Shown: positions 1 through 64,000 of the stretch, one piece after another | How the letters are laid out: every line of letters begins with the position of its first letter | Position numbering within the stretch: the stretch's first letter is position 1 | NCBI RefSeq assembly: GCF_001886815.1 | Contig: NZ_CP018099.1 | Coordinates: 3,532,501-3,596,500 of the forward strand | Reading direction: 5' to 3' | Length of the DNA: 64,000 bases | DNA from: Caldithrix abyssi DSM 13497 | GTDB taxonomy: Bacteria > Calditrichota > Calditrichia > Calditrichales > Calditrichaceae | The notes under the pieces: generated by a model | Databases searched by the model: none | Told to the model about the DNA's origin: nothing | The model's input: only the letters and a program-made list of their open reading frames with translations | Program-made: the position numbers and the translations under genes

Positions 1-936
1 GGTCTCACTTCAAGCGATGATTTTTACAATTTTATTCATCGAAACTTTAACTTCTTTATCCGCCAATACAATATGCTCATGAATGCTTCTCATGGAAATG
101 TTGCGGAATTAAATCATGTGATGTACAATGCCCATCACGGTTTTACGTTGCAATATATGGTGTTATTAGCACCTCTTACGCTTGAAGACACTGAAGCAAT
201 TATTAAGCGAAAAATTCGTATTGCCGCGCGCTTTATTGACATATTGTTAGCCTGGCGTATCTGGAATTTCAGAAGCATTTCTTATTCAACCATGCAATAT
301 TCTATGTTTCTGGTAATGAAGGAAATCAGAGGACTGGAACCCAAAAAACTTGCGAAAACTTTGTATAATCGATTACAAAGGGAAGAAGAAAACTTTAGAA
401 AGAATAGCCCATACCATCGGCGAGAAATTGGATTTTACATGCATCAACAAAATCGTCGTGCAATTCATAGATTGTTGGCAAGATTAACCGAGTATGTGGA
501 AGTTCAATCTGGTTTAGATTCTAATTATAAAAATTATGTTAGGGAAGAAGGTAAGAACCGTTTTGAAGTTGAGCATATATGGGCGGATAAATACGAATAT
601 CATGAAGATGAATTTGAGCATCCAAGTGATTTTCAGGAAAACCGAAATCGGATTGGTGGATTGTTGTTGTTGCCTAAATCATTTAACGCCAGTTATGGTG
701 ATCTAAAATATGGAGAAAAATTACCTCATTACCTTAAACAAAATTTACTAGCGCAGTCGTTGCATCCACAATGTTATGAACACAATCCTGGATTTTTAAG
801 ATTTATTGAGCAAAGCGGTTTACCGTTTAAGCCTTATGAACATTTTGACAGAAAAGCATTAGATGAACGGTGCGAACTATATCGAATGATTGCCGAACAT
901 GTTTGGAATCCAGAAGATTTGTTGAGAGAGGTTTAA
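1..936 (+). CDS. DUF262/DUF1524 (GmrSD-like) protein, C-terminal part
   Basis: The frame is open from base 1, so the N-terminus lies outside the window; the first internal ATG is at 73. The visible part matches the C-terminal DUF1524 region: an EHIW motif followed by an N-R-I-G-G-L-L-L-L-P stretch, the His/Asn arrangement of this HNH-like nuclease domain. Proteins joining DUF262 (ParB-like NTPase) to DUF1524 include the GmrSD enzymes that cut modified DNA, and similar genes often sit inside type I restriction loci. Here it ends 2 bp before hsdS, so it belongs to the restriction operon. The DUF262 half is inferred, not seen. Confidence 0.7.
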   Translation, partial: GLTSSDDFYNFIHRNFNFFIRQYNMLMNASHGNVAELNHVMYNAHHGFTLQYMVLLAPLTLEDTEAIIKRKIRIAARFIDILLAWRIWNFRSISYSTMQYSMFLVMKEIRGLEPKKLAKTLYNRLQREEENFRKNSPYHRREIGFYMHQQNRRAIHRLLARLTEYVEVQSGLDSNYKNYVREEGKNRFEVEHIWADKYEYHEDEFEHPSDFQENRNRIGGLLLLPKSFNASYGDLKYGEKLPHYLKQNLLAQSLHPQCYEHNPGFLRFIEQSGLPFKPYEHFDRKALDERCELYRMIAEHVWNPEDLLREV

Positions 937-938
937 GG

Positions 939-2312
939 ATGATCAAAAAACTCAAACCCTACCCCCAATACAAAGATTCCGGCGTGCCCTGGTTGGGAAA
1001 GGTGCCAGCGCATTGGGAGGTGTTTCCTAACCGTGCTTTGTTCGTTGAAATAAATGATCAAAATAATCTAAATGAACAGCTTCTTTCAGTAACCATTAAT
1101 AGTGGTGTTATACAACAAAGAGAATTGTTGAATGTAAGTTCAAAAAAGGATAGCTCCAGGATTGATAAGTCAAATTATAAGTTAGTTATGCCTGGAGACA
1201 TAGTTTATAACAAAATGAGAGCATGGCAAGGAGCAATCGGCCTTTCTCAATATCGGGGCATTGTTAGCCCTGCTTATGTCGTACAAAAACCGAAATACCA
1301 AGAATCAGGTCGTTTTTTTCATTACTTGTTCAGAACCCCTTTATTCATAAAAGAAGCAGAACGTTGGTCTTATGGTATTACTTCGGATATGTGGAGTTTG
1401 CGGCCTGAACATTTTAAGCTTATATATTCACCCCTCCCGCCTCTCCCCGAACAGCAAGCCATTGTGCGGTTTCTGGATTGGGCAGAGCGGCGCATCCGCA
1501 AAGCCATCCGGTTGCGGCAGCGGCGCATTAAGCTGCTGCAGGAGTACAAACAGGCGCTGATCCACCAGGCGGTTACCGGGCAAATCGACGTACGCACCGG
1601 CCAACCCTACCAGGAATACAAAGACTCCGGGGTGGAGTGGCTGGGAAAGGTGCCAAAGCATTGGGAGGTGGTGCGGCTAAAATATGTAGCACGATTAAAA
1701 AGTGGGGAGTCGATAACTTCAGAAAACATAGAAGAAACAGGTAAGTTTCCTGTTTACGGTGGAAATGGATTGCGTGGTTACACCAATGCATATACGCACG
1801 AAGGCGAATTTGTTCTAATAGGTCGTCAGGGTGCTCTGTGTGGAAATATAAATTATGCATCCGGCAAATTTTGGGCTTCTGAACACGCTGTTGTTGCTCA
1901 ACCAAAACTGAAGTTTTCAGTGAGATGGTTTGGAGAGCTTCTACGAATAATGAACCTTAATCAATACTCTATGGCAGCTGCACAACCTGGCCTCGCTGTG
2001 GAACGTATCCAAAACTTAAAAATTCCCTTTCCATCTATAAAAGAGCAGGAAACAATTGATCGATTTATAAATGAACAAATCGTTTCATTCGACGCCGCCA
2101 TCGCCGCCACCCGCCGGGCTATCGAGTTGCTTAAAGAGCTGCGAACCACTCTGATTGCCGAGGTGGTAACCGGTAAGCTGGACGTGCGGGAGGCGGCAGC
2201 CCAATTGCCGGAAACGCCGGAAAGCGAGATGGAGGATTTGGCGGAAATAGAAGAAGAAACCCCGGAACCGCAAGAAGAGGAACCCCTCCTCCAGGAGGAA
2301 GCGGATGACTGA
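939..2312 (+). CDS. hsdS: Type I restriction enzyme specificity subunit HsdS
   Basis: The DNA-recognition subunit of a type I restriction-modification complex. About 457 residues from ATG 939, which follows a GAGAGAGG ribosome site; the frame extends further upstream but would then overlap the preceding gene. Two target-recognition domains are visible, each opened by a YKDSGV-WLGKVP-HWEV block (DNA 969-1022 and 1617-1670) and closed by a PPLPEQQ-like or PSIKEQE-like conserved helix. The two variable domains (about 1025-1430 and 1680-2090) are visibly AT-rich, whereas the conserved blocks are GC-rich, a mosaic expected from domain exchange. The acidic tail overlaps the next gene by 8 bp. Confidence 0.93.
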   Translation: MIKKLKPYPQYKDSGVPWLGKVPAHWEVFPNRALFVEINDQNNLNEQLLSVTINSGVIQQRELLNVSSKKDSSRIDKSNYKLVMPGDIVYNKMRAWQGAIGLSQYRGIVSPAYVVQKPKYQESGRFFHYLFRTPLFIKEAERWSYGITSDMWSLRPEHFKLIYSPLPPLPEQQAIVRFLDWAERRIRKAIRLRQRRIKLLQEYKQALIHQAVTGQIDVRTGQPYQEYKDSGVEWLGKVPKHWEVVRLKYVARLKSGESITSENIEETGKFPVYGGNGLRGYTNAYTHEGEFVLIGRQGALCGNINYASGKFWASEHAVVAQPKLKFSVRWFGELLRIMNLNQYSMAAAQPGLAVERIQNLKIPFPSIKEQETIDRFINEQIVSFDAAIAATRRAIELLKELRTTLIAEVVTGKLDVREAAAQLPETPESEMEDLAEIEEETPEPQEEEPLLQEEADD

Positions 2313-2967
2313 AGAGCTGATCCCTAAACACGGCGGCTACCGCAAGCTGAAGACCTTTCAGCTGGGCCAGCTAATTTATGACCTGACGGTGCGCTTCTGT
2401 GACCGCTACATCGATAAGCGCAGCCGTACCTACGATCAGATGGTGCAGGCAGCGCGCTCCGGCGTGCAAAACATTGCCGAGGGCAGCCAGGTCAGCGGCA
2501 CCTCCAAAAAAATGGAAATGAAACTGACCAACGTAGCCCGCGCCAGCCTGGAAGAACTGCGTCTGGATTATGAGGATTTTTTGCGGCAGCGGGGCATGGC
2601 GCAGTGGGAACCAGACCACCCGGCACTGAAGCGCTTTAAAGCCCGACGTTGTGCTACTTTGCAGGAAGTCAGAGATTGGATTCAGGACGAAAAGAAGCAG
2701 TGGAAAACCCGGACACACACTGACGCACACAGAAAGACCGATTCAAATAAAACCGCGGTATCCGTGCCCGTCGGTGTTAGTCAGGAGGAACCTGTACCAA
2801 GCTACGCCCAACTGGCAGCCAATGCCGCTCTATCTTTGTTGAATATTTGTTGTTATCTTTTAGACCGCCAGTTAGCTGCCCAGGCGGAGGCTTTTAAAAA
2901 AGAAGGCGGTTTTACCGAACGGTTGTACAAAATCAGGCAAAATCAGAAAAGAAAGAATAACCCATGA
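2305..2967 (+). CDS. Four-helix-bundle (S23-like) protein in restriction operon
   Basis: A 220-residue protein with the four-helix-bundle/S23-ribosomal-protein-like pattern: helix, YDQMVQAARSGVQNIAEG, then VARASLEELRLDYEDFL. ATG 2305 has an AGGAGG site just upstream inside hsdS, and the stop overlaps hsdR by 4 bp (ATGA), so it is translationally coupled on both sides. Relatives are common inside group II introns, rRNA insertions and restriction loci; their biochemical role is not established. Residues after about 130 are poorly conserved, with a charged, Thr-rich linker. Placement between hsdS and hsdR suggests an accessory part of the system, which is inference. Confidence 0.75.
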   Translation: MTEELIPKHGGYRKLKTFQLGQLIYDLTVRFCDRYIDKRSRTYDQMVQAARSGVQNIAEGSQVSGTSKKMEMKLTNVARASLEELRLDYEDFLRQRGMAQWEPDHPALKRFKARRCATLQEVRDWIQDEKKQWKTRTHTDAHRKTDSNKTAVSVPVGVSQEEPVPSYAQLAANAALSLLNICCYLLDRQLAAQAEAFKKEGGFTERLYKIRQNQKRKNNP

Positions 2968-5900
2968 CAACCGATACCTCAGAACGCGGTCTGGAAAGAT
3001 TGATCTGCACAGCGCTAACCGGCAGCCCCTGCGAACCGGGGCGTTCCGGTAGCCTGGTTGCGGAACCCGTTGCGCCCTACGGCGGCGCCGGCTATTTCTG
3101 CGGCGACCCGGAGGACTATGACCGGGAATATTGCATCGATTTGTTCCAGTTAACGGTATTTTTAAAGGACACCCAGCCGGAAATCGCTTCAGAGCTGGAT
3201 TTGAACAACGCAAGCCCCACGCGGCGCAAATTTCTGGCGCGCTTGCAGGGAGAAATCAGCCGCCGCGGGATGGTGGATGTCCTGCGCCAGGGGATCAAAC
3301 ATGGGCCCTATCAAATTACCCTGTTTTACGGCGCCCCCTCGCCCGGCAATGCAATGGCTCAGGAACTGTACCAGAAAAATCGCTTTAGCATTACCCGGCA
3401 GTTGCGCTACTCCAGGGACGAAACCCAGCGGGCGCTGGACCTGGTATTGTTCATCAATGGGCTGCCGGTGTTTACTTTTGAGCTGAAAAACCGCCTGACC
3501 AAACAAACCGTGCATGACGCCATCGAGCAGTACAAACGGGACCGCAACCCCAGGGAAAAGCTGTTTGAATTCGGGCGCTGCGTGGCCCATTTCGCCGTGG
3601 ATGAAGAAGAAGTCTGGTTCTGTACCCATTTAAAGGGCAAGGCATCCTGGTTTTTGCCCTTCAATCAGGGCTGGAACGGCGGGGCAGGCAATCCGCCCAA
3701 TCCGCAGGGCATCAAAACCGATTACCTGTGGAAACGCATCCTCAAAAAGGATAGCCTGACCAACATCCTGGAAAACTATGCCCAGATTGTGGAAGAACGG
3801 GATGCGCAAAACAAGCGCAAAAAGCGAAAACAAATCTTTCCCCGCTATCATCAATTGGATGTGGTGCGCAAGCTGCTGGCCCACGCGGCACAGCACGGCG
3901 CCGGGCATCGGTATTTGATTCAGCATTCCGCCGGCAGCGGCAAATCCAACTCCATTGCCTGGCTGGCGCATCAGTTGATCGGACTGCAGCAAGACGGCCA
4001 GCCGGTGTTCGACTCCATCATCGTGGTGACCGACCGTCGGGTTCTGGATCGGCAGATCAGGGACACCATCAAGCAATTTGCCCAGGTGAGCGCCACGGTG
4101 GGCCATGCGGAACGTTCCGGCGATTTGCGGAAATTTATTGAAAGCGGGAAAAAGATCATCATCTCCACGGTGCAGAAATTCCCCTTCATTCTGGATGAGA
4201 TCGGCAATGAACACCGCGGGCGGCGGTTTGCCATTATCATCGACGAAGCGCATTCCAGTCAGGGCGGCAAAACCTCGGCGGCCATGAGCACGGCGCTTTC
4301 TGCCGCCGGCGCTGAAGAGGAAGAAGAGACCATCGAGGATCAAATCAACCGGCTCATCGAAGCCAAAAAGCTGCTGCCCAACGCCAGCTATTTCGCCTTC
4401 ACCGCTACTCCTAAAAACAAGACACTGGAACTGTTTGGGGAACCCGAACCCCAGGACGATGGCACGGTGAAGCATCGCCCCTTCCACATCTACACCATGA
4501 AGCAGGCCATTCAGGAAGGGTTCATCCTGGATGTGTTGGCTCATTACACCCCGGTGAAGAGCTACTACAAACTGGTTAAAAAAATCGAAGATGATCCGGA
4601 ATTCGACGTGCGCAAAGCTCAAAAGAAACTGCGCCGCTTTGTGGAAAGCCATGAACATGCCATCCGACTGAAAGCGGAAATCATGATCGACCATTTTCAT
4701 GAGCAGGTGGTTGCAAAAGGAAAAATTGGCGGCAAAGCCCGGGCCATGGTGGTGACCAGCGGGGTGCAACGGGCCATTCAATATTTCCATGCTTTTCAGG
4801 CATATTTAAAAGAGCGCAACAGTCCATACCAGGCCATTGTGGCCTTTTCCGGCGAACATGACTATGGTGGCAAAAGGGTAACCGAAGCATCGTTGAATGG
4901 CTTTCCTTCCAATCAAATCCCCGAGAAAATCCGGGAAGAGCCATACCGTTTTCTGATCTGTGCGGATAAATTTCAAACCGGCTATGATGAGCCGCTTTTA
5001 CACACCATGTATGTGGATAAGGTGCTTTCCGGAGTAAAGGCGGTGCAGACGCTTTCCCGGTTAAATCGCGCCCATCCCCAGAAACACGATACCTTCGTAC
5101 TGGATTTCATGAACGATGCCGACACGATCCGGGAAGCCTTTGAACCCTATTACCGCACCACCATCCTGGCGGAACAAACCGATCCCGACAAGCTGCACGA
5201 TTTGAAATCGGTGCTGGATGGCTATCAGGTGTATTCCCAGCAGCAGATTGATTATTTCGTGGAGCTCTATCTGGGAGGCGCTGACTGCGACAAGCTGGAT
5301 CCCATTCTGGATCGCTGCGTTTTGGAATACGCCGAGCTGGATGAAGACGGGCAGGTGGATTTCAAAGGCAAAGCCAAAGCTTTTTTACGGACTTACAATT
5401 TTCTGGCGGCAGTGTTGCCCTACAGCAATGTCGAATGGGAAAAGCTCTCCATCTTTCTCAATTTTCTGGTGCCCAAGCTGCCGGCCCCGCAGGAAGAAGA
5501 CCTGTCCAAAGGGATTCTGGAAGCTATTGATATGGACAGCTACCGGGTGGAAAAGCAACGTACCATGAAAATTGCCCTTGCCGATGAAGATGCTGAGATT
5601 GAACCGGTTCCTGCAGCCGGAGGCGGGCACAAAGCGGAACCGGAGCTGGATCGGTTATCGAATATCATCCGACAGTTTAATGACCAATTCGGCAACATTG
5701 AGTGGACCGATGCCGATCGGGTGCACAAGTTAATTACCGAGGAGATTCCTGCTAAAGTAGCGGCAGATCCCGCTTATCAGAATGCCAGAAAACACTCCGA
5801 TAAACAAAACGCCCGCATCGAGCACGACAAAGCCCTGCAACGAGTGATGATGGCGCTGTTGCAGGATGACACCGAGCTGTTCAAGCAGTTCAGCGATAAT

Positions 5901-5972
5901 GAGTCGTTCCGTCGCTGGCTGGCCGACATGGTGTTTGCCTTGACTTACAGCGAACCGGGCAACTTAAGATAG
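2964..5972 (+). CDS. hsdR: Type I restriction enzyme motor/nuclease subunit HsdR
   Basis: A 1002-residue restriction and DNA-translocating subunit. Visible parts: an N-terminal PD-(D/E)xK nuclease region (LVLFINGLPVFTFELKN, about residues 160-177), a helicase Walker A motif (HSAGSGKSNS, about 321-330), a DEAH box (427-430) and motif III FTATP (about 479). It then has a second RecA-like domain with QTLSRLNRAHP and a helical C-terminus ending RRWLADMVFALTY, a normal HsdR end. Length is usual for the family. The start overlaps the four-helix gene. The region just after the stop carries a remnant of a different HsdR, so the locus has been rearranged, but this gene appears intact. hsdM must lie upstream of the window. 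Confidence 0.95.
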   Translation: MTTDTSERGLERLICTALTGSPCEPGRSGSLVAEPVAPYGGAGYFCGDPEDYDREYCIDLFQLTVFLKDTQPEIASELDLNNASPTRRKFLARLQGEISRRGMVDVLRQGIKHGPYQITLFYGAPSPGNAMAQELYQKNRFSITRQLRYSRDETQRALDLVLFINGLPVFTFELKNRLTKQTVHDAIEQYKRDRNPREKLFEFGRCVAHFAVDEEEVWFCTHLKGKASWFLPFNQGWNGGAGNPPNPQGIKTDYLWKRILKKDSLTNILENYAQIVEERDAQNKRKKRKQIFPRYHQLDVVRKLLAHAAQHGAGHRYLIQHSAGSGKSNSIAWLAHQLIGLQQDGQPVFDSIIVVTDRRVLDRQIRDTIKQFAQVSATVGHAERSGDLRKFIESGKKIIISTVQKFPFILDEIGNEHRGRRFAIIIDEAHSSQGGKTSAAMSTALSAAGAEEEEETIEDQINRLIEAKKLLPNASYFAFTATPKNKTLELFGEPEPQDDGTVKHRPFHIYTMKQAIQEGFILDVLAHYTPVKSYYKLVKKIEDDPEFDVRKAQKKLRRFVESHEHAIRLKAEIMIDHFHEQVVAKGKIGGKARAMVVTSGVQRAIQYFHAFQAYLKERNSPYQAIVAFSGEHDYGGKRVTEASLNGFPSNQIPEKIREEPYRFLICADKFQTGYDEPLLHTMYVDKVLSGVKAVQTLSRLNRAHPQKHDTFVLDFMNDADTIREAFEPYYRTTILAEQTDPDKLHDLKSVLDGYQVYSQQQIDYFVELYLGGADCDKLDPILDRCVLEYAELDEDGQVDFKGKAKAFLRTYNFLAAVLPYSNVEWEKLSIFLNFLVPKLPAPQEEDLSKGILEAIDMDSYRVEKQRTMKIALADEDAEIEPVPAAGGGHKAEPELDRLSNIIRQFNDQFGNIEWTDADRVHKLITEEIPAKVAADPAYQNARKHSDKQNARIEHDKALQRVMMALLQDDTELFKQFSDNESFRRWLADMVFALTYSEPGNLR

Positions 5973-6212
5973 CCAGTACGACTTTATCGACGGTTTTGCC
6001 GTCACATGGGCGATGCGCTGCCGCGCGCCTCCTTCATTGGCTTCACTGGCACGCCCAGCGAGAAGGGTGACAGAAACACCCGCGCCGTCTTTGGGGACTA
6101 CATCTCCATCTACGATGGTAGAGGACGGCGCCACAGTCCCTATCTATTACGATAGCCTGTGGCCAGGATCGAGCTGAATGAGGCCGAGAAGCCCAAGCTG
6201 GACTTACTGTAA
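5971..6212 (+). pseudogene. Remnant of a second HsdR helicase domain
   Basis: Four consecutive frame segments together read as an HsdR motif III region: [10 protein letters not shown] (5971-6000), [19 protein letters not shown] and on to FGDYISIYD (6000-6116), [14 protein letters not shown] (6118-6159) and ARIELNEAEKPKLD (from 6162). At least three frameshifts are needed, so it is dead. This version (FTGTP followed by [12 protein letters not shown]) is of the larger HsdR/HepA-like type and does not match the intact hsdR next to it, which has FTATPKNKT. It begins on the hsdR stop codon and stops abruptly near 6203, where group II intron sequence on the other strand begins. Confidence 0.8.
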
Positions 6213-6344
6213 AAGCATTACGGCGGGTTCTGGTTCTTGCTTGGCTTTGTGGTATAGTTTCTGTCTTAAAGAAGAATGCTTCTCTGGTAATCACGATTGC
6301 CTGAGTTGAGAATGGCATAAGAGGCTTCCCAATTATCCGTAGGG

Positions 6345-6361
6345 GGGGCTGTCCCAAAAGT
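6345..6361 (+). repeat. Left terminal inverted repeat of IS1182-like element
   Basis: Seventeen bases, GGGGCTGTCCCAAAAGT, exactly complementary to 8336-8352. Confidence 0.9.
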
Positions 6362-6377
6362 CGATGAAAGTAAATTT

Positions 6378-8138
6378 TTATACAAAACATATTTTGGCGT
6401 TGAAGAGACAAGATGAATATTTAATAACTATTTTTTCCTTAATTTCTATAAAAAATCGCTCTAACGTTTCTAAAATGGTATTTTTTAGGCCTAAATTTTG
6501 ACACTGGCTTGCCCGGTTTAAATTAAAAAAGATGTTAGCGCTATACTTATACATCTCGTTAACTAAACCGTACTCTTTCATCTGATTAAACATCTTTTTT
6601 AAATTATACGCTACTGCTATTATACCAAATTCTGTTTTTACTTTCTCTAATCCTCTTAATAAAAAGCCCCTTATTCCAAGATTATGCTTTATTTGTCCAA
6701 AAATTGTTTCTATCTCCGAACCTCGTTTGCTGATTAATTTTCTTCCTTCTTCCGTATTCAATCGAGAACGAACCTGCTTTTTATAATCATTAAGCATGAC
6801 ATTTACTCTAACAACACGCGCAGTCTGGCCCTTATAGCACTTCTCTTTCAATGCACAGCCTTCACAACTCTCACTACGGTAAATACGATGCTTTACTTTA
6901 AATCCCGTCGACGTAACATTTTCCTGTTCTCCAACATATTCTAAATACCGACCGGCAGGACATTCATAGCGATCTAATTCAGGATCATACCGCATGTTAT
7001 CTATCAAAAAAGGATTCTCTTTGTATGACTTCTTTTGCTCTTTGTAATAACTACTGTATTTGATATAAGCTTCTACACCTTCTGATTCCAAATATGCATA
7101 ATTCTCCTCACTTCCATAGCCTGCATCGCCTATTACTCGATTTGGTTGCCTACCATAACAACGCTTGTATGACTCCATAAAGGGCTTTAATAATACGCTA
7201 TCATTCGCGTTCTGATTTATCGTATAATTCACTATAAATTGATTCTCACTTCCTACCTGAACATTATAACTCGGAAGCAAATCCGTATTATTATGATGAT
7301 CCCGCTTCTTACTCATAAAGGTAGCATCCGGGTCCGTCTGGCTATAGCTATTCCTACCATTTAGAAGCTTTCGTTGCTTTTCATATTTACGTTGGCGCGG
7401 TAAATAATCCTTCTCTATTTTATTTTTTGCTCTCTTTAATTCCTTATTGTCCGGTTCCTTTTTTAACCGCTCATTCAATATATCAACTATTTGTTCAATC
7501 TGATGAGAGCTTAAAGTAACATCCTCTCCTAATTCTCCTAAATCTTTATTACCGTATAAACGATTCTCTAAATCATTCTCGTTATCTATCTTCTTTAGTA
7601 ATTCCTTTAGCTTCTCTTGAAGTACTCTCTGGTAACGGTCTACATTCTTCTTCCAGACTGCCTTGTATTTATTCGCATTCGCCTGAAATTTGCTCCCGTC
7701 TATAAAAAGATCATTTAATTCGATATAGCCCAACTCCAATAATTGCTCAACTACATAGGTGAATACTTCCTCTATTTTTCCCTTCAATCGTGATGAACGA
7801 AAACGATTTATCGTCCTAAAATCCGGACGACTGTTCCCTGATAACCACATGAAATGAATATTCTCTCTTAAGGCCTTAGCTATCTGGCGCGAAGTAAATA
7901 TCTTCTGCGTATAGGCATAAATGACTACTTTTAATAGCATCCGCGGATGATACGCGGCTCGACCGCCTCCTTTGTATTCTTTAATTAAAAAATCAATATC
8001 CATCTTATCTATGATGGCATTGATAAACCGAACCATATGATTGGGTTCTATGAGCTCATCTAATGAAGGCGGAAGAATAGTAAGTTGGTTTTGATCGGTG
8101 GTTTTAAATGGGATTTTTCGACAACTTTTTGGCTTCAT
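6378..8138 (-). CDS. IS1182-family transposase
   Basis: A 586-residue DDE transposase of the IS1182 group (DUF772 N-terminal domain followed by a DDE_Tnp_1-like catalytic domain). The N-terminal region has the family's helical, DNA-binding pattern (LDELIEPNHMVRFINAII, YHPRMLLKVVIYAY, RFRSSRLKGKIEEVF). LFIDGSKFQANANKYKAVW holds the first catalytic Asp, VIGDAGYGSEENYAYLE the second, and a Cys-rich stretch (CEGCALKEKC) precedes SKRGSEIETIFGQIKHNLG with the catalytic Glu. The gene is intact and fills the element, leaving about 200 bp of AT-rich leader before the right end. Confidence 0.93.
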   Translation of the reverse strand: MKPKSCRKIPFKTTDQNQLTILPPSLDELIEPNHMVRFINAIIDKMDIDFLIKEYKGGGRAAYHPRMLLKVVIYAYTQKIFTSRQIAKALRENIHFMWLSGNSRPDFRTINRFRSSRLKGKIEEVFTYVVEQLLELGYIELNDLFIDGSKFQANANKYKAVWKKNVDRYQRVLQEKLKELLKKIDNENDLENRLYGNKDLGELGEDVTLSSHQIEQIVDILNERLKKEPDNKELKRAKNKIEKDYLPRQRKYEKQRKLLNGRNSYSQTDPDATFMSKKRDHHNNTDLLPSYNVQVGSENQFIVNYTINQNANDSVLLKPFMESYKRCYGRQPNRVIGDAGYGSEENYAYLESEGVEAYIKYSSYYKEQKKSYKENPFLIDNMRYDPELDRYECPAGRYLEYVGEQENVTSTGFKVKHRIYRSESCEGCALKEKCYKGQTARVVRVNVMLNDYKKQVRSRLNTEEGRKLISKRGSEIETIFGQIKHNLGIRGFLLRGLEKVKTEFGIIAVAYNLKKMFNQMKEYGLVNEMYKYSANIFFNLNRASQCQNLGLKNTILETLERFFIEIKEKIVIKYSSCLFNAKICFV

Positions 8139-8335
8139 GGTTTTTATTTTAAATTTAATATTTTCAAGTTATTAATGCAAGTTATTTTATGTGCTAAAGA
8201 CAATAAATATAACTAATTTAAATCTTGTTTTTATTCATGTTTTTTTATTGAAATCTTTTACCTTTTCCATAATTTCGTATCATATTTACCAACAAAATTA
8301 TATTTAAAAACCTGTATATTTATACATCTTAATTT

Positions 8336-8352
8336 ACTTTTGGGACAGCCCC
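8336..8352 (-). repeat. Right terminal inverted repeat of IS1182-like element
   Basis: Inverted copy of the left end, reading ACTTTTGGGACAGCCCC on the plus strand; no mismatch to 6345-6361. Confidence 0.9.
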
Positions 8353-8835
8353 AAGCGGGTTTCCACCTACTTTTGACACAAACGCTCCTACAGTAAAGCC
8401 CCTTCGCTCCATTATGTTCCATAACTTCTTCACTACTATGGGCTTTTCCGACTTCTATTACAGACACTAAACAGGTTATGTTTTCCCTGTTCGTGTTGTC
8501 CATTTAAGAACTTCTGTAATAGATCTCTCAGGTTTCTCAACGAATCTTTCAGTGCGCGCCATCCTCAATCACTCCGGTAAGCCCGATGCTTGCTTTTACC
8601 TGTTGCTTCAGCACCGGTATTAGGTTTCCCCACCTCTGGAAGGTTGACCACTTTCACTTAGCGTAACGAGGCCGAGTCGGGTTCACTTACGTTATGGCTC
8701 ACACTTTTGTCGTTCGAGGCTTCGCAGCATGGATCACTCCAATACTACGCTCGATTGACTACATGACCAAACAGGCAATTGTCATGATAAGTTCCTTTTC
8801 AACTTATGAGATTCGCCAGCCTTATCCTGGCGCAC

Positions 8836-9017
8836 CAGAGCTTACACAATGCAAGATAACTCTTTTCTGCCCCGTCGACGACGATAATTAAATAAGGATT
8901 TTACGACAAACCAAGGCGCCTCCCGACGCATCAATCTGGATGAGCATTCCAACGAACCGCCCTTCCTCCCGCCCGCTCGTTATCCGCAACCGTAATTCCC
9001 TGCTCCCCTTTTTCATT
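8836..9017 (-). other. 5' exon flank of the intron; possible transposase scrap
   Basis: This stretch lies between the intron 5' end and the dat stop codon. On the minus strand one frame reads GMLIQIDASGGALVCRK (about 8895-8960), which resembles the GMLxQxDGS stretch of ISNCY-type transposases, the kind of gene group II introns often insert into. The open stretch is short and interrupted by a stop, so this is only a suggestion. The bases next to the intron (…GTGTAAGCTCTG) would be its exon-binding target. Confidence 0.3.
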
Positions 9018-9863
9018 TTACATATTATGCGTGAGCCTAAACAAGGCGGTTTGTAATTGTTGCGTCAGCGGTCCAGGTCTGCCGGAACCTATCAGTTTGC
9101 CATCGATCCGCACGATGGGCGTAATTTCCACCGTGGTGCCAATGATCATCACTTCGTCCGCCTCCAGCAAAAAGTTCTTACTGATCGCCGCCTCCTTCAC
9201 TTCAATGTCCGCTTCCCGGCACAGTTCGATCACCGCCTGTCGCGTAATGCCCGGCAACACATGCCGCGTTAATGGCGGCGTGTAAAAAATTCCTCCTTTA
9301 ACTACAGCCACATTACTGTGCGTTCCTTCCTGAATCAATCCCTCGCGCACAAACAAGGCCTCAACGGCGCCGGCATCGCGCGCCTTTTGATGCGCCAGGG
9401 TATTGGGCAACAGAGCAATGGTCTTCAAATCGCAATGGCCCCATCGGTCATCTTCTACCAGAATAGCCCCGGCGCCGTTTTCTTGCTCTTCTACCGCGCT
9501 GAAAAATTCTCGGGCAAAGGCGTAAACGGTCAACGGCGTCTCCGGCGGAGGAAAGCGATGGCTACGCGGCGCAGCGCCGCGCGTCACCTGAAAATAAACA
9601 ATGGCGCTTTCTACTTTTTCGAGTCGATTTTTTTCAATCAGGTTCATCAACACTTCATCAAATTCAGGAAATTCGCAACGATTAAAGCGTAGTTCTCTGG
9701 CCCCGTTTTCCAGACGTTGCCGATGTTCCCGCAGACGAAACGGCCGGTTATGATAAAATCGCACCACCTCGTACAAACCGTCGGCAAACAAAAAACCTCG
9801 ATCATCGGGACTGATGCACACCCTGTCTTTGGCAAGATACTGTCCGTTTAAAAATGCAATCAC
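9018..9863 (-). CDS. dat: D-amino-acid transaminase (class IV aminotransferase)
   Basis: A PLP-dependent class IV aminotransferase of 281 residues that would transfer the amino group of D-amino acids to a 2-oxo acid. Early DDRGFLFADGLYEVV contains the fold-type IV N-terminal motif, and AIVYFQVTRGAAPRSHRFP is characteristic of D-alanine transaminases rather than IlvE. The PLP lysine is expected at LKTIALLPN (about residue 146), and QEGTHSNVAVV and PGITRQAVIEL are the other family motifs. The start is GTG 9863, overlapping the upstream peptidase stop as GTGA, so the two are translationally coupled. With the D-aminopeptidase it forms a plausible D-amino-acid recovery pair. Confidence 0.85.
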   Translation of the reverse strand: MIAFLNGQYLAKDRVCISPDDRGFLFADGLYEVVRFYHNRPFRLREHRQRLENGARELRFNRCEFPEFDEVLMNLIEKNRLEKVESAIVYFQVTRGAAPRSHRFPPPETPLTVYAFAREFFSAVEEQENGAGAILVEDDRWGHCDLKTIALLPNTLAHQKARDAGAVEALFVREGLIQEGTHSNVAVVKGGIFYTPPLTRHVLPGITRQAVIELCREADIEVKEAAISKNFLLEADEVMIIGTTVEITPIVRIDGKLIGSGRPGPLTQQLQTALFRLTHNM

Positions 9864-11005
9864 GGCGCCTCCCTGCGTTCGTTGATCAGACGATGTTGTT
9901 TGAGAATATTCAAAACTTTGTCCATGGGCAGTGCTTCTACTTCCCTGCCCATAAATCCCCGCGTTGTTGTGGCGGCAAATAACGAATTAAGAATGGCCTC
10001 TTCGGTGGCTTCGATCGCCGCCAAAAATAACGGCGACATGCGCTCGTTGCGCAGCCGTTTATTTTGTTGAAAAGCATCCTTTTGCCGGTACGGCACGCGC
10101 GCCTCTTTAGCGGTGGAAAAGGCAATTACATAATCGCCGCTGCCGTTGCTGCCAATTCCGCCGATTCTGGCCAGGCCAAACAAAGCCCTTTTGGCCAGCC
10201 GTTTCAGGTTCCTGGCGCTTAATGGCGCATCGGTGGCGACCACAATCATACACGAACCATCGGCCGTGGAATTCAGCCGATCGCTCAAATAGAACGCGCC
10301 AAGTTCTCTGCCCACCGGCGCGCCGGCAATTTGCAAAACACCGCCAAAATTACTTTGCACCAGCACGCCCACCGTCCAGCCGCCGATAGATTCCGGCAAT
10401 TTCCTGGAAGCCGTGCCAATGCCGCCCTTAAAACCAAAACAGACGGTGCCCGTGCCCGCTCCCACGCAGCCCTCCTCCACCCTGCCAGACTTTGCCGAAT
10501 GGATGGCCTGCAGCACATGCTGTTTTGTAACGTGCCGCCCGCGAATATCGTTTAACCAGCCGTCGTTGGTTTCGCCCACAAGCGGATTAACCGAGCGCAC
10601 CGCCTCGTTGCCCGGCAGACCAAGCGTGTAATCAATCAAAGCCCCGGCCGCCACCGGAACACTTAAGGTATTGGTCAAAATAATCGGCGTTTCCAGATTG
10701 CCCAGCTCTTCCACCTGCGTGCTGCCCGTCAACTTGCCAAAACCGTTGCCTACGTAAACCGCCGCCGGCACCTTTTCCTGAAAAAGGTTCCCACCATGTG
10801 GCAAAATGGCCGTAACCCCGGTGCGCACCGAATCGCCCTTAATTATAGTTACATGCCCCACCTTAACGCCCTTTACGTCGGTAATGGCATTCAACGGCCC
10901 CGGCGGCAAAACGCCAATCTTCAAACCGTAATCTGCCGCGCGTTTTGTGCCGGCCAGAAGCAAAAAGGGAATCAATAACAAAAAGGGTAAAAGGTTACGT
11001 TTCAT
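9860..11005 (-). CDS. dmpA: Exported P1-family D-aminopeptidase (DmpA-like)
   Basis: A 381-residue peptidase of the P1/DmpA family with an N-terminal hydrophobic signal sequence (residues 1-19, LLPFLLLIPFLLLAG). DmpA enzymes are autoproteolytic N-terminal nucleophile hydrolases; the expected Gly-Ser cleavage site is visible as ADGSCMIVVATDAPL at residues 250-251, in the same position as in the type enzyme. Other family blocks: ITDVKGVKVGH, AAVYVGNGFGK and GCVGAGTGTVCFGFKGG. The enzyme releases N-terminal D- or L-residues from short peptides. It is followed by dat with a 4-bp overlap, linking peptide cleavage to amino-acid deamination. Substrate preference cannot be read from the sequence. Confidence 0.86.
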   Translation of the reverse strand: MKRNLLPFLLLIPFLLLAGTKRAADYGLKIGVLPPGPLNAITDVKGVKVGHVTIIKGDSVRTGVTAILPHGGNLFQEKVPAAVYVGNGFGKLTGSTQVEELGNLETPIILTNTLSVPVAAGALIDYTLGLPGNEAVRSVNPLVGETNDGWLNDIRGRHVTKQHVLQAIHSAKSGRVEEGCVGAGTGTVCFGFKGGIGTASRKLPESIGGWTVGVLVQSNFGGVLQIAGAPVGRELGAFYLSDRLNSTADGSCMIVVATDAPLSARNLKRLAKRALFGLARIGGIGSNGSGDYVIAFSTAKEARVPYRQKDAFQQNKRLRNERMSPLFLAAIEATEEAILNSLFAATTTRGFMGREVEALPMDKVLNILKQHRLINERREAP

Positions 11006-11206
11006 GGCCCCTGCCCTTCCTTCGATTAAAAAGAAATTTTTCCTTAAGTTAGATCATCCAACGCCGTTCCTTTGTTGCCTTCCGCTCCGATCAGCTCATT
11101 TTCTCGCCTAAAAAGTAAGGCGCTTTCATCTTTTCGATTTTCATTTTAACGGATAAAATAGTAAATTGTACTTCTCTGAACAAGTTAAAGATGCGATTAA
11201 AAATAC

Positions 11207-11212
11207 AGGAGG
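11207..11212 (+). promoter_or_regulatory. Ribosome binding site fixing the argF start
   Basis: AGGAGG, 5 bases before ATG 11218. It rules out the earlier in-frame ATG at 11191, which has no such site. Confidence 0.85.
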
Positions 11213-11217
11213 TTTTG

Positions 11218-12135
11218 ATGAAAAAAGATTTTATTTCCATAGCCGACTATTCCCGCGAAGAGCTGGAAGAGATTTTTGAGTTGACAAAAGAGCTTAAAGC
11301 AAAAACCAAACGCGGCGAAGAGCACCATTTGTGCAAGGGCAAAACCATGGCCATGATCTTCGCCAAGCCTTCGGCCCGTACGCGCATCTCGTTCGAAACC
11401 GGCATGTACCAGTTAGGCGGTTACGCCCTTTACTTAAGCCCCAACGACATTGGGATCGGCAAACGCGAAGCGGTTAAAGACATCGCGCGCGTGGTCAGCC
11501 GCTACAACGACATCATCATGGCCCGTCTGTTTGACCATGCCCATATTCTGGAAATGGCAGAGTATGCGTCGGTACCGGTCATAAACGGCTTAACCGACTA
11601 CAACCATCCCTGCCAGATTATGGCCGACATTTTTACCGTACTGGAAAAACGCGGTCATCTTAAAGATTTAAAGATCACCTACATCGGCGACGGCAATAAT
11701 GTGGCCAACTCGTGGGTTAATCTGGCTTCCAAATTGCCCATGCACCTGGTTATCTGTTCGCCCTCCGGTTTTGAGCCAGACGACGAAACCCTCACCCGCG
11801 CCCGTGAGGCCGGCGTAAGCCAGATCGAAATCGTGCACGATCCCCAAGCGGCCGTAAAAGACGCCGACGTGGTTTACACCGATGTCTGGGCTTCCATGGG
11901 CCAGGAAGCCGAAGCCGAAAAACGGCGTAAAGTGTTTATGCCCTACCAGGTTAACGCCGAACTGATGTCCCATGCCCGCAAAGACGCGCTGGTGATGCAC
12001 TGTTTGCCCGCGCACCGCGGCGAAGAGATCACCGATGACGTCATCGACGGGCCGCAGTCCATCGTGTTTGACGAGGCCGAAAACCGCATGCACGTGCAAA
12101 AGGCCATCATCGCTAAATTGTTGTGCAACGCTTAA
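11218..12135 (+). CDS. argF: Ornithine carbamoyltransferase
   Basis: A 305-residue enzyme joining carbamoyl phosphate and ornithine to citrulline in arginine synthesis. The carbamoyl-phosphate loop SARTR (52-56), HPCQ (130-133), the DVWASMG block (222-228, ornithine side) and HCLPAHRG (261-268) are all present, matching argF/OTC rather than aspartate or N-acetylornithine carbamoyltransferases. Length is typical. It stands alone, facing away from the dmpA-dat pair and converging on the PorV operon, and is followed by a strong hairpin terminator. No ARG-box was recognised in the 200 bp upstream. Confidence 0.95.
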   Translation: MKKDFISIADYSREELEEIFELTKELKAKTKRGEEHHLCKGKTMAMIFAKPSARTRISFETGMYQLGGYALYLSPNDIGIGKREAVKDIARVVSRYNDIIMARLFDHAHILEMAEYASVPVINGLTDYNHPCQIMADIFTVLEKRGHLKDLKITYIGDGNNVANSWVNLASKLPMHLVICSPSGFEPDDETLTRAREAGVSQIEIVHDPQAAVKDADVVYTDVWASMGQEAEAEKRRKVFMPYQVNAELMSHARKDALVMHCLPAHRGEEITDDVIDGPQSIVFDEAENRMHVQKAIIAKLLCNA

Positions 12136-12165
12136 TTTCTTTTTATTTTAAGATCATTAAATGGC

Positions 12166-12205
12166 AAAGGGCGCTCCGTTTTTTACGACGAGCGCCCTTT
12201 TTTTT
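12166..12205 (+). terminator. Rho-independent terminator after argF
   Basis: An 11-bp stem AAAGGGCGCTC (12166-12176) pairs with 12190-12200 around a 13-base loop and runs into a T tract of eight or more. It lies between convergent genes, so it may also slow minus-strand transcription from the PorV operon. Confidence 0.88.
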
Positions 12206-12216
12206 ATTTGCAGGAT

Positions 12217-13125
12217 TCAAAATTGCCAGCTTAAAGAAAAACGATGCGAATTGCCCAGATCGTAGGGATAAGGACTGAAGGCATAATTTAAACGGTAATT
12301 TTTGTAATTCAAGCCAAAACCGCCGCTGTAGCGCAACGTCTCCCAGTCGAAGACCAGCCCCGAACGTAAATACAGCGTCTTCAACACGGGAACTTCCACG
12401 CCGCCGTTAAAATTAACCTGTTCTTCATAAACCGGATACACGGCGTCAAAAGAGACCAGCATGCGTTTTTCATTCATAATCAGCGGCGTGTGGTACAACA
12501 GGCCGGCGCGCATAATGATCGGCAGTGTGGTGGATTCCACATTTAAAGGCTTCATCCGGCCTAAATTCTGAAGCGTAACGCCCAGGTCGAGATCGGGACG
12601 TAAAAATTGATTTTTAACCAGCCCCACATCAAACGCCCAGCCCGTGGCATCCTCAAGGTAATATTTTTCGTACAGGTATTTAGCCGTCAAACCGACCAGC
12701 CAGCCGTTGTTCAGAGCGCGGGCATAGCTGAAAGAAGCCGCCAGATTAATGGCCTCCGTGGCGCCGGCAGGCTTTTCGGTCGGAACGCTGCCTCTGATTT
12801 CAATCCCCGGAATATTCATTAAATTTAAAGCAACGGCCATCTTGTGTTTGCCGCTGGCAAATTGAAAGGCGGCAAATTCCTGGGCGATATCTGCCAGATA
12901 GGCATTGTGCATTAATACCAGGCTTTTGGATTCGTTTCGGGCCAGAAGCGCCGGATTCCAGTACACGGCGGAGGCGTCGTTAGCCAGCGCCGCGGCCGCT
13001 TCGCCCATGGCCGCCGAACGGGCATCGACCGGCAACTTTAAGAAGGCCATTCCGGCGTCATTGCCGGCAAAAACATTCCACACAAAGCCCAGCGTTAAAA
13101 AAATCGTTAAAATCGTACGAAGCAT
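12217..13125 (-). CDS. PorV/PorQ-family outer-membrane protein (first copy)
   Basis: About 302 residues with a signal peptide (cleavage probably after VFA) and the UPF0164/PorV opening AGMAFLKLPVDARSAAMGEAAAAL followed by YWNPALLA, then a beta-barrel with alternating aromatic strands and a terminal FSLSWQF. PorV-like proteins are FadL-type barrels that work with SprA and the type IX cargo. The start is taken at ATG 13125, 6 bases after an AGGAG that overlaps the preceding stop; the frame's TTG at 13131 is less likely. It is the last gene of the 16052-12217 operon. Which of the two copies is functional PorV cannot be decided here. Confidence 0.85.
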   Translation of the reverse strand: MLRTILTIFLTLGFVWNVFAGNDAGMAFLKLPVDARSAAMGEAAAALANDASAVYWNPALLARNESKSLVLMHNAYLADIAQEFAAFQFASGKHKMAVALNLMNIPGIEIRGSVPTEKPAGATEAINLAASFSYARALNNGWLVGLTAKYLYEKYYLEDATGWAFDVGLVKNQFLRPDLDLGVTLQNLGRMKPLNVESTTLPIIMRAGLLYHTPLIMNEKRMLVSFDAVYPVYEEQVNFNGGVEVPVLKTLYLRSGLVFDWETLRYSGGFGLNYKNYRLNYAFSPYPYDLGNSHRFSLSWQF

Positions 13126-13134
13126 GTTCAACTC

Positions 13135-14070
13135 CTAATTCAAATAAAATTGCCATGAAAAAACATGACTGGCGCCCTCGTCCACCACCGAGGGGACAAA
13201 GGCATAATCGAGCGTTGTAAAAAATTTCCAGAGCTTAAAACCCATTCCCGCGCCAAAGGTTAGCTGATCCTTATTGTAGCCAAAGCGTAATGCCAGAATG
13301 TTGCGATAGGTGGCCTCAAGCCCCAGATGTTGACCGTTTTCGTGTTCCGTTCCCACAAAGGCGTAATTGACGCGCAACCAGGGCAAAGGCGTTAAATACG
13401 TGGCGCCAACGCTCCAGATTTTGGGAAAGGTAAAAACCGTTGTGCCGCCAAATTCAAACAACTTTTCCGTGTTGGCCGTTAATTTAGAGCCCACATCGCG
13501 CAAGCTGGCTGCTACGGTCAGTTTTTGATTGAAGCGGTACGCCGCGCCAAAATCCCAGCCCCAGCCGCTGGCATTGTAACTATCGGCGCCAAAATTCAGA
13601 TCTTCGCGCATGTGCTTGATGGTCAGCCCCACGGCAAATTTGCCGGCAAAAACGCGGGCAAAATTAAAATAGATGGCGTTCAGATTATGATCGATTGTAC
13701 CTGTTTGCTCGCCGATCATGTTGTAGCCCTGAATATCGCCCACGCCGCTGTGGATCCAGCCCAGGCTAAACCCCGCGCCTGGCGGAATTTTACTGGCAAA
13801 GCCGATGAAATCGAAACGGCGATCGAGCGACATAAAACGGTGCGAAAGCGTAAACATCCGTTTTTCGTGAAAGGCGCTCAAAGCCGGATTGTAATAGAAC
13901 GAAAAGGCGTCCACCGGCGCGGCTACCGAACTATTGCCCAGCGCCAGATGCCGGGCGCCCAGCCCCAGCCGCATAAAGGCCCCGGCGTATCCACCGTTAC
14001 TCTCCGCCAGCAACCGATTGCCCTGCAACATCATAAAAACGCTAACTAACAAAATCAAAAATCTTTTCAT
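13135..14070 (-). CDS. PorV/PorQ-family outer-membrane protein (second copy)
   Basis: About 311 residues, paralogous to its neighbour: signal peptide (cleavage near LLA), the PorV opening GAFMRLGLGARHLALGNSSV with FYYNPALSA, a barrel of about a dozen strands and a terminal HVFSWQFYLN. The ATG at 14070 is preferred to the GTG at 14082 because GGATGG lies at a proper distance. It starts about 15 bp after the propeller gene stops and ends 9 bp before the other PorV-like gene. Two related barrels in one operon with a secreted propeller suggest dedicated partners for that cargo, which is inference. Confidence 0.84.
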   Translation of the reverse strand: MKRFLILLVSVFMMLQGNRLLAESNGGYAGAFMRLGLGARHLALGNSSVAAPVDAFSFYYNPALSAFHEKRMFTLSHRFMSLDRRFDFIGFASKIPPGAGFSLGWIHSGVGDIQGYNMIGEQTGTIDHNLNAIYFNFARVFAGKFAVGLTIKHMREDLNFGADSYNASGWGWDFGAAYRFNQKLTVAASLRDVGSKLTANTEKLFEFGGTTVFTFPKIWSVGATYLTPLPWLRVNYAFVGTEHENGQHLGLEATYRNILALRFGYNKDQLTFGAGMGFKLWKFFTTLDYAFVPSVVDEGASHVFSWQFYLN

Positions 14071-14085
14071 TTTTCCATCCACGCG

Positions 14086-15561
14086 TTAATTGACCACAAC
14101 AATTTTACCCCAGGTGACCTGGCCGTTTACCTTTGCTCTAAAGAAATAAACGCCGCTGGCCACTACATCGCCCTTTTGATTTTTACCGTCCCATTTCGGC
14201 TTTAAATTGGATGGCGGAATTTCCGCCACCAGGTCCATGGCAAAATCATAAATACGAATGGGCTCGTCCAGATTTTTGTCGGTATCGTATTCGAACCGTA
14301 CAAAAAAATGACGGCCGGGCGAAAAGGGCACCGGATAGGCGTACACAGCCGGTTTGGCGCGCACCTTCGTCGAAACAAACGAACGGATCACGCGCCAGTC
14401 GGCAAGCGGATCATTCAAACGGCGCACCGCCAGCCCATCGGCATTGCCCAGCCAGGCAAAATGATAATCGTTCCACATTTGCACCGTAACCGAATAATAC
14501 TCCGGTTGAAAAATTTCATTGCCCGATTCAAAATCCTGAATATCGGTAATCACCTCCCATTTATCCTGTTCCGGCAGGTAGTGATACAGGCCCTTATCAG
14601 CCGCGACGAAGACCTGTTGGCCGTAGAAGGCGAAATTGTGGGCAAAAATATCCTCTTCCACCAGTTTACGCTGCCAGGTTTTGCCGCCGTCGTACGTCAC
14701 GCACACCGCGCGGAATTCGCTGGTGTCCTCAGCCTGAATGGTGGCCGCCCACACCGCGTTCGCTTCCGGCTGGTAGGCCAGCGCCACCACAAAATTACCG
14801 GAAATGGAGTGCGGATTGTCTTTTTCAAACACAAAGCGTTCCCAGGTCTGACCGTTGTCGGCCGACTTACTGATGCCCTCGGCCGTTCCCACCCACAGGG
14901 TATCGTTGACGGCCAGCAATGAAAAGGCGCGATGGTTCAGGTTTTGTAAACTGGAAAAAAACTTGCCGTCGGTGGTAACCACCTGCCAGCTTTTGCCCAT
15001 GTCGTCCGAACGCCGCAGCCCCCCGCCAAAGCTGGCAATCCACACCGTGCTGTCGATAAAAGCCAGATCGTAAATTAAATTCTGGATGACGGTGGTGGTG
15101 GGCGCGTAACGATCCTCGTTTATGCTGTCCACCGGCTGCGGCACATGAATCCATGTCTGGCCGCCGTCGCGCGTGTAACTCAATCCGCTGCCGGCGGGCA
15201 AGCTCTCGTCCGAAACGGCCGTTAACGTGTCAAAGGCGGTGGCAATCCAGAATGTGCGATCGTCCATGTAGCCAAACGCGGAAACCCCGCCCTTGCCTTT
15301 GTATTCTTTTTCCGTAAAACTGGTCCAACGCCAGTCATCGCTCTGCAGATCGTACACCGCTTTGCTCAAGCCGTAGCCCGTGGCCACCCACACAACAGAA
15401 TCTTTTGCCGTCAGGTCCACAATGCCGTTGCCGTAAAGCGTTTGAGCAAATGGATGCTCATCCTGCGCCAGATTGAACGACGTTTTGAACATGGCTTGAG
15501 AAAAAAGCTGCGCGCTGAGCAGCAAAAATATCAGGACAAATTGCATGTAAAAACTTTTCAT
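14086..15561 (-). CDS. Secreted BNR/WD-like propeller with T9SS-type C-terminal domain
   Basis: 491 residues: signal peptide ending LFS before Gln, then repeated sialidase-like (BNR/Asp-box) blades such as SADNGQTWERF, SYTRDGGQTWIHV, RSDDMGKSWQVV and TYDGGKTWQRK. From about residue 410 follows a C-terminal domain YAYPVPFSPGRHFFVRFE…NQKGDVVASGVYFFRAKV of the FlgD-Ig/type IX sorting kind. No enzymatic residues of sialidases are identifiable, so it is more likely a surface binding or structural protein than an enzyme. It overlaps the upstream lipoprotein stop by one base and precedes the PorV-like pair, a natural cargo-plus-partner arrangement. Confidence 0.82.
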   Translation of the reverse strand: MKSFYMQFVLIFLLLSAQLFSQAMFKTSFNLAQDEHPFAQTLYGNGIVDLTAKDSVVWVATGYGLSKAVYDLQSDDWRWTSFTEKEYKGKGGVSAFGYMDDRTFWIATAFDTLTAVSDESLPAGSGLSYTRDGGQTWIHVPQPVDSINEDRYAPTTTVIQNLIYDLAFIDSTVWIASFGGGLRRSDDMGKSWQVVTTDGKFFSSLQNLNHRAFSLLAVNDTLWVGTAEGISKSADNGQTWERFVFEKDNPHSISGNFVVALAYQPEANAVWAATIQAEDTSEFRAVCVTYDGGKTWQRKLVEEDIFAHNFAFYGQQVFVAADKGLYHYLPEQDKWEVITDIQDFESGNEIFQPEYYSVTVQMWNDYHFAWLGNADGLAVRRLNDPLADWRVIRSFVSTKVRAKPAVYAYPVPFSPGRHFFVRFEYDTDKNLDEPIRIYDFAMDLVAEIPPSNLKPKWDGKNQKGDVVASGVYFFRAKVNGQVTWGKIVVVN

Positions 15562-16052
15562 TATTGATAAACCTCTATTGAATCTGTAACACTATCGGAC
15601 AAATTGCCGGCTTTATCGCGCATGTAAAAGGTAAAATAATACCTGCCTGTTTGCGCCGAATTATCGATTAAAATGGTTAAAGAATAGATGCCGTCGCCCG
15701 CCGTTTCGTCGCCGGCTTCTTCCCAGGGATTGTTAATATTGAACGGTTTCCCGTTATCCACCATCACTAAAGGCAAACCATTGTTGGCCAGAGAACCGTC
15801 CGGTTTTTTAGAATAAAAATAAACGGAATCCACATCATCCAGTCCATTGGAATCGGCCACAGCCGCAGTAACCAGCGCTTTGTGAAAAAAGCCGGCTGGC
15901 GGCACCTGAATGCTGTCCGGAACCGAAACCCACAAAATTTCGCCGGGCACGTTTTTTTCGTTGTTATCGCCGCCCGTGCCATTGTCATCACACTGCCAGA
16001 TAAACAGGGCGATTATTGAAATGATCATCGCCCATCTCATTCGCTTTACCAT
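15561..16052 (-). CDS. Lipoprotein of unknown function
   Basis: 163 residues starting at ATG 16052 behind a GGAGTAA site. The signal peptide ends with a lipobox-like LFIWQC, so it should be acylated on Cys21. The mature part begins with a Gly/Asn-rich linker and contains an Ig-like beta-sandwich pattern with DSNGLDDVDSVYFYS and GDGIYSLTILID, similar to domains seen in other surface proteins of this group; no catalytic motif is visible. First gene of the operon with the propeller protein and the PorV-like pair, so it probably works at the outer membrane with them. Confidence 0.7.
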   Translation of the reverse strand: MVKRMRWAMIISIIALFIWQCDDNGTGGDNNEKNVPGEILWVSVPDSIQVPPAGFFHKALVTAAVADSNGLDDVDSVYFYSKKPDGSLANNGLPLVMVDNGKPFNINNPWEEAGDETAGDGIYSLTILIDNSAQTGRYYFTFYMRDKAGNLSDSVTDSIEVYQ

Positions 16053-16249
16053 TCGTTACTCCATTTTTTTAGATCGGTCATTTACACAGATGAATCATCA
16101 ATCGATCCATTTTTAAAAAATTACCTGCGGCGGCAACGCATTCATTACCAGTCCGCAATTTTTTTAACCACAACTTTATATTAATAGCTTTTTTGCCATT
16201 GTTGCAATATTTAGCGCGATTTCCTGTCGCCTGCCTGACCGCTCAAATG

Positions 16250-17191
16250 TCAATTATTCAACAATGAAAGCAAATAACCAAATCGCAGGCCGCGCGCAGA
16301 AACATGCAGGCGTTTAATCTGCCCCGCTTCCATCATCGTCACGTAAATAAGCAGCCCGTAAGGCAGTACGTCTTCCCGGCCGGCTTCCAATCCCGGCAGG
16401 CGCAATCGTTCTTTTAAATCCATTGCATTGATGCGCCGGAACCACGCTTTAATTTGTTCCGGTTCCAGCGTGGTTTTACTGATCCGCTGCGCATCGTAAA
16501 CGCGCATGCGGTGCACAATCGCAGCCAGGGTGGTTATGGTGCCGCCCGAACCTACTACAACTCTGGAATCGTCCGTTTCATTCCTTAAAGGATTATTTAC
16601 CAATTCTCGTTCCACTCGTTCTTGCAAACGCCGGTAGTCTTCATCTGTCAGGCGAATTTTAAAATTCATCTCTTCCGCCAGACGCGCCGCGCCCAGCGGA
16701 AAGGAAGCATGCGCTTCTATTTTTCTGCCGCGGCCCAGGGTCGTTTCCGTGCTGCCGCCGCCCACATCGATCACCGTAAATTTTTGTTTCTCAAATCCGT
16801 CAAAAACCGAAATGGCGCCCAGATAAGCGAAACGCGCTTCTTCTTCTGCAGAAAGCACTTTAATGGAAAGCTTCAACGTCTGCCGCGCCCTTTGACTAAA
16901 CGATTCTGCGTTACGCGCTTTACGCAGGGCCTCGGTGGCAATCACTTCCAATGCCGAGCAACCAAAGCGTGCGGCCCGTTCTTTAAAGTCCTTTAAAACC
17001 TGCAGGGCCAATTGCTGCCGCTCTTCGCTTAAAAGGCCGCTCTGTTTTACGCCCTGCCCCAGGCGCGTAATTACAAAATCTTCGTGCAAAACTTCCAGCT
17101 CACCGCCCTTCTGGCGGGCGATTAACAGCAACGCCGAGTGGGAGCCCAGGTCTGCCACGGCAAGCGGTTGGTCAGTTGTCATCGGCCGCAT
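16250..17191 (-). CDS. ppx: Ppx/GppA exopolyphosphatase/pppGpp phosphohydrolase
   Basis: 313 residues of the ASKHA-fold Ppx/GppA family, which removes terminal phosphates from polyphosphate or converts pppGpp to ppGpp. The phosphate-1 motif is VADLGSHSALLLIA, followed by VIATEALRKARNAESF, the second phosphate motif FTVIDVGGGSTETTLG and VVGSGGTITTLAA. This is the short form, consisting of the catalytic core without the C-terminal HD-like domain, so polyphosphate and pppGpp activities cannot be separated by sequence. It overlaps prmA by 20 bp (or 11 bp from the ATG at 17182) and is the last gene of the sprA operon. Confidence 0.85.
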   Translation of the reverse strand: MRPMTTDQPLAVADLGSHSALLLIARQKGGELEVLHEDFVITRLGQGVKQSGLLSEERQQLALQVLKDFKERAARFGCSALEVIATEALRKARNAESFSQRARQTLKLSIKVLSAEEEARFAYLGAISVFDGFEKQKFTVIDVGGGSTETTLGRGRKIEAHASFPLGAARLAEEMNFKIRLTDEDYRRLQERVERELVNNPLRNETDDSRVVVGSGGTITTLAAIVHRMRVYDAQRISKTTLEPEQIKAWFRRINAMDLKERLRLPGLEAGREDVLPYGLLIYVTMMEAGQIKRLHVSARGLRFGYLLSLLNN

Positions 17192-18038
17192 CCTTCTTAA
17201 AAACCAGCGCCAGCCATTCGTTCAGCGTGGCTGCCTCCAGTAATTGCAGGCCGTTTTTTAGATAGGCGTCTTCCACCATCTGCCGATCGCTCTTTAACAG
17301 GCCAGAAAGAATAAGCCAACCGCCTTCAGACAGAGCGCTAACCAGGCCGGAGGCGATCTGCAGCAGAACGTTGCGATTAATATTGGCCACAATGCCGTCG
17401 AAGCGTCCCCTCGGCAGCTGGGCCACATCCCGCACTTCAAACCGCAGCCTGTCTTCAACCTGATTTAAGCGCGCGTTTTCCCACGCATTGTCAATGGCCA
17501 CAGGATCGTTGTCAATGCCCAGAATGTGGCGCCCTCCCAGGCGGGCGGCAAAAATGCTCAAAATGCCGCTGCCCGTTCCGGCGTCCAGCAATCGCGTTTC
17601 AGGCCGAAAATACTTTTCCAGTAGCTTCAGGCACAGGCGCGTGCTTTCGTGATGGCCGGTGCCAAACGCCATTTTGGGCGCAATTTTAAGCAAGATTTCA
17701 CCGGGCCGGGGCGCATATTCCTCCCAGTCTGGCGCAACCACAATCCGCTGACCAATTTTGAACGGCTTAAAGCTCTGTTTCCATTTTTCCAGCCAGTTCT
17801 GTTCGTCGTGCGTTTCCACCGCCAGGCGCGTCTCATCAAAGTCCGGAATGACCTCCGAAAACAGTCCGAGTAGTAACCAGTACACATCCTGATTCCAGTC
17901 CTGCCAATCGTAATAAACGATAAAGTCGTTTTCCTGCTCCTGAATGCCCTGAGCGCCCGTGGCAAAAATCGGCCCGGAAAGGCTTTCCAGAAAAAAAGGC
18001 GCCGCCAACACCTTAACCGAAACCCACTTATTGCTCAT
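17172..18038 (-). CDS. prmA: Ribosomal protein L11 methyltransferase
   Basis: 288 residues from ATG 18038 (MSNKWVSVKV), the start used because the upstream in-frame extension is not PrmA-like and would lie inside the neighbouring peptidase gene. It is a SAM-dependent methyltransferase that trimethylates ribosomal protein L11. Seen: the substrate-binding N-terminal domain, AFGTGHHESTRLCLKLLE, the SAM-binding LLDAGTGSGILSIFAA, LGIDNDPVAIDNAWEN and the IVANINRNVLLQIA motif. It overlaps both neighbours (11 bp upstream, up to 20 bp downstream), so the operon is tightly coupled. Confidence 0.92.
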   Translation of the reverse strand: MSNKWVSVKVLAAPFFLESLSGPIFATGAQGIQEQENDFIVYYDWQDWNQDVYWLLLGLFSEVIPDFDETRLAVETHDEQNWLEKWKQSFKPFKIGQRIVVAPDWEEYAPRPGEILLKIAPKMAFGTGHHESTRLCLKLLEKYFRPETRLLDAGTGSGILSIFAARLGGRHILGIDNDPVAIDNAWENARLNQVEDRLRFEVRDVAQLPRGRFDGIVANINRNVLLQIASGLVSALSEGGWLILSGLLKSDRQMVEDAYLKNGLQLLEAATLNEWLALVFKKDAADDN

Positions 18039-18915
18039 AAATAACTTCCAGTAAAACACGTCCGATGATACCCAGGCTCTGCGGACTGCATTTGTCTGGC
18101 GTGTCCTCCAGCGTATGCCAGTAAGGATAATCGAAATCAATAATATTAATGCAGGGGATGCCCGCCTCCAGCAAGGGCACATGGTCGTCGTCCACATAGC
18201 CCAGAAATTGATCCGAAAACTCGTAATAGCCCATATTTTGCGCCGTTTTCCAGACGCGATCAACCAGCCAGGGCAAATATTTCACCGAATACCCTTCGCG
18301 TTTAAGGTTCAATTGCGCATCGCCGATCATGTCGATTAAAATGCCGAATTCATGCGAAAAATTCAAGCGGTGATAATGCTTGGCAAAATAGCGGGAGCCT
18401 AAAAAGTACTCCTCCAGATGTCCCTGCCGGCCGTAGTCTTCGCCGTCGAACAAAACAAGATCGACGCCAATATTGGTTGGCGGTTGCATTTGCAAAACAC
18501 GAGCGATTTCCAGCAAAACAGCCACGCCGCTGGCTCCGTCGTTAGCCCCCGGAATGGGCGTATTTTTATTCTCTTCCGTATCCATATCAGCCCTGGGGCG
18601 CGTATCCCAGTGAGCGGCCAGAAAAATCCGTCTTTCATTTTGCGGCTGAAAACGGGCGATGACATTGGTCAGTTTGAGCGTTTTTTTGTGATAGGCGTCG
18701 TACCATTCAAAGGGTTGCAAAATGACCGTATCGGCAAATTGCTTAAACTCCTGATGTAAAAATTCCAGACACTTTTGATGTCCCTCGCTATTGGGATTGC
18801 GCGGCCCAAACGCCACCTGTTTTACCAGATACTGAAACGCCCGTTGATCGTTAAACTGTGCCACAAGCGTCGTATGCAAGGCAAACAAAACAAAAAAGAA
18901 AAGGACTCTCTTCAT
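18028..18915 (-). CDS. M28-family glutaminyl-peptide cyclotransferase-like protein
   Basis: 295 residues, signal peptide cleaved probably after LVA with Gln at +1. The zinc-site residues of the M28/glutaminyl-cyclase fold are visible: AAHWDTRPRAD, GANDGASGVAVLLEI, DGEDYGRQG, ILIDMIGD and PYWHTLEDT. The overall arrangement (KYLPWLVDRVWKTA, IPCINIIDFDYPYWHT) is that of bacterial and animal glutaminyl cyclases, which close an N-terminal Gln into pyroglutamate, rather than of aminopeptidases. It lies 9 bp after sprA and overlaps prmA. Position in the sprA operon suggests it processes exported proteins. Aminopeptidase activity remains possible. Confidence 0.8.
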   Translation of the reverse strand: MKRVLFFFVLFALHTTLVAQFNDQRAFQYLVKQVAFGPRNPNSEGHQKCLEFLHQEFKQFADTVILQPFEWYDAYHKKTLKLTNVIARFQPQNERRIFLAAHWDTRPRADMDTEENKNTPIPGANDGASGVAVLLEIARVLQMQPPTNIGVDLVLFDGEDYGRQGHLEEYFLGSRYFAKHYHRLNFSHEFGILIDMIGDAQLNLKREGYSVKYLPWLVDRVWKTAQNMGYYEFSDQFLGYVDDDHVPLLEAGIPCINIIDFDYPYWHTLEDTPDKCSPQSLGIIGRVLLEVIYEQ

Positions 18916-18924
18916 CGTTCTCCT

Positions 18925-21900
18925 TTAATCTCTGATGGCAATATTGACGGTAATACCAAACTCATTGTAAGAGTATTTACCGGAAATTTTATTTTTGGAA
19001 ACGCCCGTTTCGTAGAACAGACTTCCCTGAACGCGCGAGCTAAACCGATAGGTGGCCGCGGGACGCAGTTTCCAGTTGCTGTTGCTCTGTTTTTCGATAA
19101 ACTTATCTTCGCCAAATTGCCGCTGAAATGTTTTACTGGAAGAAGCGTCAAAAGTCAAATTAAAATTGATCTCGTTTTTAAACTTTTTGTTGTTAAACGG
19201 CCATATCGGAAGACGAAAGCCCTGTGTCCGCGAATAGCTGAACGACAGGTTAAAATTGGTCTGCGCCGATTTGGTTGCGCCGCCGCTGGTGGAATACGAA
19301 TAGTTGGTGGTGCTTGTGTAACGAATGGTGCCGGTGACTCCCCATTTAGTGGAAATATTAACGCCCACTAACGGCTGCCAGGCATTGGTAAAGGTTTGCG
19401 TGGTGGGCAACAATCCGCCGCCCAATTTCAGCGTCAGGTTTTCCGTGTACTTACTGTTATGCGCATGGGTGATGCTGATGGAGCGCGCAAATTTGGGGAA
19501 GAAGAACATCTTTTCCAGGCCGCTGATTTGCACGTTCCAATCGGGAATGAAGGCGTTAATGCTGGCCAGTCCGCGGAAATTAGCCTTGGGATCATCGCCT
19601 AAAAAGAAGTAAGAAGTCGTTTTGCTGCCCGAACCCGCCTTACCATAATCCGAACGGCTTTCCTGAGAACGCATATCGTGTTTTAATGAGGCTCTGACAT
19701 TATTCAAAATTTTAAAACTGGTTGAAGTGCGAATGGACAGGGTTTTGCTTTCCACCGGCCCAACCAGGTTCACATTTAAAGTCGAATCCTGCGGAATGCC
19801 CGGACTTCTGGTAAAGCCAAACTGGTATTCCCAGCTCGGCATGTCCGCCAGATAGCGGTGCTGAACGCGTTCGTCCTGCGAAATACTGGTTCGGATATTG
19901 CTCCAGCTGGCAATGGTATTGTACACCCACATCAGAGGATTGGGGAAGGAGAAGGTTTTCTTTTTCTCCTCCTTTTTCTCCGTTTGCTTCTGATCCTGTT
20001 GTTTGGGTCTTCTGATAGAACGCCGGCGACGGCTGCCGCTTCTTTGAGCCGGTTGTTTTTTTCGGGGATTGTAAATCGTTTTGATGAACTCTCCCGGATT
20101 AAAGGTTAAATCCAGCCGCTTGTTAATGGAATTGGATGCGTTTTTGTACTCGTTGGGCATGATTAATTGATAATTAAAATTGCTGCTAAAGCTAAAACTG
20201 GGTTTCAACCATTTGAACAGGGTGGGTTTGTAATTTCCCTGAAATTGCTGACGAATGTTGGTGTCCAGCCCAAAATCGCCCTTAGAAAATATTCTGTTTA
20301 TCAATTTTTTGTGCGTGTATCCTTTCACGTCCGCATCGGAAGTGTAATTTCTCGAAAAGCTAAAATCAAGGCTATTCAGCATTTTGTACCCCAGCCGAAA
20401 GGAGCGCGTCGTATTGATATTTTTTGTAACGCTAAGCTTGGGGTTGCTGCGCCGCAGTAGTTCTTTTTTATTGTCAGTAATGCTCACGTTAAAACTGAGC
20501 TGCGAGGGCATGTAATAGAATTTTTGCGAACTGAGTCTCTTTAATAGCGGCACTTTTTTCAGAAATTTAAACGGCTCTATGCCCTTATTGCGTCCCAGAG
20601 GCGCGGAATAGACAAACGATTCTTTAAACAATTCCGATCGGTTAAAGGCGGTTTCCCAGTTGCTGCTCTTTTTCTTTGAATAGTCCACGTCAAAGGTGAT
20701 GCCGTCGAGCGTGTAGCGCAGCAGCCAGAATTTAGACTTGGAACGTTTTTTAATGGTGGTTCCGATTCCGTACACTTCGCTTTTGGTGGTAATGGTTTCC
20801 ATCTCCTCGGGCAGTTTTCGTAACCCAAAGAGCGACTTCAACTTTTTGGTGAAGGTGTCGTTCTGATAATGGGTAAGTTGATCCGTATTGGTTACGTATT
20901 TGGGGATGCTGCGGCTAAACGAAGCCCGGGCGTCAATGGGAATGGACAGATCCAGAAAATCCGGCAAAAATTTGTGCAAAAAGAGTTTGGCCGAATAGTT
21001 TTGTCGTTCGTCGGTATTGCCGCTGCCGAATTGTTTGCTGACATTGTGGAAATCGGCGTCTTTGCTTTCCCACTGAGCGTTAAAGTTAAAAACGTCGGCA
21101 AACTTCATGCTGGTTAAAAGACGCATGGCCGTGGCCTTTACCTTTCGCACATCCGAAAGACGCATTTCGTCTAACCAGATCTCGCCGACAAACGGTTCAT
21201 TGCTGCGTCCGGGTTCATCGCCGCGGTGTTTAACGCCGATAATAAAATAGCGGATGGTGTTTAAGCTGGGCTTGCCCACCGCCTTGTAATAGGCCTCCAC
21301 GCGGCCCGGCAACTTACGAAGATAGACCAGACTGTCGACCGTACCGACGTTATAAGCTTCGTCAGACTTAATGGCGGCCAGCTCGTCCAGATCGATTTCT
21401 ATGTTATTGTCCGGATGCCAGTGGGCGTACACATCCTGTCCGTATTCATAATAATTCTTATCATCCGAGCCAAAGCGCAAATAAAAGCGAATGGGCGACG
21501 GATCAGAAAGTGGGATGCCCTCTTGATTGTATTCCGGCGGATCGGCGGGCAACATGCGGTCGCCGTGCACAAACATTTTTAATTTTTTGTAATCGACCAG
21601 GCTCATTCTTTGATAGAGCTGTTTACGCGCTTCGGCAATTTCTCCCGGTTGCAGGCCAAAGAAGCGCATTACCAGGGACTGTTCCTTGGAAAGGGCGCGC
21701 GTAATGCGGTCGCGCACGCCGGTAACGCCGGGCGGCGAATGGTAAGGTTCCGGCCCGCCGGGAATCTCTTCCACGTTCTCTTCGGTGTTGTAAACGGCCA
21801 GCGAAAAGAGCGAGTCATTGAGAACAAAGTCAGATTTTTCGTCGCGCGCAATGCCGGTTTCTTCCCACTCATTGCCCACAAAATCAAAGGTGGCGATTAA

Positions 21901-24900
21901 AATACGCGTACGTTCTTCTTCCGGAATATCGCTAAACCACAAACGCACGTTGAGGATTTGCTGGAATGTGGTGTCCGGATTATTGACCGCCCGCGTGTAA
22001 TCTTTGATAGGAATTCTGAACTGTCGCCAGCCTTTTTCGGTGGAGCCGACCAGCCATTTTTGCGAATTTTCGTCGCTGCCGTCCAGAGAAAAGCTGTATT
22101 CAAAATAGGAATTAACGGTAGAAACGTCGCCGTCGCCGTCCAGGTCTTCGGTATCCGGGTAGCGTGCTTCCCGCGCCTGACTGTTGCCTTCCGTTCCGTT
22201 AATGCCGTCGTACAGCACGCCGTCGTAACGGTTCCAGGCGTTTAACTGCACTTCATGCCAGTCGTCGTTGGGATCGTCTCCCGGTTGCCCGTTGGGGATG
22301 CCGTCCAGGCCCACGTCTTCATCTTCTTCCAAAAGGCCGTTGGTGTTTTTATCTTCGGTGTTCAGGTTGCCGTAACTATCTTCGCCGCGCCAGTTTTTAC
22401 CGCGGATGTACCAGTCTTCCGAAATTTGACCGATATCGATGTGCACGGTGCCCTGGTTTCCTAATATCCACAGTTCGATGTATTTGGTTTTTTCCTGGTT
22501 GGCAAAAGAGGCCGTGGAACGCATGATTCCGGCCCAGGCGCTGTCCGGATCGCTGCCTTTTTCGCGCCAGATATCAATGCCCAGCACGTTGGTGGTCTGT
22601 CCTGTTTGCGCATTCACGTCGCGGTTAGGCCAGATGTCTTTAATAGGCACCTGCCGATAGGGATTAAACCACACGATGTGGGCGCGCGCCCGGTCGCGGG
22701 CAAAAATTTCCGATCTCCGCTCCTGAGGACCAAGCGCTTCGATGGGCGTTTCGTTTAAAGTAGGAATAACCGAAGGCACGCTGGCCATGGTCCAGGTGCG
22801 GTAGCGGATGCCCAGGGTGGTGGTGCGTTTGCTGGCTTCAAAATCGTCGATATAGGCCACGCCGTTGTCGTCGCCCGTACCTTTGTTATTTAATGTGTTC
22901 GGATTGGGCAACACCTGGGCGAATTCGCCTTCGACCTTTATTCTGGATTCGGCGTTCGTTTCAACAATGGGCAACTTATCAAGCAGCCGCGTAATAATTC
23001 TCGGCTTAAAATCAAACGAAGCATTGATATCCCACACGAAATTGCGGAAGGGTTCCTGCCCCACGCGCACACGCTGATCCAGCGTGCTTTTATTCATGTA
23101 AAGCGCCGTAAAGCCAATGAACGATTTTTCCCAGAAGCGATATTCCAGCCGCGTTCCGAAGATGGTTTTTTTATCCAGCTGGAACAAATTGGCCCGTTCA
23201 TATTTAATCTCAATATTTGAGCTGCTGCGCTTGGCCTCTGGAGAGAGCAGCGTTAACTGCCCCGTAAAATAATCGATAATGTAATCTTTATCGCGCGTAA
23301 GGGTGCGCCCGCCCAGGGTAACCACTTCGCTGCCTTCTAAAACATAAAATCCCAGATCAAAGGTTGATTTGGTGCTTTTGGAAGTTACGATAATTTCAAA
23401 TTTACTGCGCTTAACAAATTCCGAGCTGTTGGAATTGTTCAATCTGTACATATCGACCAGGTCTTTTTCCGGCAGTCGGCCGGCAAAACGGCTACCCGGT
23501 TCTGGATTGAAAGGCTGCAAAGAGGGGAAAATTAAAATACCGTTTTTAAAGTCGATGATGTACGGGTTGTAGTCAACCTTTTCATCGCCCCCTTCCACGC
23601 GATTGCCGTTTTCATCCAGTAAATCAAGCTCCAGTAAATTCAGGTAGGTTCTGTCACTGCCTTCGGGATAAATCTGGTGCGTGCCGTTTACGTTGTTTTC
23701 GATGCGCAGCTCAAAACCGCTCTTTTCGATGTTGGTGCCGCCCAAAAAGTACACATTGCGCATCATCAGCGGCCAGGTCTCTTCGTAAGAGGGCTGAATT
23801 TGACGCGGCTTAATCATTTTCAAAATCACCGCCTGGCTGGTATCCTGCAGGGTCTCGCTCATGGTGCCCACGGTGGGCACATTGGGATCGCTGAAAGCAT
23901 TGGCCGTGGCATAGGCCACCGCTAAAATCTGGTTATTTTCAACGCCCTGGTTCAACCAGAAAAAACCGCGATATTTATCGTAATAAAAATCTTTGCCCTC
24001 TATTAGCTGTCTAAAATAGCCGGTTTGCTTGGTGCGTTCATCGGTGGCCACGGTATCCAGATCGATGTTCTGATATTTCAGATCGGCATCCAGGTAGGCC
24101 CAGGGATCAATGGTTGCCACGCCGCGCCGCACGCCATCATCGGCATAGCTGGTAGAAACCCATACCTCCAATTGCAGAACTTCCGTACCCGCCACAAAAG
24201 AGAAGGTTTGCGGATCGTCTTTCAATCCGTCTTCGAAGTGATCCCGATAAAAATTATCAATAAAAAAGTAACGATTTTTAATAAACTCGTAATCGCGAAT
24301 GGTGGTACTGGATTCTTTAGCGCTGCCGCTAATGGTCAATTCCTGTTGCTGTCCTTTTTCCAGCGAAGCAATGGTGGTCATGTACAGGTTGCCCACCTGT
24401 ATTTTAGACTTCAACCCAAACAAGCCTTTATTTGAACCGCCAAAAATAACGTATTTGGTTGCCGGCAGACTTAAGGAGATGTTTCCCGCTTCAATGCTTT
24501 GCACAATTTCATCTTCGTCGCCGTCATAGCGCAATTTGAGCGTATTTTCGATATCTACCGTCGCCTCGCTGTTTTGTTCAACGGAAACGGTTACTTTTTC
24601 GCCGATTTTACCTTCCACCGTAAATTGCTGCGTCTGTTTAAAACGCGGGCTAAAGGTGTTCTGGTTTTCCAGCGCAGAAATAGCCGAACCGGAACGTTTT
24701 TCGCTGCGCCCGGAAAGGTCGAAAGAGATATTACCGGTTACTTTGAGCCCGATGCGATCCGATCCGAAGATGCGCGTAAAGGTTTTACTTTTGATGTGCA
24801 AAGGAATATCTAATTTGATGGCGCCAAAACCGCTTTCCGTTTGTTGCCCAAATTTGTAAGTGAGCGCTTGACGCCACAATTTTTGCGTGTCATATTTCAA

Positions 24901-25251
24901 ACGCAATTTAATGTAAGTTTCCAGGTCAACCACGGCAGGCAAAAAGATATCGGTGCCGTCTATAGCTTCGCGAAAGGCGACAAAACGCGCGGTGGAATCC
25001 ATCGTAACCTGCCGCCGCAAAACCCTTGGCTTTTTTACAAATAAGGTGGAATCGTATTTTAACCGGGCAAGTCCCTCCACGCTCGGTTCAAACAAACGGA
25101 CGGATTTGGGCGGTGGAGGAATTCGTATTCCAATTTGAGAAAATACCCCGATCGGAAGAGATAGAGCAAAGAATAAAAAAATCAACCGCTTCCAATGGAG
25201 AAGATTGGTTCCTAAACCTGATTGTGCTTTCAAACTTTTTTCAATACCCAT
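18925..25251 (-). CDS. sprA: Type IX secretion outer-membrane translocon SprA/Sov
   Basis: 2108 residues, the giant single-chain outer-membrane channel of type IX secretion. The N-terminus has a signal sequence ending VFS before Gln (RLIFLFFALSLPIGVFSQ). SprA hallmarks include the repeated DLSGRSEKRSG and VEGKIGEKVTVSVEQN region, DEDEIVQSIEAGNISLSLP, GGSNKGLFGLKSKIQVG, GIDIWREKGSDP and PFVGEIWLDEMRLSDVRK. The very long C-terminal barrel carries many NFNLSFSYSRT-like strands. A strongly basic, Lys/Glu-rich linker (near DNA 19960-20060) interrupts the barrel, which is unusual-looking. Length is in the SprA range. The M28, prmA and ppx genes follow within overlapping distance. No clear ribosome site precedes ATG 25251, so the start is uncertain. 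Confidence 0.93.
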   Translation of the reverse strand: MGIEKSLKAQSGLGTNLLHWKRLIFLFFALSLPIGVFSQIGIRIPPPPKSVRLFEPSVEGLARLKYDSTLFVKKPRVLRRQVTMDSTARFVAFREAIDGTDIFLPAVVDLETYIKLRLKYDTQKLWRQALTYKFGQQTESGFGAIKLDIPLHIKSKTFTRIFGSDRIGLKVTGNISFDLSGRSEKRSGSAISALENQNTFSPRFKQTQQFTVEGKIGEKVTVSVEQNSEATVDIENTLKLRYDGDEDEIVQSIEAGNISLSLPATKYVIFGGSNKGLFGLKSKIQVGNLYMTTIASLEKGQQQELTISGSAKESSTTIRDYEFIKNRYFFIDNFYRDHFEDGLKDDPQTFSFVAGTEVLQLEVWVSTSYADDGVRRGVATIDPWAYLDADLKYQNIDLDTVATDERTKQTGYFRQLIEGKDFYYDKYRGFFWLNQGVENNQILAVAYATANAFSDPNVPTVGTMSETLQDTSQAVILKMIKPRQIQPSYEETWPLMMRNVYFLGGTNIEKSGFELRIENNVNGTHQIYPEGSDRTYLNLLELDLLDENGNRVEGGDEKVDYNPYIIDFKNGILIFPSLQPFNPEPGSRFAGRLPEKDLVDMYRLNNSNSSEFVKRSKFEIIVTSKSTKSTFDLGFYVLEGSEVVTLGGRTLTRDKDYIIDYFTGQLTLLSPEAKRSSSNIEIKYERANLFQLDKKTIFGTRLEYRFWEKSFIGFTALYMNKSTLDQRVRVGQEPFRNFVWDINASFDFKPRIITRLLDKLPIVETNAESRIKVEGEFAQVLPNPNTLNNKGTGDDNGVAYIDDFEASKRTTTLGIRYRTWTMASVPSVIPTLNETPIEALGPQERRSEIFARDRARAHIVWFNPYRQVPIKDIWPNRDVNAQTGQTTNVLGIDIWREKGSDPDSAWAGIMRSTASFANQEKTKYIELWILGNQGTVHIDIGQISEDWYIRGKNWRGEDSYGNLNTEDKNTNGLLEEDEDVGLDGIPNGQPGDDPNDDWHEVQLNAWNRYDGVLYDGINGTEGNSQAREARYPDTEDLDGDGDVSTVNSYFEYSFSLDGSDENSQKWLVGSTEKGWRQFRIPIKDYTRAVNNPDTTFQQILNVRLWFSDIPEEERTRILIATFDFVGNEWEETGIARDEKSDFVLNDSLFSLAVYNTEENVEEIPGGPEPYHSPPGVTGVRDRITRALSKEQSLVMRFFGLQPGEIAEARKQLYQRMSLVDYKKLKMFVHGDRMLPADPPEYNQEGIPLSDPSPIRFYLRFGSDDKNYYEYGQDVYAHWHPDNNIEIDLDELAAIKSDEAYNVGTVDSLVYLRKLPGRVEAYYKAVGKPSLNTIRYFIIGVKHRGDEPGRSNEPFVGEIWLDEMRLSDVRKVKATAMRLLTSMKFADVFNFNAQWESKDADFHNVSKQFGSGNTDERQNYSAKLFLHKFLPDFLDLSIPIDARASFSRSIPKYVTNTDQLTHYQNDTFTKKLKSLFGLRKLPEEMETITTKSEVYGIGTTIKKRSKSKFWLLRYTLDGITFDVDYSKKKSSNWETAFNRSELFKESFVYSAPLGRNKGIEPFKFLKKVPLLKRLSSQKFYYMPSQLSFNVSITDNKKELLRRSNPKLSVTKNINTTRSFRLGYKMLNSLDFSFSRNYTSDADVKGYTHKKLINRIFSKGDFGLDTNIRQQFQGNYKPTLFKWLKPSFSFSSNFNYQLIMPNEYKNASNSINKRLDLTFNPGEFIKTIYNPRKKQPAQRSGSRRRRSIRRPKQQDQKQTEKKEEKKKTFSFPNPLMWVYNTIASWSNIRTSISQDERVQHRYLADMPSWEYQFGFTRSPGIPQDSTLNVNLVGPVESKTLSIRTSTSFKILNNVRASLKHDMRSQESRSDYGKAGSGSKTTSYFFLGDDPKANFRGLASINAFIPDWNVQISGLEKMFFFPKFARSISITHAHNSKYTENLTLKLGGGLLPTTQTFTNAWQPLVGVNISTKWGVTGTIRYTSTTNYSYSTSGGATKSAQTNFNLSFSYSRTQGFRLPIWPFNNKKFKNEINFNLTFDASSSKTFQRQFGEDKFIEKQSNSNWKLRPAATYRFSSRVQGSLFYETGVSKNKISGKYSYNEFGITVNIAIRD

Positions 25252-25401
25252 TCAATTAAACATCAAAAGTTAGTTACCGTATCAATTGGTTCAGTAAACC
25301 TCCTCCATTTTAAAGCTTAATAAATAAAAAAAGAATTTAATGGGATATTAATTTTAATTCAAATCTATTTCAATAGATAAATTCAGTACCTTTTCTATGA
25401 A

Positions 25402-25548
25402 TTATGTTTGAACGCCGCAAATCGTTTGCAGTTTCATCATTTCAATGCTTTTATTTAAATTTTCAGCATTGACAAACGCGCTTTCTACCCAAAACGTTCT
25501 GTTTTTCAAATAAACAGAGGACGACCCGCCACTTCTATTACAAGCCAT
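25402..25548 (-). CDS. Possible small protein (48 residues)
   Basis: A minus-strand frame from ATG 25548 (preceded by AGGTGGG 4 bases upstream) reads MACNRSGGSSSVYLKNRTFW and ends at TAA 25402, with protein-like composition. The frame stays open about 45 bases further upstream, without an ATG. It lies in the 450-bp gap between sprA and the response regulator. No similarity is recognised. It could equally be a scrap of a lost gene. Confidence 0.35.
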   Translation of the reverse strand: MACNRSGGSSSVYLKNRTFWVESAFVNAENLNKSIEMMKLQTICGVQT

Positions 25549-25637
25549 AACGCCCACCTGGCATAATTGTTGAACATTTTTTTTCGCAATAAAAGCAGTT
25601 TTGCTTTAAATTATTAAAAAATCGAATGATTCGCTTA

Positions 25638-25663
25638 ATGATGTTGCCGGCATGCAACATCAT
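25638..25663 (+). promoter_or_regulatory. Perfect 10-bp dyad upstream of a response regulator
   Basis: ATGATGTTGC (25638-25647) and its exact inverted complement (25654-25663) enclose a 6-base loop, CGGCAT, 41 bases before the response-regulator start. The half-site ATGTTGC recurs at 25673-25679. There is no T run, so a terminator is unlikely; a protein-binding operator or an mRNA leader hairpin fits better. Confidence 0.4.
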
Positions 25664-25704
25664 GACAGTAAAAATGTTGCAGTATGGAATCATGGAGTAC
25701 GATT

Positions 25705-26076
25705 ATGAAACGCATTTTGGTGGTCGATGATGACATCAATTATTCGAATTCTTTAAAAAATATTCTGAACATGAAAAACTTTGAAGTGGATGTCATCGCA
25801 AACCCTTTTGTAGTGGAAAAATATTTAGAAAACAATCGGCCTGATTGCATTTTATTGGATTTTAAAATGCCGGGGTTAAACGGCATCGAATTACTGCAAA
25901 GGATCAAAAAACGACTGCCGGAGATTCCCATCATTGTCATCAGCGCGGTGGAGCTAAAATACATGAAGGTGAATCCCCTGCAGGTTGGGGCCAGCACCTA
26001 TATTGAAAAGCCCTTTGAACTGAACGAACTGTTAGAGGCCATTTTAAGCGTTACGCAACAAAAGCTCAATCATTAA
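25705..26076 (+). CDS. Single-domain response regulator
   Basis: 123 residues from ATG 25705 (GGAG 7 bases before). It is a CheY-like receiver only: acidic pocket VVDDDINYSNSL, phosphoacceptor Asp in PDCILLDFKMPGLNGIELL, a Ser/Thr switch in IPIIVISAVE, and Lys in GASTYIEKPFELNEL. No DNA-binding or enzymatic output domain is present, so it would act by protein contact or in a phosphorelay. No partner kinase is adjacent; the nearest is the hybrid kinase at 46974, which has its own receiver. It converges with the DUF89 gene, overlapping 11 bp at the 3' ends. Confidence 0.9.
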   Translation: MKRILVVDDDINYSNSLKNILNMKNFEVDVIANPFVVEKYLENNRPDCILLDFKMPGLNGIELLQRIKKRLPEIPIIVISAVELKYMKVNPLQVGASTYIEKPFELNELLEAILSVTQQKLNH

Positions 26077-26944
26077 AATCTTCATTCCGTTTAAAAACCA
26101 GACTGCCCTCTTTGGCGTTAATGATCTTGCTGACCACAGGGCACTTGACGCGCAACAGATAATAAATCAACTCGTGCCGCTCATCCAGGGTTTCGTAGTT
26201 TCCCATCCCTTTGGAGATAACCATATCGGCCTGTTCAAAGGCCTGCTTCAGCTCATCGGAGGCCTGATCAAGCACCATGGCCGGCGTGTCGTCGCCGGAA
26301 TCGACAATCCTGGCAATTTTATCCATGCCCACCATCAGGGCGTCCTCCCGCGTAGCGTCATTAATAATCGGGGCCCCGCGTACGGCTACCGTGAACTCCA
26401 GGCCCAGCTCGGGATAGTAGCGCTGTAAAATTTCAATAAACAACCGATCAAAAACAATTTCGCCGGCATTATCAGCCAGGTACAAAATTTTTCTTGATTG
26501 CTTCAGATCTTCAATAAAACGCTCAAAGTCATTGATTTCAAAATAGAGGTCTTCTACCGTATGAATCGTTTTTTGAATGTCAATTTCTTTAACTTGCGCG
26601 CCAAAGTCGATCACATTACCGGCCACGGCCAGCTTTGCGGCCATTAATACCGGTTCCGGATTCCTGAAAACGATCTTTAACAGATCATCGTAATATGCAA
26701 GGCCCAGTGAATTGTATTTGATTTTCAACTCATGATAGGGATCATGATTTCCTGTTACTTGATGAATGATGCGGTAAACTTCCTTGCCGATCACCGGCGG
26801 CGGTACGTTGTAATCTATGGTGGTTAAATAGTTAAGCACTTTATTGACGACCTTTTCTTTTATCTCCGGCTTATCTGTAACCAGCTCCACCGTTTCAATC
26901 GTCTGGCGCAAAATACATGGAATACAACTAAAATGCGTTCTCAT
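26066..26944 (-). CDS. DUF89/ARMT1-like metal-dependent phosphatase
   Basis: 292 residues of the DUF89 family (AF1104-like branch). The N-terminal CIPCILRQTIETVE carries the CxxC-RQ motif of this branch. The catalytic core shows ILYLADNAGEIVFDRLFIE, VAVRGAPIINDATREDA and ADMVISKGMGNYETL, the conserved Asp/Asn metal-site residues. DUF89 enzymes hydrolyse phosphate from sugar phosphates and related metabolites and are considered house-cleaning (damage-control) phosphatases; the substrate cannot be read here. A good AGAGGAAACGG site precedes ATG 26944. Downstream transcription meets the response regulator tail. Confidence 0.85.
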   Translation of the reverse strand: MRTHFSCIPCILRQTIETVELVTDKPEIKEKVVNKVLNYLTTIDYNVPPPVIGKEVYRIIHQVTGNHDPYHELKIKYNSLGLAYYDDLLKIVFRNPEPVLMAAKLAVAGNVIDFGAQVKEIDIQKTIHTVEDLYFEINDFERFIEDLKQSRKILYLADNAGEIVFDRLFIEILQRYYPELGLEFTVAVRGAPIINDATREDALMVGMDKIARIVDSGDDTPAMVLDQASDELKQAFEQADMVISKGMGNYETLDERHELIYYLLRVKCPVVSKIINAKEGSLVFKRNEDFND

Positions 26945-27152
26945 TCCGTTTCCTCTAATTTAATTCAAGGTCGGCAATTTAATAAAGTTTTGCGCAAAAA
27001 CGAAATGAAACTTTTGCCATTTTAAATGTAAGAGAGGGCTGCTTTCATGAATGTTTTTGCGGCAGACCAGGTGCGTTGGGAAAGAAACGTTCGCCGAGGA
27101 TTGCGCCCCATTTTTCATGGGATAATACGATTTTTTGCCCGGGGCCATCAGA

Positions 27153-27296
27153 GGATGTCTCAAAAGCGACATTAAATAAATAACATGGAAAAGTTTACAC
27201 TTCCCCTCACCCGCTTTTCAAAAGAGGGGGAATTAAAGGAGGTGAGGGAAAGAAAAACTTTGAAAAACTACATTGTCTTTAACTTTTGGGACAGCC
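27153..27296 (-). mobile_element. MITE-like element, copy A (about 144 bp)
   Basis: A non-coding element whose right end on the plus strand is the inverse of GGCTGTCCCAAAAGT, the terminal sequence of the IS1182-like element; its left end GGATGTCTCAAAAGC is an imperfect inverted copy. Read on the minus strand it aligns over its length with 45099-45271, sharing AAAGTTTTTCTTTCCCTCAC, CCTTTAATTCCCCCTCT and TGTCGCTTTTGAGACA. It has no ORF. It is flanked by CAGAG on the left and CTCTG on the right, so it sits inside a palindrome just beyond the ppa stop codon. Confidence 0.75.
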
Positions 27297-27336
27297 TCTG
27301 ACCGTCCTGTTTTGGGCGAGCAGACGCTGGCAGTTG

Positions 27337-28017
27337 TTATTTTTTAAATGCGGCGTTGATTGCTTCCTCAATCCCGGCAAATTTGGTCTCGTAATCCTTA
27401 CGTCCGCGTCGAATTACTTCAAAGGCCTCTTCTTTGTGGTAAATGCCGGTTATTTCCGTGCGGTGCCGTTTGCTGCCGGGAATATCTTTGTAGGTTAAAA
27501 AATAATGTTTTAACCGTTCGATTAATTCGCCCGGCACGTCGGTAATATCTTCCCATTTTTGAAAGATGATATCATTGCGCAGGTAGGCCACCAATTTATC
27601 ATCTGCCTCGTTGTTATCGATCATGCGAATGCCGCCAATAACCACCGCCGGCACCAGAATATTACTTTTGGTAATTGGGCGTTCGGTCAACACGCAAATA
27701 TCCAGCGGATCGCCATCGCCAATGATATCGGTTCGGCCGGTTTTTTTATTGCAGTATTCGGCCGAACGTTCGCCGGAATAGGTGCGCGGAATAAAGCCAT
27801 ACAACATGGGCGGCATGGATGAAAAACGCTGTGGGCGATCCACTTTTAAAAGCCCCGATTGCTTGTCCAGTTCGTATTTTACTGTATCGGTGGGCGTCAT
27901 TTCGATATAGGCGTTTACAATTTCCGGCGCATCATCCCCCACATCCACCCCATGCCAGGGATGCGCTCTGAAAAGCAAGCCCATCAACGACAGCACTGGT
28001 TCATTATTTTTTTGCAT
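27337..28017 (-). CDS. ppa: Inorganic pyrophosphatase (family I)
   Basis: 226 residues, hydrolysing pyrophosphate to two phosphates. The metal-binding signature DGDPLDICVL is present, together with VKYELDKQSGLLKVDR, MLYGFIPRTY and VAYLRNDIIFQKWEDITDVP. Longer than the 170-180-residue bacterial norm, because of an N-terminal extension (HPWHGVDVGDDAPEIVNAYIE) as in plant and eukaryote-like family I enzymes. ATG 28017 has AAAGGAG 6 bases before it. A MITE-like element sits 40 bp past the stop, apparently within the terminator stem. Single-gene transcription unit as far as seen. Confidence 0.93.
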   Translation of the reverse strand: MQKNNEPVLSLMGLLFRAHPWHGVDVGDDAPEIVNAYIEMTPTDTVKYELDKQSGLLKVDRPQRFSSMPPMLYGFIPRTYSGERSAEYCNKKTGRTDIIGDGDPLDICVLTERPITKSNILVPAVVIGGIRMIDNNEADDKLVAYLRNDIIFQKWEDITDVPGELIERLKHYFLTYKDIPGSKRHRTEITGIYHKEEAFEVIRRGRKDYETKFAGIEEAINAAFKK

Positions 28018-28118
28018 TTCGGCTCCTTTTAAATTGAAATTATGGTTAATTGTATTTATACTTAATTTATTGCGAAAATAATGCCAATGCCAGTTTGATT
28101 TTTTAGTAGGAGTTGTTT

Positions 28119-28940
28119 ATGAAAAATAGTATTAAATGGATTCTGGCTATCATCCTCACTCTATCCGCAGCATATTATCAACGGACTACCGGTCCAACCT
28201 ATCCGTTGAAGACCAGCTTTGAAATTGCGGGCAAACAGTACAAAATGAAATTCCCGCGCAGTCACGGCGGTTTTACGCCTCAACCCATTACGCTGGCCAT
28301 TCCTGATACGTCCGTTAAAGCAGAACTCCATTTCCGCAGATATAAAATGAATGAACCATGGACTGTGATTCCCATGGTTCGCGAGAATGAAACGCTCAAA
28401 GCCGATCTGCCCGCCCAGCCGCCCGCCGGCAAGCTGGAATATTTTGTAGTACTCAAACATGGAGACAAAGAGGTTAACGTACCGCACGACTCGGCCATTG
28501 TCATCCGCTTTAAAGGCGAGGTGCCTGCCTATGTGCTGGCGCCCCATGTGTTATTCATGTTTTTGAGCATGTTACTTGCCATGTACACTCTGTTTGAAAC
28601 TCTGACAGATGGGCCCAGGATCAAGTTTTACGTCATTTTAACCAGCGCGGTCTTATTTGTGGGGGGAATGGTATTCGGGCCGTTTGTGCAGAAATTTGCT
28701 TTCGATGCTTACTGGACGGGCGTGCCTTTTGGCTGGGATTTGACGGATAACAAAACCTTAATTGCCATGATCTTCTGGTTGATCGCCCTCTGGCAAACGA
28801 TCGCCCGCGGTGAAAAACGCGCTAAATACTGGATTTTGCTGGCCGTTGTGGTAATGTTTGTGGTTTTTCTGATTCCCCACAGCGTTATGGGCTCGGAACT
28901 CAATTACGAAACCATGAGCGTGGAAACCGGCAAGATTTAA
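28119..28940 (+). CDS. Membrane protein of unknown function
   Basis: About 273 residues from ATG 28119 (AGGAG 6 bases before). One N-terminal membrane segment (IKWILAIILTLSAAYYQ) is followed by an exported beta-rich domain of about 115 residues, with SHGGFTPQPITLAIPDTSVKAEL resembling an Fn3/Ig-like fold. Four further membrane helices follow (APHVLFMFLSMLLAMYTLF, FYVILTSAVLFVGGMVFG, LIAMIFWLIALWQTI, YWILLAVVVMFVVFLIPHSV). The family is not recognised with certainty. It is 15 bp upstream of the sirtuin gene in the same direction, so the two are probably co-transcribed. Confidence 0.75.
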   Translation: MKNSIKWILAIILTLSAAYYQRTTGPTYPLKTSFEIAGKQYKMKFPRSHGGFTPQPITLAIPDTSVKAELHFRRYKMNEPWTVIPMVRENETLKADLPAQPPAGKLEYFVVLKHGDKEVNVPHDSAIVIRFKGEVPAYVLAPHVLFMFLSMLLAMYTLFETLTDGPRIKFYVILTSAVLFVGGMVFGPFVQKFAFDAYWTGVPFGWDLTDNKTLIAMIFWLIALWQTIARGEKRAKYWILLAVVVMFVVFLIPHSVMGSELNYETMSVETGKI

Positions 28941-28955
28941 AAATATGAGAAAGAG

Positions 28956-29729
28956 ATGACCCAAAGCAAAACCGGTTTAAACCATTCCACTGATAATTTG
29001 CTGGATCAAACCGCTGCGTTGATTGCTGACTCCCGATGTCTTGTCGCTTTTACCGGCGCCGGTATTTCGGTTGAAAGCGGCATTCCGCCGTTTCGCGGTC
29101 AGGGCGGATTGTGGAATAAAGTGGATCCGTGTTTGCTGGAAATCGGATATTTTGAAAAAAATCCACTGCAAAGTTGGCGTTTGATAAAACAGCTATTCTA
29201 CCAGACTTTAAAAAAGGCCAAACCCAATGCAGCGCACCACGGTCTGGCTAGGCTGGAAAAAGCCGGATATTTAAAAACCATCATTACGCAAAACATCGAC
29301 TATTTGCATCAACAGGCCGGCAGCGCCCGCGTGCTGGAGTACCACGGAACGTACAAATATTTAAAATGTTTGCAGTGCGGCTACAGAACGGAAGCAAAAG
29401 AATCCATGCTGGTTGAGCTTCCGCCATTGTGTCCCAGATGCCGGGGCGTGTTAAAGCCGGATTTTGTCTTCTTTGGCGAGGCGATTCCTCAAAAGGTAGC
29501 CATGGAAAGCGAAAAAGAAGCCCGCAAGGCAGATTTGATGCTTATTATCGGTTCCACGGGCGAAGTTTACCCCGCGGCCATGATTCCGGAGACGGCCTTT
29601 CACCACGGAAGTAAAATCGTGGAAATCAATATTGAACCGTCCAATTACACCCATTCCATTACGCACATTTTTTTGCGCGGGAGGGCGACTGAAATCGTCT
29701 CAAAAATTATCGAGCGTTTAAAGATTTAG
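28956..29729 (+). CDS. cobB: NAD-dependent protein deacylase (sirtuin)
   Basis: 257 residues of the SIR2 family, which removes acyl groups from lysine using NAD. NAD-binding FTGAGISVESGIPPFRG, the catalytic QNIDYLHQQAG and His of LEYHGTYK, the structural zinc pairs CLQC and CPRC, and LKPDFVFFGEAIP are all in order, followed by IIGSTGEVYPAA and the VEINIEPS nucleotide loop. The His in RFRG-type class III markers (Tyr/Arg for desuccinylase) is not evident, so substrate range is open. It follows the membrane protein closely and converges with the GGDEF gene. Confidence 0.92.
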   Translation: MTQSKTGLNHSTDNLLDQTAALIADSRCLVAFTGAGISVESGIPPFRGQGGLWNKVDPCLLEIGYFEKNPLQSWRLIKQLFYQTLKKAKPNAAHHGLARLEKAGYLKTIITQNIDYLHQQAGSARVLEYHGTYKYLKCLQCGYRTEAKESMLVELPPLCPRCRGVLKPDFVFFGEAIPQKVAMESEKEARKADLMLIIGSTGEVYPAAMIPETAFHHGSKIVEINIEPSNYTHSITHIFLRGRATEIVSKIIERLKI

Positions 29730-29756
29730 AATAGACCGTGCGTTCGTTACACCATA

Positions 29757-30593
29757 TTAGTGGTACAACTGCTGGTGCTGTAAAAAATTGCCGCTGTCTG
29801 TCTGGTTTTGGGCCATGGAGCTGACCGATTCGAGAACAGCCTGCATATCCAGCGGCGGCTGCATAAACGTGATGGCGCCGATATTGAATTCCAGCGGCCA
29901 GTTAGCTGCGATGGATTTTAAGCGAATGAGCGACTGAATTTTTTGCAGGGCTGTGCGCGCGCCGCCGGCGTTGATATCGGGCAACATGATCAGGAAATTG
30001 TCTTCATCAACGCGCGTAAATAAATCCGTTTTGCGTAAATTTTGTTTCATGATCTGCGCGATATTTTTGAGGATCTCTTTCTCGTAGTTGAAGTTCTGAT
30101 CTTCGCGAATTTTTTTAAGCCGGGAGCAGTCGAGATAGGCCAGCGTAATGGGGCGTTTGTAACGGTGGCTGCGATGCAGTTCTTCTTCGGCCCGCTGTAA
30201 AAACAGCGACTTGCTCAACCCGCCCGTTAATTCATCACTAAAACGATGCGCCTGGTTTAATGACCACTGCTCTTTTAGCTTAAGGGCTAAAAAGGAAACC
30301 CAAAACAATAAAATGCCATTACCTGCTATTTCAAACGTAAGTGGATCGACTGCTTTAAAATTAATATTGATCAATGAGTAAAGCGCGAATGAAACAATGC
30401 TTATGACAACGCCCAATGCGCGTGGAGCCAGAAGAGCGCTCACACTAACCGGGATGAGGTAGAGGAAAAACAACGGAAAACTAAATTGTAAATCCACATA
30501 AGCGATAATGAATAATAATACGAGCGCCGACAGGCTATTAAACCAGGAGGGCAACGTTTTTAATTTTTGGATCATTAACATGATCAAATGCAT
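29757..30593 (-). CDS. Membrane GGDEF-like protein with degenerate active site
   Basis: About 278 residues from ATG 30593, chosen because GGAGG stands 5 bases before it (the ATG at 30605 has none). Four or more membrane helices at the N-terminus (LSALVLLFIIAYVDL, PLFFLYLIPVSVSALLA, GVVISIVSFALYSL, GNGILLFWVSFLALKL) precede a diguanylate-cyclase-type domain opening with DELTGGLSKSLFLQRAEEEL. The catalytic signature is RVDED instead of GGDEF: the Asp-Glu pair survives but both glycines are gone, so cyclase activity is doubtful and a binding or regulatory role is more likely. The N-terminal domain is of an MHYT/7TM-like sensing kind that I cannot name. Confidence 0.75.
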   Translation of the reverse strand: MHLIMLMIQKLKTLPSWFNSLSALVLLFIIAYVDLQFSFPLFFLYLIPVSVSALLAPRALGVVISIVSFALYSLININFKAVDPLTFEIAGNGILLFWVSFLALKLKEQWSLNQAHRFSDELTGGLSKSLFLQRAEEELHRSHRYKRPITLAYLDCSRLKKIREDQNFNYEKEILKNIAQIMKQNLRKTDLFTRVDEDNFLIMLPDINAGGARTALQKIQSLIRLKSIAANWPLEFNIGAITFMQPPLDMQAVLESVSSMAQNQTDSGNFLQHQQLYH

Positions 30594-30605
30594 GATGTCC
30601 TCCAT

Positions 30606-31219
30606 TATGATTTAAATTTTTGAGAGATAGATTCCCTCTTTTATTGCGTATCTTCTAAGCGACAAACCGAACAATTGTGTGTTTAAAGTTCCAGGAAGCC
30701 AGGGAGACAACTGTCGCTAATAGAAATATCGGTCGATGACGGAAAAAATTAAATTAATTTTTGATTACGTTCCTTGTAACGATAGATGCCGAAAAAAATA
30801 CGCTCTTTAGGCAACGATCCTTCACTCACAAAAGCAAGTCGAATAGTATAACGTGATTAATGCGCAGAATGTTCCCTAAGCAAAAATCCCGATGGAATAT
30901 CCATCGGGATTTTGCTCACGTGGAGCAAGAGGTGTTCAAAAAAGTGCTTACAATATTTACGATCGGCATTTGATATAGTTTCATTAATTTTCAGGTAAAA
31001 TTGGACGCTTTTTATAAACCAGAAAAGAGGAAAAATAGCGACTGAAGCGAAAGGATCATTGCTAATAAAAATCGATTGTTGCAAATTATGCAAAAATTAA
31101 GGTGATGCTCCCGCACCTCCTTCGTCACAGAGATGTAGATCAACCGCTTTATGGCGGTGGAAGCCTGTCGAAGCGAATTTAAATGTTTTGAATCATGCTT
31201 CAATAAAAGCGGAGGAAAT
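30606..31219. other. Intergenic region, no gene recognised
   Basis: About 600 bp between divergent genes. Apart from the strong hairpin at 30879-30916 I see only AT-rich sequence and a short dyad near 31140 (ACCGC…GCGGT). Short ORFs here have no protein-like character. Confidence 0.5.
30879..30916. terminator. Long hairpin, terminator-like, orphan
   Basis: AGCAAAAATCCCGATGGA and TCCATCGGGATTTTGCT pair over 17 bp with one bulged base and a 3-base loop. T runs lie within the stem on both strands. No gene ends next to it, so it could be a leftover terminator or a regulatory RNA structure upstream of the split gene at 31220. Confidence 0.5.
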
Positions 31220-31278
31220 ATGAAAAAATTTTTTTTATTGCTTATTCTCAATTTGCCATTTGTTTATTCAGGATTTGC

Positions 31279-31282
31279 TCAA
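31279..31282 (+). repeat. Target-site duplication TCAA, left copy
   Basis: TCAA immediately before the IS; the matching copy is 33315-33318. Confidence 0.8.
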
Positions 31283-31409
31283 CCCATCTTGAACAAAATT
31301 TAAGCCCAAATCACCAAATTTCCACCTTCGGTTTTTGTAAGTTATTGGTTTTTTTGGATCGAGTTTTCGAGATGTCGTTGTAGTGCCCCATACTATATTG
31401 GTTTCCCCC

Positions 31410-31438
31410 TTGACTTAATTGACTGATATGATTATATT
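31410..31438 (+). promoter_or_regulatory. Possible transposase promoter
   Basis: TTGACT (31410) and TATATT (31433) are 17 bases apart, a good sigma-70-type spacing, just before the transposase ATG. If used, the message would be nearly leaderless, so the true promoter or start may differ. Confidence 0.35.
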
Positions 31439-31443
31439 TGAAC

Positions 31444-33240
31444 ATGTTTATTAAAGAAGTCACAAAAAAGAATAAAGGGTACGATAAAACCTTCGTTTAC
31501 CATCAATTGGTCGAATCCTATCGTACTGAAAAAGGCCCAAGACAAAGAAAATTGCTCAACCTGGGCAAGCTTACCATTCCTAAAGACCAATGGAAAACAC
31601 TTGCCAATCGCATCGAAGAGATCATAAGCGGACAAACTTCACTGATCGAAGTGGATGAGCAAATTGAACAATTAGCCCAGCGCTATGCCTCGCTTTTAAT
31701 TCAAAACAAACTAAAACAAGAAAAGGTAGAAAAAAAAGAAAGCCCACAGGAAACCGAGACCATTTTTACGGGCTCTGTCAAATTCAGAGATGCTCGCAGT
31801 ATAGGAGGCGAATACATCAGTTTGATGATGTTAAGAAAGCTTAAGTTCAATGAACTTTTAAAAAAGCTGGGCTTTAAGGAGAAGGATATTAAACTGGCCG
31901 AACTGTTGATCGTTGGGCGCCTGGTGCACCCCTCAAGCGAATGGGCGACCTTACGCTGGGTCAAAAAGCAAAGCGCCATCGATGAGCTTTTAGAGTTAGA
32001 CCTTTCAAGACTTTCTCACAATAAACTTTATCGAATTACGGATCAATTATTAGAACATAAGGACAAAATCGAGAATGGTTTAGTAGAGCAAGAGCGTCTG
32101 TTATTTTCCTTGCAGGAAAAGATCATCCTGTACGATTTAACCAATACGTATTTTGAGAGTAGCCGTACCAGTGAACTCAAGGCTCGCGGACGTAGTAAAG
32201 ATAAGCGTCACGATATGCCCCTGGTTACTTTAGGCCTGGTATTGGATGAGGATGGATTCCCCAAGGAGAGTCGTCTTTTCTCTGGCAATGTTTCCGAACC
32301 AGAGACTTTGTCTAAAATTCTGGATACGATAGGCGGCAAAGTCAGGAAATTGATTATTTTAGATGCCGGGATTGCCACAGAAGAGAACTTGCAACTGATC
32401 ACAAAGCGTGGACACGACTATCTGGTTGTCTCACGCAGTAAACCGGAAATCGAGATCGAAGAAAATGCTTTTAAAGAGATTAATCACGATCAACGCCATA
32501 AAGTGGAAGCCTATCTTTACCGTAAGGATAAAGAGCTTTATTTATACTGTCGCAGCGCCTCAAGGCAAAAGAAAGAGGAAGCCATTCGACAATTTCATCA
32601 GCAGCGCTTTGAGGCGGAGTTGAAATATGCGGCGGAGAGTTTGCACAAGAAACGAGGCACGAAGAAATATCCCAAGGTTTTAGAACGCATTGGCCGCATA
32701 AAGGAACGTCATGCAAAGGTGGCCTATTTTTATGATATTACGGTTGAGCATCACAATGGTATCGTGACAGAGATCAGCTGGAAGATAAAAGATGAGCAAA
32801 AGATGGATGATCGATTTTCCGGCACGTATTATTTACGGACGAGTCGTCTGGATTTAACGGATCGTGAGATTTGGCAGCTCTACATCAGTTTAACGGATGT
32901 GGAGGATGGATTTCGCTCGTTGAAGAGTGAATTAGGCTTAAGGCCTAATTTTCACCAGAAGGATAAACGCATTGAAGGGCATATTTTCATTTCGATTTTA
33001 GCCTTTCATGTATTGATAAGTCTTCAAAAACAATTACATGATGCAGGCGTTTATCATCGCTGGACAACCATTCGTGAATTACTTTCCGTACAGCAGCGAG
33101 TAAGCGTGGAGATGAAAACTCAGAAAGGAGATTTATTAGTTATAAGAGATACGACCGAACCGGAGGCGATTCATTATTTAATGGCGCAGGCATTTAAGAT
33201 CAAGCCCAAGCCATTAGGTATGAAAAAGATAAGAATTTAA
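31444..33240 (+). CDS. IS1634-family (IS4-like) transposase
   Basis: About 598 residues, a DDE transposase of the IS1634 group. N-terminal KGYDKTFVYHQLVESYRTEKGPRQRKLLNLGKL is the family's opening. Catalytic blocks: ILYDLTNTYFESSR (first Asp), KLIILDAGIATEENLQLI (second Asp) and, near the C-terminus, LTDREIWQLYISLTDVEDGFRSLKSELGLRP with the Y-(2)R-(3)E-(6)K-type Glu region. A C-terminal helix ends with HIFISILAFHVLI. No frameshift or stop. The start is taken at ATG 31444; a TTG at 31438 is in frame. Confidence 0.93.
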   Translation: MFIKEVTKKNKGYDKTFVYHQLVESYRTEKGPRQRKLLNLGKLTIPKDQWKTLANRIEEIISGQTSLIEVDEQIEQLAQRYASLLIQNKLKQEKVEKKESPQETETIFTGSVKFRDARSIGGEYISLMMLRKLKFNELLKKLGFKEKDIKLAELLIVGRLVHPSSEWATLRWVKKQSAIDELLELDLSRLSHNKLYRITDQLLEHKDKIENGLVEQERLLFSLQEKIILYDLTNTYFESSRTSELKARGRSKDKRHDMPLVTLGLVLDEDGFPKESRLFSGNVSEPETLSKILDTIGGKVRKLIILDAGIATEENLQLITKRGHDYLVVSRSKPEIEIEENAFKEINHDQRHKVEAYLYRKDKELYLYCRSASRQKKEEAIRQFHQQRFEAELKYAAESLHKKRGTKKYPKVLERIGRIKERHAKVAYFYDITVEHHNGIVTEISWKIKDEQKMDDRFSGTYYLRTSRLDLTDREIWQLYISLTDVEDGFRSLKSELGLRPNFHQKDKRIEGHIFISILAFHVLISLQKQLHDAGVYHRWTTIRELLSVQQRVSVEMKTQKGDLLVIRDTTEPEAIHYLMAQAFKIKPKPLGMKKIRI

Positions 33241-33314
33241 ATATTGTAGTGGTAATAAAAAAGAACGACATGTTGTTTTTAAATAACTTAAATCGTTTTA
33301 GTGTTCAAGATGGG

Positions 33315-33318
33315 TCAA
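33315..33318 (+). repeat. Target-site duplication TCAA, right copy
   Basis: TCAA directly after the right inverted repeat of the IS1634-like element; matches 31279-31282. Confidence 0.8.
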
Positions 33319-33921
33319 GAAGCATTTTATAACGCTGGCGCAAGCGGTGTGGCGATTTCTGGCCTCTATGCTTCCGGAAAAGATTTTACTTCCAGAGGCG
33401 TGGGGGTAATGTTATTGCATCAGGGAAAGTTTTTTATGGGCTATGAACATGACAACGTCACATTGTGGATTGACGAAGAATTTTCTGACTATTATACGTT
33501 CAAAGAAGAGTTTACACTGGACGGCTTTTTTATTGGATTCAGAAATTATGAAAACCCGCAGAAGAAAATGTTTTTTTCAACCACCTTCCAGAGCGGCGTG
33601 GTAATTTCTCCACTGGTTAGTGGGATCAATATGATTCCCATCGTATTTACCATCTTCAAATCCATTTCCAATAATCATTTAAAAATCATCCCACTGATTT
33701 ACGGTTCGTACGTTTATATTTTCTATAAAAACAGAGGCGGAAATTTCACTCATATTTCCACGGAAACGGCTTACGGATTCCAATTGAATATTGCCTTCAG
33801 GCCCATAAACAGGATAAGTCATGGTTTAGCGCTGGGTCTGGACTATAATTTAAAAAATAAGGATGTACCGCTTTCCTTCCAGGTATCGCTGCTGTTTAAT
33901 GCCTTTCAGGTTGAAAAAGAA

Positions 33922-34000
33922 TAATCCAGGACAGCGCAGCTGAAGCAAAATATATTTAGCGCAAAGAAGGTTTAAGATTAAAAAGAGTTTTGGTTTACCG
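33922..34000 (-). repeat. Dispersed stop-anchored repeat, copy 1
   Basis: Begins at the TAA of the split gene. AGCGCAGCTGAAGC then AATATATTTAGCGCAAAG and TTAAAAAGAGTTTT match, in inverted orientation, the stretch 44945-45018. The sequence from 34000 to 34153 also resembles the outer part of that copy (ATTCCGCATTCC near 34096). Confidence 0.7.
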
Positions 34001-34153
34001 CAGTAGCCTTGCCCCTGCGCCTCCTCATACAGAATAACGGTTTGGGAACAGTAGAAGGTCTATCTTGATAGATTGCTTCTTAAGGAGAAAGGGATTCCGC
34101 ATTCCCGCTATGGCAGGACACATCTTTCGAAGGTAGTATTCTAAAAATTTGGT

Positions 34154-34831
34154 TCAATCGGCTTCTGAAATCTGCCTTAATATTTGCTCGGTCTGATCTT
34201 GCGTAAAATTTTCGATGGATTCGATTTTTCCCTGCGGATTGATCACAAACAGAACTTTATTGGTCCTCACCTGAAACAGCCGCCGAAAACGTTCGATCTC
34301 ATGCGGCGCCACAAAATGGCGAAAATCGCCCTCTGCAATACCGCCCATGGCCTTCAAACGTTCGTAGGACTGCGCGCCGTAAGGACAGGAAATCCAGTAA
34401 ACGATATTTTGGTCGCTGAGCTTTTCTAACAATTTTTTACTCATCATGTCGCAAAATTGATCGCTACACATCCAGAAGTCAATAACCAGGTATCGACCTT
34501 TTGCCTGAGCCAGAGAAAATTTTGTAGAATCGATGAAGGCAACTTCAAACTCCGGACAGGCAAGCCCCACGGCAATGGGCGGCGTTTTTTGGGCATCCAG
34601 TTCTTTCAGAGTTAGGCTTCGGCCCCAAATATCCAGGGCTTTTACGCCGTACGATTTATTGCGCAAAGTAAAGGGCTGATACAGCTGTTCGTAAAAATCT
34701 TTTTTGCGATTGTAGCGCTTATCGTGATTCAAATCGATCCATAAAAAATCCGTAATTTTGTAATTCACATCCGGCAATATGTTAAACAGAATGCAGTTGA
34801 AGACCTCACCGTCAAGACTTAACTCTCCCAT
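34154..34831 (-). CDS. Thioredoxin-like (AhpC/TSA) domain protein, probably downstream half of a split gene
   Basis: 225 residues. From about residue 85 it follows a TlpA/AhpC-TSA thioredoxin-like fold: CPEFEVAFIDSTKFSLAQ, GRYLVIDFWMCSDQFC, and VLFVINPQGKIESI near the C-terminus. The active-site position is WMCSDQFC, with the cysteines four residues apart instead of the CxxC pair, so ordinary disulfide exchange is doubtful. There is no ribosome site before ATG 34831, and the frame remains open upstream of it into the preceding ORF, entering through a run of six T. I think it continues the 34837-35463 ORF after a one-base frameshift. Family otherwise unknown. Confidence 0.65.
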   Translation of the reverse strand: MGELSLDGEVFNCILFNILPDVNYKITDFLWIDLNHDKRYNRKKDFYEQLYQPFTLRNKSYGVKALDIWGRSLTLKELDAQKTPPIAVGLACPEFEVAFIDSTKFSLAQAKGRYLVIDFWMCSDQFCDMMSKKLLEKLSDQNIVYWISCPYGAQSYERLKAMGGIAEGDFRHFVAPHEIERFRRLFQVRTNKVLFVINPQGKIESIENFTQDQTEQILRQISEAD

Positions 34832-34836
34832 TCTAA

Positions 34837-35463
34837 TTAAACGATTTGAAAAAAGACCAAATTTTTACCGCCGGGCTTTTGCGCTTTGAAAAAAGCCAGC
34901 AACATTTTTTGTGTTTTTACCTGCTGCCCGTCGAATATTTCCACCGTAACCAGCTCTTCAGCCATGACGTATTGTCCGCTGCGTTCCGGAACAAAAACCT
35001 GATCAAAATCTTTAAATTCTAAAATCCGGTCATTGGTAAAATCTTCATCGTTATTGGCGTCAAAAACAAAAAAATCATTCCCCTGACCGTCTTCAAGCCA
35101 GCAAGCGGAAACAATATCGTCAAGCGGCGGAGGAGGATAGATTCTTTCTAAAAAATCAATGGTAGCCGGCAGGGCAGAACTTTTGACACTGGCTCTTAGC
35201 ACAGAATCTTCTTTAAAAAGTTTGCTTAGTTTTAAAAAATTTTGAATATGAAACTGGAAAAGCTTGCGCGTTGCATAATTCGCCGGATAAGCTGTAATCT
35301 TTTCCAAAAGTTTATTTTCTTTAACCGGGCGGGCAGGACTAAAAGAGGGCTCAATAATCTTTAAACTATCGGCATTGACAGGCTTAAGGCGAATGGTGAT
35401 CTCCGTATTTCCCGCCATGAGATAGCTCAGCCCCACGACAAAGCACAGGACGGATTTTAACAT
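34837..35463 (-). CDS. Exported protein of unknown function, probably upstream half of a split gene
   Basis: 208 residues from ATG 35463 behind a strong GGAGGAAGG site; signal peptide MLKSVLCFVVGLSYLMAG. An Asp/Asn-rich loop FVFDANNDEDFTNDRILEF resembles a calcium-binding or EF-like segment and is echoed by IDLNHDKRYNRKKDF in the next ORF, as if both belonged to one repeat-bearing protein. The ORF stops five bases before the next one starts, just after a TTTTTT run, where a shift of one base would fuse the two into about 430 residues. It lies 20 bp after dctM and is likely co-transcribed. Confidence 0.65.
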   Translation of the reverse strand: MLKSVLCFVVGLSYLMAGNTEITIRLKPVNADSLKIIEPSFSPARPVKENKLLEKITAYPANYATRKLFQFHIQNFLKLSKLFKEDSVLRASVKSSALPATIDFLERIYPPPPLDDIVSACWLEDGQGNDFFVFDANNDEDFTNDRILEFKDFDQVFVPERSGQYVMAEELVTVEIFDGQQVKTQKMLLAFFKAQKPGGKNLVFFQIV

Positions 35464-35483
35464 AATTCCTTCCTCCCTGTTAA

Positions 35484-36764
35484 TTACATTATCAAAGGCA
35501 AAATGCCGATGCTCAACGCCGGGATGTAAGTGATCAGCGCCAGGGCAATGAGCAGGATGATCAAAAAGGGCAAAGCCGCGCGATAGAGAAAGGTAATCGA
35601 TTTTTCAAAACGCAGAGAAGCAATAAACAGATTCATACCCACCGGCGGCGTGGAATATCCGATGCCCAGATTGGCCAGGAAGATAATGCCCAGGTGCACG
35701 GGATCGATGCCGAACGAGGCGGCAATGGGAATGATAATCGGCACAATTACCATGATGGCCGAAAAAATGTCCATCACGGCGCCGACAAGCAGCAAAAACA
35801 GGTTCAGAAAAAGGAGAAAAACAATCGGCGAATCAATAAACGTTTTCATGGCTTCCAGAATGCGCATGGGAATCTGGGCGTCGGTAAAGTAGTTGGCCAG
35901 GCCCAACGCGGCAGCCAAAATAACGATGATGCTGCCCACCATTTCCATGCTCTTGCGCACCACCACAGGCAGCCCCCTGCGCAGGGAAATATCGCGGTAG
36001 ATAAACACTTCGATGATGAACACGTAGATGGCGGTGACGGCCGCCGCTTCCGTGGCCGTAAACAGGCCGCCGTAAATGCCGCCGATGATAATAAACGGTA
36101 AAGGTATTTCCCAGGCCGATTCTTTTAGCGCCTGCCAGCGCTCCTGACGCGTGGACTTGCGAATTTTAAGTTCTTTGAGCTGTTTTCTGCGAAACAGAAT
36201 GATGTAAATACTGAGCATAACGATCATTAAAATGCTGGGAACAATGCCCGCCGCAAACAGCTGGTCAATGGGCGTCTGGGCAACCAGGCCGTACAGAATA
36301 ATGGGCAAACTGGGCGGCAGCAGCAGCCCCAGATTGCCGCTGGCCGTTAGTAAGCCCAGCGTAAATTTTTCGGGATATTTTTCCCTGAGCATGATGGGAT
36401 GCAGCAATCCGCCAAGCGCAATGATTGTAACGCCGGAAGCGCCGGTAAAAGCCGTAAACAGCGCCGATGAAACCAGGGCGACAATGGCCAGGCCCGCCGG
36501 CAGCCAGCCGATCAAGGCGCGAGAAAGGTTAACAAGACGGCGAGGCGTGTTGCTTTCGGCCAGCAGGTAACCGGCAAAGGTAAAAAGCGGAATAGCCAGA
36601 AAAATAGGCTGGCTGGTTAAACGGTACAATTCGATGATGATGGCCGAGCTGTCGATTTCAGCCAGGTGGAAAAGCAGCAGAGCAATGCCGGAAATAATTA
36701 CAAACAACGGCGTTCCGAACAGAGTCAGCAAAATCAACCCGACAATGATAAGAAGCGTGATCAT
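35484..36764 (-). CDS. dctM: TRAP transporter large permease DctM
   Basis: 426 residues with about twelve hydrophobic segments (LLIIVGLILLTLFGTPLFVI, LAIVALVSSALFTAFTGASG and others) and the DctM hallmarks ALFTAFTGASGVTIIALGGLL, GNLGLLLPPSLPIILYG and MNLFIASLRFEKS. It is the ion-coupled translocation subunit of a tripartite carboxylate-type transporter. It overlaps dctQ by 4 bp (ATGA). No DctP-type periplasmic binding protein is encoded next to the pair within this window, so the solute receptor must be elsewhere or replaced; substrate is unknown. Confidence 0.93.
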   Translation of the reverse strand: MITLLIIVGLILLTLFGTPLFVIISGIALLLFHLAEIDSSAIIIELYRLTSQPIFLAIPLFTFAGYLLAESNTPRRLVNLSRALIGWLPAGLAIVALVSSALFTAFTGASGVTIIALGGLLHPIMLREKYPEKFTLGLLTASGNLGLLLPPSLPIILYGLVAQTPIDQLFAAGIVPSILMIVMLSIYIILFRRKQLKELKIRKSTRQERWQALKESAWEIPLPFIIIGGIYGGLFTATEAAAVTAIYVFIIEVFIYRDISLRRGLPVVVRKSMEMVGSIIVILAAALGLANYFTDAQIPMRILEAMKTFIDSPIVFLLFLNLFLLLVGAVMDIFSAIMVIVPIIIPIAASFGIDPVHLGIIFLANLGIGYSTPPVGMNLFIASLRFEKSITFLYRAALPFLIILLIALALITYIPALSIGILPLIM

Positions 36765-37252
36765 TGTTCCGGCTCCTGCGGATCAATATACAGCGAAAGC
36801 AGATTAAAGAAAAAACGCAAGGCCATAAGCGCAAAACCAATGGGAATGATAGTTTGAAAGGGCCAGGCCGGAATATCGGAAAAGATGGTCGTGCCAAATT
36901 CCCTTTCATCCAGCACAAAGGTGAGAGACGCTCTGGTCAGCAGCGCGGTGATAAAAATGGCGAACAGGTAAACGATGGTTTTGGGTATCTTGCGCCAGCG
37001 GGCGGGCGTCAGGCGCGTTAGCAGGTCAATGTTGATGTGTTTGCCTTCGCGGGCGGCCAGGCTGGCGCCGATAAAGCTGACCCACAGCACCAGATTCCGC
37101 AAGAAAATATCGCCCCACAAAATGCCCACATTAAACACTTTGCGCAAAAAAATCTGTAACCCGGACATGAAGACCATGACCAGAACGATGAGTAGCAAAA
37201 ACACCAGTTCGATTTTTGCCAGAAATTGATCGACGCGTTTAATCCAGTTCAT
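36761..37252 (-). CDS. dctQ: TRAP transporter small permease DctQ
   Basis: 163 residues with four membrane helices (LVFLLLIVLVMVFMSGLQI, LVLWVSFIGASLAA, TIVYLFAIFITALLT, FQTIIPIGFALMALRFFFNL) and the DctQ pattern RNLVLWVSFIGASLAAREGKHINIDLL. It partners DctM, with which it overlaps 4 bp. It is the first gene of the operon; its upstream 580 bp contains only repeats (37349-37454 and 37560-37676). Confidence 0.92.
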   Translation of the reverse strand: MNWIKRVDQFLAKIELVFLLLIVLVMVFMSGLQIFLRKVFNVGILWGDIFLRNLVLWVSFIGASLAAREGKHINIDLLTRLTPARWRKIPKTIVYLFAIFITALLTRASLTFVLDEREFGTTIFSDIPAWPFQTIIPIGFALMALRFFFNLLSLYIDPQEPEQ

Positions 37253-37348
37253 CGCCCAACTCTTTTCATAAAGACGCTAAAACATAGGCAATAAAAAAAC
37301 ATCACGCAAGAGGGATTGGCGCTTCGGCAAAATTTAGTTGAATAGTTT

Positions 37349-37454
37349 AACAGTTGAATGGTTGAATGGTTGCCGGTCTGTCATTCTGAACGGAGCGCCA
37401 GCTTCAGTCTCGAGAAATCGGGACGGAGTGAAGAATCTAAACAGTTGAATGGTT
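37349..37454. repeat. Short interspersed element between 15-bp direct repeats
   Basis: AACAGTTGAATGGTT occurs at 37349-37363 and 37440-37454. Between them is a 76-bp segment with CATTCTGAACGGAGCG near one end and GAGTGAAGAATCT at the other; ATTCT and AGAAT can pair. Elements of this look are common in environmental genomes. Confidence 0.6.
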
Positions 37455-37559
37455 AAATAGAAATTGGCGATGTTGGCGCCCAGTACACCGTCGGAGAAAA
37501 TTCTCACCAGCAAATCTTCCCCCTATCCCAGACTTTTATTTTGAAGGGTTGAGGGCAAT

Positions 37560-37676
37560 TGAAACTATTTTTAATTTTTAACATTCTTTGCGCCCTTTGC
37601 GACTTCTCTGCGCTCTTAGCGGTTGTTTAAATCCCCGCGGAAATGTTTTGGTTGCGGCTGTGCTGCCTTGAAATGC
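37560..37676 (-). repeat. Dispersed stop-anchored repeat, copy 2 (partial)
   Basis: Contains CTTTGCGCCCTTTGCGACTT and, at 37648-37669, TTGGTTGCGGCTGTGCTGCC, the latter identical to the repeat at the secA stop. Unlike the others it is not next to a recognised stop codon. Confidence 0.65.
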
Positions 37677-37836
37677 TGTGATTTATGATCCCTATAATTC
37701 GTTTCTGGCGGGGCGTATTAACAGAATCACTAAAAAATCTGCGCCCTTCCCGATCGTGCAAACGGTTAAACCCATATCGAAAGGGAATTTTTTAGCCAAA
37801 TTTTTGTTTTACTATCAAAAAAAATGGATTCAAACG

Positions 37837-38307
37837 ATGGGTGGAAAAATCCAAAATAAGCTTTATCTCCTGTTTGCCTTTCTGGCGCTGTTGGTGGCGC
37901 TGCCCACATTGATCTCTCAGTATTTTGTTTATGACAATTACACACAAAAGAAGGCCTGGCCCATTATTGACGCTCAGGTTATTAAAACGCGCATTGTGGG
38001 TAAACGGGCAATTTTACCGGAAATTACTTACCAGTACCAGGTTAACGGAAAAACCTACACCGGCAAAAGCGACCTGCAAACTCCGCCGTTTGGTTTGCGT
38101 AATAAACGCGATATCACCGCGCGCGCCATTTTACGAGAGCATCCGGTGGGCAGCACGCTTAAGATTGCCTACCAGCCGCAAAATCCCGCTATTTCTACAA
38201 CGGGCCTGCATCTGCCCTGGAATTTTTACATGAAAATCAGTTTTGCCCTCACACTGGTTATAGTGGCCCTCTATTTGCTGCTTCAATATTTCAGGAAAGC
38301 CGTGTAA
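37837..38307 (+). CDS. DUF3592 membrane protein
   Basis: About 156 residues if started at ATG 37837 (MGGKIQNKLYLLFAF); the frame is open further upstream to GTG 37678, but that part overlaps the repeat and has no protein-like character. Two membrane helices (LYLLFAFLALLVALPTLIS and ISFALTLVIVALYLLLQY) flank an extracytoplasmic beta-rich domain with PEITYQYQVNGKTYTGKSDL and HPVGSTLKIAYQPQNPAIS, the DUF3592 pattern. Function unknown. The start is weakly supported because no good ribosome site is visible. Confidence 0.7.
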   Translation: MGGKIQNKLYLLFAFLALLVALPTLISQYFVYDNYTQKKAWPIIDAQVIKTRIVGKRAILPEITYQYQVNGKTYTGKSDLQTPPFGLRNKRDITARAILREHPVGSTLKIAYQPQNPAISTTGLHLPWNFYMKISFALTLVIVALYLLLQYFRKAV

Positions 38308-38562
38308 AATTCTTTGATTGTGTGCGCTGCATTTTGTAAAATAACCTTTTAATTAAACAAAGAACTAAAATCATTGGAGAGCATAGAATAAATCGGGCTG
38401 GCAATTCATTGCGAGTTTTTAAAGGAAAAAGAAACGATGCTCCGAGGCAGGCACTAATAAAATCTCAGGCATACAAAGTAAAGCCGTACCCTGCGGTTTT
38501 TTCGGGGCGGCCGGCATACAAATAAATAAACACATCAAAAATTAGAAAGTTGAGTGTAATCA

Positions 38563-41550
38563 ATGGGATTACGTGAAGAGTTATTAAGACATCTGGGATT
38601 AAACACCTTTGTGGTGGTCGATCTGGAAACCACGGGCTTAAATCCGGAAATGGATCGCATCATTGAGATCGGCGCCATTCGCTTTGTGGATGGGAAAGAG
38701 GATGCCGTTTTTGAAGAGCTGATCGATCCGGGCATTCCCATTCCGCCGTTCATCACCAGCTTAACCGGTATTCGCAACGAAGACGTAAAAGGCAAGCCCT
38801 CCATCGAAGAGATTTTTCCGCGCCTGTTGCAGTTCATGGGCGATGTGGCCATGGTCGGTCAGCAGGTTAATTTTGACGCGGCCTTTCTTGAATACCAGTT
38901 CCGCAAGCAAAAAAACGATTTCGAACGCTGGGAAGACACCCAACAACGTTTTAAATATTTAAACAATTTGCGCGTGGATACGCTCTTTTTAGCGCGTATT
39001 TTCATGCCTTTTTTAAACAGCTTTAAGCTGGCTTCGCTGGCCAGCGAATTTGATTATGATCTGGATCGCGCCCACCGGGCGGTGGATGATGCGCGCGCCA
39101 CGGGACATGTCTTTTTAGAGCTGATCGATCGGGCGCTGGCCGCTGAAAATCATGTTTTGAGCAACATCATCAATCTGCTCTACCCTACTTCGCGCCGCGC
39201 CAAGCAGTTTTTTATTCCGGTGTTGAAATTCAAACAGATGAAAAATATTTCGGCCACCGGCAAAGCCCTGGTGGACGACGCCTATTACGCGCAGGACTAT
39301 TACAACGTAATCGGCGAAAAAGATTACCGTTTTCCGCAGGCCACGGAAGAATTTCCGGAGCTGGAACCCATCGATCCGGATATTGTAGATCGCTATTTCG
39401 GCGAAAAAGGACATCTTTCCAGAGCCATCCCCAACTACGAATTGCGACCGCCGCAAATTGAAATGGCCCGGAATGTGCTGCGGGGCCTTAATGAGCGCTC
39501 CTATGTCGTTGCCGAAGCGGGAACCGGAACCGGCAAATCCATGGCCTACCTGGTTCCGGCCATCGAGTGGGCGGTCAAAAACAGACACGCCGGCCAGCGC
39601 GTGGTGGTTTCGACCAATACCAAAAATTTGCAGGAACAATTGTTCTTCAAAGACCTGCCCACGCTCTACGCCACGGTGGAGAACAAGTTTAAGGCCGTTT
39701 TGCTTAAAGGACGTTACAACTACCTCTGTCTGGAAAAATGGCACACGGTTTTGACGGATATGAATCAACGCATCTCCCGCGATGAACGTACGCGGTTGTT
39801 GCCGCTGGTTTACTGGGTGGAACAAACGCGCACCGGCGACATCATGGAGAACGCTGGTTTTCAGCTGGAACGTAATATCGGGCTGTGGGAAAAACTGACG
39901 GCCGAACCTTCGTACTGCCCGGGCAAGGCCTGTAAATATTACGACGACTGCTTTTTGATGAAGGCCCGGGAACACGCCAGGCGGGCGGATGTGGTGGTGG
40001 TAAACCACGCCCTGTTGTTTGCCGATCTGGCTGCCGGACGCTCCACCCTGGGCGATTACGAAGTGCTGGTGCTGGACGAAGCTCACAACCTGGAAAAGAC
40101 GGCGGCCGAATATCTGGGCGTGCGCGTCAATTACTGGGCCTTCCGCAACCTTTACCATCGCATTTACGACGATGAACCGAACAAATCGGGCACCATCGTA
40201 CAAATCGAATATCGCCTGAGCACCAGCCGCAACATGCCTCAGGAGAAAAAAGACCGAATCTCCCGGCTGACCCAGAAGGTAAAGTTCAGTTCGCTCAACC
40301 TCAAAGAAAAAACGCAGATTTTTTACAACGAATTCAGCCGCATGTTGCGCGACCAATACGGCAGCCGCGAAGATCCCGGCGCCGAAGAAACGCGCATCCG
40401 CTACCACAAAGGGTTTAAATACTTTCGCCTGTTAGAGGATGAAATCGACCAGCTGCGTAAGGCCCTGGGGCGCTTCATTAACGATTTAAATCAATTAATT
40501 GACAAATTAAATGATCTGGATTTTGACTCGTTTAAATTTCAGGCTCAGCTCACGCGCGAAGTCATTTCCAGTTACGATCGGGCTAAAGAACTTTTAGAGG
40601 GCTTTAATTTTTGCCTGAAGGGCGATGAGTTGAACTATGTTTACTGGCTTGATCTGCCGCGCAACCAACGCAGCAACGACGTGGCTTTGCATGCCGTTCC
40701 GCTTAACATCGATGAACTGCTCAACAAAATGCTCTATCCGCAGGTGGAAACGGCCATCTTTACATCGGCCACGCTTTCCATCAACAAGTCTTTCGACTAT
40801 TTCCACTCGCGCTTGGGGTTAAAAGATATTAAAGATCGGCCGGTCATTTCCGCCGCTTTCGATTCGCCGTTTGACTACGAAACGCAACTGCTGTTAGCCG
40901 TTACCGATTTTCTACCCGATCCGCGTTCGGCGGACTTCCCCGCTGCCGTCAAGGAGCTGGTCATTCGCCTGCACAAAGAACATCGCCGCGGCCTGTTGAT
41001 TTTGCTGACCAACTACAGCATGTTAAATCAAATGTACGACTGGCTCAAGCCCCATTTTGACGGCGAACATGTGCTGCTGTTGGCGCAGGGCAAAAGCGGA
41101 AGCCGCACCAACATTTTAAATCAGTTTAAAGAAAACCGCGCTTCCATTTTACTGGGCACCGACAGCTTTTGGGAAGGGATTGACGTGCCGGGCGACGCGC
41201 TGGAGTTGTTATTCATCCCCAAATTGCCCTTTGATGTGCCCAGCGAGCCGGTGATTGCCGCGCGCATGGAAGCCATCAAACGCCGCGGCGGCAATCCTTT
41301 TATGGAATACTCCCTGCCAGAGGCCATTATTAAATTCCGGCAGGGCTTTGGCCGATTGATTCGCCACAAAAAAGACTTTGGCGCGGTAATTATCGGCGAT
41401 AATCGCGTCAGCCGCATGCGTTACGGGAAACATTTTTTGAACAGCATTTCCGGACGTAAGGAAATTGTTTTTGACGAAGAATCCTTTTTTGAACTATTGC
41501 ATGAATGGTTTAAAAATCGACCGCAGGAGAATGGAAACGATGCACAATAA
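38563..41550 (+). CDS. dinG: DnaQ-type exonuclease fused to DinG-like helicase
   Basis: 995 residues. The N-terminus is a DEDD 3'-5' exonuclease (VVDLETTG with D20 and E22, then GQQVNFDAAFLEYQF and HRAVDDARATGHVFLEL). It is followed by an XPD/DinG-type superfamily 2 helicase: Walker A GTGTGKS (about 320-326), four iron-sulfur cysteines C389, C452, C457, C463, DEAH box at 505, and the C-terminal motifs GTDSFWEGIDVPGDALELL and QGFGRLIRHKKDFGAV. The combination is that of Gram-positive DinG and acts on DNA repair intermediates. Here all four cluster cysteines are present, so an iron-sulfur cluster is expected, whereas many exonuclease-fused DinG proteins lack it. The 3' end overlaps hutH by 11 bp. 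Confidence 0.92.
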   Translation: MGLREELLRHLGLNTFVVVDLETTGLNPEMDRIIEIGAIRFVDGKEDAVFEELIDPGIPIPPFITSLTGIRNEDVKGKPSIEEIFPRLLQFMGDVAMVGQQVNFDAAFLEYQFRKQKNDFERWEDTQQRFKYLNNLRVDTLFLARIFMPFLNSFKLASLASEFDYDLDRAHRAVDDARATGHVFLELIDRALAAENHVLSNIINLLYPTSRRAKQFFIPVLKFKQMKNISATGKALVDDAYYAQDYYNVIGEKDYRFPQATEEFPELEPIDPDIVDRYFGEKGHLSRAIPNYELRPPQIEMARNVLRGLNERSYVVAEAGTGTGKSMAYLVPAIEWAVKNRHAGQRVVVSTNTKNLQEQLFFKDLPTLYATVENKFKAVLLKGRYNYLCLEKWHTVLTDMNQRISRDERTRLLPLVYWVEQTRTGDIMENAGFQLERNIGLWEKLTAEPSYCPGKACKYYDDCFLMKAREHARRADVVVVNHALLFADLAAGRSTLGDYEVLVLDEAHNLEKTAAEYLGVRVNYWAFRNLYHRIYDDEPNKSGTIVQIEYRLSTSRNMPQEKKDRISRLTQKVKFSSLNLKEKTQIFYNEFSRMLRDQYGSREDPGAEETRIRYHKGFKYFRLLEDEIDQLRKALGRFINDLNQLIDKLNDLDFDSFKFQAQLTREVISSYDRAKELLEGFNFCLKGDELNYVYWLDLPRNQRSNDVALHAVPLNIDELLNKMLYPQVETAIFTSATLSINKSFDYFHSRLGLKDIKDRPVISAAFDSPFDYETQLLLAVTDFLPDPRSADFPAAVKELVIRLHKEHRRGLLILLTNYSMLNQMYDWLKPHFDGEHVLLLAQGKSGSRTNILNQFKENRASILLGTDSFWEGIDVPGDALELLFIPKLPFDVPSEPVIAARMEAIKRRGGNPFMEYSLPEAIIKFRQGFGRLIRHKKDFGAVIIGDNRVSRMRYGKHFLNSISGRKEIVFDEESFFELLHEWFKNRPQENGNDAQ

Positions 41551-43078
41551 AAAACTGATCATTGGCCGGCAGGATTTAACGCTGGACGATGTCCAATTTT
41601 TTCTGACAGAAAATCCGTCCATTGCGCTGGATGAAGAGGTCAAAACATCCATCAACGCCGGCCATAACGTTATTAAAGAAATCGTAGAAAAGGACCGCGT
41701 TGTTTACGGCGTAACCACCGGCTTTGGCAAATTCGCCGACGTGCGCATCGATGGGCAGCAAACCCGGGAACTGCAGCGCCGTTTGATTTTAAGCCATGCC
41801 GCCGGAACGGGCGACCCCATGCCGGCGGAAATAGTGCGTCTGATGATGTTGTTTAAGATCAAGAACCTCTCGCAGGGATTTAGCGGCGTGCGTGTGCAGG
41901 TGGTGGAGCAACTGGTCAACATGTTAAATGAAAACATCATTCCGGTGGTGCCGCAAAAAGGTTCGGTGGGCGCCAGCGGAGATCTGGCCCCTCTGGCGCA
42001 CATGGCCCTGGTAATGATTGGCGAAGGCGAGGCGTTTTATCAGGGAAAACGCCTGACCGGCGCGCAGGCTCTGCAAAAAGCCGGATTAAAGCCCCTGCAG
42101 CTGGAAGCCAAAGAAGGGCTGGCCATTTTAAACGGCACGCAGGCCATTCAAGCCTGCGGCGTGTTCAGCCTGCTTCAGGCCAGGGAATTGGTTAAAACAG
42201 CGGATGTCATTGCGGCCATGAGTCTGGAAGGTTTGCTGGGCACGCTAACCGCTTTTGACGAACGCATTCAAAAGGCGCGCCGACATCCCGGGCAACTACA
42301 CGTGGCCCGCAATTTCCGCAGCATTCTGGCCGATTCGCCCATCGTGGAATCGCACAAACAATCGGACCACCGCGTGCAAGATGCTTACAGCCTGCGCTGC
42401 ATTCCCCAGGTGCACGGCGCCATCCGCGACGGGCTGGATTACGTCACCGGCGTTTTTGAACGGGAGATCAACGGCGTCACAGACAATCCGCTGGTCTTTG
42501 CAGAAAGCGGCGAGGTTTTGTCCGGCGGTAATTTCCACGGCGAACCGGTGGCGCTGGCCGCCGACTACCTTGGTATTTTGATGGCCGAACTGGCTAACAT
42601 TTCCGAGCGACGCATCGAACACATGATGGATCCTACCATGAGCGAAATGGCCGGATTTTTAACCGAAGAGGGCGGTTTAAATTCCGGTTTTATGATCGCC
42701 CAGGTTACGGCCGCCGCCCTTGTTTCGGAAAACAAAGTGCTGGCTCATCCGGCCAGCGTCGATTCAATCCCTACTTCGGCCAACAAAGAAGACCATGTGA
42801 GTATGGGCGCGCACGCCGCCCGCAAGGCGCTGCAAATTATTGAAAACACACAAACCGTGCTGGCCATTGAATTAATGTGCGCCTGTCAGGGGCTGGACTT
42901 GCGCAAGCCTGTTTTACCTTCTAAGGCGACGATGGCTGTTTTGCAGGCCTTTCGCCAGCAGGTTCCTTTCTGGGATAAAGACCGCGTCATGTATCCGGAC
43001 ATTGAAAAGGCCCGGCAGTTTGTGGTGGCCGCCCGACCCCTCAAAATTGTGGAACAAATGGGCATAGAGCTGCAATAG
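41540..43078 (+). CDS. hutH: Histidine ammonia-lyase
   Basis: 512 residues from ATG 41540, chosen because AGGAGA (41525-41530) lies at the right distance; earlier in-frame starts run into dinG. It deaminates histidine to urocanate. The Ala-Ser-Gly triad that forms the MIO cofactor is at 145-147 (GSVGASGDLAPLAHM); VTTGFG, LSHAAGTG, NGTQAIQACG and NPLVFAESGEVLSGGNFHGEP are typical HutH blocks. SHAAG favours histidine over phenylalanine or tyrosine lyases. No other hut gene is in the window, and it overlaps a repair helicase gene, an unusual pairing. Confidence 0.93.
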   Translation: MHNKKLIIGRQDLTLDDVQFFLTENPSIALDEEVKTSINAGHNVIKEIVEKDRVVYGVTTGFGKFADVRIDGQQTRELQRRLILSHAAGTGDPMPAEIVRLMMLFKIKNLSQGFSGVRVQVVEQLVNMLNENIIPVVPQKGSVGASGDLAPLAHMALVMIGEGEAFYQGKRLTGAQALQKAGLKPLQLEAKEGLAILNGTQAIQACGVFSLLQARELVKTADVIAAMSLEGLLGTLTAFDERIQKARRHPGQLHVARNFRSILADSPIVESHKQSDHRVQDAYSLRCIPQVHGAIRDGLDYVTGVFEREINGVTDNPLVFAESGEVLSGGNFHGEPVALAADYLGILMAELANISERRIEHMMDPTMSEMAGFLTEEGGLNSGFMIAQVTAAALVSENKVLAHPASVDSIPTSANKEDHVSMGAHAARKALQIIENTQTVLAIELMCACQGLDLRKPVLPSKATMAVLQAFRQQVPFWDKDRVMYPDIEKARQFVVAARPLKIVEQMGIELQ

Positions 43079-43104
43079 CTCAACGGTTTAACAGGAAAAC
43101 AGAT

Positions 43105-43509
43105 ATGGCAAAAATCATTTTAACGCTGCAGGAAATATGCGATCTTATTGAGGCCAATATTCCCAAACATGATGCCATTAAAGAGGTATCGGTTTCTCCC
43201 TCCGGAAAGCAGATCGCGCTTTCTGTGAAAACGACCTATTTCCCAACCGTTAAGTTGAACATTTCGTACATTACCTACCAGGCCGGCCAGCTGCATTTCC
43301 GCATTGAAGGCAGCCGCTTAATTACTAAACTACTCGATTGGTTTCAGGGCACGCCAAAGCCCTGGCTGAACATTAATGGCGCGGAATTGTTTATCCAGGC
43401 GAATGGGCTGCTGCAAAAAAAGGCGCCCGGTATGCAGATTATGTCTGTCGCGCAACAGGAGGACGGCAGCTTCCACATCGATATAGATCTGGAAAATAAG
43501 CGCTTTTAA
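43105..43509 (+). CDS. Conserved-looking hypothetical protein
   Basis: 134 residues starting 26 bp after hutH and probably co-transcribed with it. The N-terminus LTLQEICDLIEANIPKHDAI looks like a short helical motif; the rest is alternating beta-strand (QIALSVKTTYFPTVKLNISYI, LHFRIEGSRLITKLLDWF). No signal peptide, cysteine or catalytic pattern is visible. The last four bases overlap the convergent gene. I do not recognise the family. Confidence 0.65.
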   Translation: MAKIILTLQEICDLIEANIPKHDAIKEVSVSPSGKQIALSVKTTYFPTVKLNISYITYQAGQLHFRIEGSRLITKLLDWFQGTPKPWLNINGAELFIQANGLLQKKAPGMQIMSVAQQEDGSFHIDIDLENKRF

Positions 43510-44654
43510 TATTTATTGGAAGGCAGACGAAGAGCTGCCCCCAGACGAAAAAATTTATTGCGCGTAAAAGGGCCAAAGTAACCTTCGGCCGTGATGATAA
43601 TACGCTTTTTGAATAAATGCTGAAAGCCCAGCCCAATGAGGCTAATGGCTTCGTCGTTGTCGCTTCCTATATTCCCCGCGCTGTAACCGAGCCACAAAAC
43701 AGAGTACGGGCCGTTGAAATGATAGTTACCGGCGATTTTTACAAAATTAAAAATATCGTTAAACAACTCTGCAGAAAGGTAAAACTTTTTTTGAGGCCCA
43801 ATGCGCAAACTCAGGTTGGGCATCCTGAAGTCGGGGCCTTCGCTAGCGCAAAATCCTTTTTGCAACCTGCTGGTGAAAAAAAATCCCACGCCAAAGCCAA
43901 AATATTGATAATTAATGGCGCTATTGAAAATCACATAACGAGTTCTGGCCGTGGCCTGGTAATGGGCCGCCGGTCCATACTCACAGGCGCCATAACCTTC
44001 TTCCCGATTGCGCCATTCGCCAACTTTTAACTCGATTTTATTTCTGCTGGAAGGATGAAAGAGCATGACGCGCGCTTCAAAAGTTAACAGATTATTATGT
44101 TTATTAAACGCCTTTCCAAAACTCTCGCCCAAACCTCCAGCGACACCCACAACAACGTCAAGGACTTTTAGCTGTTCGTAATGTTCTTTGCTCCATATTC
44201 CGCGCTGGCGTTTTTGAGCCTTTAAAACGGCCTTTAAATACTCCTCACGATACAGGGAGTCAACGGGCGCGTAACGAGCATAGCCCAGCTCCAACAACTG
44301 GGCGTTGAAATTGATACGATTCAGCAAGAATTTCTGAAATAAGTGAACGGGAAGCGGAACGCTATCGGGACTGGCGGCGGGTGAAGGCTCCATCCATAAC
44401 GTTCTATTCAATAGATACTTGCGTTCGTAATTGAGAAGATAACGGGCAATCGTTTTTAGCGCCTGACTGCTATCGTGCTCCGAAGGCGTTTGCAGGTTGG
44501 CCAGTGAAATTTTTCTGCCGTCTTGCAGCAAAAACAGGTTAGTATCCAGCACTTCAACGATTTTGATCTTTTGACAGAAGCCGACATTAGAAGAAAAATG
44601 CAGCCATAACAACATCGGTAATAGTATGGCGCCTATGAAACTTTTCGTTTTCAT
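43506..44654 (-). CDS. Exported protein: nuclease-like domain plus beta-barrel-like domain
   Basis: About 382 residues. ATG 44654 follows GGAGCG; a GTG at 44660 is in frame. The signal peptide ends GFC before Gln. Residues about 30-160 follow the staphylococcal-nuclease fold: IKIVEVLDTNLFLLQDGRKISLANLQTP, then FNAQLLELGYARYAPVDSLYREEYLKAVLKAQKRQRGIW. The usual catalytic Arg/Glu residues (R..GIDAPE) appear lost (SLANLQTPSEHD), so activity is doubtful. From about residue 185 the protein is rich in alternating aromatic strands and ends RLGAALRLPSNKY, like an outer-membrane barrel. The fusion is unusual. Convergent with the small gene at 43105. Confidence 0.65.
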   Translation of the reverse strand: MKTKSFIGAILLPMLLWLHFSSNVGFCQKIKIVEVLDTNLFLLQDGRKISLANLQTPSEHDSSQALKTIARYLLNYERKYLLNRTLWMEPSPAASPDSVPLPVHLFQKFLLNRINFNAQLLELGYARYAPVDSLYREEYLKAVLKAQKRQRGIWSKEHYEQLKVLDVVVGVAGGLGESFGKAFNKHNNLLTFEARVMLFHPSSRNKIELKVGEWRNREEGYGACEYGPAAHYQATARTRYVIFNSAINYQYFGFGVGFFFTSRLQKGFCASEGPDFRMPNLSLRIGPQKKFYLSAELFNDIFNFVKIAGNYHFNGPYSVLWLGYSAGNIGSDNDEAISLIGLGFQHLFKKRIIITAEGYFGPFTRNKFFRLGAALRLPSNKY

Positions 44655-44879
44655 CAACACGCTCCGATATGTTGTAAATAAATGAGTACTTAAAGATAAT
44701 GTTTTTGAAAATCGATTACAAAAAAGTTTAGGAGTTTTTTGAACCTTGATTAAACGGATTACAAGACTGCCTTGATTTTATGCGTTTGATGCGCCTTAAC
44801 TTTCCAGCTTTACTGAGAAAGTTTAAAAGCAAAAAAAAAAGCAAATCCTGGTTCAAAATTTAAATTACTCACCGGACTG

Positions 44880-45466
44880 GTATTCCGCATTCCACACTGG
44901 CGGGATGAGGAATCTTTATATTTACAGAAAGTGGCAGGCAAAAACTCTTTTTAATTTAAAACCTACTTTGTGTCCTTTGCGCTAAATATATTCTGCTTCA
45001 GCTGCGCTGGCTTAGGATACTTCCTCTGGAAGATCAAGTCTCTCCCTGGCGAGATTTGAAAATTTATGTGCTGTTGTAAAAACTCATCCCCCAGCCCGGG
45101 GCTGTCCCAAAAGTCAAAGAAAATGTATTTTTATAAAGTTTTTCTTTCCCTCACCCCCTTTAATTCCCCCTCTCCCGAAAGTCGGGAGAGGGGGAAAGGG
45201 GGTGAGGGCTATTGTAAACTTTTCTCTATTTTTTGCATAAATTTACATTTGATGTCGCTTTTGAGACACCCTCGGGCATAAATTGTGCCGATTTGCTTAG
45301 TTTTCGTCTTACATGTTCAGATATAGTTCTATTTTTTCGTTTCGACCCTGGCGTTCCCTTTTCAGATGACGCTGACCAGAAGGATTTGCGTGAAAAAATC
45401 TTTGCGCGCTTTGTGGCTTCTTTGTGCTCTTGGTGGTTCGTTTTTGGTTGCGGTTGCGCTGGCTTA
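44880..45466 (-). repeat. Dispersed stop-anchored repeats, copies 3-4 (split by a MITE)
   Basis: On the minus strand the array starts at the TAA of the YitT gene (45466) with GCCAGCGCAACCGCAACCAA and continues through ACCACCAAGAGCACAAAGAA. It is cut by the MITE-like element at 45099-45271, resumes with GGGGGATGAGTTTT, and reaches CTTCCAGAGGAAGTATCCTA at about 45020, followed by a second unit (AGCGCAGCTGAAGC). The second unit matches 33922-34000. The rest of the 44655-45463 gap holds no gene that I can see. Confidence 0.75.
45099..45271 (+). mobile_element. MITE-like element, copy B (about 173 bp)
   Basis: Starts with GGCTGTCCCAAAAGTCAAAG, like the end of the IS1182-like element, and ends with GTCGCTTTTGAGACACC, its degenerate inverse. 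It aligns in inverted orientation with 27153-27296. Its middle contains a strong internal hairpin (CCTCTCCCG…CGGGAGAGG near 45168-45192). There is no ORF. It is flanked by GCCCG and CGGGC, so it sits inside a palindrome of the surrounding repeat. Confidence 0.78.
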
Positions 45467-46396
45467 GATTCTCCTTCTAAAGCCCTCGCCGAGAACTTCG
45501 TGTACGTTGCTTATGATCACAAAGGCCGTGGGATCGATCTCTTCAATGATTTCTGTTAAGAGCGTAATCTCTTTTCTTGAAACCACGGTTAACAGGACTT
45601 CACGATCCACATTTTTGTACAATCCGCGTCCATGCAGCGCTGTGGCGCCACGGCTCAAGCGCTCCATAATGACCTGCGCGATTTTGTCGTTGTGATCGGA
45701 GATAATCAACGCGGAGCGAGCGTAGTCAAAGCCATCCAGCACCAGATCGATTAAATAGGAGGAAATGAAAAGTAAAAAGAAGGCGTACAGCGTAAGGGCA
45801 AAGGCCGGTGTGTTGCCGGACAGATCTTTAAGATAAATAATAAGGCCGGCAAAGGTGATAACAAAAAAATCGATCATCATAATGGACATGCCCGGTTTTG
45901 CGCCGTAGCGTTTCTGCAGAATGGCGGCCACAATATCAGAGCCCCCGGTGGTGCCTTTGAATTTAAAAATAATGCCCAGTCCCAGCCCAAGTAAAACGGC
46001 TCCGATAAGAATGAGGAAAAAGAAATCGTGTTCTCGTAGATGGATAATAGACGCCGCCTGATTTAATCCTTTGTAATGCAATCCCGGAAATTCCCCCCGA
46101 AAGATATCGATGAACAATGAAGAGATGGTAAAGCCGTAAAAAGTGCGCGCCCCAAAACGTTTGCCTAACTCTTTAATGCCCCAGATGTAAAGCGGAAGGT
46201 TAAATATCCAAATTAAAGTGCCCACGGGTAATTTACCGCCGGACAAATAATGAAACGCCATGGAAAGGCCGGAAACGCCGCCGGGCACAACGCGCGCATC
46301 CACCAGAAACACGCCAATGCCCAGGGCCATAAAAATCCCGCCCAGAGTAATAAAAATGTAATCTATTATTATCGAGTTCTTGAATAATCTTCCCAT
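45464..46396 (-). CDS. yitT: YitT-family membrane protein (DUF161/DUF2179)
   Basis: 310 residues with about five or six membrane helices at the N-terminus (ITLGGIFMALGIGVFLVDA, PGGVSGLSMAFHYLSGGKLPVG, FFFLILIGAVLLGLGLGII) and a C-terminal DUF2179 domain (ALIISDHNDKIAQVIMERL, HGRGLYKNVDREVLLTVVSRKEI). Function of YitT proteins is not well established; they may be transporters or sensors. ATG 46396 follows AGGAG. The stop lies inside the dispersed repeat, as the secA stop does. Confidence 0.88.
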   Translation of the reverse strand: MGRLFKNSIIIDYIFITLGGIFMALGIGVFLVDARVVPGGVSGLSMAFHYLSGGKLPVGTLIWIFNLPLYIWGIKELGKRFGARTFYGFTISSLFIDIFRGEFPGLHYKGLNQAASIIHLREHDFFFLILIGAVLLGLGLGIIFKFKGTTGGSDIVAAILQKRYGAKPGMSIMMIDFFVITFAGLIIYLKDLSGNTPAFALTLYAFFLLFISSYLIDLVLDGFDYARSALIISDHNDKIAQVIMERLSRGATALHGRGLYKNVDREVLLTVVSRKEITLLTEIIEEIDPTAFVIISNVHEVLGEGFRRRI

Positions 46397-46524
46397 TTTT
46401 TTCTCCTGTCATATTCAATGAAAGCGGAGAGTTTAAGAATATAATCACTTGAAGTCAATTGTATTTTTGAGGAGAGGGAATTTAAAGAAAAAAGGGAGCT
46501 TTTTGCCCCCATTGCTTAAAGTAT

Positions 46525-46704
46525 TTATTCCTTTAAATTGTGTATTCCTTCAGGAAAACGTAACTCCATTGTCATGCGATACGGAGAGACGTTGACGCGA
46601 AAATTTTCGTCGGTATGATAGAAAATGTCACCGTCGTTTAATTTTAACTTTTTCAAAACTTCCTTAACATTCTCAACCAGCATTTCCAGCTCACGTTTTT
46701 CCAT
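46525..46704 (-). CDS. Small conserved-looking protein
   Basis: 59 residues from ATG 46704, which has AAGGGGGTG directly before it; the longer frame starts without a ribosome site. Sequence: MEKRELEMLVENVKEVLKKL followed by NDGDIFYHTDENFRVNV and YRMTMELRFPEGIHNLKE, amphipathic helix then beta-strands. No similarity recognised. It lies 128 bp upstream of yitT, in the same direction. Confidence 0.6.
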   Translation of the reverse strand: MEKRELEMLVENVKEVLKKLKLNDGDIFYHTDENFRVNVSPYRMTMELRFPEGIHNLKE

Positions 46705-46973
46705 AGCACCCCCTTTCTTATTCGTTTTCCATGCTATTTGATGAATTTTCAACCGGAGAAGATACACTCTTTTTAGTTAATGTTTACATCGCCATCAAAC
46801 TTTGTTGTATGTTAATTTGATATCACTTTGTTTGCTAATTGCCAAAATAATGTTAGAAATTCAATAATTGTCGAAATCTGATCAGTAAACAAAGGAATAT
46901 TCACTCATAATTTAAAGGAAAAATATAAAAAGCCGATAAATAATTCTGCGAATAATAAACTGGATAATATAAG

Positions 46974-49900
46974 ATGATGCGTTTTTTCATATTAATAATC
47001 TTAAACATTTTTTTCTATGGTTTATCACTGCAGGCAAATTCTACCTATTTTTTTAAGCATCTGACAACGCGCGACGGTCTTTCGCAAAGCAGTATTATTT
47101 CCATTGTTCAGGATAAACATGGTTTTATATGGCTGGGCACAATGGACGGCCTGAATCGCTTTGACGGTTACGGCGTAAAGGTTTTTAAAAAACACGTTGA
47201 TGATTCCACCGGTCTTCAAAATAACCGCATTAACGATCTTAAAGTCGATGCGAGGGGTTATATCTGGATCGCCCATGACCTGGGTATTAATATTTTGAAT
47301 CCGAAAACGGAAGAGTTTACCATATTAAAACTGCCATTAGAGAATGAATCGATTGTATTGCAATTAGAATTAGTAGACCGCGATAAGATTTTAGTCCGCA
47401 CATTGGAAAACGTTTATACTGTGCATTTGCCCGAAAAACGCGTTGAACCAATAAAAGGCCTTGACGGTTCTCCTGTAAAAATCAAAAAGCTTAATCGGCA
47501 AACCTGTATTTTCACCAACAACAAAATCTATGTTCTGAACGGAAGCCAGGCCAGATTGTGGATTGACATCCCGCAAATCCAATCTCAAATAGTTGATGTC
47601 AGCGTCGGGGATCGGGATGCGTTATACATTCTTACACTTCATGGATTCTTCGAATATCAAATATCAAACCAAAAATTAACGGATTTTAGCGAGCGGCTAA
47701 GGTCGGCATTAAACCTGCCCGCCGTTCGGTTTACGTCTTTAATTAAGCTCAATCAAAATACGCTATGGCTGGGTAGCACCCAGGGAATTTTATCGGTAAA
47801 TTTACAGCATCTAACTTTTGAACAAATTTCAGAGAATTTACCAAATAATTTATCCAGCAGAAATATAACCGTGCTTTATAAAGATAAAACAGATATTATT
47901 TGGGTGGGCACTTTTGATTCCGGAGCAAATTATATCGACCTGAATCACGGAAGTTTTTACAATATTCTTCCCCGCATTGGTGGCAAAAAAATTCTTTCCA
48001 GTCCGCTGGTTTATGCGTTCTGGCAGGATACTTCAGGTATGTTGTGGGTCGGTACGGATAATGGCCTGGATCGATTCAAAATCAAAAACGGCACAATATC
48101 TGAAGTTTCAGGTAAATCCATTCTGTTGAATAAACGGATAAGAGCCCTTCACCAAGATGAATACGGCTATTTGTGGGTTGGCACGTATGAAGGATTATAT
48201 AAAGTTGATCCCGCTTTACAACAAATAAAACGGTATAAACCCTATGAAGATAAAAACAAGAATATCGTTATCAAGATATTTCCGCTGGATAAGGACCGAC
48301 TACTGGTGGGACTAAAGAAATATGGCCTTTTTCAGTTAGATGTTCAGAAAGGAATTTTTAAGGCGGTTCAAATCCATGGAGATACCACCGAAGCATATCA
48401 AAAGTTATTCATCACAGATATTAAAAGAAATTCTAACGGAAATATTTATGTGGCCACTTATGGCAGCGGGCTGTTTGAGTATGATCCGCAAAAGAATAAT
48501 TTGATTCCCCTTACACAAGATTCGGAGCTTAAAGCACGCTGTTCATTTATTTATTGTATTTATCCGGAAGGAGCGAATACCATCTGGATTGGGACGTATG
48601 GCGAAGGTCTGTTTATCTGGAATTTACAAAGCAAGCATTTTGAACACATCTCAACACAGGATGGATTACCCAATAACGTGATTTATGGCATTTTAAGAGA
48701 CGATTCGCACAACTATTGGGTTAGTACCATCAAAGGGTTGTGTAAAATTATTTATTTTCCTGCACAAAAGCCGTCATTTGTTGTTAGTAGAGTATGGGAT
48801 TACAGCGATGGTCTGCCTGATAATGAATTCAATTTTGGCGCATATTTTAAATCGGACAGATGGTTGTATTTTGGAACGGTAAACGGTTTTACCTATTTTG
48901 ATCCTGCTGATTTTAAAATAAATCAAAATCCTCCTCATGTTTTTATTACCGGCATTCAGGTCAATCAGCAGCCGTTACAGCAACTTTTTACAGTGGATGA
49001 ACGGCGGGAAATCTGGGAAACACAGAGTCTTCGGCTCAATCATGACCAGAACACGTTAGAATTTGAGTTTACCGCGCTACATTTCACCAATCCTTTAAAA
49101 AACACCTTCGCATACCGGCTGAAGGGTTTTGATGATAATTGGACTTATGTGCCTGCCACGCAACGTAAAGCGGTGTATCGTAAATTAACAGGCGGCAACT
49201 ATGTTTTTCAGGTCAAAGCCGCCAATGCCGACGGTGTGTGGAGTCCACAGATTGCCAGCATCTCCCTATTTATCAAAAAACCGTTCTGGCAAATGTGGTG
49301 GTTCAGGCTAATGATGATGATTGCAATCTTGGGGCTGGCCTACGCCATTCATATTTTGAAGACGGTTAAAATTAAAAGCCGAAACAGGCTGTTAAAAGAG
49401 TTGAACCAAAAATTAAAAAAAGAAAACAAAGAAAAATTAAATATAATGTCCACTTTAAGGGAGACGCTTGAAAAATTTCAAACTATTTTTAACAATGCGC
49501 CTCTGGGGATTTTTTATATTGATCAAGCCGGGCGACTTACCGAATGCAACGACTATTTTGTTAAGATTATCGGCTCGTCCTACGAACGGATAATCGGGAT
49601 AAATATGATCCATGATATCAAGGATAAACAATTAATCCAGGCCATAAAAGATGGGCTATCGGGCAAAACCGGTTACTATGAAGGGCGCTATTCGGCTGTT
49701 ACCAGTCCTAAAACGATTCCGGCGCGGGCAATAATTCGTGGGATTCATTCGATCGATGGGCAGGTAATTGGCGCGGTGGGCATTGTGGAAGATTTGAGTG
49801 AAATAGAGAAAGAAAAATTGCGAGAAACTGTAATACGCAATATTTCTCAGGCGGTGCTGACAACAGAGGATCTCGAAAGTTTTTACGAAGTGTTCGATCG

Positions 49901-51818
49901 AGAATTATCGAAAATCATCGACACCAAAAACCTGTTTGTCGCCCTTTACGATGATCAAAATAAAATTTTTACAGTGCCTTTGATGAAGGACGAGAAAGAT
50001 GCATTCAAGGCCGTACCTGCCGAAGGCACGTTAAGTTACTATGTCATTCAAAAAGGAAAGCCCTGCCTGTTTAAAGAAAAAGAAATGTTAGAGTTAGAAG
50101 AAAAAGGACTGATCAAAAGAGTGGGCGCCCCGTCCAAATGCTGGTTAGGCGTGCCCTTAAAAATTGAGAACCAGACGATTGGGATTCTGGTCGTTCAGGA
50201 TTATGAGGATGAAAAGGCCTTTAATCATGAAACGCTTGAATTACTGGAAGTATTAAGCTCCAGCCTGGCCTCTTCCATCAGGCAAAAGCAAAACAGAGAA
50301 TTCATTTCGCTTTTAACCAAGGGCATTGCTCAAAGCTCGTTTAAGCTGATCATTGCCAACCGCAACGGCGATATTCTTTACAGTAATTTACAGGTTGCCA
50401 AGGCAATGGAGACAGGCAAAAAACCTCGATTAGCCGATTTATTGAAAACGCATATCGCCAGCGAAAGCGATGTGCTGGAGCGCTGTCTGAAAAATGGGGA
50501 AAAATGGAGCGGCGAAATTTCCAGAAAAATAAATGAGAAACAAACCGCCTGGGAGTTTTTATCCATCAATCCCGTAACCAATGAAGCGGGACAGGTGACG
50601 CATTTTGTGGTGGTTATCGAAGACATTACCGAAGCCAAACGATTGCAGAACCAGCTACAACAAGCTCAGAAAATCGAGTCCATCGGTACGCTGGCCGGCG
50701 GCATTGCCCACGATTTCAACAATTTGCTAACCGTTATCAACGGACATGCAGAAATTGCGTTGTTAAAATTAAATCAGGATAAAAAGATTCATTCCGACAT
50801 TGTTTCCATCCTGCACGCCGGAAAACGGGCGGCCAATTTAACGCGGCAATTGCTGGCCTTTAGCCGCAAACAAATTTTTAAGGCCGAACTGCTGGATATT
50901 AACGAAGTCATTCAATCCATGGAAAAAATGGCGCGTCGTTTGATTGGCGAAGACATTGAGATTAAAATTGAGCTAACGCCGCATTTGCCTTACATCAAAG
51001 CCGATCCCAGTCAATTGGAACAGGTGTTAATGAACTTAATCGTTAATGCCCGCGACGCCATTCATGAATGGAGTAAAACATCGGCTAAAAGACGAAAGTT
51101 AATTACAATTAAAACCGAGAAAATTTTTGTCAACCGTGAGACGGTATCTTTTGAAGAGATCAAAAAAGGCACCTACATTCGGTTGAGTGTTGCTGATACA
51201 GGTGTGGGCATGGACGAAAAAACGCGTGAAAAAGTGTTTGAGCCGTTTTTTACTACCAAAGAAGTTGGCAAAGGCACGGGGCTGGGCCTTTCCACCGTTT
51301 ATGGCATTGTAAAACAAAATCAGGGATTCGTCGAGCTCGAAAGTGAAAAAGGAAAGGGCGCCACTTTTAAGGTATACTGGCCCGTGGCCGAAGAACATCT
51401 TAAAAATAAATTACAAAGTAAAGACGCGAAAGATGAGATCGTCTCCGGTCACGGCAATGTTCTGGTGGTTGAAGACGATGAAAGTGTACGTGAATTTATA
51501 AAAGATATTCTCCTGCATTCCGGTTATAATGTTTTTACCGCGAACAATGGACGCGAAGGCGCCGACCTGATCAAAAAAATAAATTTTAAACTGGATCTGG
51601 TCATTACCGACATGATCATGCCAGAGATGAACGGTAACGAGCTGGCCGATATGGTACGGCAGAAATTTCCGGACACCAAAATTCTTTATACATCTGGCTA
51701 CACCGAAACGCGAATCATCCATGAAGAACTGATGTTAGAAGGCACGCAATTTTTACACAAACCATTTACTATTGTTGAGTTTACCAATGTGATCAACAAG
51801 TTATTACAAAATGATTGA
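46974..51818 (+). CDS. Hybrid sensor histidine kinase with two-component propeller
   Basis: 1614 residues; the domains in order are a signal sequence (1-21); repeated two-component-propeller units (reg_prop; [56 protein letters not shown]) to about 690; a Y_Y_Y domain (about 700-770); one membrane helix (about 774-795); a PAS domain (about 830-950); a GAF domain (about 960-1110); a second PAS (about 1117-1220); HisKA with phospho-His H1246 ([16 protein letters not shown]); an HATPase domain with LIVNARDAI and [13 protein letters not shown]; and a receiver with D1546 ([15 protein letters not shown]). It senses an exported ligand, likely a sugar or polymer, and relays phosphate internally. It has no DNA-binding output and no adjacent regulator, so the next partner is unknown. 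Sits alone between YitT and the SUI1 gene. Confidence 0.93.
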
Positions 51819-52222
51819 GCTGTTTACTATATCCCCTGCCTTCTCTACTTCTCTCTTTGATTGACCTGTAGCTAAAAGAGAGGCAGAGCCACAAACAAAA
51901 ATCTTTTGTTAAATAAAGCTTTCAAATGAGTTAAATTAATTTTTAATGCGCTGGGTAGCCTCACTGCCTCAGTTAATTTTTTTCATTTGATCTTTCTTTT
52001 GTAGCTAACAGCCTGAGCCGTTGGGACGCCCGCAGATAGAAAAACCGGGAAGAAAAAATGATACCTCACTGAAAGACGTGCGGCGCAAAAATGTCTGGCA
52101 TAGGAAAGGTTAAAAAATGTGGTTTATTCATTGCAATTCCCTAAAAAAAATTCATGCCCAACGTGCGTTTATAAAGACGGAAAAACCTCACCCTAATTCC
52201 TAAAACTGAACGGCTGTTAAAT
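51819..52222. other. Intergenic region, nothing recognised
   Basis: About 400 bp between convergent genes, AT-rich. I see no gene, RNA or clear hairpin with a T run in it. Confidence 0.5.
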
Positions 52223-52543
52223 TTACCCGCCGGCCATTTTGCTCTTCATGCCCTTTTGCTTCAGATATTCGGCAATCTTTTGACGATGGTCGCCCTGAAT
52301 TTCTACCGTCGATTCTTTTACCGTTCCGCCCGCGCCGCACACCTGCTGCAGTTCTTTTTTCCAGCGCTTTAAATCGCCCGCCAATCCTTTAACCAGCGTA
52401 ACGGTTTTGCCGCCCCGTCCTTTGGTCACACGCTGCAGATAAACCGTTCCCTGTTTTTGAGGCGCTTCATTGTCCTGTTCTTGTGGTCTATTTTGCCAGT
52501 CCGGCGCCGTCGAATACACCAGTTTGCTCTTGTTTTTAGCCAT
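52223..52543 (-). CDS. yciH: SUI1/eIF1-like translation factor YciH
   Basis: 106 residues of the SUI1 family, related to eukaryotic initiation factor 1. The family core VYLQRVTKGRGGKTVTLVKG, CGAGGTVKESTVEIQGDHRQ and KIAEYLKQKGMK is complete. The 45-residue N-terminal tail (Gln/Glu-rich) is variable. In bacteria YciH influences start-codon choice and stress translation. The gene overlaps the oxidoreductase stop by one base, so it is translationally linked, although no functional connection is obvious. Confidence 0.9.
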   Translation of the reverse strand: MAKNKSKLVYSTAPDWQNRPQEQDNEAPQKQGTVYLQRVTKGRGGKTVTLVKGLAGDLKRWKKELQQVCGAGGTVKESTVEIQGDHRQKIAEYLKQKGMKSKMAGG

Positions 52544-53880
52544 TATTCTTTTCCTTTCAAATGCTCCAGACGCGCAGGCAGATGCCGTTTAATCCACTGC
52601 CGATAATGGCCGTCATAACCAACCTTCTCCTGCAGGCGTTTTACCTCGTCTTTTATTTGCCGCAGCTGGCGATCGGTAACCTGCGGCTGATCTTCCAATT
52701 TCTGTAACAAAGCATCCACCCGGCGGTCTGCCAGTTTACTGCGCTCTTCAAACAGTCTGGCATAATCATCGGAATCCACAGATAGATATTCATCCACAAT
52801 AAACTCCGTTACCTGTTTGCTGTGCAGCATGGATTGACGAATATTGGCCTTGCCAGTTACAGCATTGCCCAGGGCAAACACACGCTCCAGTCCGCGAATT
52901 TTGCCCGTTTGCGGATCTTCCACATCGTAAATTTCCCCTTTCATCGGAATGCCGGGCAGCGGCTCGGGGATGGAGCCGATTGCCGAAATAACCAGCTCCG
53001 TTTCAATGCTGACAATTTTTTCCTGCTTCCCCTTTTCAACAAAAACCAATCCCCTTAATTGCCCGTCTTTGACAATCATGTCTTTCAGATGATGCCGCTC
53101 AACCAGTTCAAAGGGAAACTTTTCCTTTAATTTCTCGATCAGTTTGCGCCGCGTTTCCGCCGCTTTTTCCAGTTGCTCCTGCGTGGGATTTTCCGGCAGC
53201 ACGGTCAAAGGTAATTCTTCAACAGAACGTCGTACAATCAACTTTGGCGGTTCAATATTTAGCCTTTCAAAGGTTAGGCCAAATTCATTCAATGCCTGAA
53301 ATATCCCCTTGCGCTCCAGCTGCAGCACGTCGGCATCGATGCCAAAATCGTACAGCCGCTGCACTACCTGGCGCAGCGCCACAATTTTAATCATGTCAAT
53401 GGAAGCCAATCCGCCGCCGATGACAAGCACATTTTTGTAGGGCATGATGTAGTTGGGACCTGAATAGTTGGGATCGTGACACTGGTTGAACCAGTTAGTA
53501 ACCTCAGTCATGTAAAGCAGACCTTTATCGATGTAGTCGTTAATGCCCTCCACCGGCAGGGGGCGATCGCGCCAGGCGCCCAGGGCCAGCAAAATCGCCG
53601 AAAAGGGCCAGTCCTTCAGCAATTCCGCGATCTGGAAATCGCGCCCCAATTTGGTATTGGGCACAAATTGAACGTAAGGATTATCCAGCTTTTTATCGAC
53701 CAGCTCTTCCTGGCGGTCGCGTAAACGTGCGTGCCATTTGGGCAAACCAAATTCCAGCTTGCCATAGGGCAGACTATTTTGTTCAAACACCACGCTGTGA
53801 ATGCCCCTTTCCGCCAGTCGGCCAGCCGCTTCGGAACCGGCCACTGCGCCGCCGATGATGGCTACGATTTTATGGCTCAT
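52543..53880 (-). CDS. FAD-dependent NAD(P)H oxidoreductase (GltD/FNR-like)
   Basis: 445 residues. Two dinucleotide-binding motifs are present: VAIIGGAVAGSEAAGRLAERG with E at VVFEQN for FAD, and KNVLVIGGGLASIDMIKIV for the pyridine nucleotide. AILLALGAWRDRPLPVEG and VISAIGSIPEPLPGIPMKGEI, GLERVFALGNAVTGKANIRQS complete the FAD site. It is of the GltD-like/ferredoxin-NADP reductase group but has no iron-sulfur cysteines. The C-terminal helical extension of about 80 residues (DQPQVTDRQLRQIKDEV) is additional. The electron partner cannot be named from sequence. Followed by yciH with a one-base overlap. Confidence 0.82.
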   Translation of the reverse strand: MSHKIVAIIGGAVAGSEAAGRLAERGIHSVVFEQNSLPYGKLEFGLPKWHARLRDRQEELVDKKLDNPYVQFVPNTKLGRDFQIAELLKDWPFSAILLALGAWRDRPLPVEGINDYIDKGLLYMTEVTNWFNQCHDPNYSGPNYIMPYKNVLVIGGGLASIDMIKIVALRQVVQRLYDFGIDADVLQLERKGIFQALNEFGLTFERLNIEPPKLIVRRSVEELPLTVLPENPTQEQLEKAAETRRKLIEKLKEKFPFELVERHHLKDMIVKDGQLRGLVFVEKGKQEKIVSIETELVISAIGSIPEPLPGIPMKGEIYDVEDPQTGKIRGLERVFALGNAVTGKANIRQSMLHSKQVTEFIVDEYLSVDSDDYARLFEERSKLADRRVDALLQKLEDQPQVTDRQLRQIKDEVKRLQEKVGYDGHYRQWIKRHLPARLEHLKGKE

Positions 53881-54018
53881 GGCAATACCCTTAAATATTT
53901 AAAACTGTTTGCCAAAAGAAAATCTACTCTTTTAAAAAACACAGCCGGCCTGGGCAAAGACGCTTCAGCTCCCCTTTTTTGTTTATTTGATCATCCTGAT
54001 TGCAAAAAAGGTTTCCCG

Positions 54019-55443
54019 TCATTGACTGATAATTTTCCACTCAAATTTCCAGTCCCATTGATCAAAGTACAAATTGCCGCCATCCCATTCTACCTCGCCG
54101 CGCTGCGAATCGACCGTTTCTGAGCGAAAATGCGTTTTGGGCGGCTCAAACGGCATGGAATAATCGTCGTTAAAAATCAAACGAAAACTGTCCATACCGT
54201 TTAGATAAAAATATTTTACCTGAGGGACATCGGACTGGCGCATTCCGTAAGTCACGTCTGATGGCACCCATCCGTAAGGTTCAAAATAGATCATGCTCCA
54301 ATCGTGCATGCTGTCATCTGGGGGTTGAAATTCCCATCCGCTTTGCCAGCGCGCCGGGATGCCGTTCATCCGACAAAGAGTAATGAACAACATGGTCTGA
54401 ATACCGCAGTCTCCATGTTTATTCAACACCGGATAAAGCGAAAGATTGCGAATGGTGGAATATTCTCTGGCCGAAGCCCAGGTGATGTTGGTATCGATCC
54501 AGGCAAAGATCTTTTGCGCAATGCGGTAAGGGTTGGTCTCCTGCCCCACAATTTGAGCGGACAGTTTTTTCAGGGTATCGCTAAACACAATATGCGGCGG
54601 CCGTTCTTGCAGGTACTCTTTTAAAGGGCCCTCAGGATCTACCGCTTTTACTTTTTGCGGATCAATATCCACGTAAACCCCGTGCGTGGTGTATTCGTAC
54701 TCCACCCAGAACTCGGTTGGCTCATTGGCAATGGCTTGCTTTTCAAAATAAATGGTGCGCTGCAGGCGGCTGTTGGGCGCCAGTTGATATGTTTTCGGTT
54801 CGCTGTTTAATATTTTAATGTTGAGCTGGCGATGAGGAATCTCTCGTGGGAAAGGAATCCAGCAGCGGATCAATTCGCCATCCGGAACCTGATCGGCATG
54901 CACCACAACGCCCTGTTTGATTCGCAGGCGCACCGGATGACCATAGGTTAAGCCGCTTTCCTGACATTCGGCAATCAAATTTTCGATATGCAGATCAAGA
55001 TCAAATTTTTTCTTATTATCTGGATTTTTTTGCTTCCAGATGGCAAGGCATTCATCATCCAGGCGAAAGAGATTTCGTGCGGCATGATTAAAATATTTTT
55101 TCTGCCCGTCAATCACCATAAATTCCAGTTTTTTTTCCTTTTCCCAGCGCGCCAGGTCTTCATCGCTCACATCCGGAATGTATTTTTTTATAAATTCGAC
55201 AACCTGTTCGCGTGATTTAGTAAAATCTTTGCGAATGCGCTTCATGCGCTCCAGTTCAAAGCGCAACAGGTCCTTTTCTTTTGCGCTCAAATTCTTATCG
55301 TCTGCCAGACGCTCCTTTATTATCTGTTCCGCTTTAGAGAATTCACCCCGATCTACCATATTTTGTATTTCCGTTACGGAAATTTTCTGGCAGCCTGCGA
55401 AAAAAATCCAGCCGCCTAAAAATAACATCAGCCATTTATTCAT
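54019..55443 (-). CDS. Transglutaminase-like domain lipoprotein
   Basis: 474 residues. The N-terminus MNKWLMLFLGGWIFFAGCQK is a lipoprotein signal (acylated Cys18). A helical region with MVDRGEFSKAEQIIKERL follows, then a beta-domain (residues about 185-275), then a transglutaminase-like core. The catalytic Cys is in NKHGDCGIQTMLF, the His in MHDWSMIYFEPYGW, and the Asp in VPSDVTYGM. Bacterial relatives are mostly cysteine proteases or amidases acting on cell-envelope substrates; the reaction here is not known. Lies 20 bp after the nitroreductase and is probably co-transcribed. Confidence 0.85.
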   Translation of the reverse strand: MNKWLMLFLGGWIFFAGCQKISVTEIQNMVDRGEFSKAEQIIKERLADDKNLSAKEKDLLRFELERMKRIRKDFTKSREQVVEFIKKYIPDVSDEDLARWEKEKKLEFMVIDGQKKYFNHAARNLFRLDDECLAIWKQKNPDNKKKFDLDLHIENLIAECQESGLTYGHPVRLRIKQGVVVHADQVPDGELIRCWIPFPREIPHRQLNIKILNSEPKTYQLAPNSRLQRTIYFEKQAIANEPTEFWVEYEYTTHGVYVDIDPQKVKAVDPEGPLKEYLQERPPHIVFSDTLKKLSAQIVGQETNPYRIAQKIFAWIDTNITWASAREYSTIRNLSLYPVLNKHGDCGIQTMLFITLCRMNGIPARWQSGWEFQPPDDSMHDWSMIYFEPYGWVPSDVTYGMRQSDVPQVKYFYLNGMDSFRLIFNDDYSMPFEPPKTHFRSETVDSQRGEVEWDGGNLYFDQWDWKFEWKIISQ

Positions 55444-55463
55444 GACTTACCTCCACGCTTCGA

Positions 55464-56042
55464 TTAAAATTCTTTTAAGATGATCTCATTTAATGGGCGT
55501 TTGGGAACATGATGAACGCCCTTATCGTCCCGCCAGTAGCGGATGTCGCCGTCCTTCCCTGCTTCTTCCAGCACAATGGTTTCGGCGGGTTTGCCCAGGG
55601 CCAGAACCAACAGTATTTCGAGGTGATCCGGAATTTTAAGAATCTGACGCAACTCATTTCGTTGAATGGAACCGATAATACAACCGGCGTAACCGGCTTC
55701 GACAGCGCCCAGCAATATGCTTTGCGCGGCAATACCGTGATCGCAATCGATGGGGAACTTGATTTTTCTGTCGGCCAGAATGACGATGTACGCCGCCGGA
55801 CGCTCGCCTTCCGCCGGGCCCGGCCAGTCGCTTAAATACCCCGCCCAGGCCAGTGTGGAGAAAATGCTGGCGTTGGTCTGCGCCGAGCTGGAAATAATGT
55901 ACTTCAGCGGTTGAAGATTGGCCGACGAAGGCGACAGGCGCGCCAGATCGATCCACGAGCGGAGCAATTCCACCGAAACAGCTTCGTTCTGCTTAAAACG
56001 CCGACAACTGCGGTTTTTTAAAATTAGCTCCCTTATGGTCAT
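55464..56042 (-). CDS. Nitroreductase family protein
   Basis: 192 residues from ATG 56042, which follows AAAGGAGGAG; the longer frame is unlikely. An FMN-dependent nitroreductase fold: NRSCRRFKQNEAVSVELL, ARLSPSSANLQPLKYIIS (FMN phosphate site), CDHGIAAQSILLGAVEAGYAGCIIG and LEILLVLALGKPAETIV. Such enzymes reduce nitro compounds, quinones or flavins with NAD(P)H; the real substrate is usually unknown. The preceding transcript region contains a short coding remnant at 56107-56193. Confidence 0.87.
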   Translation of the reverse strand: MTIRELILKNRSCRRFKQNEAVSVELLRSWIDLARLSPSSANLQPLKYIISSSAQTNASIFSTLAWAGYLSDWPGPAEGERPAAYIVILADRKIKFPIDCDHGIAAQSILLGAVEAGYAGCIIGSIQRNELRQILKIPDHLEILLVLALGKPAETIVLEEAGKDGDIRYWRDDKGVHHVPKRPLNEIILKEF

Positions 56043-56106
56043 TTTCTCCTCCTTTTTGTTGTGCATTGCGGCTTACCATTTAAAAATAGCCATCAACCTT
56101 TTCACA

Positions 56107-56193
56107 TCACTTCTTCTGAAATGGAAGTTCCAAAACAATTTTGCCGTTGTGCGCGGTTTTTGCGTTAATTCCATCTACAAGCGCGTTACACAT
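56107..56193 (-). pseudogene. Possible oxidoreductase C-terminal remnant
   Basis: A minus-strand frame ending TGA at 56107 reads DGINAKTAHNGKIVLELPF, which resembles the HxGKIVL ending of zinc-type alcohol dehydrogenases and quinone oxidoreductases. Only about 28 residues follow the nearest ATG (56193), and upstream the frame loses this character within about 70 bases. It may be a leftover of a lost gene between the hydrolase and the nitroreductase. Confidence 0.3.
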
Positions 56194-56242
56194 CAAATTC
56201 GTTTTTGTGGCGCGCCTACCTGTTTGGACAAGGGACAAAAAA

Positions 56243-57010
56243 TTACGCGCTTAAAAATTCACGCACTTCTTTTATTAATTCCTGCGGTGCATCGGCATGC
56301 ACCCAGTGCGTCGCGCCTTTTATGGTGTGTACTCTGGCCAGCGGAAACAGGCGCTTAATGGTCGAAACGTCTTCTTCAGTGATGTAGTCCGATTTTTCGC
56401 CCCGCAAAAACAAAACCGGTTCGTCAAAAGAGTTATTCGAAGTTACCGGCCCTAAAATATGTTCAAGATTTTGATAAACGGCTTTCAAATTGATCTTCCA
56501 TTCAAAGCGATTTTGTTCGTTTCGTTTCAAATTTTTTAGCAGAAACTGTCTGATAGCCGGCTGGGGAATTTTTTTGCTCAACCATTGGTCGATTTCAATT
56601 CTGGTTTTCATCTGACTGAGATTCAAAGAAAGTAAGGTTTCTAAAAAGTATTTAAAATGCGAGTGATGGTAGGCGCGGGGTGCGATATCCACCACTATTA
56701 ATCGCTCGACTGGCGTCTCAAAATTAAGCGCCAGTTCCATGCCCACCTTACCGCCCAGCGAATGTCCAAGCACAACGGGGCGCTCCACTCCCTGCGTTTG
56801 AATAAACTCCTCCACATCTTCCGCCATTACCGTGTAATTAAATTCATCGCTGTGGGGCGACTGACCATGATTGCGCAAATCCAACAAAAAGAGATGATAA
56901 TGTTCGCCAAGTTTTTTCCCCACGGTTAACCAGTTATCAGACATGCCGAACAGTCCATGTAAAACAATTAACGGCTTTCCCTGACCGAATTCTCTGAAAA
57001 ATAACTGCAT
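56243..57010 (-). CDS. Alpha/beta-hydrolase (YbfF-like esterase)
   Basis: 255 residues from ATG 57010 (AGAGAGGA 6 bases before; the 75-base upstream extension lacks protein character). The alpha/beta-hydrolase fold is clear: LIVLHGLFGMSDNW oxyanion region, DLRNHGQSPHSDEF, nucleophile Ser in VVLGHSLGGKVGME, acid residue probably in EPVLFLRGEKSDYI and catalytic His in IKGATHWVHADAP. Closest pattern is YbfF-type esterases, acting on short acyl esters or CoA thioesters. It appears to be first in a unit continuing to the nitroreductase and the transglutaminase gene. Confidence 0.87.
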   Translation of the reverse strand: MQLFFREFGQGKPLIVLHGLFGMSDNWLTVGKKLGEHYHLFLLDLRNHGQSPHSDEFNYTVMAEDVEEFIQTQGVERPVVLGHSLGGKVGMELALNFETPVERLIVVDIAPRAYHHSHFKYFLETLLSLNLSQMKTRIEIDQWLSKKIPQPAIRQFLLKNLKRNEQNRFEWKINLKAVYQNLEHILGPVTSNNSFDEPVLFLRGEKSDYITEEDVSTIKRLFPLARVHTIKGATHWVHADAPQELIKEVREFLSA

Positions 57011-57215
57011 ATTCCTCTCTTCTTTTTTTTTAGAAAACTTAGTCAATGCGCCAGAATAAATCAATATTGATTTTAATACCACCATTTTGATTAAAATAAA
57101 AAAGATCGGCTACGTTTCATGGCGGCAGGCGCGGCAAGCAAAAATTTACTGCCTCCAGTTGAATCATTTAGAAGAATTTGTTAGTTTTCTCTTTTAAATA
57201 AAACAGGAAAAGTAC

Positions 57216-58139
57216 ATGGAACTATTTGTAAATATTGTCATCTTAACGATCAGTACCGGGGCATTGTGGTTAGGCGCCGTGTGGGTTGTGGAATCGGCGC
57301 CACGGCTGGCACAAAAAATGGGCATTTCTGATCTGGTAATCGGTTTAACGGTCATCGCTTTTGGAACGTCCGCGCCGGAATTTGCGGTTACCATTTCTGC
57401 AGCCATCAGACATCAGGCCGATATTTCCGTTGGCAATATTGTTGGTTCCAATATATTTAATCTGGGATTCATCCTTGGCGGCGTTGCATTATTGCAAACC
57501 ATCAAAACCACAAAAAAACTGGTCTATCGCGAAGGCGGATTGCTGCTGCTGGTCTCGATTATTTTGCTTTTTTTTCTAAGCGATTATTCCATTGCCATGT
57601 GGGAGGGTATCTTTCTGCTGGTGGCTCTCGCTGCCTACCTTTCCTATCTTTTTATCCACAAAGAGCCCCTGGAAGAAGAGTTCAGTCACGGCCCTTTCCG
57701 CTGGTATCATGCGCTACAATTGATAGGCGGTTTGACTCTGGTTGTTGCAGGCGGCCATTTTCTGGTCGATTCTGCGACCTTTCTGGCCAGGAAGGTCGGT
57801 CTTTCGGAGTGGGCCATTGCGGTGACCATCGTGGCGGCCGGCACTTCCGCGCCCGAATTTGCCACTTCACTGGTAGCCGCCATTAAGGGCCGTCATGGGA
57901 TTTCCGCCGGCAATCTGATCGGAAGCGACCTGTTCAACATCATGGGAGTCCTGGGGCTGGCCGCTATTTTGCGCCCTTTGCACGTGGCTCAGGATGCTCC
58001 GTTCGAGATTTTTATCCTTGTTATGTTAGTGCTGACGGTGGTTATTATGATGCGCACCGGCTGGCGCGTTTCGCGCATGGAAGGTCTGGCCCTGATTATT
58101 ATCAATTTAATTCGCTGGTTTTTTACTTTAAAACAATAA
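57216..58139 (+). CDS. Calcium/sodium antiporter (CaCA family, YrbG-like)
   Basis: 307 residues, ten hydrophobic segments arranged as two inverted repeats. Each has the alpha-repeat signature: GLTVIAFGTSAPEFAVTISAAI…GNIVGSNIFNLGFILG, and AVTIVAAGTSAPEFATSLVAAI…GNLIGSDLFNIMGVLG. These carry the ion-binding acidic and polar residues. It exchanges cations, probably sodium or protons for calcium, across the inner membrane. ATG 57216 follows AGGAAAA. Monocistronic, and 170 bp upstream of the secA-side terminator. Confidence 0.93.
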   Translation: MELFVNIVILTISTGALWLGAVWVVESAPRLAQKMGISDLVIGLTVIAFGTSAPEFAVTISAAIRHQADISVGNIVGSNIFNLGFILGGVALLQTIKTTKKLVYREGGLLLLVSIILLFFLSDYSIAMWEGIFLLVALAAYLSYLFIHKEPLEEEFSHGPFRWYHALQLIGGLTLVVAGGHFLVDSATFLARKVGLSEWAIAVTIVAAGTSAPEFATSLVAAIKGRHGISAGNLIGSDLFNIMGVLGLAAILRPLHVAQDAPFEIFILVMLVLTVVIMMRTGWRVSRMEGLALIIINLIRWFFTLKQ

Positions 58140-58311
58140 GTTTTTTAAGACGCTGCTGCTAAATCAGCCTCCTGTTTACCGCATGCCGTTCCTGCGATCT
58201 TTATCTTACGATGTAAAGCATGCCGGTTTTCATCCAACCAGGCGACAATTCAATCCAAAATTCTTACTTGCTTAAGCGCTGCATCTTTTGAAATAAGTAG
58301 GCGCAGCCATT

Positions 58312-58354
58312 AAAAAAGCCGGGCTGTGTTGCAAGACAGCATACCCGGCTTTAA
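58312..58354 (-). terminator. Rho-independent terminator downstream of secA
   Basis: On the minus strand AAAGCCGGG…CCCGGCTTT, with an inner CTGT/ACAG stem, runs into TTTTTT. It lies past the dispersed repeat that follows secA, so the repeat would be included in the 3' untranslated region. Confidence 0.7.
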
Positions 58355-58364
58355 AGTTCTGCGG

Positions 58365-58615
58365 AAAAATGTTGTTTAGGATACTTCCTCTGGAAGATCA
58401 ATCCAGCCCGGGCGGGATTTAAAAATTTTTGTGCTGCTTTTAAAACTCATCCCCCATCCCCTTCTCTTTAAAAAAGAGAAGGGGCGTAGATAGCGCCGGT
58501 TTTGTTTAGCTTTTGTCTTAAATGTTAAATAAATTTCTGCGATTATTGGCGTAATCTGCGAGAAAATTACTTTGCACACGTTGCTGTTGATTTTGGTTGC
58601 GGCTGTGCTGCCTTA
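58365..58615 (-). repeat. Dispersed stop-anchored repeat, copy 5 (uninterrupted)
   Basis: Begins at the TAA stop of secA (58613-58615) with GGCAGCACAGCCGCAACCAA and ends with CTTCCAGAGGAAGTATCCTA near 58375. In the middle is a 12-bp-stem hairpin (58458-58469 with 58473-58484). Order and spacing match 45466-45019 except that the latter carries a MITE where the hairpin is here. Confidence 0.75.
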
Positions 58616-61585
58616 GTTTTTAACGGCTCCGTGACACTTTTTGTATTTTTTCCCGCTGCCGCAGGGACACGGATCGTTCGGGCCGATTTTTTCACCCACG
58701 CGGATCGGCTGTTTTTTATCCGAGCGCTGTTTGCCTGCTTTTTGAATGTCCGTCTCTTCACCAACAGCCGAGCTGAAGCCCAGTCCATCGGCCGATTCAT
58801 GAATGAGCTGCATGCGCTGGGGCTGTCGCTTGCGCGCCTCGGCGCGATTCACTGGCTCTTCTACCAGTTGAAATTTCCACAGCCACTGCAGTGTTTCTTC
58901 ATTGATGTCGTGAATTAATTTTTCAAACATCAAAAAGGCTTCGCGCTTGTATTCAAGTAATGGGTCTTTCTGGCCATAAGCGCGCAGATGAATGCCTTCT
59001 TTGAGCACGTCCATATCATACAGATGATCTTTCCACTTTTCATCGATCACTCTTAAGATAAAGTAGCGTTCCAGCACAGACATGCGCTCGCGGCCGATTC
59101 TTTTCTCTTTTAATTCGTAAACATGCAGAGCCTGATCGCGAATATACTGGCGAAGCGTTTCGTGGTCATATTCATCCAGATTCTGGCGCACCTGGTAAAG
59201 CGAAACATTCAACACCTTTCCGATTTCTTCTTCCAGGGCGTCCAGGTCCCACTCTTCCGGATGGGCTTTAGGCGGAGCGTACATGGCCAGCTTGTGATCG
59301 ATGAATTCATCGAGGATTGATTCCACTTCTTCGCGCGTGTCTTCCTGAAACAGGGCTACTTTGCGTCGGTCGTAAATGATCTCGCGCTGTTGGTTCATTA
59401 CATCGTCGTATTCCAGCAGGCGCTTACGAATGGAAAAGTTCTGCATTTCTACCTTTTTCTGCGCCTTTTCGATGGAGCGGCTAATCATGGGATGGGTGAT
59501 AACCTCGCCTTCTTCAATACCCATGCGATCCATGATGCGCGCCACGCGTTCGCTGCCAAACAGACGCATCAGGTCGTCTTCCAGACTGAGAAAGAAGATA
59601 CTGCTTCCCGGATCGCCCTGGCGGCCGGCGCGTCCGCGCAACTGTCGATCGATACGCCGCGATTCGTGGCGCTCTGTACCGATAATCGCCAGCCCGCCTA
59701 CTTCGCGCACGCCTTCGCCCAACTTAATGTCGGTACCACGACCCGCCATATTGGTGGCAATGGTTACAGCCTGTGGTTCGCCGGCGTGTGCAATAATTTC
59801 CGCCTCACGCGCATGCTGTTTGGCATTCAATACATTGTGCGGGATGCCCCTGCGTTTTAGCATTCGGCTTAAAACTTCCGATACTTCTACCGTTGTAGTG
59901 CCCACCAGCACGGGGCGCCCTTTCTCCCGTTCTTCAATAATCTTTTCAATTACCGCGTTGTACTTTTCTCGTTTACTGCGGTAAACAACGTCGTCGTAAT
60001 CGATGCGGATTACCGGTTTGTTAGTGGGTATGACCACCACATCCAGTTTGTAAATCTCCCAGAATTCCGCGGCTTCGGTTTCGGCCGTACCGGTCATGCC
60101 GGCCAGTTTATCGTACATCCTGAAATAGTTTTGCAGCGTAATGGTGGCCAGAGTTTGCGTTTCTTTTTCGATCTGCACATTTTCTTTGGCTTCAATGGCC
60201 TGGTGCAAACCATCGCTGTAGCGGCGGCCATGTAAAATACGACCGGTAAATTCATCTACAATCTGAACCTTGCCGTCCTGAACCACGTATTCCTGATCTT
60301 TTTCATAAAGCGTGTAGGCGCGCAATAATTGAGAGATATTCTGTAATTTTTCGCTGCGTTCCGTGTAAAGATTGTGCAATTCTTCTTTACGGATCACTTT
60401 TTCTTCAACGGAAAGGCTCGAATCATTTTCGATTTTTGCAATTTCCTCGCCAAGGTCGGGCAATAAGAACATGTCCGGATCATTGGGATTTAGAGCCTCG
60501 CGTCCCTTTTCGGTCAGGTCGATGATGTGATTTTTCTCATCAATAACATAATAAAGCTCGCCAAAATAGGTTTCGTCCGAAACCTTATTTTGACCTTTAT
60601 CGCGGTAGTAATCGTTTTCTACCTGTTGAACGAGTGTTTTAATGCCTTTTTCATGATACAGCTTGAGCAGGCGTTTGTGTTTGGGAGCGCCGCGTTCGGC
60701 AATAAACAGTTTAACGGCTGCTTCGCGATCTTTTCCTTCTTTAAGCAGCTCTTCTGCTTCCATCACCATGCGGTTTACCAGCCGGTTCTGGTTGGCAACC
60801 AGCCGCTCCACATAGGGCTTCATTTCACGGTAGCGCTGGGCGGTGCTGTCTCCGCTTACCGGTCCGCTGATGATTAACGGCGTACGGGCTTCGTCAATTA
60901 AAACGCTATCGACCTCATCCACAATGGCGTAGTGATGGCCGCGGATTTGTACGATTTCATCCGGCGAAGAAGCCATGTTGTCGCGCAAATAGTCAAAGCC
61001 AAATTCATTGTTTGTGCCATAGGTAATATCGCAGTTATAGGCCTCGCGTCGTTGCCTGGCGTCCATATTGTTCAAAATAACGCCCACGGTCAATCCGAGG
61101 AACTTGTAAACCTCGCCCATCCATTCGGCGTCGCGCTGCGCCAGGTAATCATTCACCGTAACCAGATGCGCGCCTTTGCCTTCCAGGGCGTTTAAATACA
61201 ACGGCATGGTGGCCACCAGGGTTTTACCTTCGCCGGTTGCCATTTCGGCAATTTTACCCTGATGTAAAACAATTCCGCCCAAAAGCTGGACGTCAAAGGG
61301 TACCATGTTCCAGGTCATTTCCCGGCCGACCACCATCCACTTTTTGCCCAGCAGGCGTTTGCAGGCCTGTTTTACAGCGGCAAATGCTTCCGGCAAAATA
61401 TCGTCCGTTGTTTCGCCTGCGGCCAGTCGTTCTTTAAACTCTTCCGTTTTTTTCTGAAGCTCTTCGTCGCTCAGTTTTTCGAACTGCTCAAAATATTCAT
61501 TAATCTGTTCGACAATTGGCCAAAGCTTCTTGACGTCGCGTTCGTGTTTTGTACCAAATATTTTTGTGATAAGTTTTTGTATCAT
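58613..61585 (-). CDS. secA: Preprotein translocase ATPase SecA
   Basis: 990 residues, the motor that drives proteins through SecYEG. Walker A MATGEGKTLVATM (about residues 114-126), DYLRDN and DEVDSVLIDEARTPLIISGP (Walker B region), QYVVQ-type crosslinking and scaffold regions, GRAGRQGDPGSS (helicase motif VI) and the C-terminal zinc motif CPCGSGKKYKKCHG are all present. The length includes an insertion of about 60 residues after the first nucleotide-binding half. A weak AAGGAAAG site precedes ATG 61585. Last gene of the thiolase-hbd-nusB-phosphoesterase-secA operon. Confidence 0.97.
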   Translation of the reverse strand: MIQKLITKIFGTKHERDVKKLWPIVEQINEYFEQFEKLSDEELQKKTEEFKERLAAGETTDDILPEAFAAVKQACKRLLGKKWMVVGREMTWNMVPFDVQLLGGIVLHQGKIAEMATGEGKTLVATMPLYLNALEGKGAHLVTVNDYLAQRDAEWMGEVYKFLGLTVGVILNNMDARQRREAYNCDITYGTNNEFGFDYLRDNMASSPDEIVQIRGHHYAIVDEVDSVLIDEARTPLIISGPVSGDSTAQRYREMKPYVERLVANQNRLVNRMVMEAEELLKEGKDREAAVKLFIAERGAPKHKRLLKLYHEKGIKTLVQQVENDYYRDKGQNKVSDETYFGELYYVIDEKNHIIDLTEKGREALNPNDPDMFLLPDLGEEIAKIENDSSLSVEEKVIRKEELHNLYTERSEKLQNISQLLRAYTLYEKDQEYVVQDGKVQIVDEFTGRILHGRRYSDGLHQAIEAKENVQIEKETQTLATITLQNYFRMYDKLAGMTGTAETEAAEFWEIYKLDVVVIPTNKPVIRIDYDDVVYRSKREKYNAVIEKIIEEREKGRPVLVGTTTVEVSEVLSRMLKRRGIPHNVLNAKQHAREAEIIAHAGEPQAVTIATNMAGRGTDIKLGEGVREVGGLAIIGTERHESRRIDRQLRGRAGRQGDPGSSIFFLSLEDDLMRLFGSERVARIMDRMGIEEGEVITHPMISRSIEKAQKKVEMQNFSIRKRLLEYDDVMNQQREIIYDRRKVALFQEDTREEVESILDEFIDHKLAMYAPPKAHPEEWDLDALEEEIGKVLNVSLYQVRQNLDEYDHETLRQYIRDQALHVYELKEKRIGRERMSVLERYFILRVIDEKWKDHLYDMDVLKEGIHLRAYGQKDPLLEYKREAFLMFEKLIHDINEETLQWLWKFQLVEEPVNRAEARKRQPQRMQLIHESADGLGFSSAVGEETDIQKAGKQRSDKKQPIRVGEKIGPNDPCPCGSGKKYKKCHGAVKN

Positions 61586-61591
61586 CTTTCC

Positions 61592-62302
61592 TTAATACCC
61601 CTTTAATATTCTTTCCGCCAGAAATGAAGGCAAACCACTTTTTATTATTTTTTCGTATGTTTTATTTACTTCATAGTCCAGACGGACAAACTGAATTTTG
61701 CCCGCATCCGGATCAAAAATTACAAAGCTCAGCCGCGCATCTCCATCACGCGGCTGACCTATACTTCCAACATTAACGATATATTTTTGATTTGGTTCAA
61801 TTGAAATGTCTCTTTTGTAGGTCGCTTTTTGATTAAAAACCACCGGTACATGCGAATGCCCCACAAAACACAAATCTTGCTTAAAACTCTGCATTTCGAT
61901 TAACGCGTCATTTAATGATAAAATGTAATACCAGTGCTCGGGATTGGATGGCGAACTATGAACCATGATAAAACGATCGGTCTGGTACATGAACGGCAGA
62001 TTACGCAAAAACTCTTTATTCTCTGTCGTTAATTGATTCATCGTCCAATAGGTGGCCATTTTGGCGAAATCATTAAAATATTCGATGCGCGCCAGTCCAA
62101 TTGCGGCATAATCATGATTTCCCATCAATACCACCTTGCACTGTTGCCGGATAATCTCCACACATTCATTGGGATTCGGTCCATAGCCCACCACATCGCC
62201 CAGGCAGTAAATATCCTTGATACCTTGTTCTTTTATATAGTCGATGGCTTTAGTCAAAGCTTCCAGGTTGCCATGAATATCAGAGATAACTGCAATTGCC
62301 AT
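61592..62302 (-). CDS. Calcineurin-like metallophosphoesterase (YfcE/MJ0936-like)
   Basis: 236 residues. The five metal-site motifs of the family are visible in order: SDIHGNLEALTKA, GDVVGYGPNP, MGNHDYAAIG, IMVHSSPS and VGHSHVPVVF, followed by NVGSIGQPRDGDARL. Such enzymes hydrolyse phosphodiesters (cyclic or linear) with two metal ions; the substrate is not predictable here. It is 6 bp upstream of secA and 11 bp after nusB, in the same operon. Confidence 0.9.
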   Translation of the reverse strand: MAIAVISDIHGNLEALTKAIDYIKEQGIKDIYCLGDVVGYGPNPNECVEIIRQQCKVVLMGNHDYAAIGLARIEYFNDFAKMATYWTMNQLTTENKEFLRNLPFMYQTDRFIMVHSSPSNPEHWYYILSLNDALIEMQSFKQDLCFVGHSHVPVVFNQKATYKRDISIEPNQKYIVNVGSIGQPRDGDARLSFVIFDPDAGKIQFVRLDYEVNKTYEKIIKSGLPSFLAERILKGY

Positions 62303-62313
62303 TAGACCCCGTT

Positions 62314-62772
62314 CTATTTTATTTTCGTGATTAATCCTCTTCCGGATTTTTTAATTTTTTTCTCGGCCTTCAAATCCTTAAAGATCGAATCGAGAATTCC
62401 ATTAATAAAGCGTCCGCTTTTCGGGGCGCCATACTTTTTGCCCAGTTCGATCATCTCGTCAATGGTCACCTCCGGGGGAATATCCTCAAAATACAGAAAC
62501 TCTGCCAGAGCCATGCGCAATAAAATCCGATCAACCACGGCAACCCGTTCAAAATCCCAATTAATCAGTTTGGGTTTAATTCGCCCGTCAAATTCATCTT
62601 TTTTCTCAATACAAAGCGACGCAAGCTTACGGACATAAGGCGTAATGCGCTTTTTATTTTCCACATCTTCGGCCAGAAATTCGAGCTGCTCGCTTAAAGG
62701 GATCGGGTTGAACTCATGGGCGAACAAGACCTTGAAAACCAGCTCGCGTTCTTTTCTTCTTGACATTTTCAC
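62314..62772 (-). CDS. nusB: Transcription antitermination factor NusB
   Basis: 152 residues, all-helical. [21 protein letters not shown], the [44 protein letters not shown] block and [12 protein letters not shown] are the NusB signature. It binds boxA RNA with NusE to prevent early termination in rRNA operons and is often found, as here, upstream of housekeeping genes. ATG 62772 overlaps the 3-hydroxyacyl-CoA dehydrogenase stop by 4 bp (ATGA). Confidence 0.94.
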
Positions 62773-63614
62773 TCGTACGTGTAAAATCCTTTTTTAGTTT
62801 TTCTACCTAAATGGCCTGCGGCCACCATCTTTTTCAATAAGGGGCAGGGACGATATTTCGGATCTCCCAGTCCTTTATACAACACATTCATGATATGTAA
62901 GCAAACGTCCAGCCCAATAAAATCGGCCAGGGTCAGCGGTCCCATGGGGTGGTGCATGCCCAGCTTCATCACCGTGTCGATGGCTTCCTTTTCTGCCACG
63001 CCTTCCATCAAACAATAAATGGCTTCGTTAATCATGGGCATCAGAACACGGTTGCTGACAAATCCCGGATAATCATTCACCTCCACTGGCGTTTTGTTTA
63101 ACGTTTTGGCCACATCAAAAATCGTCTGAAAGGTTTCATCGCTGGTTGCCAGGCCGCGAATGATTTCTACCAGCTCCATTACCGGCACCGGATTCATAAA
63201 GTGCATGCCAATCACTTTATCTGGTCTGCTGGTGACCGCCGCCAGCTCCGTTATCGATATCGAGGAAGTATTGGAAGCCAGGATGGTTCCCGCCGGACAA
63301 ACTTCGTCCAGGTCTTTAAAAATTTTCTTTTTTAAATCGTCGTTTTCAATCACCGCTTCTATTACCAGTTCGGCCCCGGCAGCCTTTGCCAGTTCGGTTT
63401 GCGGATTAATGCGCTTTAAGGTTGCTTTTAATTGTTCTTCTGTAATAATGCCTTTTTTTACCTGTCGATTTAAATTTTTTTCGATGGTGGCCAGCGCTTT
63501 TTCTAATATGGATCGATCAATATCAATTAAAGTTACCTGGTACTCAAACTGAGCAAACACATGCGCAATGCCGTTGCCCATGGTTCCTGCGCCAATAACT
63601 GCGATGTTTTTCAT
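62769..63614 (-). CDS. hbd: 3-hydroxybutyryl-CoA dehydrogenase
   Basis: 281 residues from ATG 63614 (AAAGGA upstream; the longer frame would lie inside the thiolase gene). NAD-binding [19 protein letters not shown], catalytic His in [41 protein letters not shown] and [32 protein letters not shown] are characteristic of short (about 280-residue) Hbd, which reduces acetoacetyl-CoA to 3-hydroxybutyryl-CoA or acts in fatty-acid oxidation. It follows the thiolase by 11 bp, fitting a C4-CoA pathway. Confidence 0.94.
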
Positions 63615-63625
63615 CTCATTTCCTT

Positions 63626-64000
<375 letters not shown>

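What the first reader, a model, noticed from the sequence alone, without database searches (positions are those of the whole stretch)
18028..25251. Glutaminyl-cyclase-like gene next to sprA, with Gln at +1 of many signal peptides
The M28 glutaminyl-cyclase-like gene lies 9 bp after sprA. In this window predicted cleavage sites are followed by Gln in SprA (VFS/Q), the cyclase-like protein itself (LVA/Q), the propeller cargo (LFS/Q), the nuclease-barrel protein (GFC/Q) and the restored split gene (GFA/Q). The PorV-like pair (VFA/G and LLA/E) are exceptions. A preference for Gln after signal peptidase I sites, with pyroglutamate formation, is known from Bacteroidota (the Q-rule). Finding it with a cyclase inside the sprA operon of a probable Calditrichota member would extend the rule and tie it genetically to type IX secretion.
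Basis: partly seen in the sequence, partly recalled or inferred. Interest (0 to 1): 0.72.

Follow-up and report, generated by a model that had tools for sequence, protein, structure and literature searches.

The report
Q-rule and glutaminyl cyclase in Calditrichota
This deep-branching bacterium marks the start of about half its exported proteins with glutamine and carries, right behind its type IX secretion gene sprA, the enzyme that would cap that glutamine; yet relatives that lack the enzyme keep the glutamine, so the two are not as tightly tied as assumed.

Summary
The gene at 18028-18915(-) lies 9 bp behind sprA and encodes a type II glutaminyl cyclase (QC): its AF2 model fits Bacteroidota QC crystal structures (Z 43-44, 1.3-1.6 A), and it has the QC (Asp-Gly, Trp-His), not the aminopeptidase (Asp-Asn), active-site signature. 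A site model that starts without preference at +1 finds Gln there in 31 of 60 predicted signal-peptidase-I substrates of this genome sample, against 11/18 in Prevotella and 3/35 in E. coli. So the "Bacteroidetes-only" Q-rule holds in Calditrichota, and in sampled Marinimicrobia and KSB1 loci. sprA-QC adjacency recurs in several other phyla. But the proposed functional tie fails: Calditrichota genomes with neither QC type, in which sprA runs straight into prmA, keep the same Gln rate (40/78); Zixibacteria have sprA-QC without Gln excess (1/15, small sample); and Gln also marks the non-T9SS chaperone Skp. Most likely the QC caps Sec-exported proteins in general and its place behind sprA is an old operon arrangement. 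What maintains Gln in QC-less relatives (an unknown cyclase, spontaneous cyclisation, or signal-peptidase preference) is open. No pyroglutamate was measured.

The parts
18925..25251 (-). sprA (Sov), T9SS outer-membrane translocon, 2108 aa, signal peptide ...GVFS/QIGI
   Evidence: TIGR04189 E 6.6e-273; PF14349
18028..18915 (-). type II glutaminyl cyclase, 295 aa, signal peptide ...TLVA/QFND; Zn ligands D126, D160, H267; catalytic E159, D195; QC marks G127, W266
18916..18924 (-). 9-bp sprA-QC gap containing the ribosome-binding site AAGGAG
   Evidence: sequence
17172..18038 (-). prmA (L11 methyltransferase); ATG overlaps the end of the QC gene by 11 nt
   Evidence: PF06325 E 1.4e-68, sequence
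16250..17191 (-). Ppx/GppA phosphatase, overlaps prmA by 20 nt
   Evidence: PF02541
15561..16052 (-). 163-aa protein of unknown family, conserved in the operon
   Evidence: no family hit; synteny
14086..15561 (-). BNR propeller protein with PorZ-like C-terminal end, signal peptide QLFS/QAMF
   Evidence: PF02012, NF052228 on residues 404-490; site by reading
13135..14082 (-). PorV/PorQ-family outer-membrane protein, +1 Glu (exception)
   Evidence: NF033709 E 2.4e-29
12217..13131 (-). PorV/PorQ-family outer-membrane protein, +1 Gly (exception)
   Evidence: NF033709 E 8.7e-43
   Evidence: translation

Best explanation
The gene encodes a periplasmic zinc glutaminyl cyclase of type II. Signal peptidase I exposes Gln at the N-terminus of about half or more of the Sec-exported proteins of this Calditrichota member (shown at sequence level), and the QC would convert that Gln to pyroglutamate as soon as it appears (inferred from the family), which would shield the proteins from aminopeptidases (inferred from P. 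gingivalis, PMC10653852). The QC serves exported proteins in general, not T9SS cargo alone. Its seat between sprA and prmA is an old operon arrangement shared by several FCB-related phyla, through which its expression is probably coupled to an outer-membrane/secretion cluster (sprA-qc-prmA-ppx-...-propeller-porV-porV). The QC is not what maintains the Gln in the lineage: relatives lack it and keep the rule.
For: QC identity: best PDB sequence hits are Bacteroidota QCs (6qro E 2.9e-66); AF2 model pLDDT 94.6, VIA Z 43-44 and rmsd 1.3-1.6 A to B. thetaiotaomicron, T. forsythia and P. gingivalis QCs, Z about 33 to animal QCs, 31.8 to LapB aminopeptidase; Asp-Gly and Trp-His marks conserved in 21 orthologues bar one Asp-Ala (criteria) while M28 paralogues of this genome have Asp-Asn. 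Q-rule: with E. coli and Prevotella controls; SprA +1 Gln in nearly all readable Calditrichota; Skp/OmpH +1 Gln in every readable genome. Linkage. Decoupling: QC absent by single sequence, profile and signature in G005, G006, G011, G013, G014, type I QC absent or only weak hits in long non-QC frames, sprA followed directly by prmA, Gln rate 40/78.
Against: No enzyme assay or N-terminal mass spectrometry. PgTrp193, which lines the pocket of Bacteroidota QCs, aligns with Tyr here and PgPhe294 has no clear counterpart. The signal-peptide predictor is home-made and covers about 9% of the genome. The protective role is carried over from Porphyromonas.
Confidence: 0.78

Rival explanations
1. The QC is dedicated to type IX secretion: it caps T9SS components or cargo, hence its place behind sprA, and the Q-rule is a T9SS-linked signal.
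For: sprA-QC adjacency in 31 of 80 QC loci over several phyla, label strongly clustered on the QC tree (10 changes vs 35 in shuffles); none of the 11 Poribacteria loci (QC present) shows it.
Against: Gln also marks Skp/OmpH; P. gingivalis has T9SS but its QC lies with PG2158 and hemG (PMC10653852); QC-less relatives keep sprA, dozens to over 100 CTD-type cargo hits and the same Gln rate; replacing the Gln does not stop T9SS export of RgpB and Kgp in P. gingivalis (PMC5837995).
Confidence: 0.12
2. The gene is an M28 aminopeptidase and the Gln excess is a property of signal peptidase I alone.
For: The M28 fold is shared with aminopeptidases (PF04389); Gln persists in QC-less genomes; 3tc8/4fuu were first annotated as aminopeptidases.
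Against: Asp-Gly instead of Asp-Asn/Asp after the zinc Asp, Trp before the zinc His, Asp as third zinc ligand; nearest solved relatives include inhibitor complexes of QCs.
Confidence: 0.06
3. The Gln excess is an artefact of the predictor or of Gln-rich composition.
For: Home-made predictor; only part of each genome sampled.
Against: The peak is at exactly +1; the same code gives 9% in E. coli, 6-7% in Poribacteria and Zixibacteria, 61% in Prevotella; orthologue-level conservation in Skp and SprA.
Confidence: 0.03

Closest known systems
Bacteroidetes Q-rule (Bochtler et al. 2018, PMC5837995; Szczesniak et al. 2023, PMC10653852)
   Same: Gln right after the signal-peptidase-I site in a majority of exported proteins regardless of destination; a periplasmic QC present.
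   Different: Another phylum (the 2023 paper says exclusively Bacteroidetes; the 2018 paper already lists Ignavibacterium album 77% and Chloroherpeton 55%); the QC sits behind sprA; several relatives have no recognisable type I or II QC yet keep Gln; cyclisation not shown.
Bacteroidota type II QCs (PgQC 6qql, TfQC 6qro, BtQC 7d1d/7d1e; PMC7948796)
   Same: Fold, zinc ligands D/D/H with the bacterial Asp as third ligand, catalytic Glu and Asp, Asp-Gly mark, Trp-His mark, Arg-Pro...Asp access loop.
   Different: About 40% identity; PgTrp193 is Tyr here; no insertion before Trp; Sec signal instead of lipoprotein anchor (relatives of family f2 look like lipoproteins, f5 has a transmembrane anchor).
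Fimbriiglobus and Acidobacteriales QCs (7d1b, 7d18)
   Same: Type II QC outside Bacteroidota, solved.
   Different: More distant (32-36% identity); link to sprA not examined.

Membership tests
type II glutaminyl cyclase | M28 alpha/beta fold closest to known QCs | tested here: met
   AF2 + VIA Z 43-44 to QCs, 31.8 to LapB
type II glutaminyl cyclase | single-zinc ligands Asp, Glu/Asp, His | tested here: met
   D126, D160, H267 invariant in 21 orthologues, criteria
type II glutaminyl cyclase | residue after zinc Asp is not Asn/Asp (loss of second zinc site) | tested here: met
   G127; paralogues have Asn
type II glutaminyl cyclase | catalytic Glu (HsE201) and Asp (HsD248), Trp before zinc His (HsW329) | tested here: met
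   E159, D195, W266
type II glutaminyl cyclase | PgPhe294/HsPhe325 counterpart | tested here: inconclusive
   loop before Trp is shorter; aromatic residues F261, Y263, Y265 nearby
type II glutaminyl cyclase | cyclises N-terminal Gln | not testable with these tools
   needs assay
Bacteroidota (bacteroidal) QC subgroup | PgTrp193 pocket Trp | tested here: not met
   Tyr at the aligned place; so not filed in that subgroup
Q-rule | Gln at +1 in about half or more of SPI substrates | tested here: met
   31/60 here, 11/18 in Prevotella, 3/35 in E. coli with the same method
Q-rule | not limited to one destination | tested here: met
   Skp/OmpH, SprA, QC, propeller cargo
Q-rule | Gln converted to pyroglutamate | not testable with these tools
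   no proteomics
Q-rule | a candidate type I or II QC in the genome | tested here: met
   met in this genome; not met in relatives G005, G013, G014 and others that show the same Gln rate
T9SS | SprA translocon, PorV family, CTD cargo | tested here: met
   TIGR04189, NF033709, PF18962 with 107 scored matches in G000
T9SS | GldL/GldM motor | tested here: inconclusive
   PF12081 and TIGR03513 give nothing in G000, but no control rang above cut-off either

The most novel reading that the evidence does not exclude
Several Calditrichota lineages lack the sprA-linked QC yet keep the Q-rule over long evolutionary times, so either a third, unknown kind of glutaminyl cyclase works in their periplasm, or Gln at +1 is under selection for a reason other than enzymatic cyclisation (signal-peptidase preference or spontaneous cyclisation). 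Either would change the present model in which the QC is the essential partner of the rule.
Probability: 0.5. Interest if true: 0.75.

Novelty: new variant of a known kind. Interest (0 to 1): 0.62.

Why it matters
The Q-rule is described as exclusive to Bacteroidota, and its QC as essential and a drug target in P. gingivalis. Showing the rule in another phylum at Bacteroidota strength, with the QC gene fixed behind sprA over several phyla, suggests that the rule is older than Bacteroidota. Natural absences of the QC from the same operon that leave the rule intact give a ready test of what the Gln is for, and point to an undiscovered cyclase or a QC-independent cause.

Tried and rejected
First predictor pass took fixed cleavage scores and under-counted Gln by misplacing sites (e.g. 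/GEVFAQ, /WAQ); replaced by an EM site model that starts with no preference at +1. Idea that QC-less genomes lose the Gln: tested and wrong. Idea that the QC was only missed or moved in those genomes: profile search and active-site signature found only Asp-Asn aminopeptidases among the hits whose motif could be read. Idea that a type I QC replaces it: true for G022, G032, G037 and present as well in the f5 family, not for the f1 genomes without QC. Idea that QC loss follows heat (faster spontaneous cyclisation): IVYWREL estimates do not separate the groups, inconclusive. Remnant of a QC gene behind sprA in G005: the stretch is an intact prmA frame. GldL/GldM searches gave nothing but their controls did not ring above cut-off either.

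Full report
What is there. On the minus strand sprA (18925-25251) is followed after 9 bp by a 295-aa gene (18028-18915). The 9-bp gap carries AAGGAG, and the prmA start codon overlaps the end of this gene by 11 nt, so sprA-qc-prmA-ppx read as one operon, running on with a 163-aa protein, a BNR propeller with a PorZ-like C-terminus, and two PorV/PorQ-family proteins. SprA is certain (TIGR04189 E 6.6e-273). The window lies in a complete 4.98-Mb single-contig genome; its closest named relatives are Calditrichota MAGs (tree) and its size fits Caldithrix abyssi (about 5 Mb, PMC5317091), which I take as probable but did not prove.

The cyclase. The best sequence matches in the PDB are Bacteroidota QCs (6qro 2.9e-66). 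The AF2 model (pLDDT 94.6) fits BtQC, TfQC and PgQC with Z 43-44 at 1.3-1.6 A over 275-279 residues, animal QCs at Z about 33, and an M28 aminopeptidase (LapB) at Z 31.8. Criteria separating QC from dizinc aminopeptidases are given in PMC7948796: Gly rather than Asn/Asp after the zinc Asp, Trp before the zinc His, Asp as the bacterial third ligand, and an Arg-Pro...Asp access loop. All hold (D126-G127, E159-D160, D195, W266-H267, R106-P107...D110), and the M28 paralogues of the same genome show Asp-Asn instead. PgTrp193 is Tyr here and PgPhe294 has no clear counterpart, so it is a type II QC but not one of the Bacteroidota subgroup. Activity is not shown.

The Gln rule. I wrote a signal-peptide scorer that uses n-region charge, h-region hydrophobicity and the -3/-1 residues but not +1, and then an EM step that learns the +1 letter from no preference, with random-letter nulls. 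Gln at +1: this genome (464 kb sampled) 31/60; five QC-less relatives together 40/78; other QC-bearing f1 genomes 24/54; family f2 17/28; families f4-f6 30/68; Marinimicrobia 19/35; KSB1 9/19; Prevotella (positive control) 11/18; E. coli (negative control) 3/35 with Ala the commonest; Zixibacteria 1/15; Poribacteria 1/18. Null values had means of 4-10% and a maximum of 31% (Poribacteria set), 12% for this genome. This genome against E. coli gives p 1.6e-5. Fixed-site versions at the two usable thresholds gave 44-53% here and 12-16% in E. coli, the Gln peak being at +1; the strictest threshold left too few proteins to use. At orthologue level, Skp/OmpH has Gln at +1 in the Calditrichota genomes in which the site could be read and SprA in nearly all (reading obvious misplacements by eye). 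So the rule holds across the phylum. The published claim is 'exclusively in the Bacteroidetes' (PMC10653852), although PMC5837995 already lists high values for Ignavibacterium album and Chloroherpeton.

Linkage with sprA. SprA is found in 37 of 40 phylum genomes. From hit positions I count 20 genomes with QC next to sprA on the same contig; a few more are split by contig ends; family f5 has its QC elsewhere, with a transmembrane anchor and from a separate clade of the QC tree. Among 80 QC loci from named genomes, 31 have sprA directly upstream: all 8 Marinimicrobia and all 6 Zixibacteria with enough upstream DNA, 6 of 8 Calditrichota, 3 of 5 KSB1, one each of Latescibacterota, Gemmatimonadota and TA06, and a few with doubtful labels; none of 11 Poribacteria, 4 Ignavibacteria, 2 Fibrobacteres or the two Bacteroidales-type loci. 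The label is strongly clustered on the QC tree. I found no paper in the held library that reports this pairing or a T9SS in Calditrichota.

Decoupling. G005, G006, G011, G013 and G014 (73-97% complete) have no QC by single-sequence search, profile search or active-site signature, no true type I QC, and their sprA runs directly into prmA. They are not one clade on a quick SprA tree (G014 is sister to QC-bearing G004, support 96; the careful search did not finish), so several losses are likely. Their Gln rate equals that of QC-bearing relatives (p 0.69). With SprA branch lengths of roughly 0.3-0.6 changes per site, a useless +1 Gln should have eroded (inference). In the opposite direction, Zixibacteria and Poribacteria loci have a QC without Gln excess, on small samples from QC neighbourhoods. 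QC type also swaps: G022, G032 and G037 have only the type I enzyme.

Reading. The most likely working is general capping of Sec-exported proteins by this QC, as in Bacteroidota, with an old operon link to sprA that is not a condition of the rule. In QC-less relatives an unknown cyclase, spontaneous cyclisation or a signal-peptidase preference must be invoked; I cannot choose among them.

Limits. No SignalP, no proteomics, partial genomes, small samples outside Calditrichota, and mostly MAGs.

Noticed in passing
G000 whole genome; window 12217-25251: T9SS-like set with SprA, two PorV-family proteins and 107 scored Por_Secre_tail matches, but no GldL (TIGR03513) or GldM (PF12081) match; the C. 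abyssi genome paper also found no Bacteroidetes gliding machinery. Possibly a T9SS with another or a diverged motor; controls for the two families did not ring above cut-off.
   Followed up: partly
window 15561-16052: The 163-aa operon protein has homologues of about 370-410 aa in most relatives; here and in G013 and G010 it is short, possibly truncated or restarted.
   Followed up: no
   Followed up: no
L056-L060 (G029-G034, family f5): QC in a large-genome family is not by sprA, carries a Lys/Arg-rich N-terminus with one transmembrane helix, falls in a separate QC clade, and coexists with type I QC.
   Followed up: partly
L219, L255, L257, L260 (Zixibacteria): sprA-QC pair present but predicted signal-peptidase sites are followed mostly by Ala/Gly, not Gln (1/15).
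   Followed up: partly

Follow-up and report, generated by a model that had tools for sequence, protein, structure and literature searches.

The window, i.e., the whole stretch of 64,000 nucleotides that was analysed, is part of a single 4,978,541-base contig and contains two copies of a dispersed repeat, one downstream of yitT and the other downstream of secA. The repeat downstream of secA has many copies in the genome. The features of the filled (yitT) and the empty (secA) copy are as follows.

45016 to 45093, plus strand: left arm of the dispersed repeat holding the MITE, outer limit approximate (alignment, motif extraction)
45094 to 45097, no strand: GCCC, the stem foot that remains of the replaced hairpin on the left (sequence)
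45098 to 45273, plus strand: MITE of 176 bp, ending in imperfect terminal inverted repeats of 16 bp (GGGGCTGTCCCAAAAG / CTTTTGAGACACCCTC); 37 complete copies in total
45148 to 45208, no strand: the MITE's own hairpin (CCCTCACCCCC...GGGGGTGAGGG), landing place of IS4-type and IS110-type elements in other copies
45274 to 45277, no strand: GGGC, the stem foot that remains of the replaced hairpin on the right (sequence)
45278 to 45467, plus strand: right arm of the dispersed repeat holding the MITE, outer limit approximate (sequence, motif extraction)
58370 to 58615, plus strand: unfilled repeat copy downstream of secA (sequence, BLAST, motif extraction)
58458 to 58484, no strand: target hairpin CCCCTTCTCTTTAAAAAAGAGAAGGGG, still intact in the unfilled copy (sequence, motif extraction)

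The initial annotation described these copies as a filled and an empty site created by the insertion of a 173-bp element (45099-45271) into a terminator-like hairpin. The two repeats did run in parallel on both flanks of the element and stopped on neither side. The left flank (45044-45097) was 85% identical to 58407-58460, and the right flank, read directly from the sequence, was GGGCATAAATTGTGCCGATTTGCTTAG in the filled copy and GGGGCGTAGATAGCGCCGGTTTTGTTTAG in the empty one. A pairwise MAFFT alignment of the two copies confirmed the left side but not the right, which was left unaligned because of the insert; the continuity of the right flank came from motif extraction over all fetched copies and from BLAST pieces of the repeat, whose matches to other split copies were interrupted at query 90|113. 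The limits of the element had to be moved to 45098-45273, giving a length of 176 bp. In the flanks previously read as GCCCG and CGGGC, four bases are indeed residual stem but the fifth belongs to the element, so that the filled copy retains four symmetric stem bases without a target duplication. The GC-rich hairpin of the secA copy was found as claimed and its centre was absent from the filled copy. Thus, the filled/empty pair stood, but not the insertion into a hairpin: the element took the hairpin's place, and the stem-loop was absent from the filled sites.

The term terminator-like was not retained, as no T run directly followed the stem on either strand of the repeat copies. An intrinsic terminator as the target was rejected for this reason, and a scan of 44700-45480 revealed no more than three consensus sites, all of them weak, where 1.1 would be expected.

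The MITE and its IS1182-family partner

A BLAST search of the element against its own genome returned 83 pieces, of which about 40 were main copies, many with 85-98% identity. Because of these pieces and of several other split copies of the repeat, chance was excluded as an explanation of the filled/empty pair. A paired-end scan of the fetched stretches identified 45 complete elements, 37 of them short (148-177 bp) and eight of 2008 bp, with ends lacking a partner, some being chance matches, excluded from these counts. Three further features of the window belong to this group.

27151 to 27298, minus strand: second, shorter MITE copy of 148 bp with the feet TCA / TGA (paired-end scan)
6345 to 8352, minus strand: full-length IS1182-family IS of 2008 bp with the same ends as the MITE, the likely source of transposase
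6378 to 8138, minus strand: IS1182-family transposase of 586 aa (NF033551, 448.1 bits against a cut-off of 270)

The transposase also matched DDE_Tnp_1_6 and DUF772. The genome encodes eight uninterrupted copies of this IS (2008 bp) and one split copy, and the terminal inverted repeats GGCTGTCCCAAAAG were present at both ends in 8/8 uninterrupted copies. The IS was assigned to the IS1182 family on both grounds, a profile score above the curated cut-off and terminal inverted repeats on a unit of about 2 kb. The short element has its ends in common with this IS and a different interior, lacks a transposase gene and is present in 37 complete copies; its earlier description as a MITE was confirmed by the many copies with ends matching the IS. 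Because the ends are common to both, the MITE was probably moved in trans by the transposase of its larger relative in the same genome.

A strong central hairpin was detected in nearly all MITE copies, with predicted folding energies from -23.6 to -58.7 kcal/mol among the 37. The predicted value was about -58 kcal/mol for the MITE hairpin versus about -24 kcal/mol for the host hairpin that was replaced. Two versions of the apex of the MITE hairpin (about 45177-45184 of the window) occur among the copies, GAAAATC and GATTTTC, as would result from flipping of the loop. Rfam matches, mostly to microRNA families, were all far below the gathering scores and were taken as chance matches to the hairpin. 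At eight loci (L091, L093, L097, L099, L101, L102, L119 and L120), the first 64 bp of the MITE are followed by about 130 bp of other sequence, which then joins the left arm of the repeat at a fixed point, the other junction being variable. Four elements (contig positions 518492, 1711944, 1786204 and 2352226) adjoin another repeated motif like TATAATCATTTCATCCCTNCGGG.

Hairpins lost from the filled sites

Several split copies of the repeat were collected in this genome together with 26 short unfilled ones, so other filled and empty sites do exist. Most of the unfilled copies, obtained by core extraction, read AAAACTCATCCCCCA-GCCCCTTCTCTTTAAAAAAGAGAAGGGGC-GTAAATAGCGCCGG and nearly all had the stem-loop. 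The hairpin was reduced in two of the 26 (1193206 and 2417467), and two copies outside this set (403206 and 777757) were also without the full hairpin. At one locus (L064:1-1740) the repeat is arrayed in tandem, each unit being about 390 bp long. The filled copies had the same flanks and no stem-loop, with either zero or two to four stem bases remaining.

The dispersed repeat lay on at least one side of 20 of the 45 complete elements. Feet were coded by hand at 22 repeat sites, all from one genome, comprising 15 with both arms flagged, two one-sided (1842399 and 2889217) and five elements interrupted by a later insertion (433053, 1911051, 3747583, 4030054 and 4825998). Three sites were excluded from scoring: 2754481, which has MITE sequence as one of its flanks; 3013568, where a pair of facing left arms forms a long palindrome; and the IS copy at 4646239, which adjoins an intact, unreplaced hairpin and constitutes an exception. 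The stem feet, scored as retained C's, were equal on both sides in 19 of the 22 sites (shuffled mean 11.2, p = 3e-5); the asymmetric ones were 275946 (0/4), 2323420 (3/2) and 2395223 (2/3).

Exact replacements were identified inside copies of an IS110-family element, which has six full copies with 100% identity over up to 1686 bp. In the copy at L098, an IS1182 insertion occupied the exact place of the palindrome GTTATTAACATATTGTTAATAAC, and in the copy at L109 a composite occupied the exact place of the palindrome GATCAAGATGTATCTTGATC. This composite consists of the IS, an IS110 tail and the right MITE half, and has an IS end on one side and a MITE end on the other; its inner IS junction also adjoins an intact palindrome. 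The replaced palindromes were 23 and 20 bp long and both were kept in 6/6 full IS110-family copies. These cases provide the strongest evidence because no decay lies between the filled and the empty copies. At L098, a further insert of about 2 kb (contig 2984365 to 2986396), also found in L088, splits the IS110-family copy with an overlap of about 4 bp.

These data bear on two other explanations of the missing stem-loops. Simple insertion into the loop or stem of a hairpin, the half-hairpins having later decayed or been deleted, would also yield filled and empty copies at the same place, and an IS4-type element of this genome does insert in this manner, at the apex and with a 9-10 bp duplication. 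This course of events is highly improbable for the MITE, as the left and right feet have the same height at 19/22 sites and the exact palindrome is already gone in otherwise identical IS110 copies, leaving no time for decay. Alternatively, the filled repeats could descend from hairpin-less repeats, with the hairpin gained elsewhere, as the few unfilled copies with a reduced or missing hairpin (403206, 777757, 1193206 and 2417467) might indicate. However, the feet of that very stem persist in the filled copies, the insertions occur in both orientations and with differing cut heights, and the palindrome is present in 6/6 intact IS110 copies, which makes such an ancestry extremely improbable.

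The end facing the left arm was of the L type in 17/25 cases and of the R type in 8/25, and these two orientations indicate that at least part of the insertions in the repeat were independent. It was considered whether many of the filled repeats were copied from a single filled ancestor, with few independent insertions. The repeat itself has multiplied, once as the tandem units of about 390 bp, and the eight hybrid loci share a common combination of half MITE and other sequence. Against this, the filled sites show both orientations, at least three cut heights and several right-arm variants, and the IS as well as the MITE is found at the same place. A single filled ancestor is thus quite unlikely, and it reduces the number of events only, leaving the mechanism intact.

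Outside the repeat, 25 complete elements were analysed by comparing their flanks, both read in the direction of the element, with identical adjoining bases counted as inverted feet. The mean was 1.68 versus 0.49 for shuffled pairs, and 0/5000 shuffles were as high; one of the 25 pairs (4826893) is no genuine target pair, since it comes from the inner junction within the L109 composite. Feet of at least two bases were found in 12/25 sites versus 11.7% of mismatched pairs, and of at least three bases in 8/25 versus 3.0%. A target duplication was also looked for at these 25 sites and direct repeats were not in excess (0.44 versus 0.49 by chance, p = 0.65). No foot was present at 11 of the 25 sites, including that of the IS1182-family IS of this window (6345-8352); zero feet would also be expected from a cut at the very base of the stem. 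The role of the hairpin as a target was upheld by the repeat hairpin and the two exact palindromes in the IS110-family copies, and the suggestion that all insertions fall in hairpins held for most but not provably for all, given the footless sites and 4646239. A crude ORF reading of the gene context of the 45 elements placed 11 between convergent, 17 between tandem and three between divergent genes (31 classed), with 14 unsure. Scarcity between divergent genes would be expected if the targets were structures at gene ends.

The sites themselves show the replacement, the symmetrical cuts, the lack of a target duplication, the ends in common with the IS and, in the repeat, both orientations. As the mechanism, it is very probable that an IS1182-family transposase mobilises the MITE in trans and acts on inverted repeats. 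The form recognised would be an inverted repeat capable of extrusion as a stem-loop or cruciform. The element ends would be joined at matching places on either side of the stem, which may be the stem base or as much as about four pairs higher up. Whatever part of the stem-loop lies beyond the cuts would be lost, so that the element replaces the hairpin and no target duplication arises.

Later insertions into the MITE hairpin

The hairpin of the MITE hosts two unrelated elements, a DruA-Tn5-type IS4 element and the IS110-family element. The former (L089:730-2988 and nine further copies) encodes a 752-aa protein in which a Tn5-type IS4 transposase is preceded by an N-terminal DruA domain. Seven of its ten copies occupied the apex of the MITE hairpin and showed the 9-10 bp duplication, as read from the flanks; of the remaining three, one (871388) occupied the apex of a different hairpin and two (2372012 and 2486027) lay outside strong hairpins. 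Five of the eight copies of the IS110-family element (L094:739-1980 and seven further) were found in the arm of the MITE hairpin, where the target was GGGAGAG^GGGG, two in a similar hairpin and one elsewhere. This nesting shows that hairpins are a common resource for three unrelated transposase families.

One speculative reading, rather unlikely as it stands, is a succession of hairpins in which the stronger hairpin of the MITE supplies the structure at the gene end and regenerates a landing place for unrelated elements, with the DruA domain reading hairpins or cruciforms. If true, it would also hint at the role of DruA in the Druantia defence system. A literature search for a DruA-IS4 fusion found no paper.

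Distribution and relation to known systems

The MITE had no match in a search against plasmids. Among 40 genomes of the phylum, full copies were found only in its own genome, and partial matches in four others corresponded to the hairpin core or the ends. The search for the full-length dispersed repeat in relatives gave only short pieces, mostly of the hairpin, in 8 other genomes of the 40. Relatives of the transposase were detected in its own genome and, as two pieces, in one relative among the 40 genomes; a wider search of genome contigs added two loci with 39-40% identity. In a same-genus relative (L124 and L128), short elements with the same ends and a different interior were observed.

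Known examples of insertion sequences that target REP palindromes insert with a duplication. As in the present case, intergenic palindromes are reported to be the preferred targets of such elements (PMC1525189). MITEPye1 of Paracoccus yeei (PMC11578231) and the ISMac2-related MITEs of Methanosarcina acetivorans (PMC3852290) resemble the element described here in being short and non-autonomous with IS1182-like ends. MITEPye1 is flanked by 4-bp direct repeats (PMC11578231), whereas none were found here, and two ISMac2-related MITEs are listed with the values 4 and 0, respectively (PMC3852290). The accessible parts of both papers do not mention hairpin replacement (PMC11578231, PMC3852290).

The closest parallels are IS1272 and TnSha1 of staphylococci, which move by inverted-repeat-replacing transposition. 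In the model proposed for IS1272, and named stem-loop-replacing transposition by its authors, the target extrudes as a stem-loop, the element ends become linked to the 3' feet of the stem-loops, and the stem-loop itself is eliminated (PMC5678879). For TnSha1 and IS1272, hairpin targets partly deleted by blunt cuts, at heights differing within one target, have been described (PMC4923244). As far as the accessible text of these two papers goes, the systems share with the present one an IS1182-family transposase, palindromic targets that follow no sequence consensus, a stem-loop lost in part or entirely, the lack of a target duplication, several cut heights per target, both orientations and composites bounded by a second end (PMC5678879, PMC4923244). 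Here, an inverted-repeat target was seen at the two exact IS110 palindromes and in the repeat hairpin and not at 11/25 sites outside the repeat, the stem-loop was wholly or partly deleted and no target duplication was present. The sites thus fit IS1272-type transposition in the testable features, with the asymmetric sites, 4646239 and the footless sites as exceptions.

Here, stem-loop-replacing transposition is carried out by a MITE, many times over and in a phylum distant from staphylococci; no description of a MITE replacing hairpins was found in the literature searched, which contained few subscription papers. The literature found describes this mode for one staphylococcal element and its composites, and the present single genome offers dozens of filled and empty sites, where the cut heights are directly readable and thus place constraints on the chemistry. 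By removing hairpins, a mobile element guided by structure can change many gene ends at once. Unlike IS1272 and TnSha1, the element is a 176-bp MITE from a distant phylum, many of its sites lie in one repeated hairpin, and it brings a hairpin of its own.
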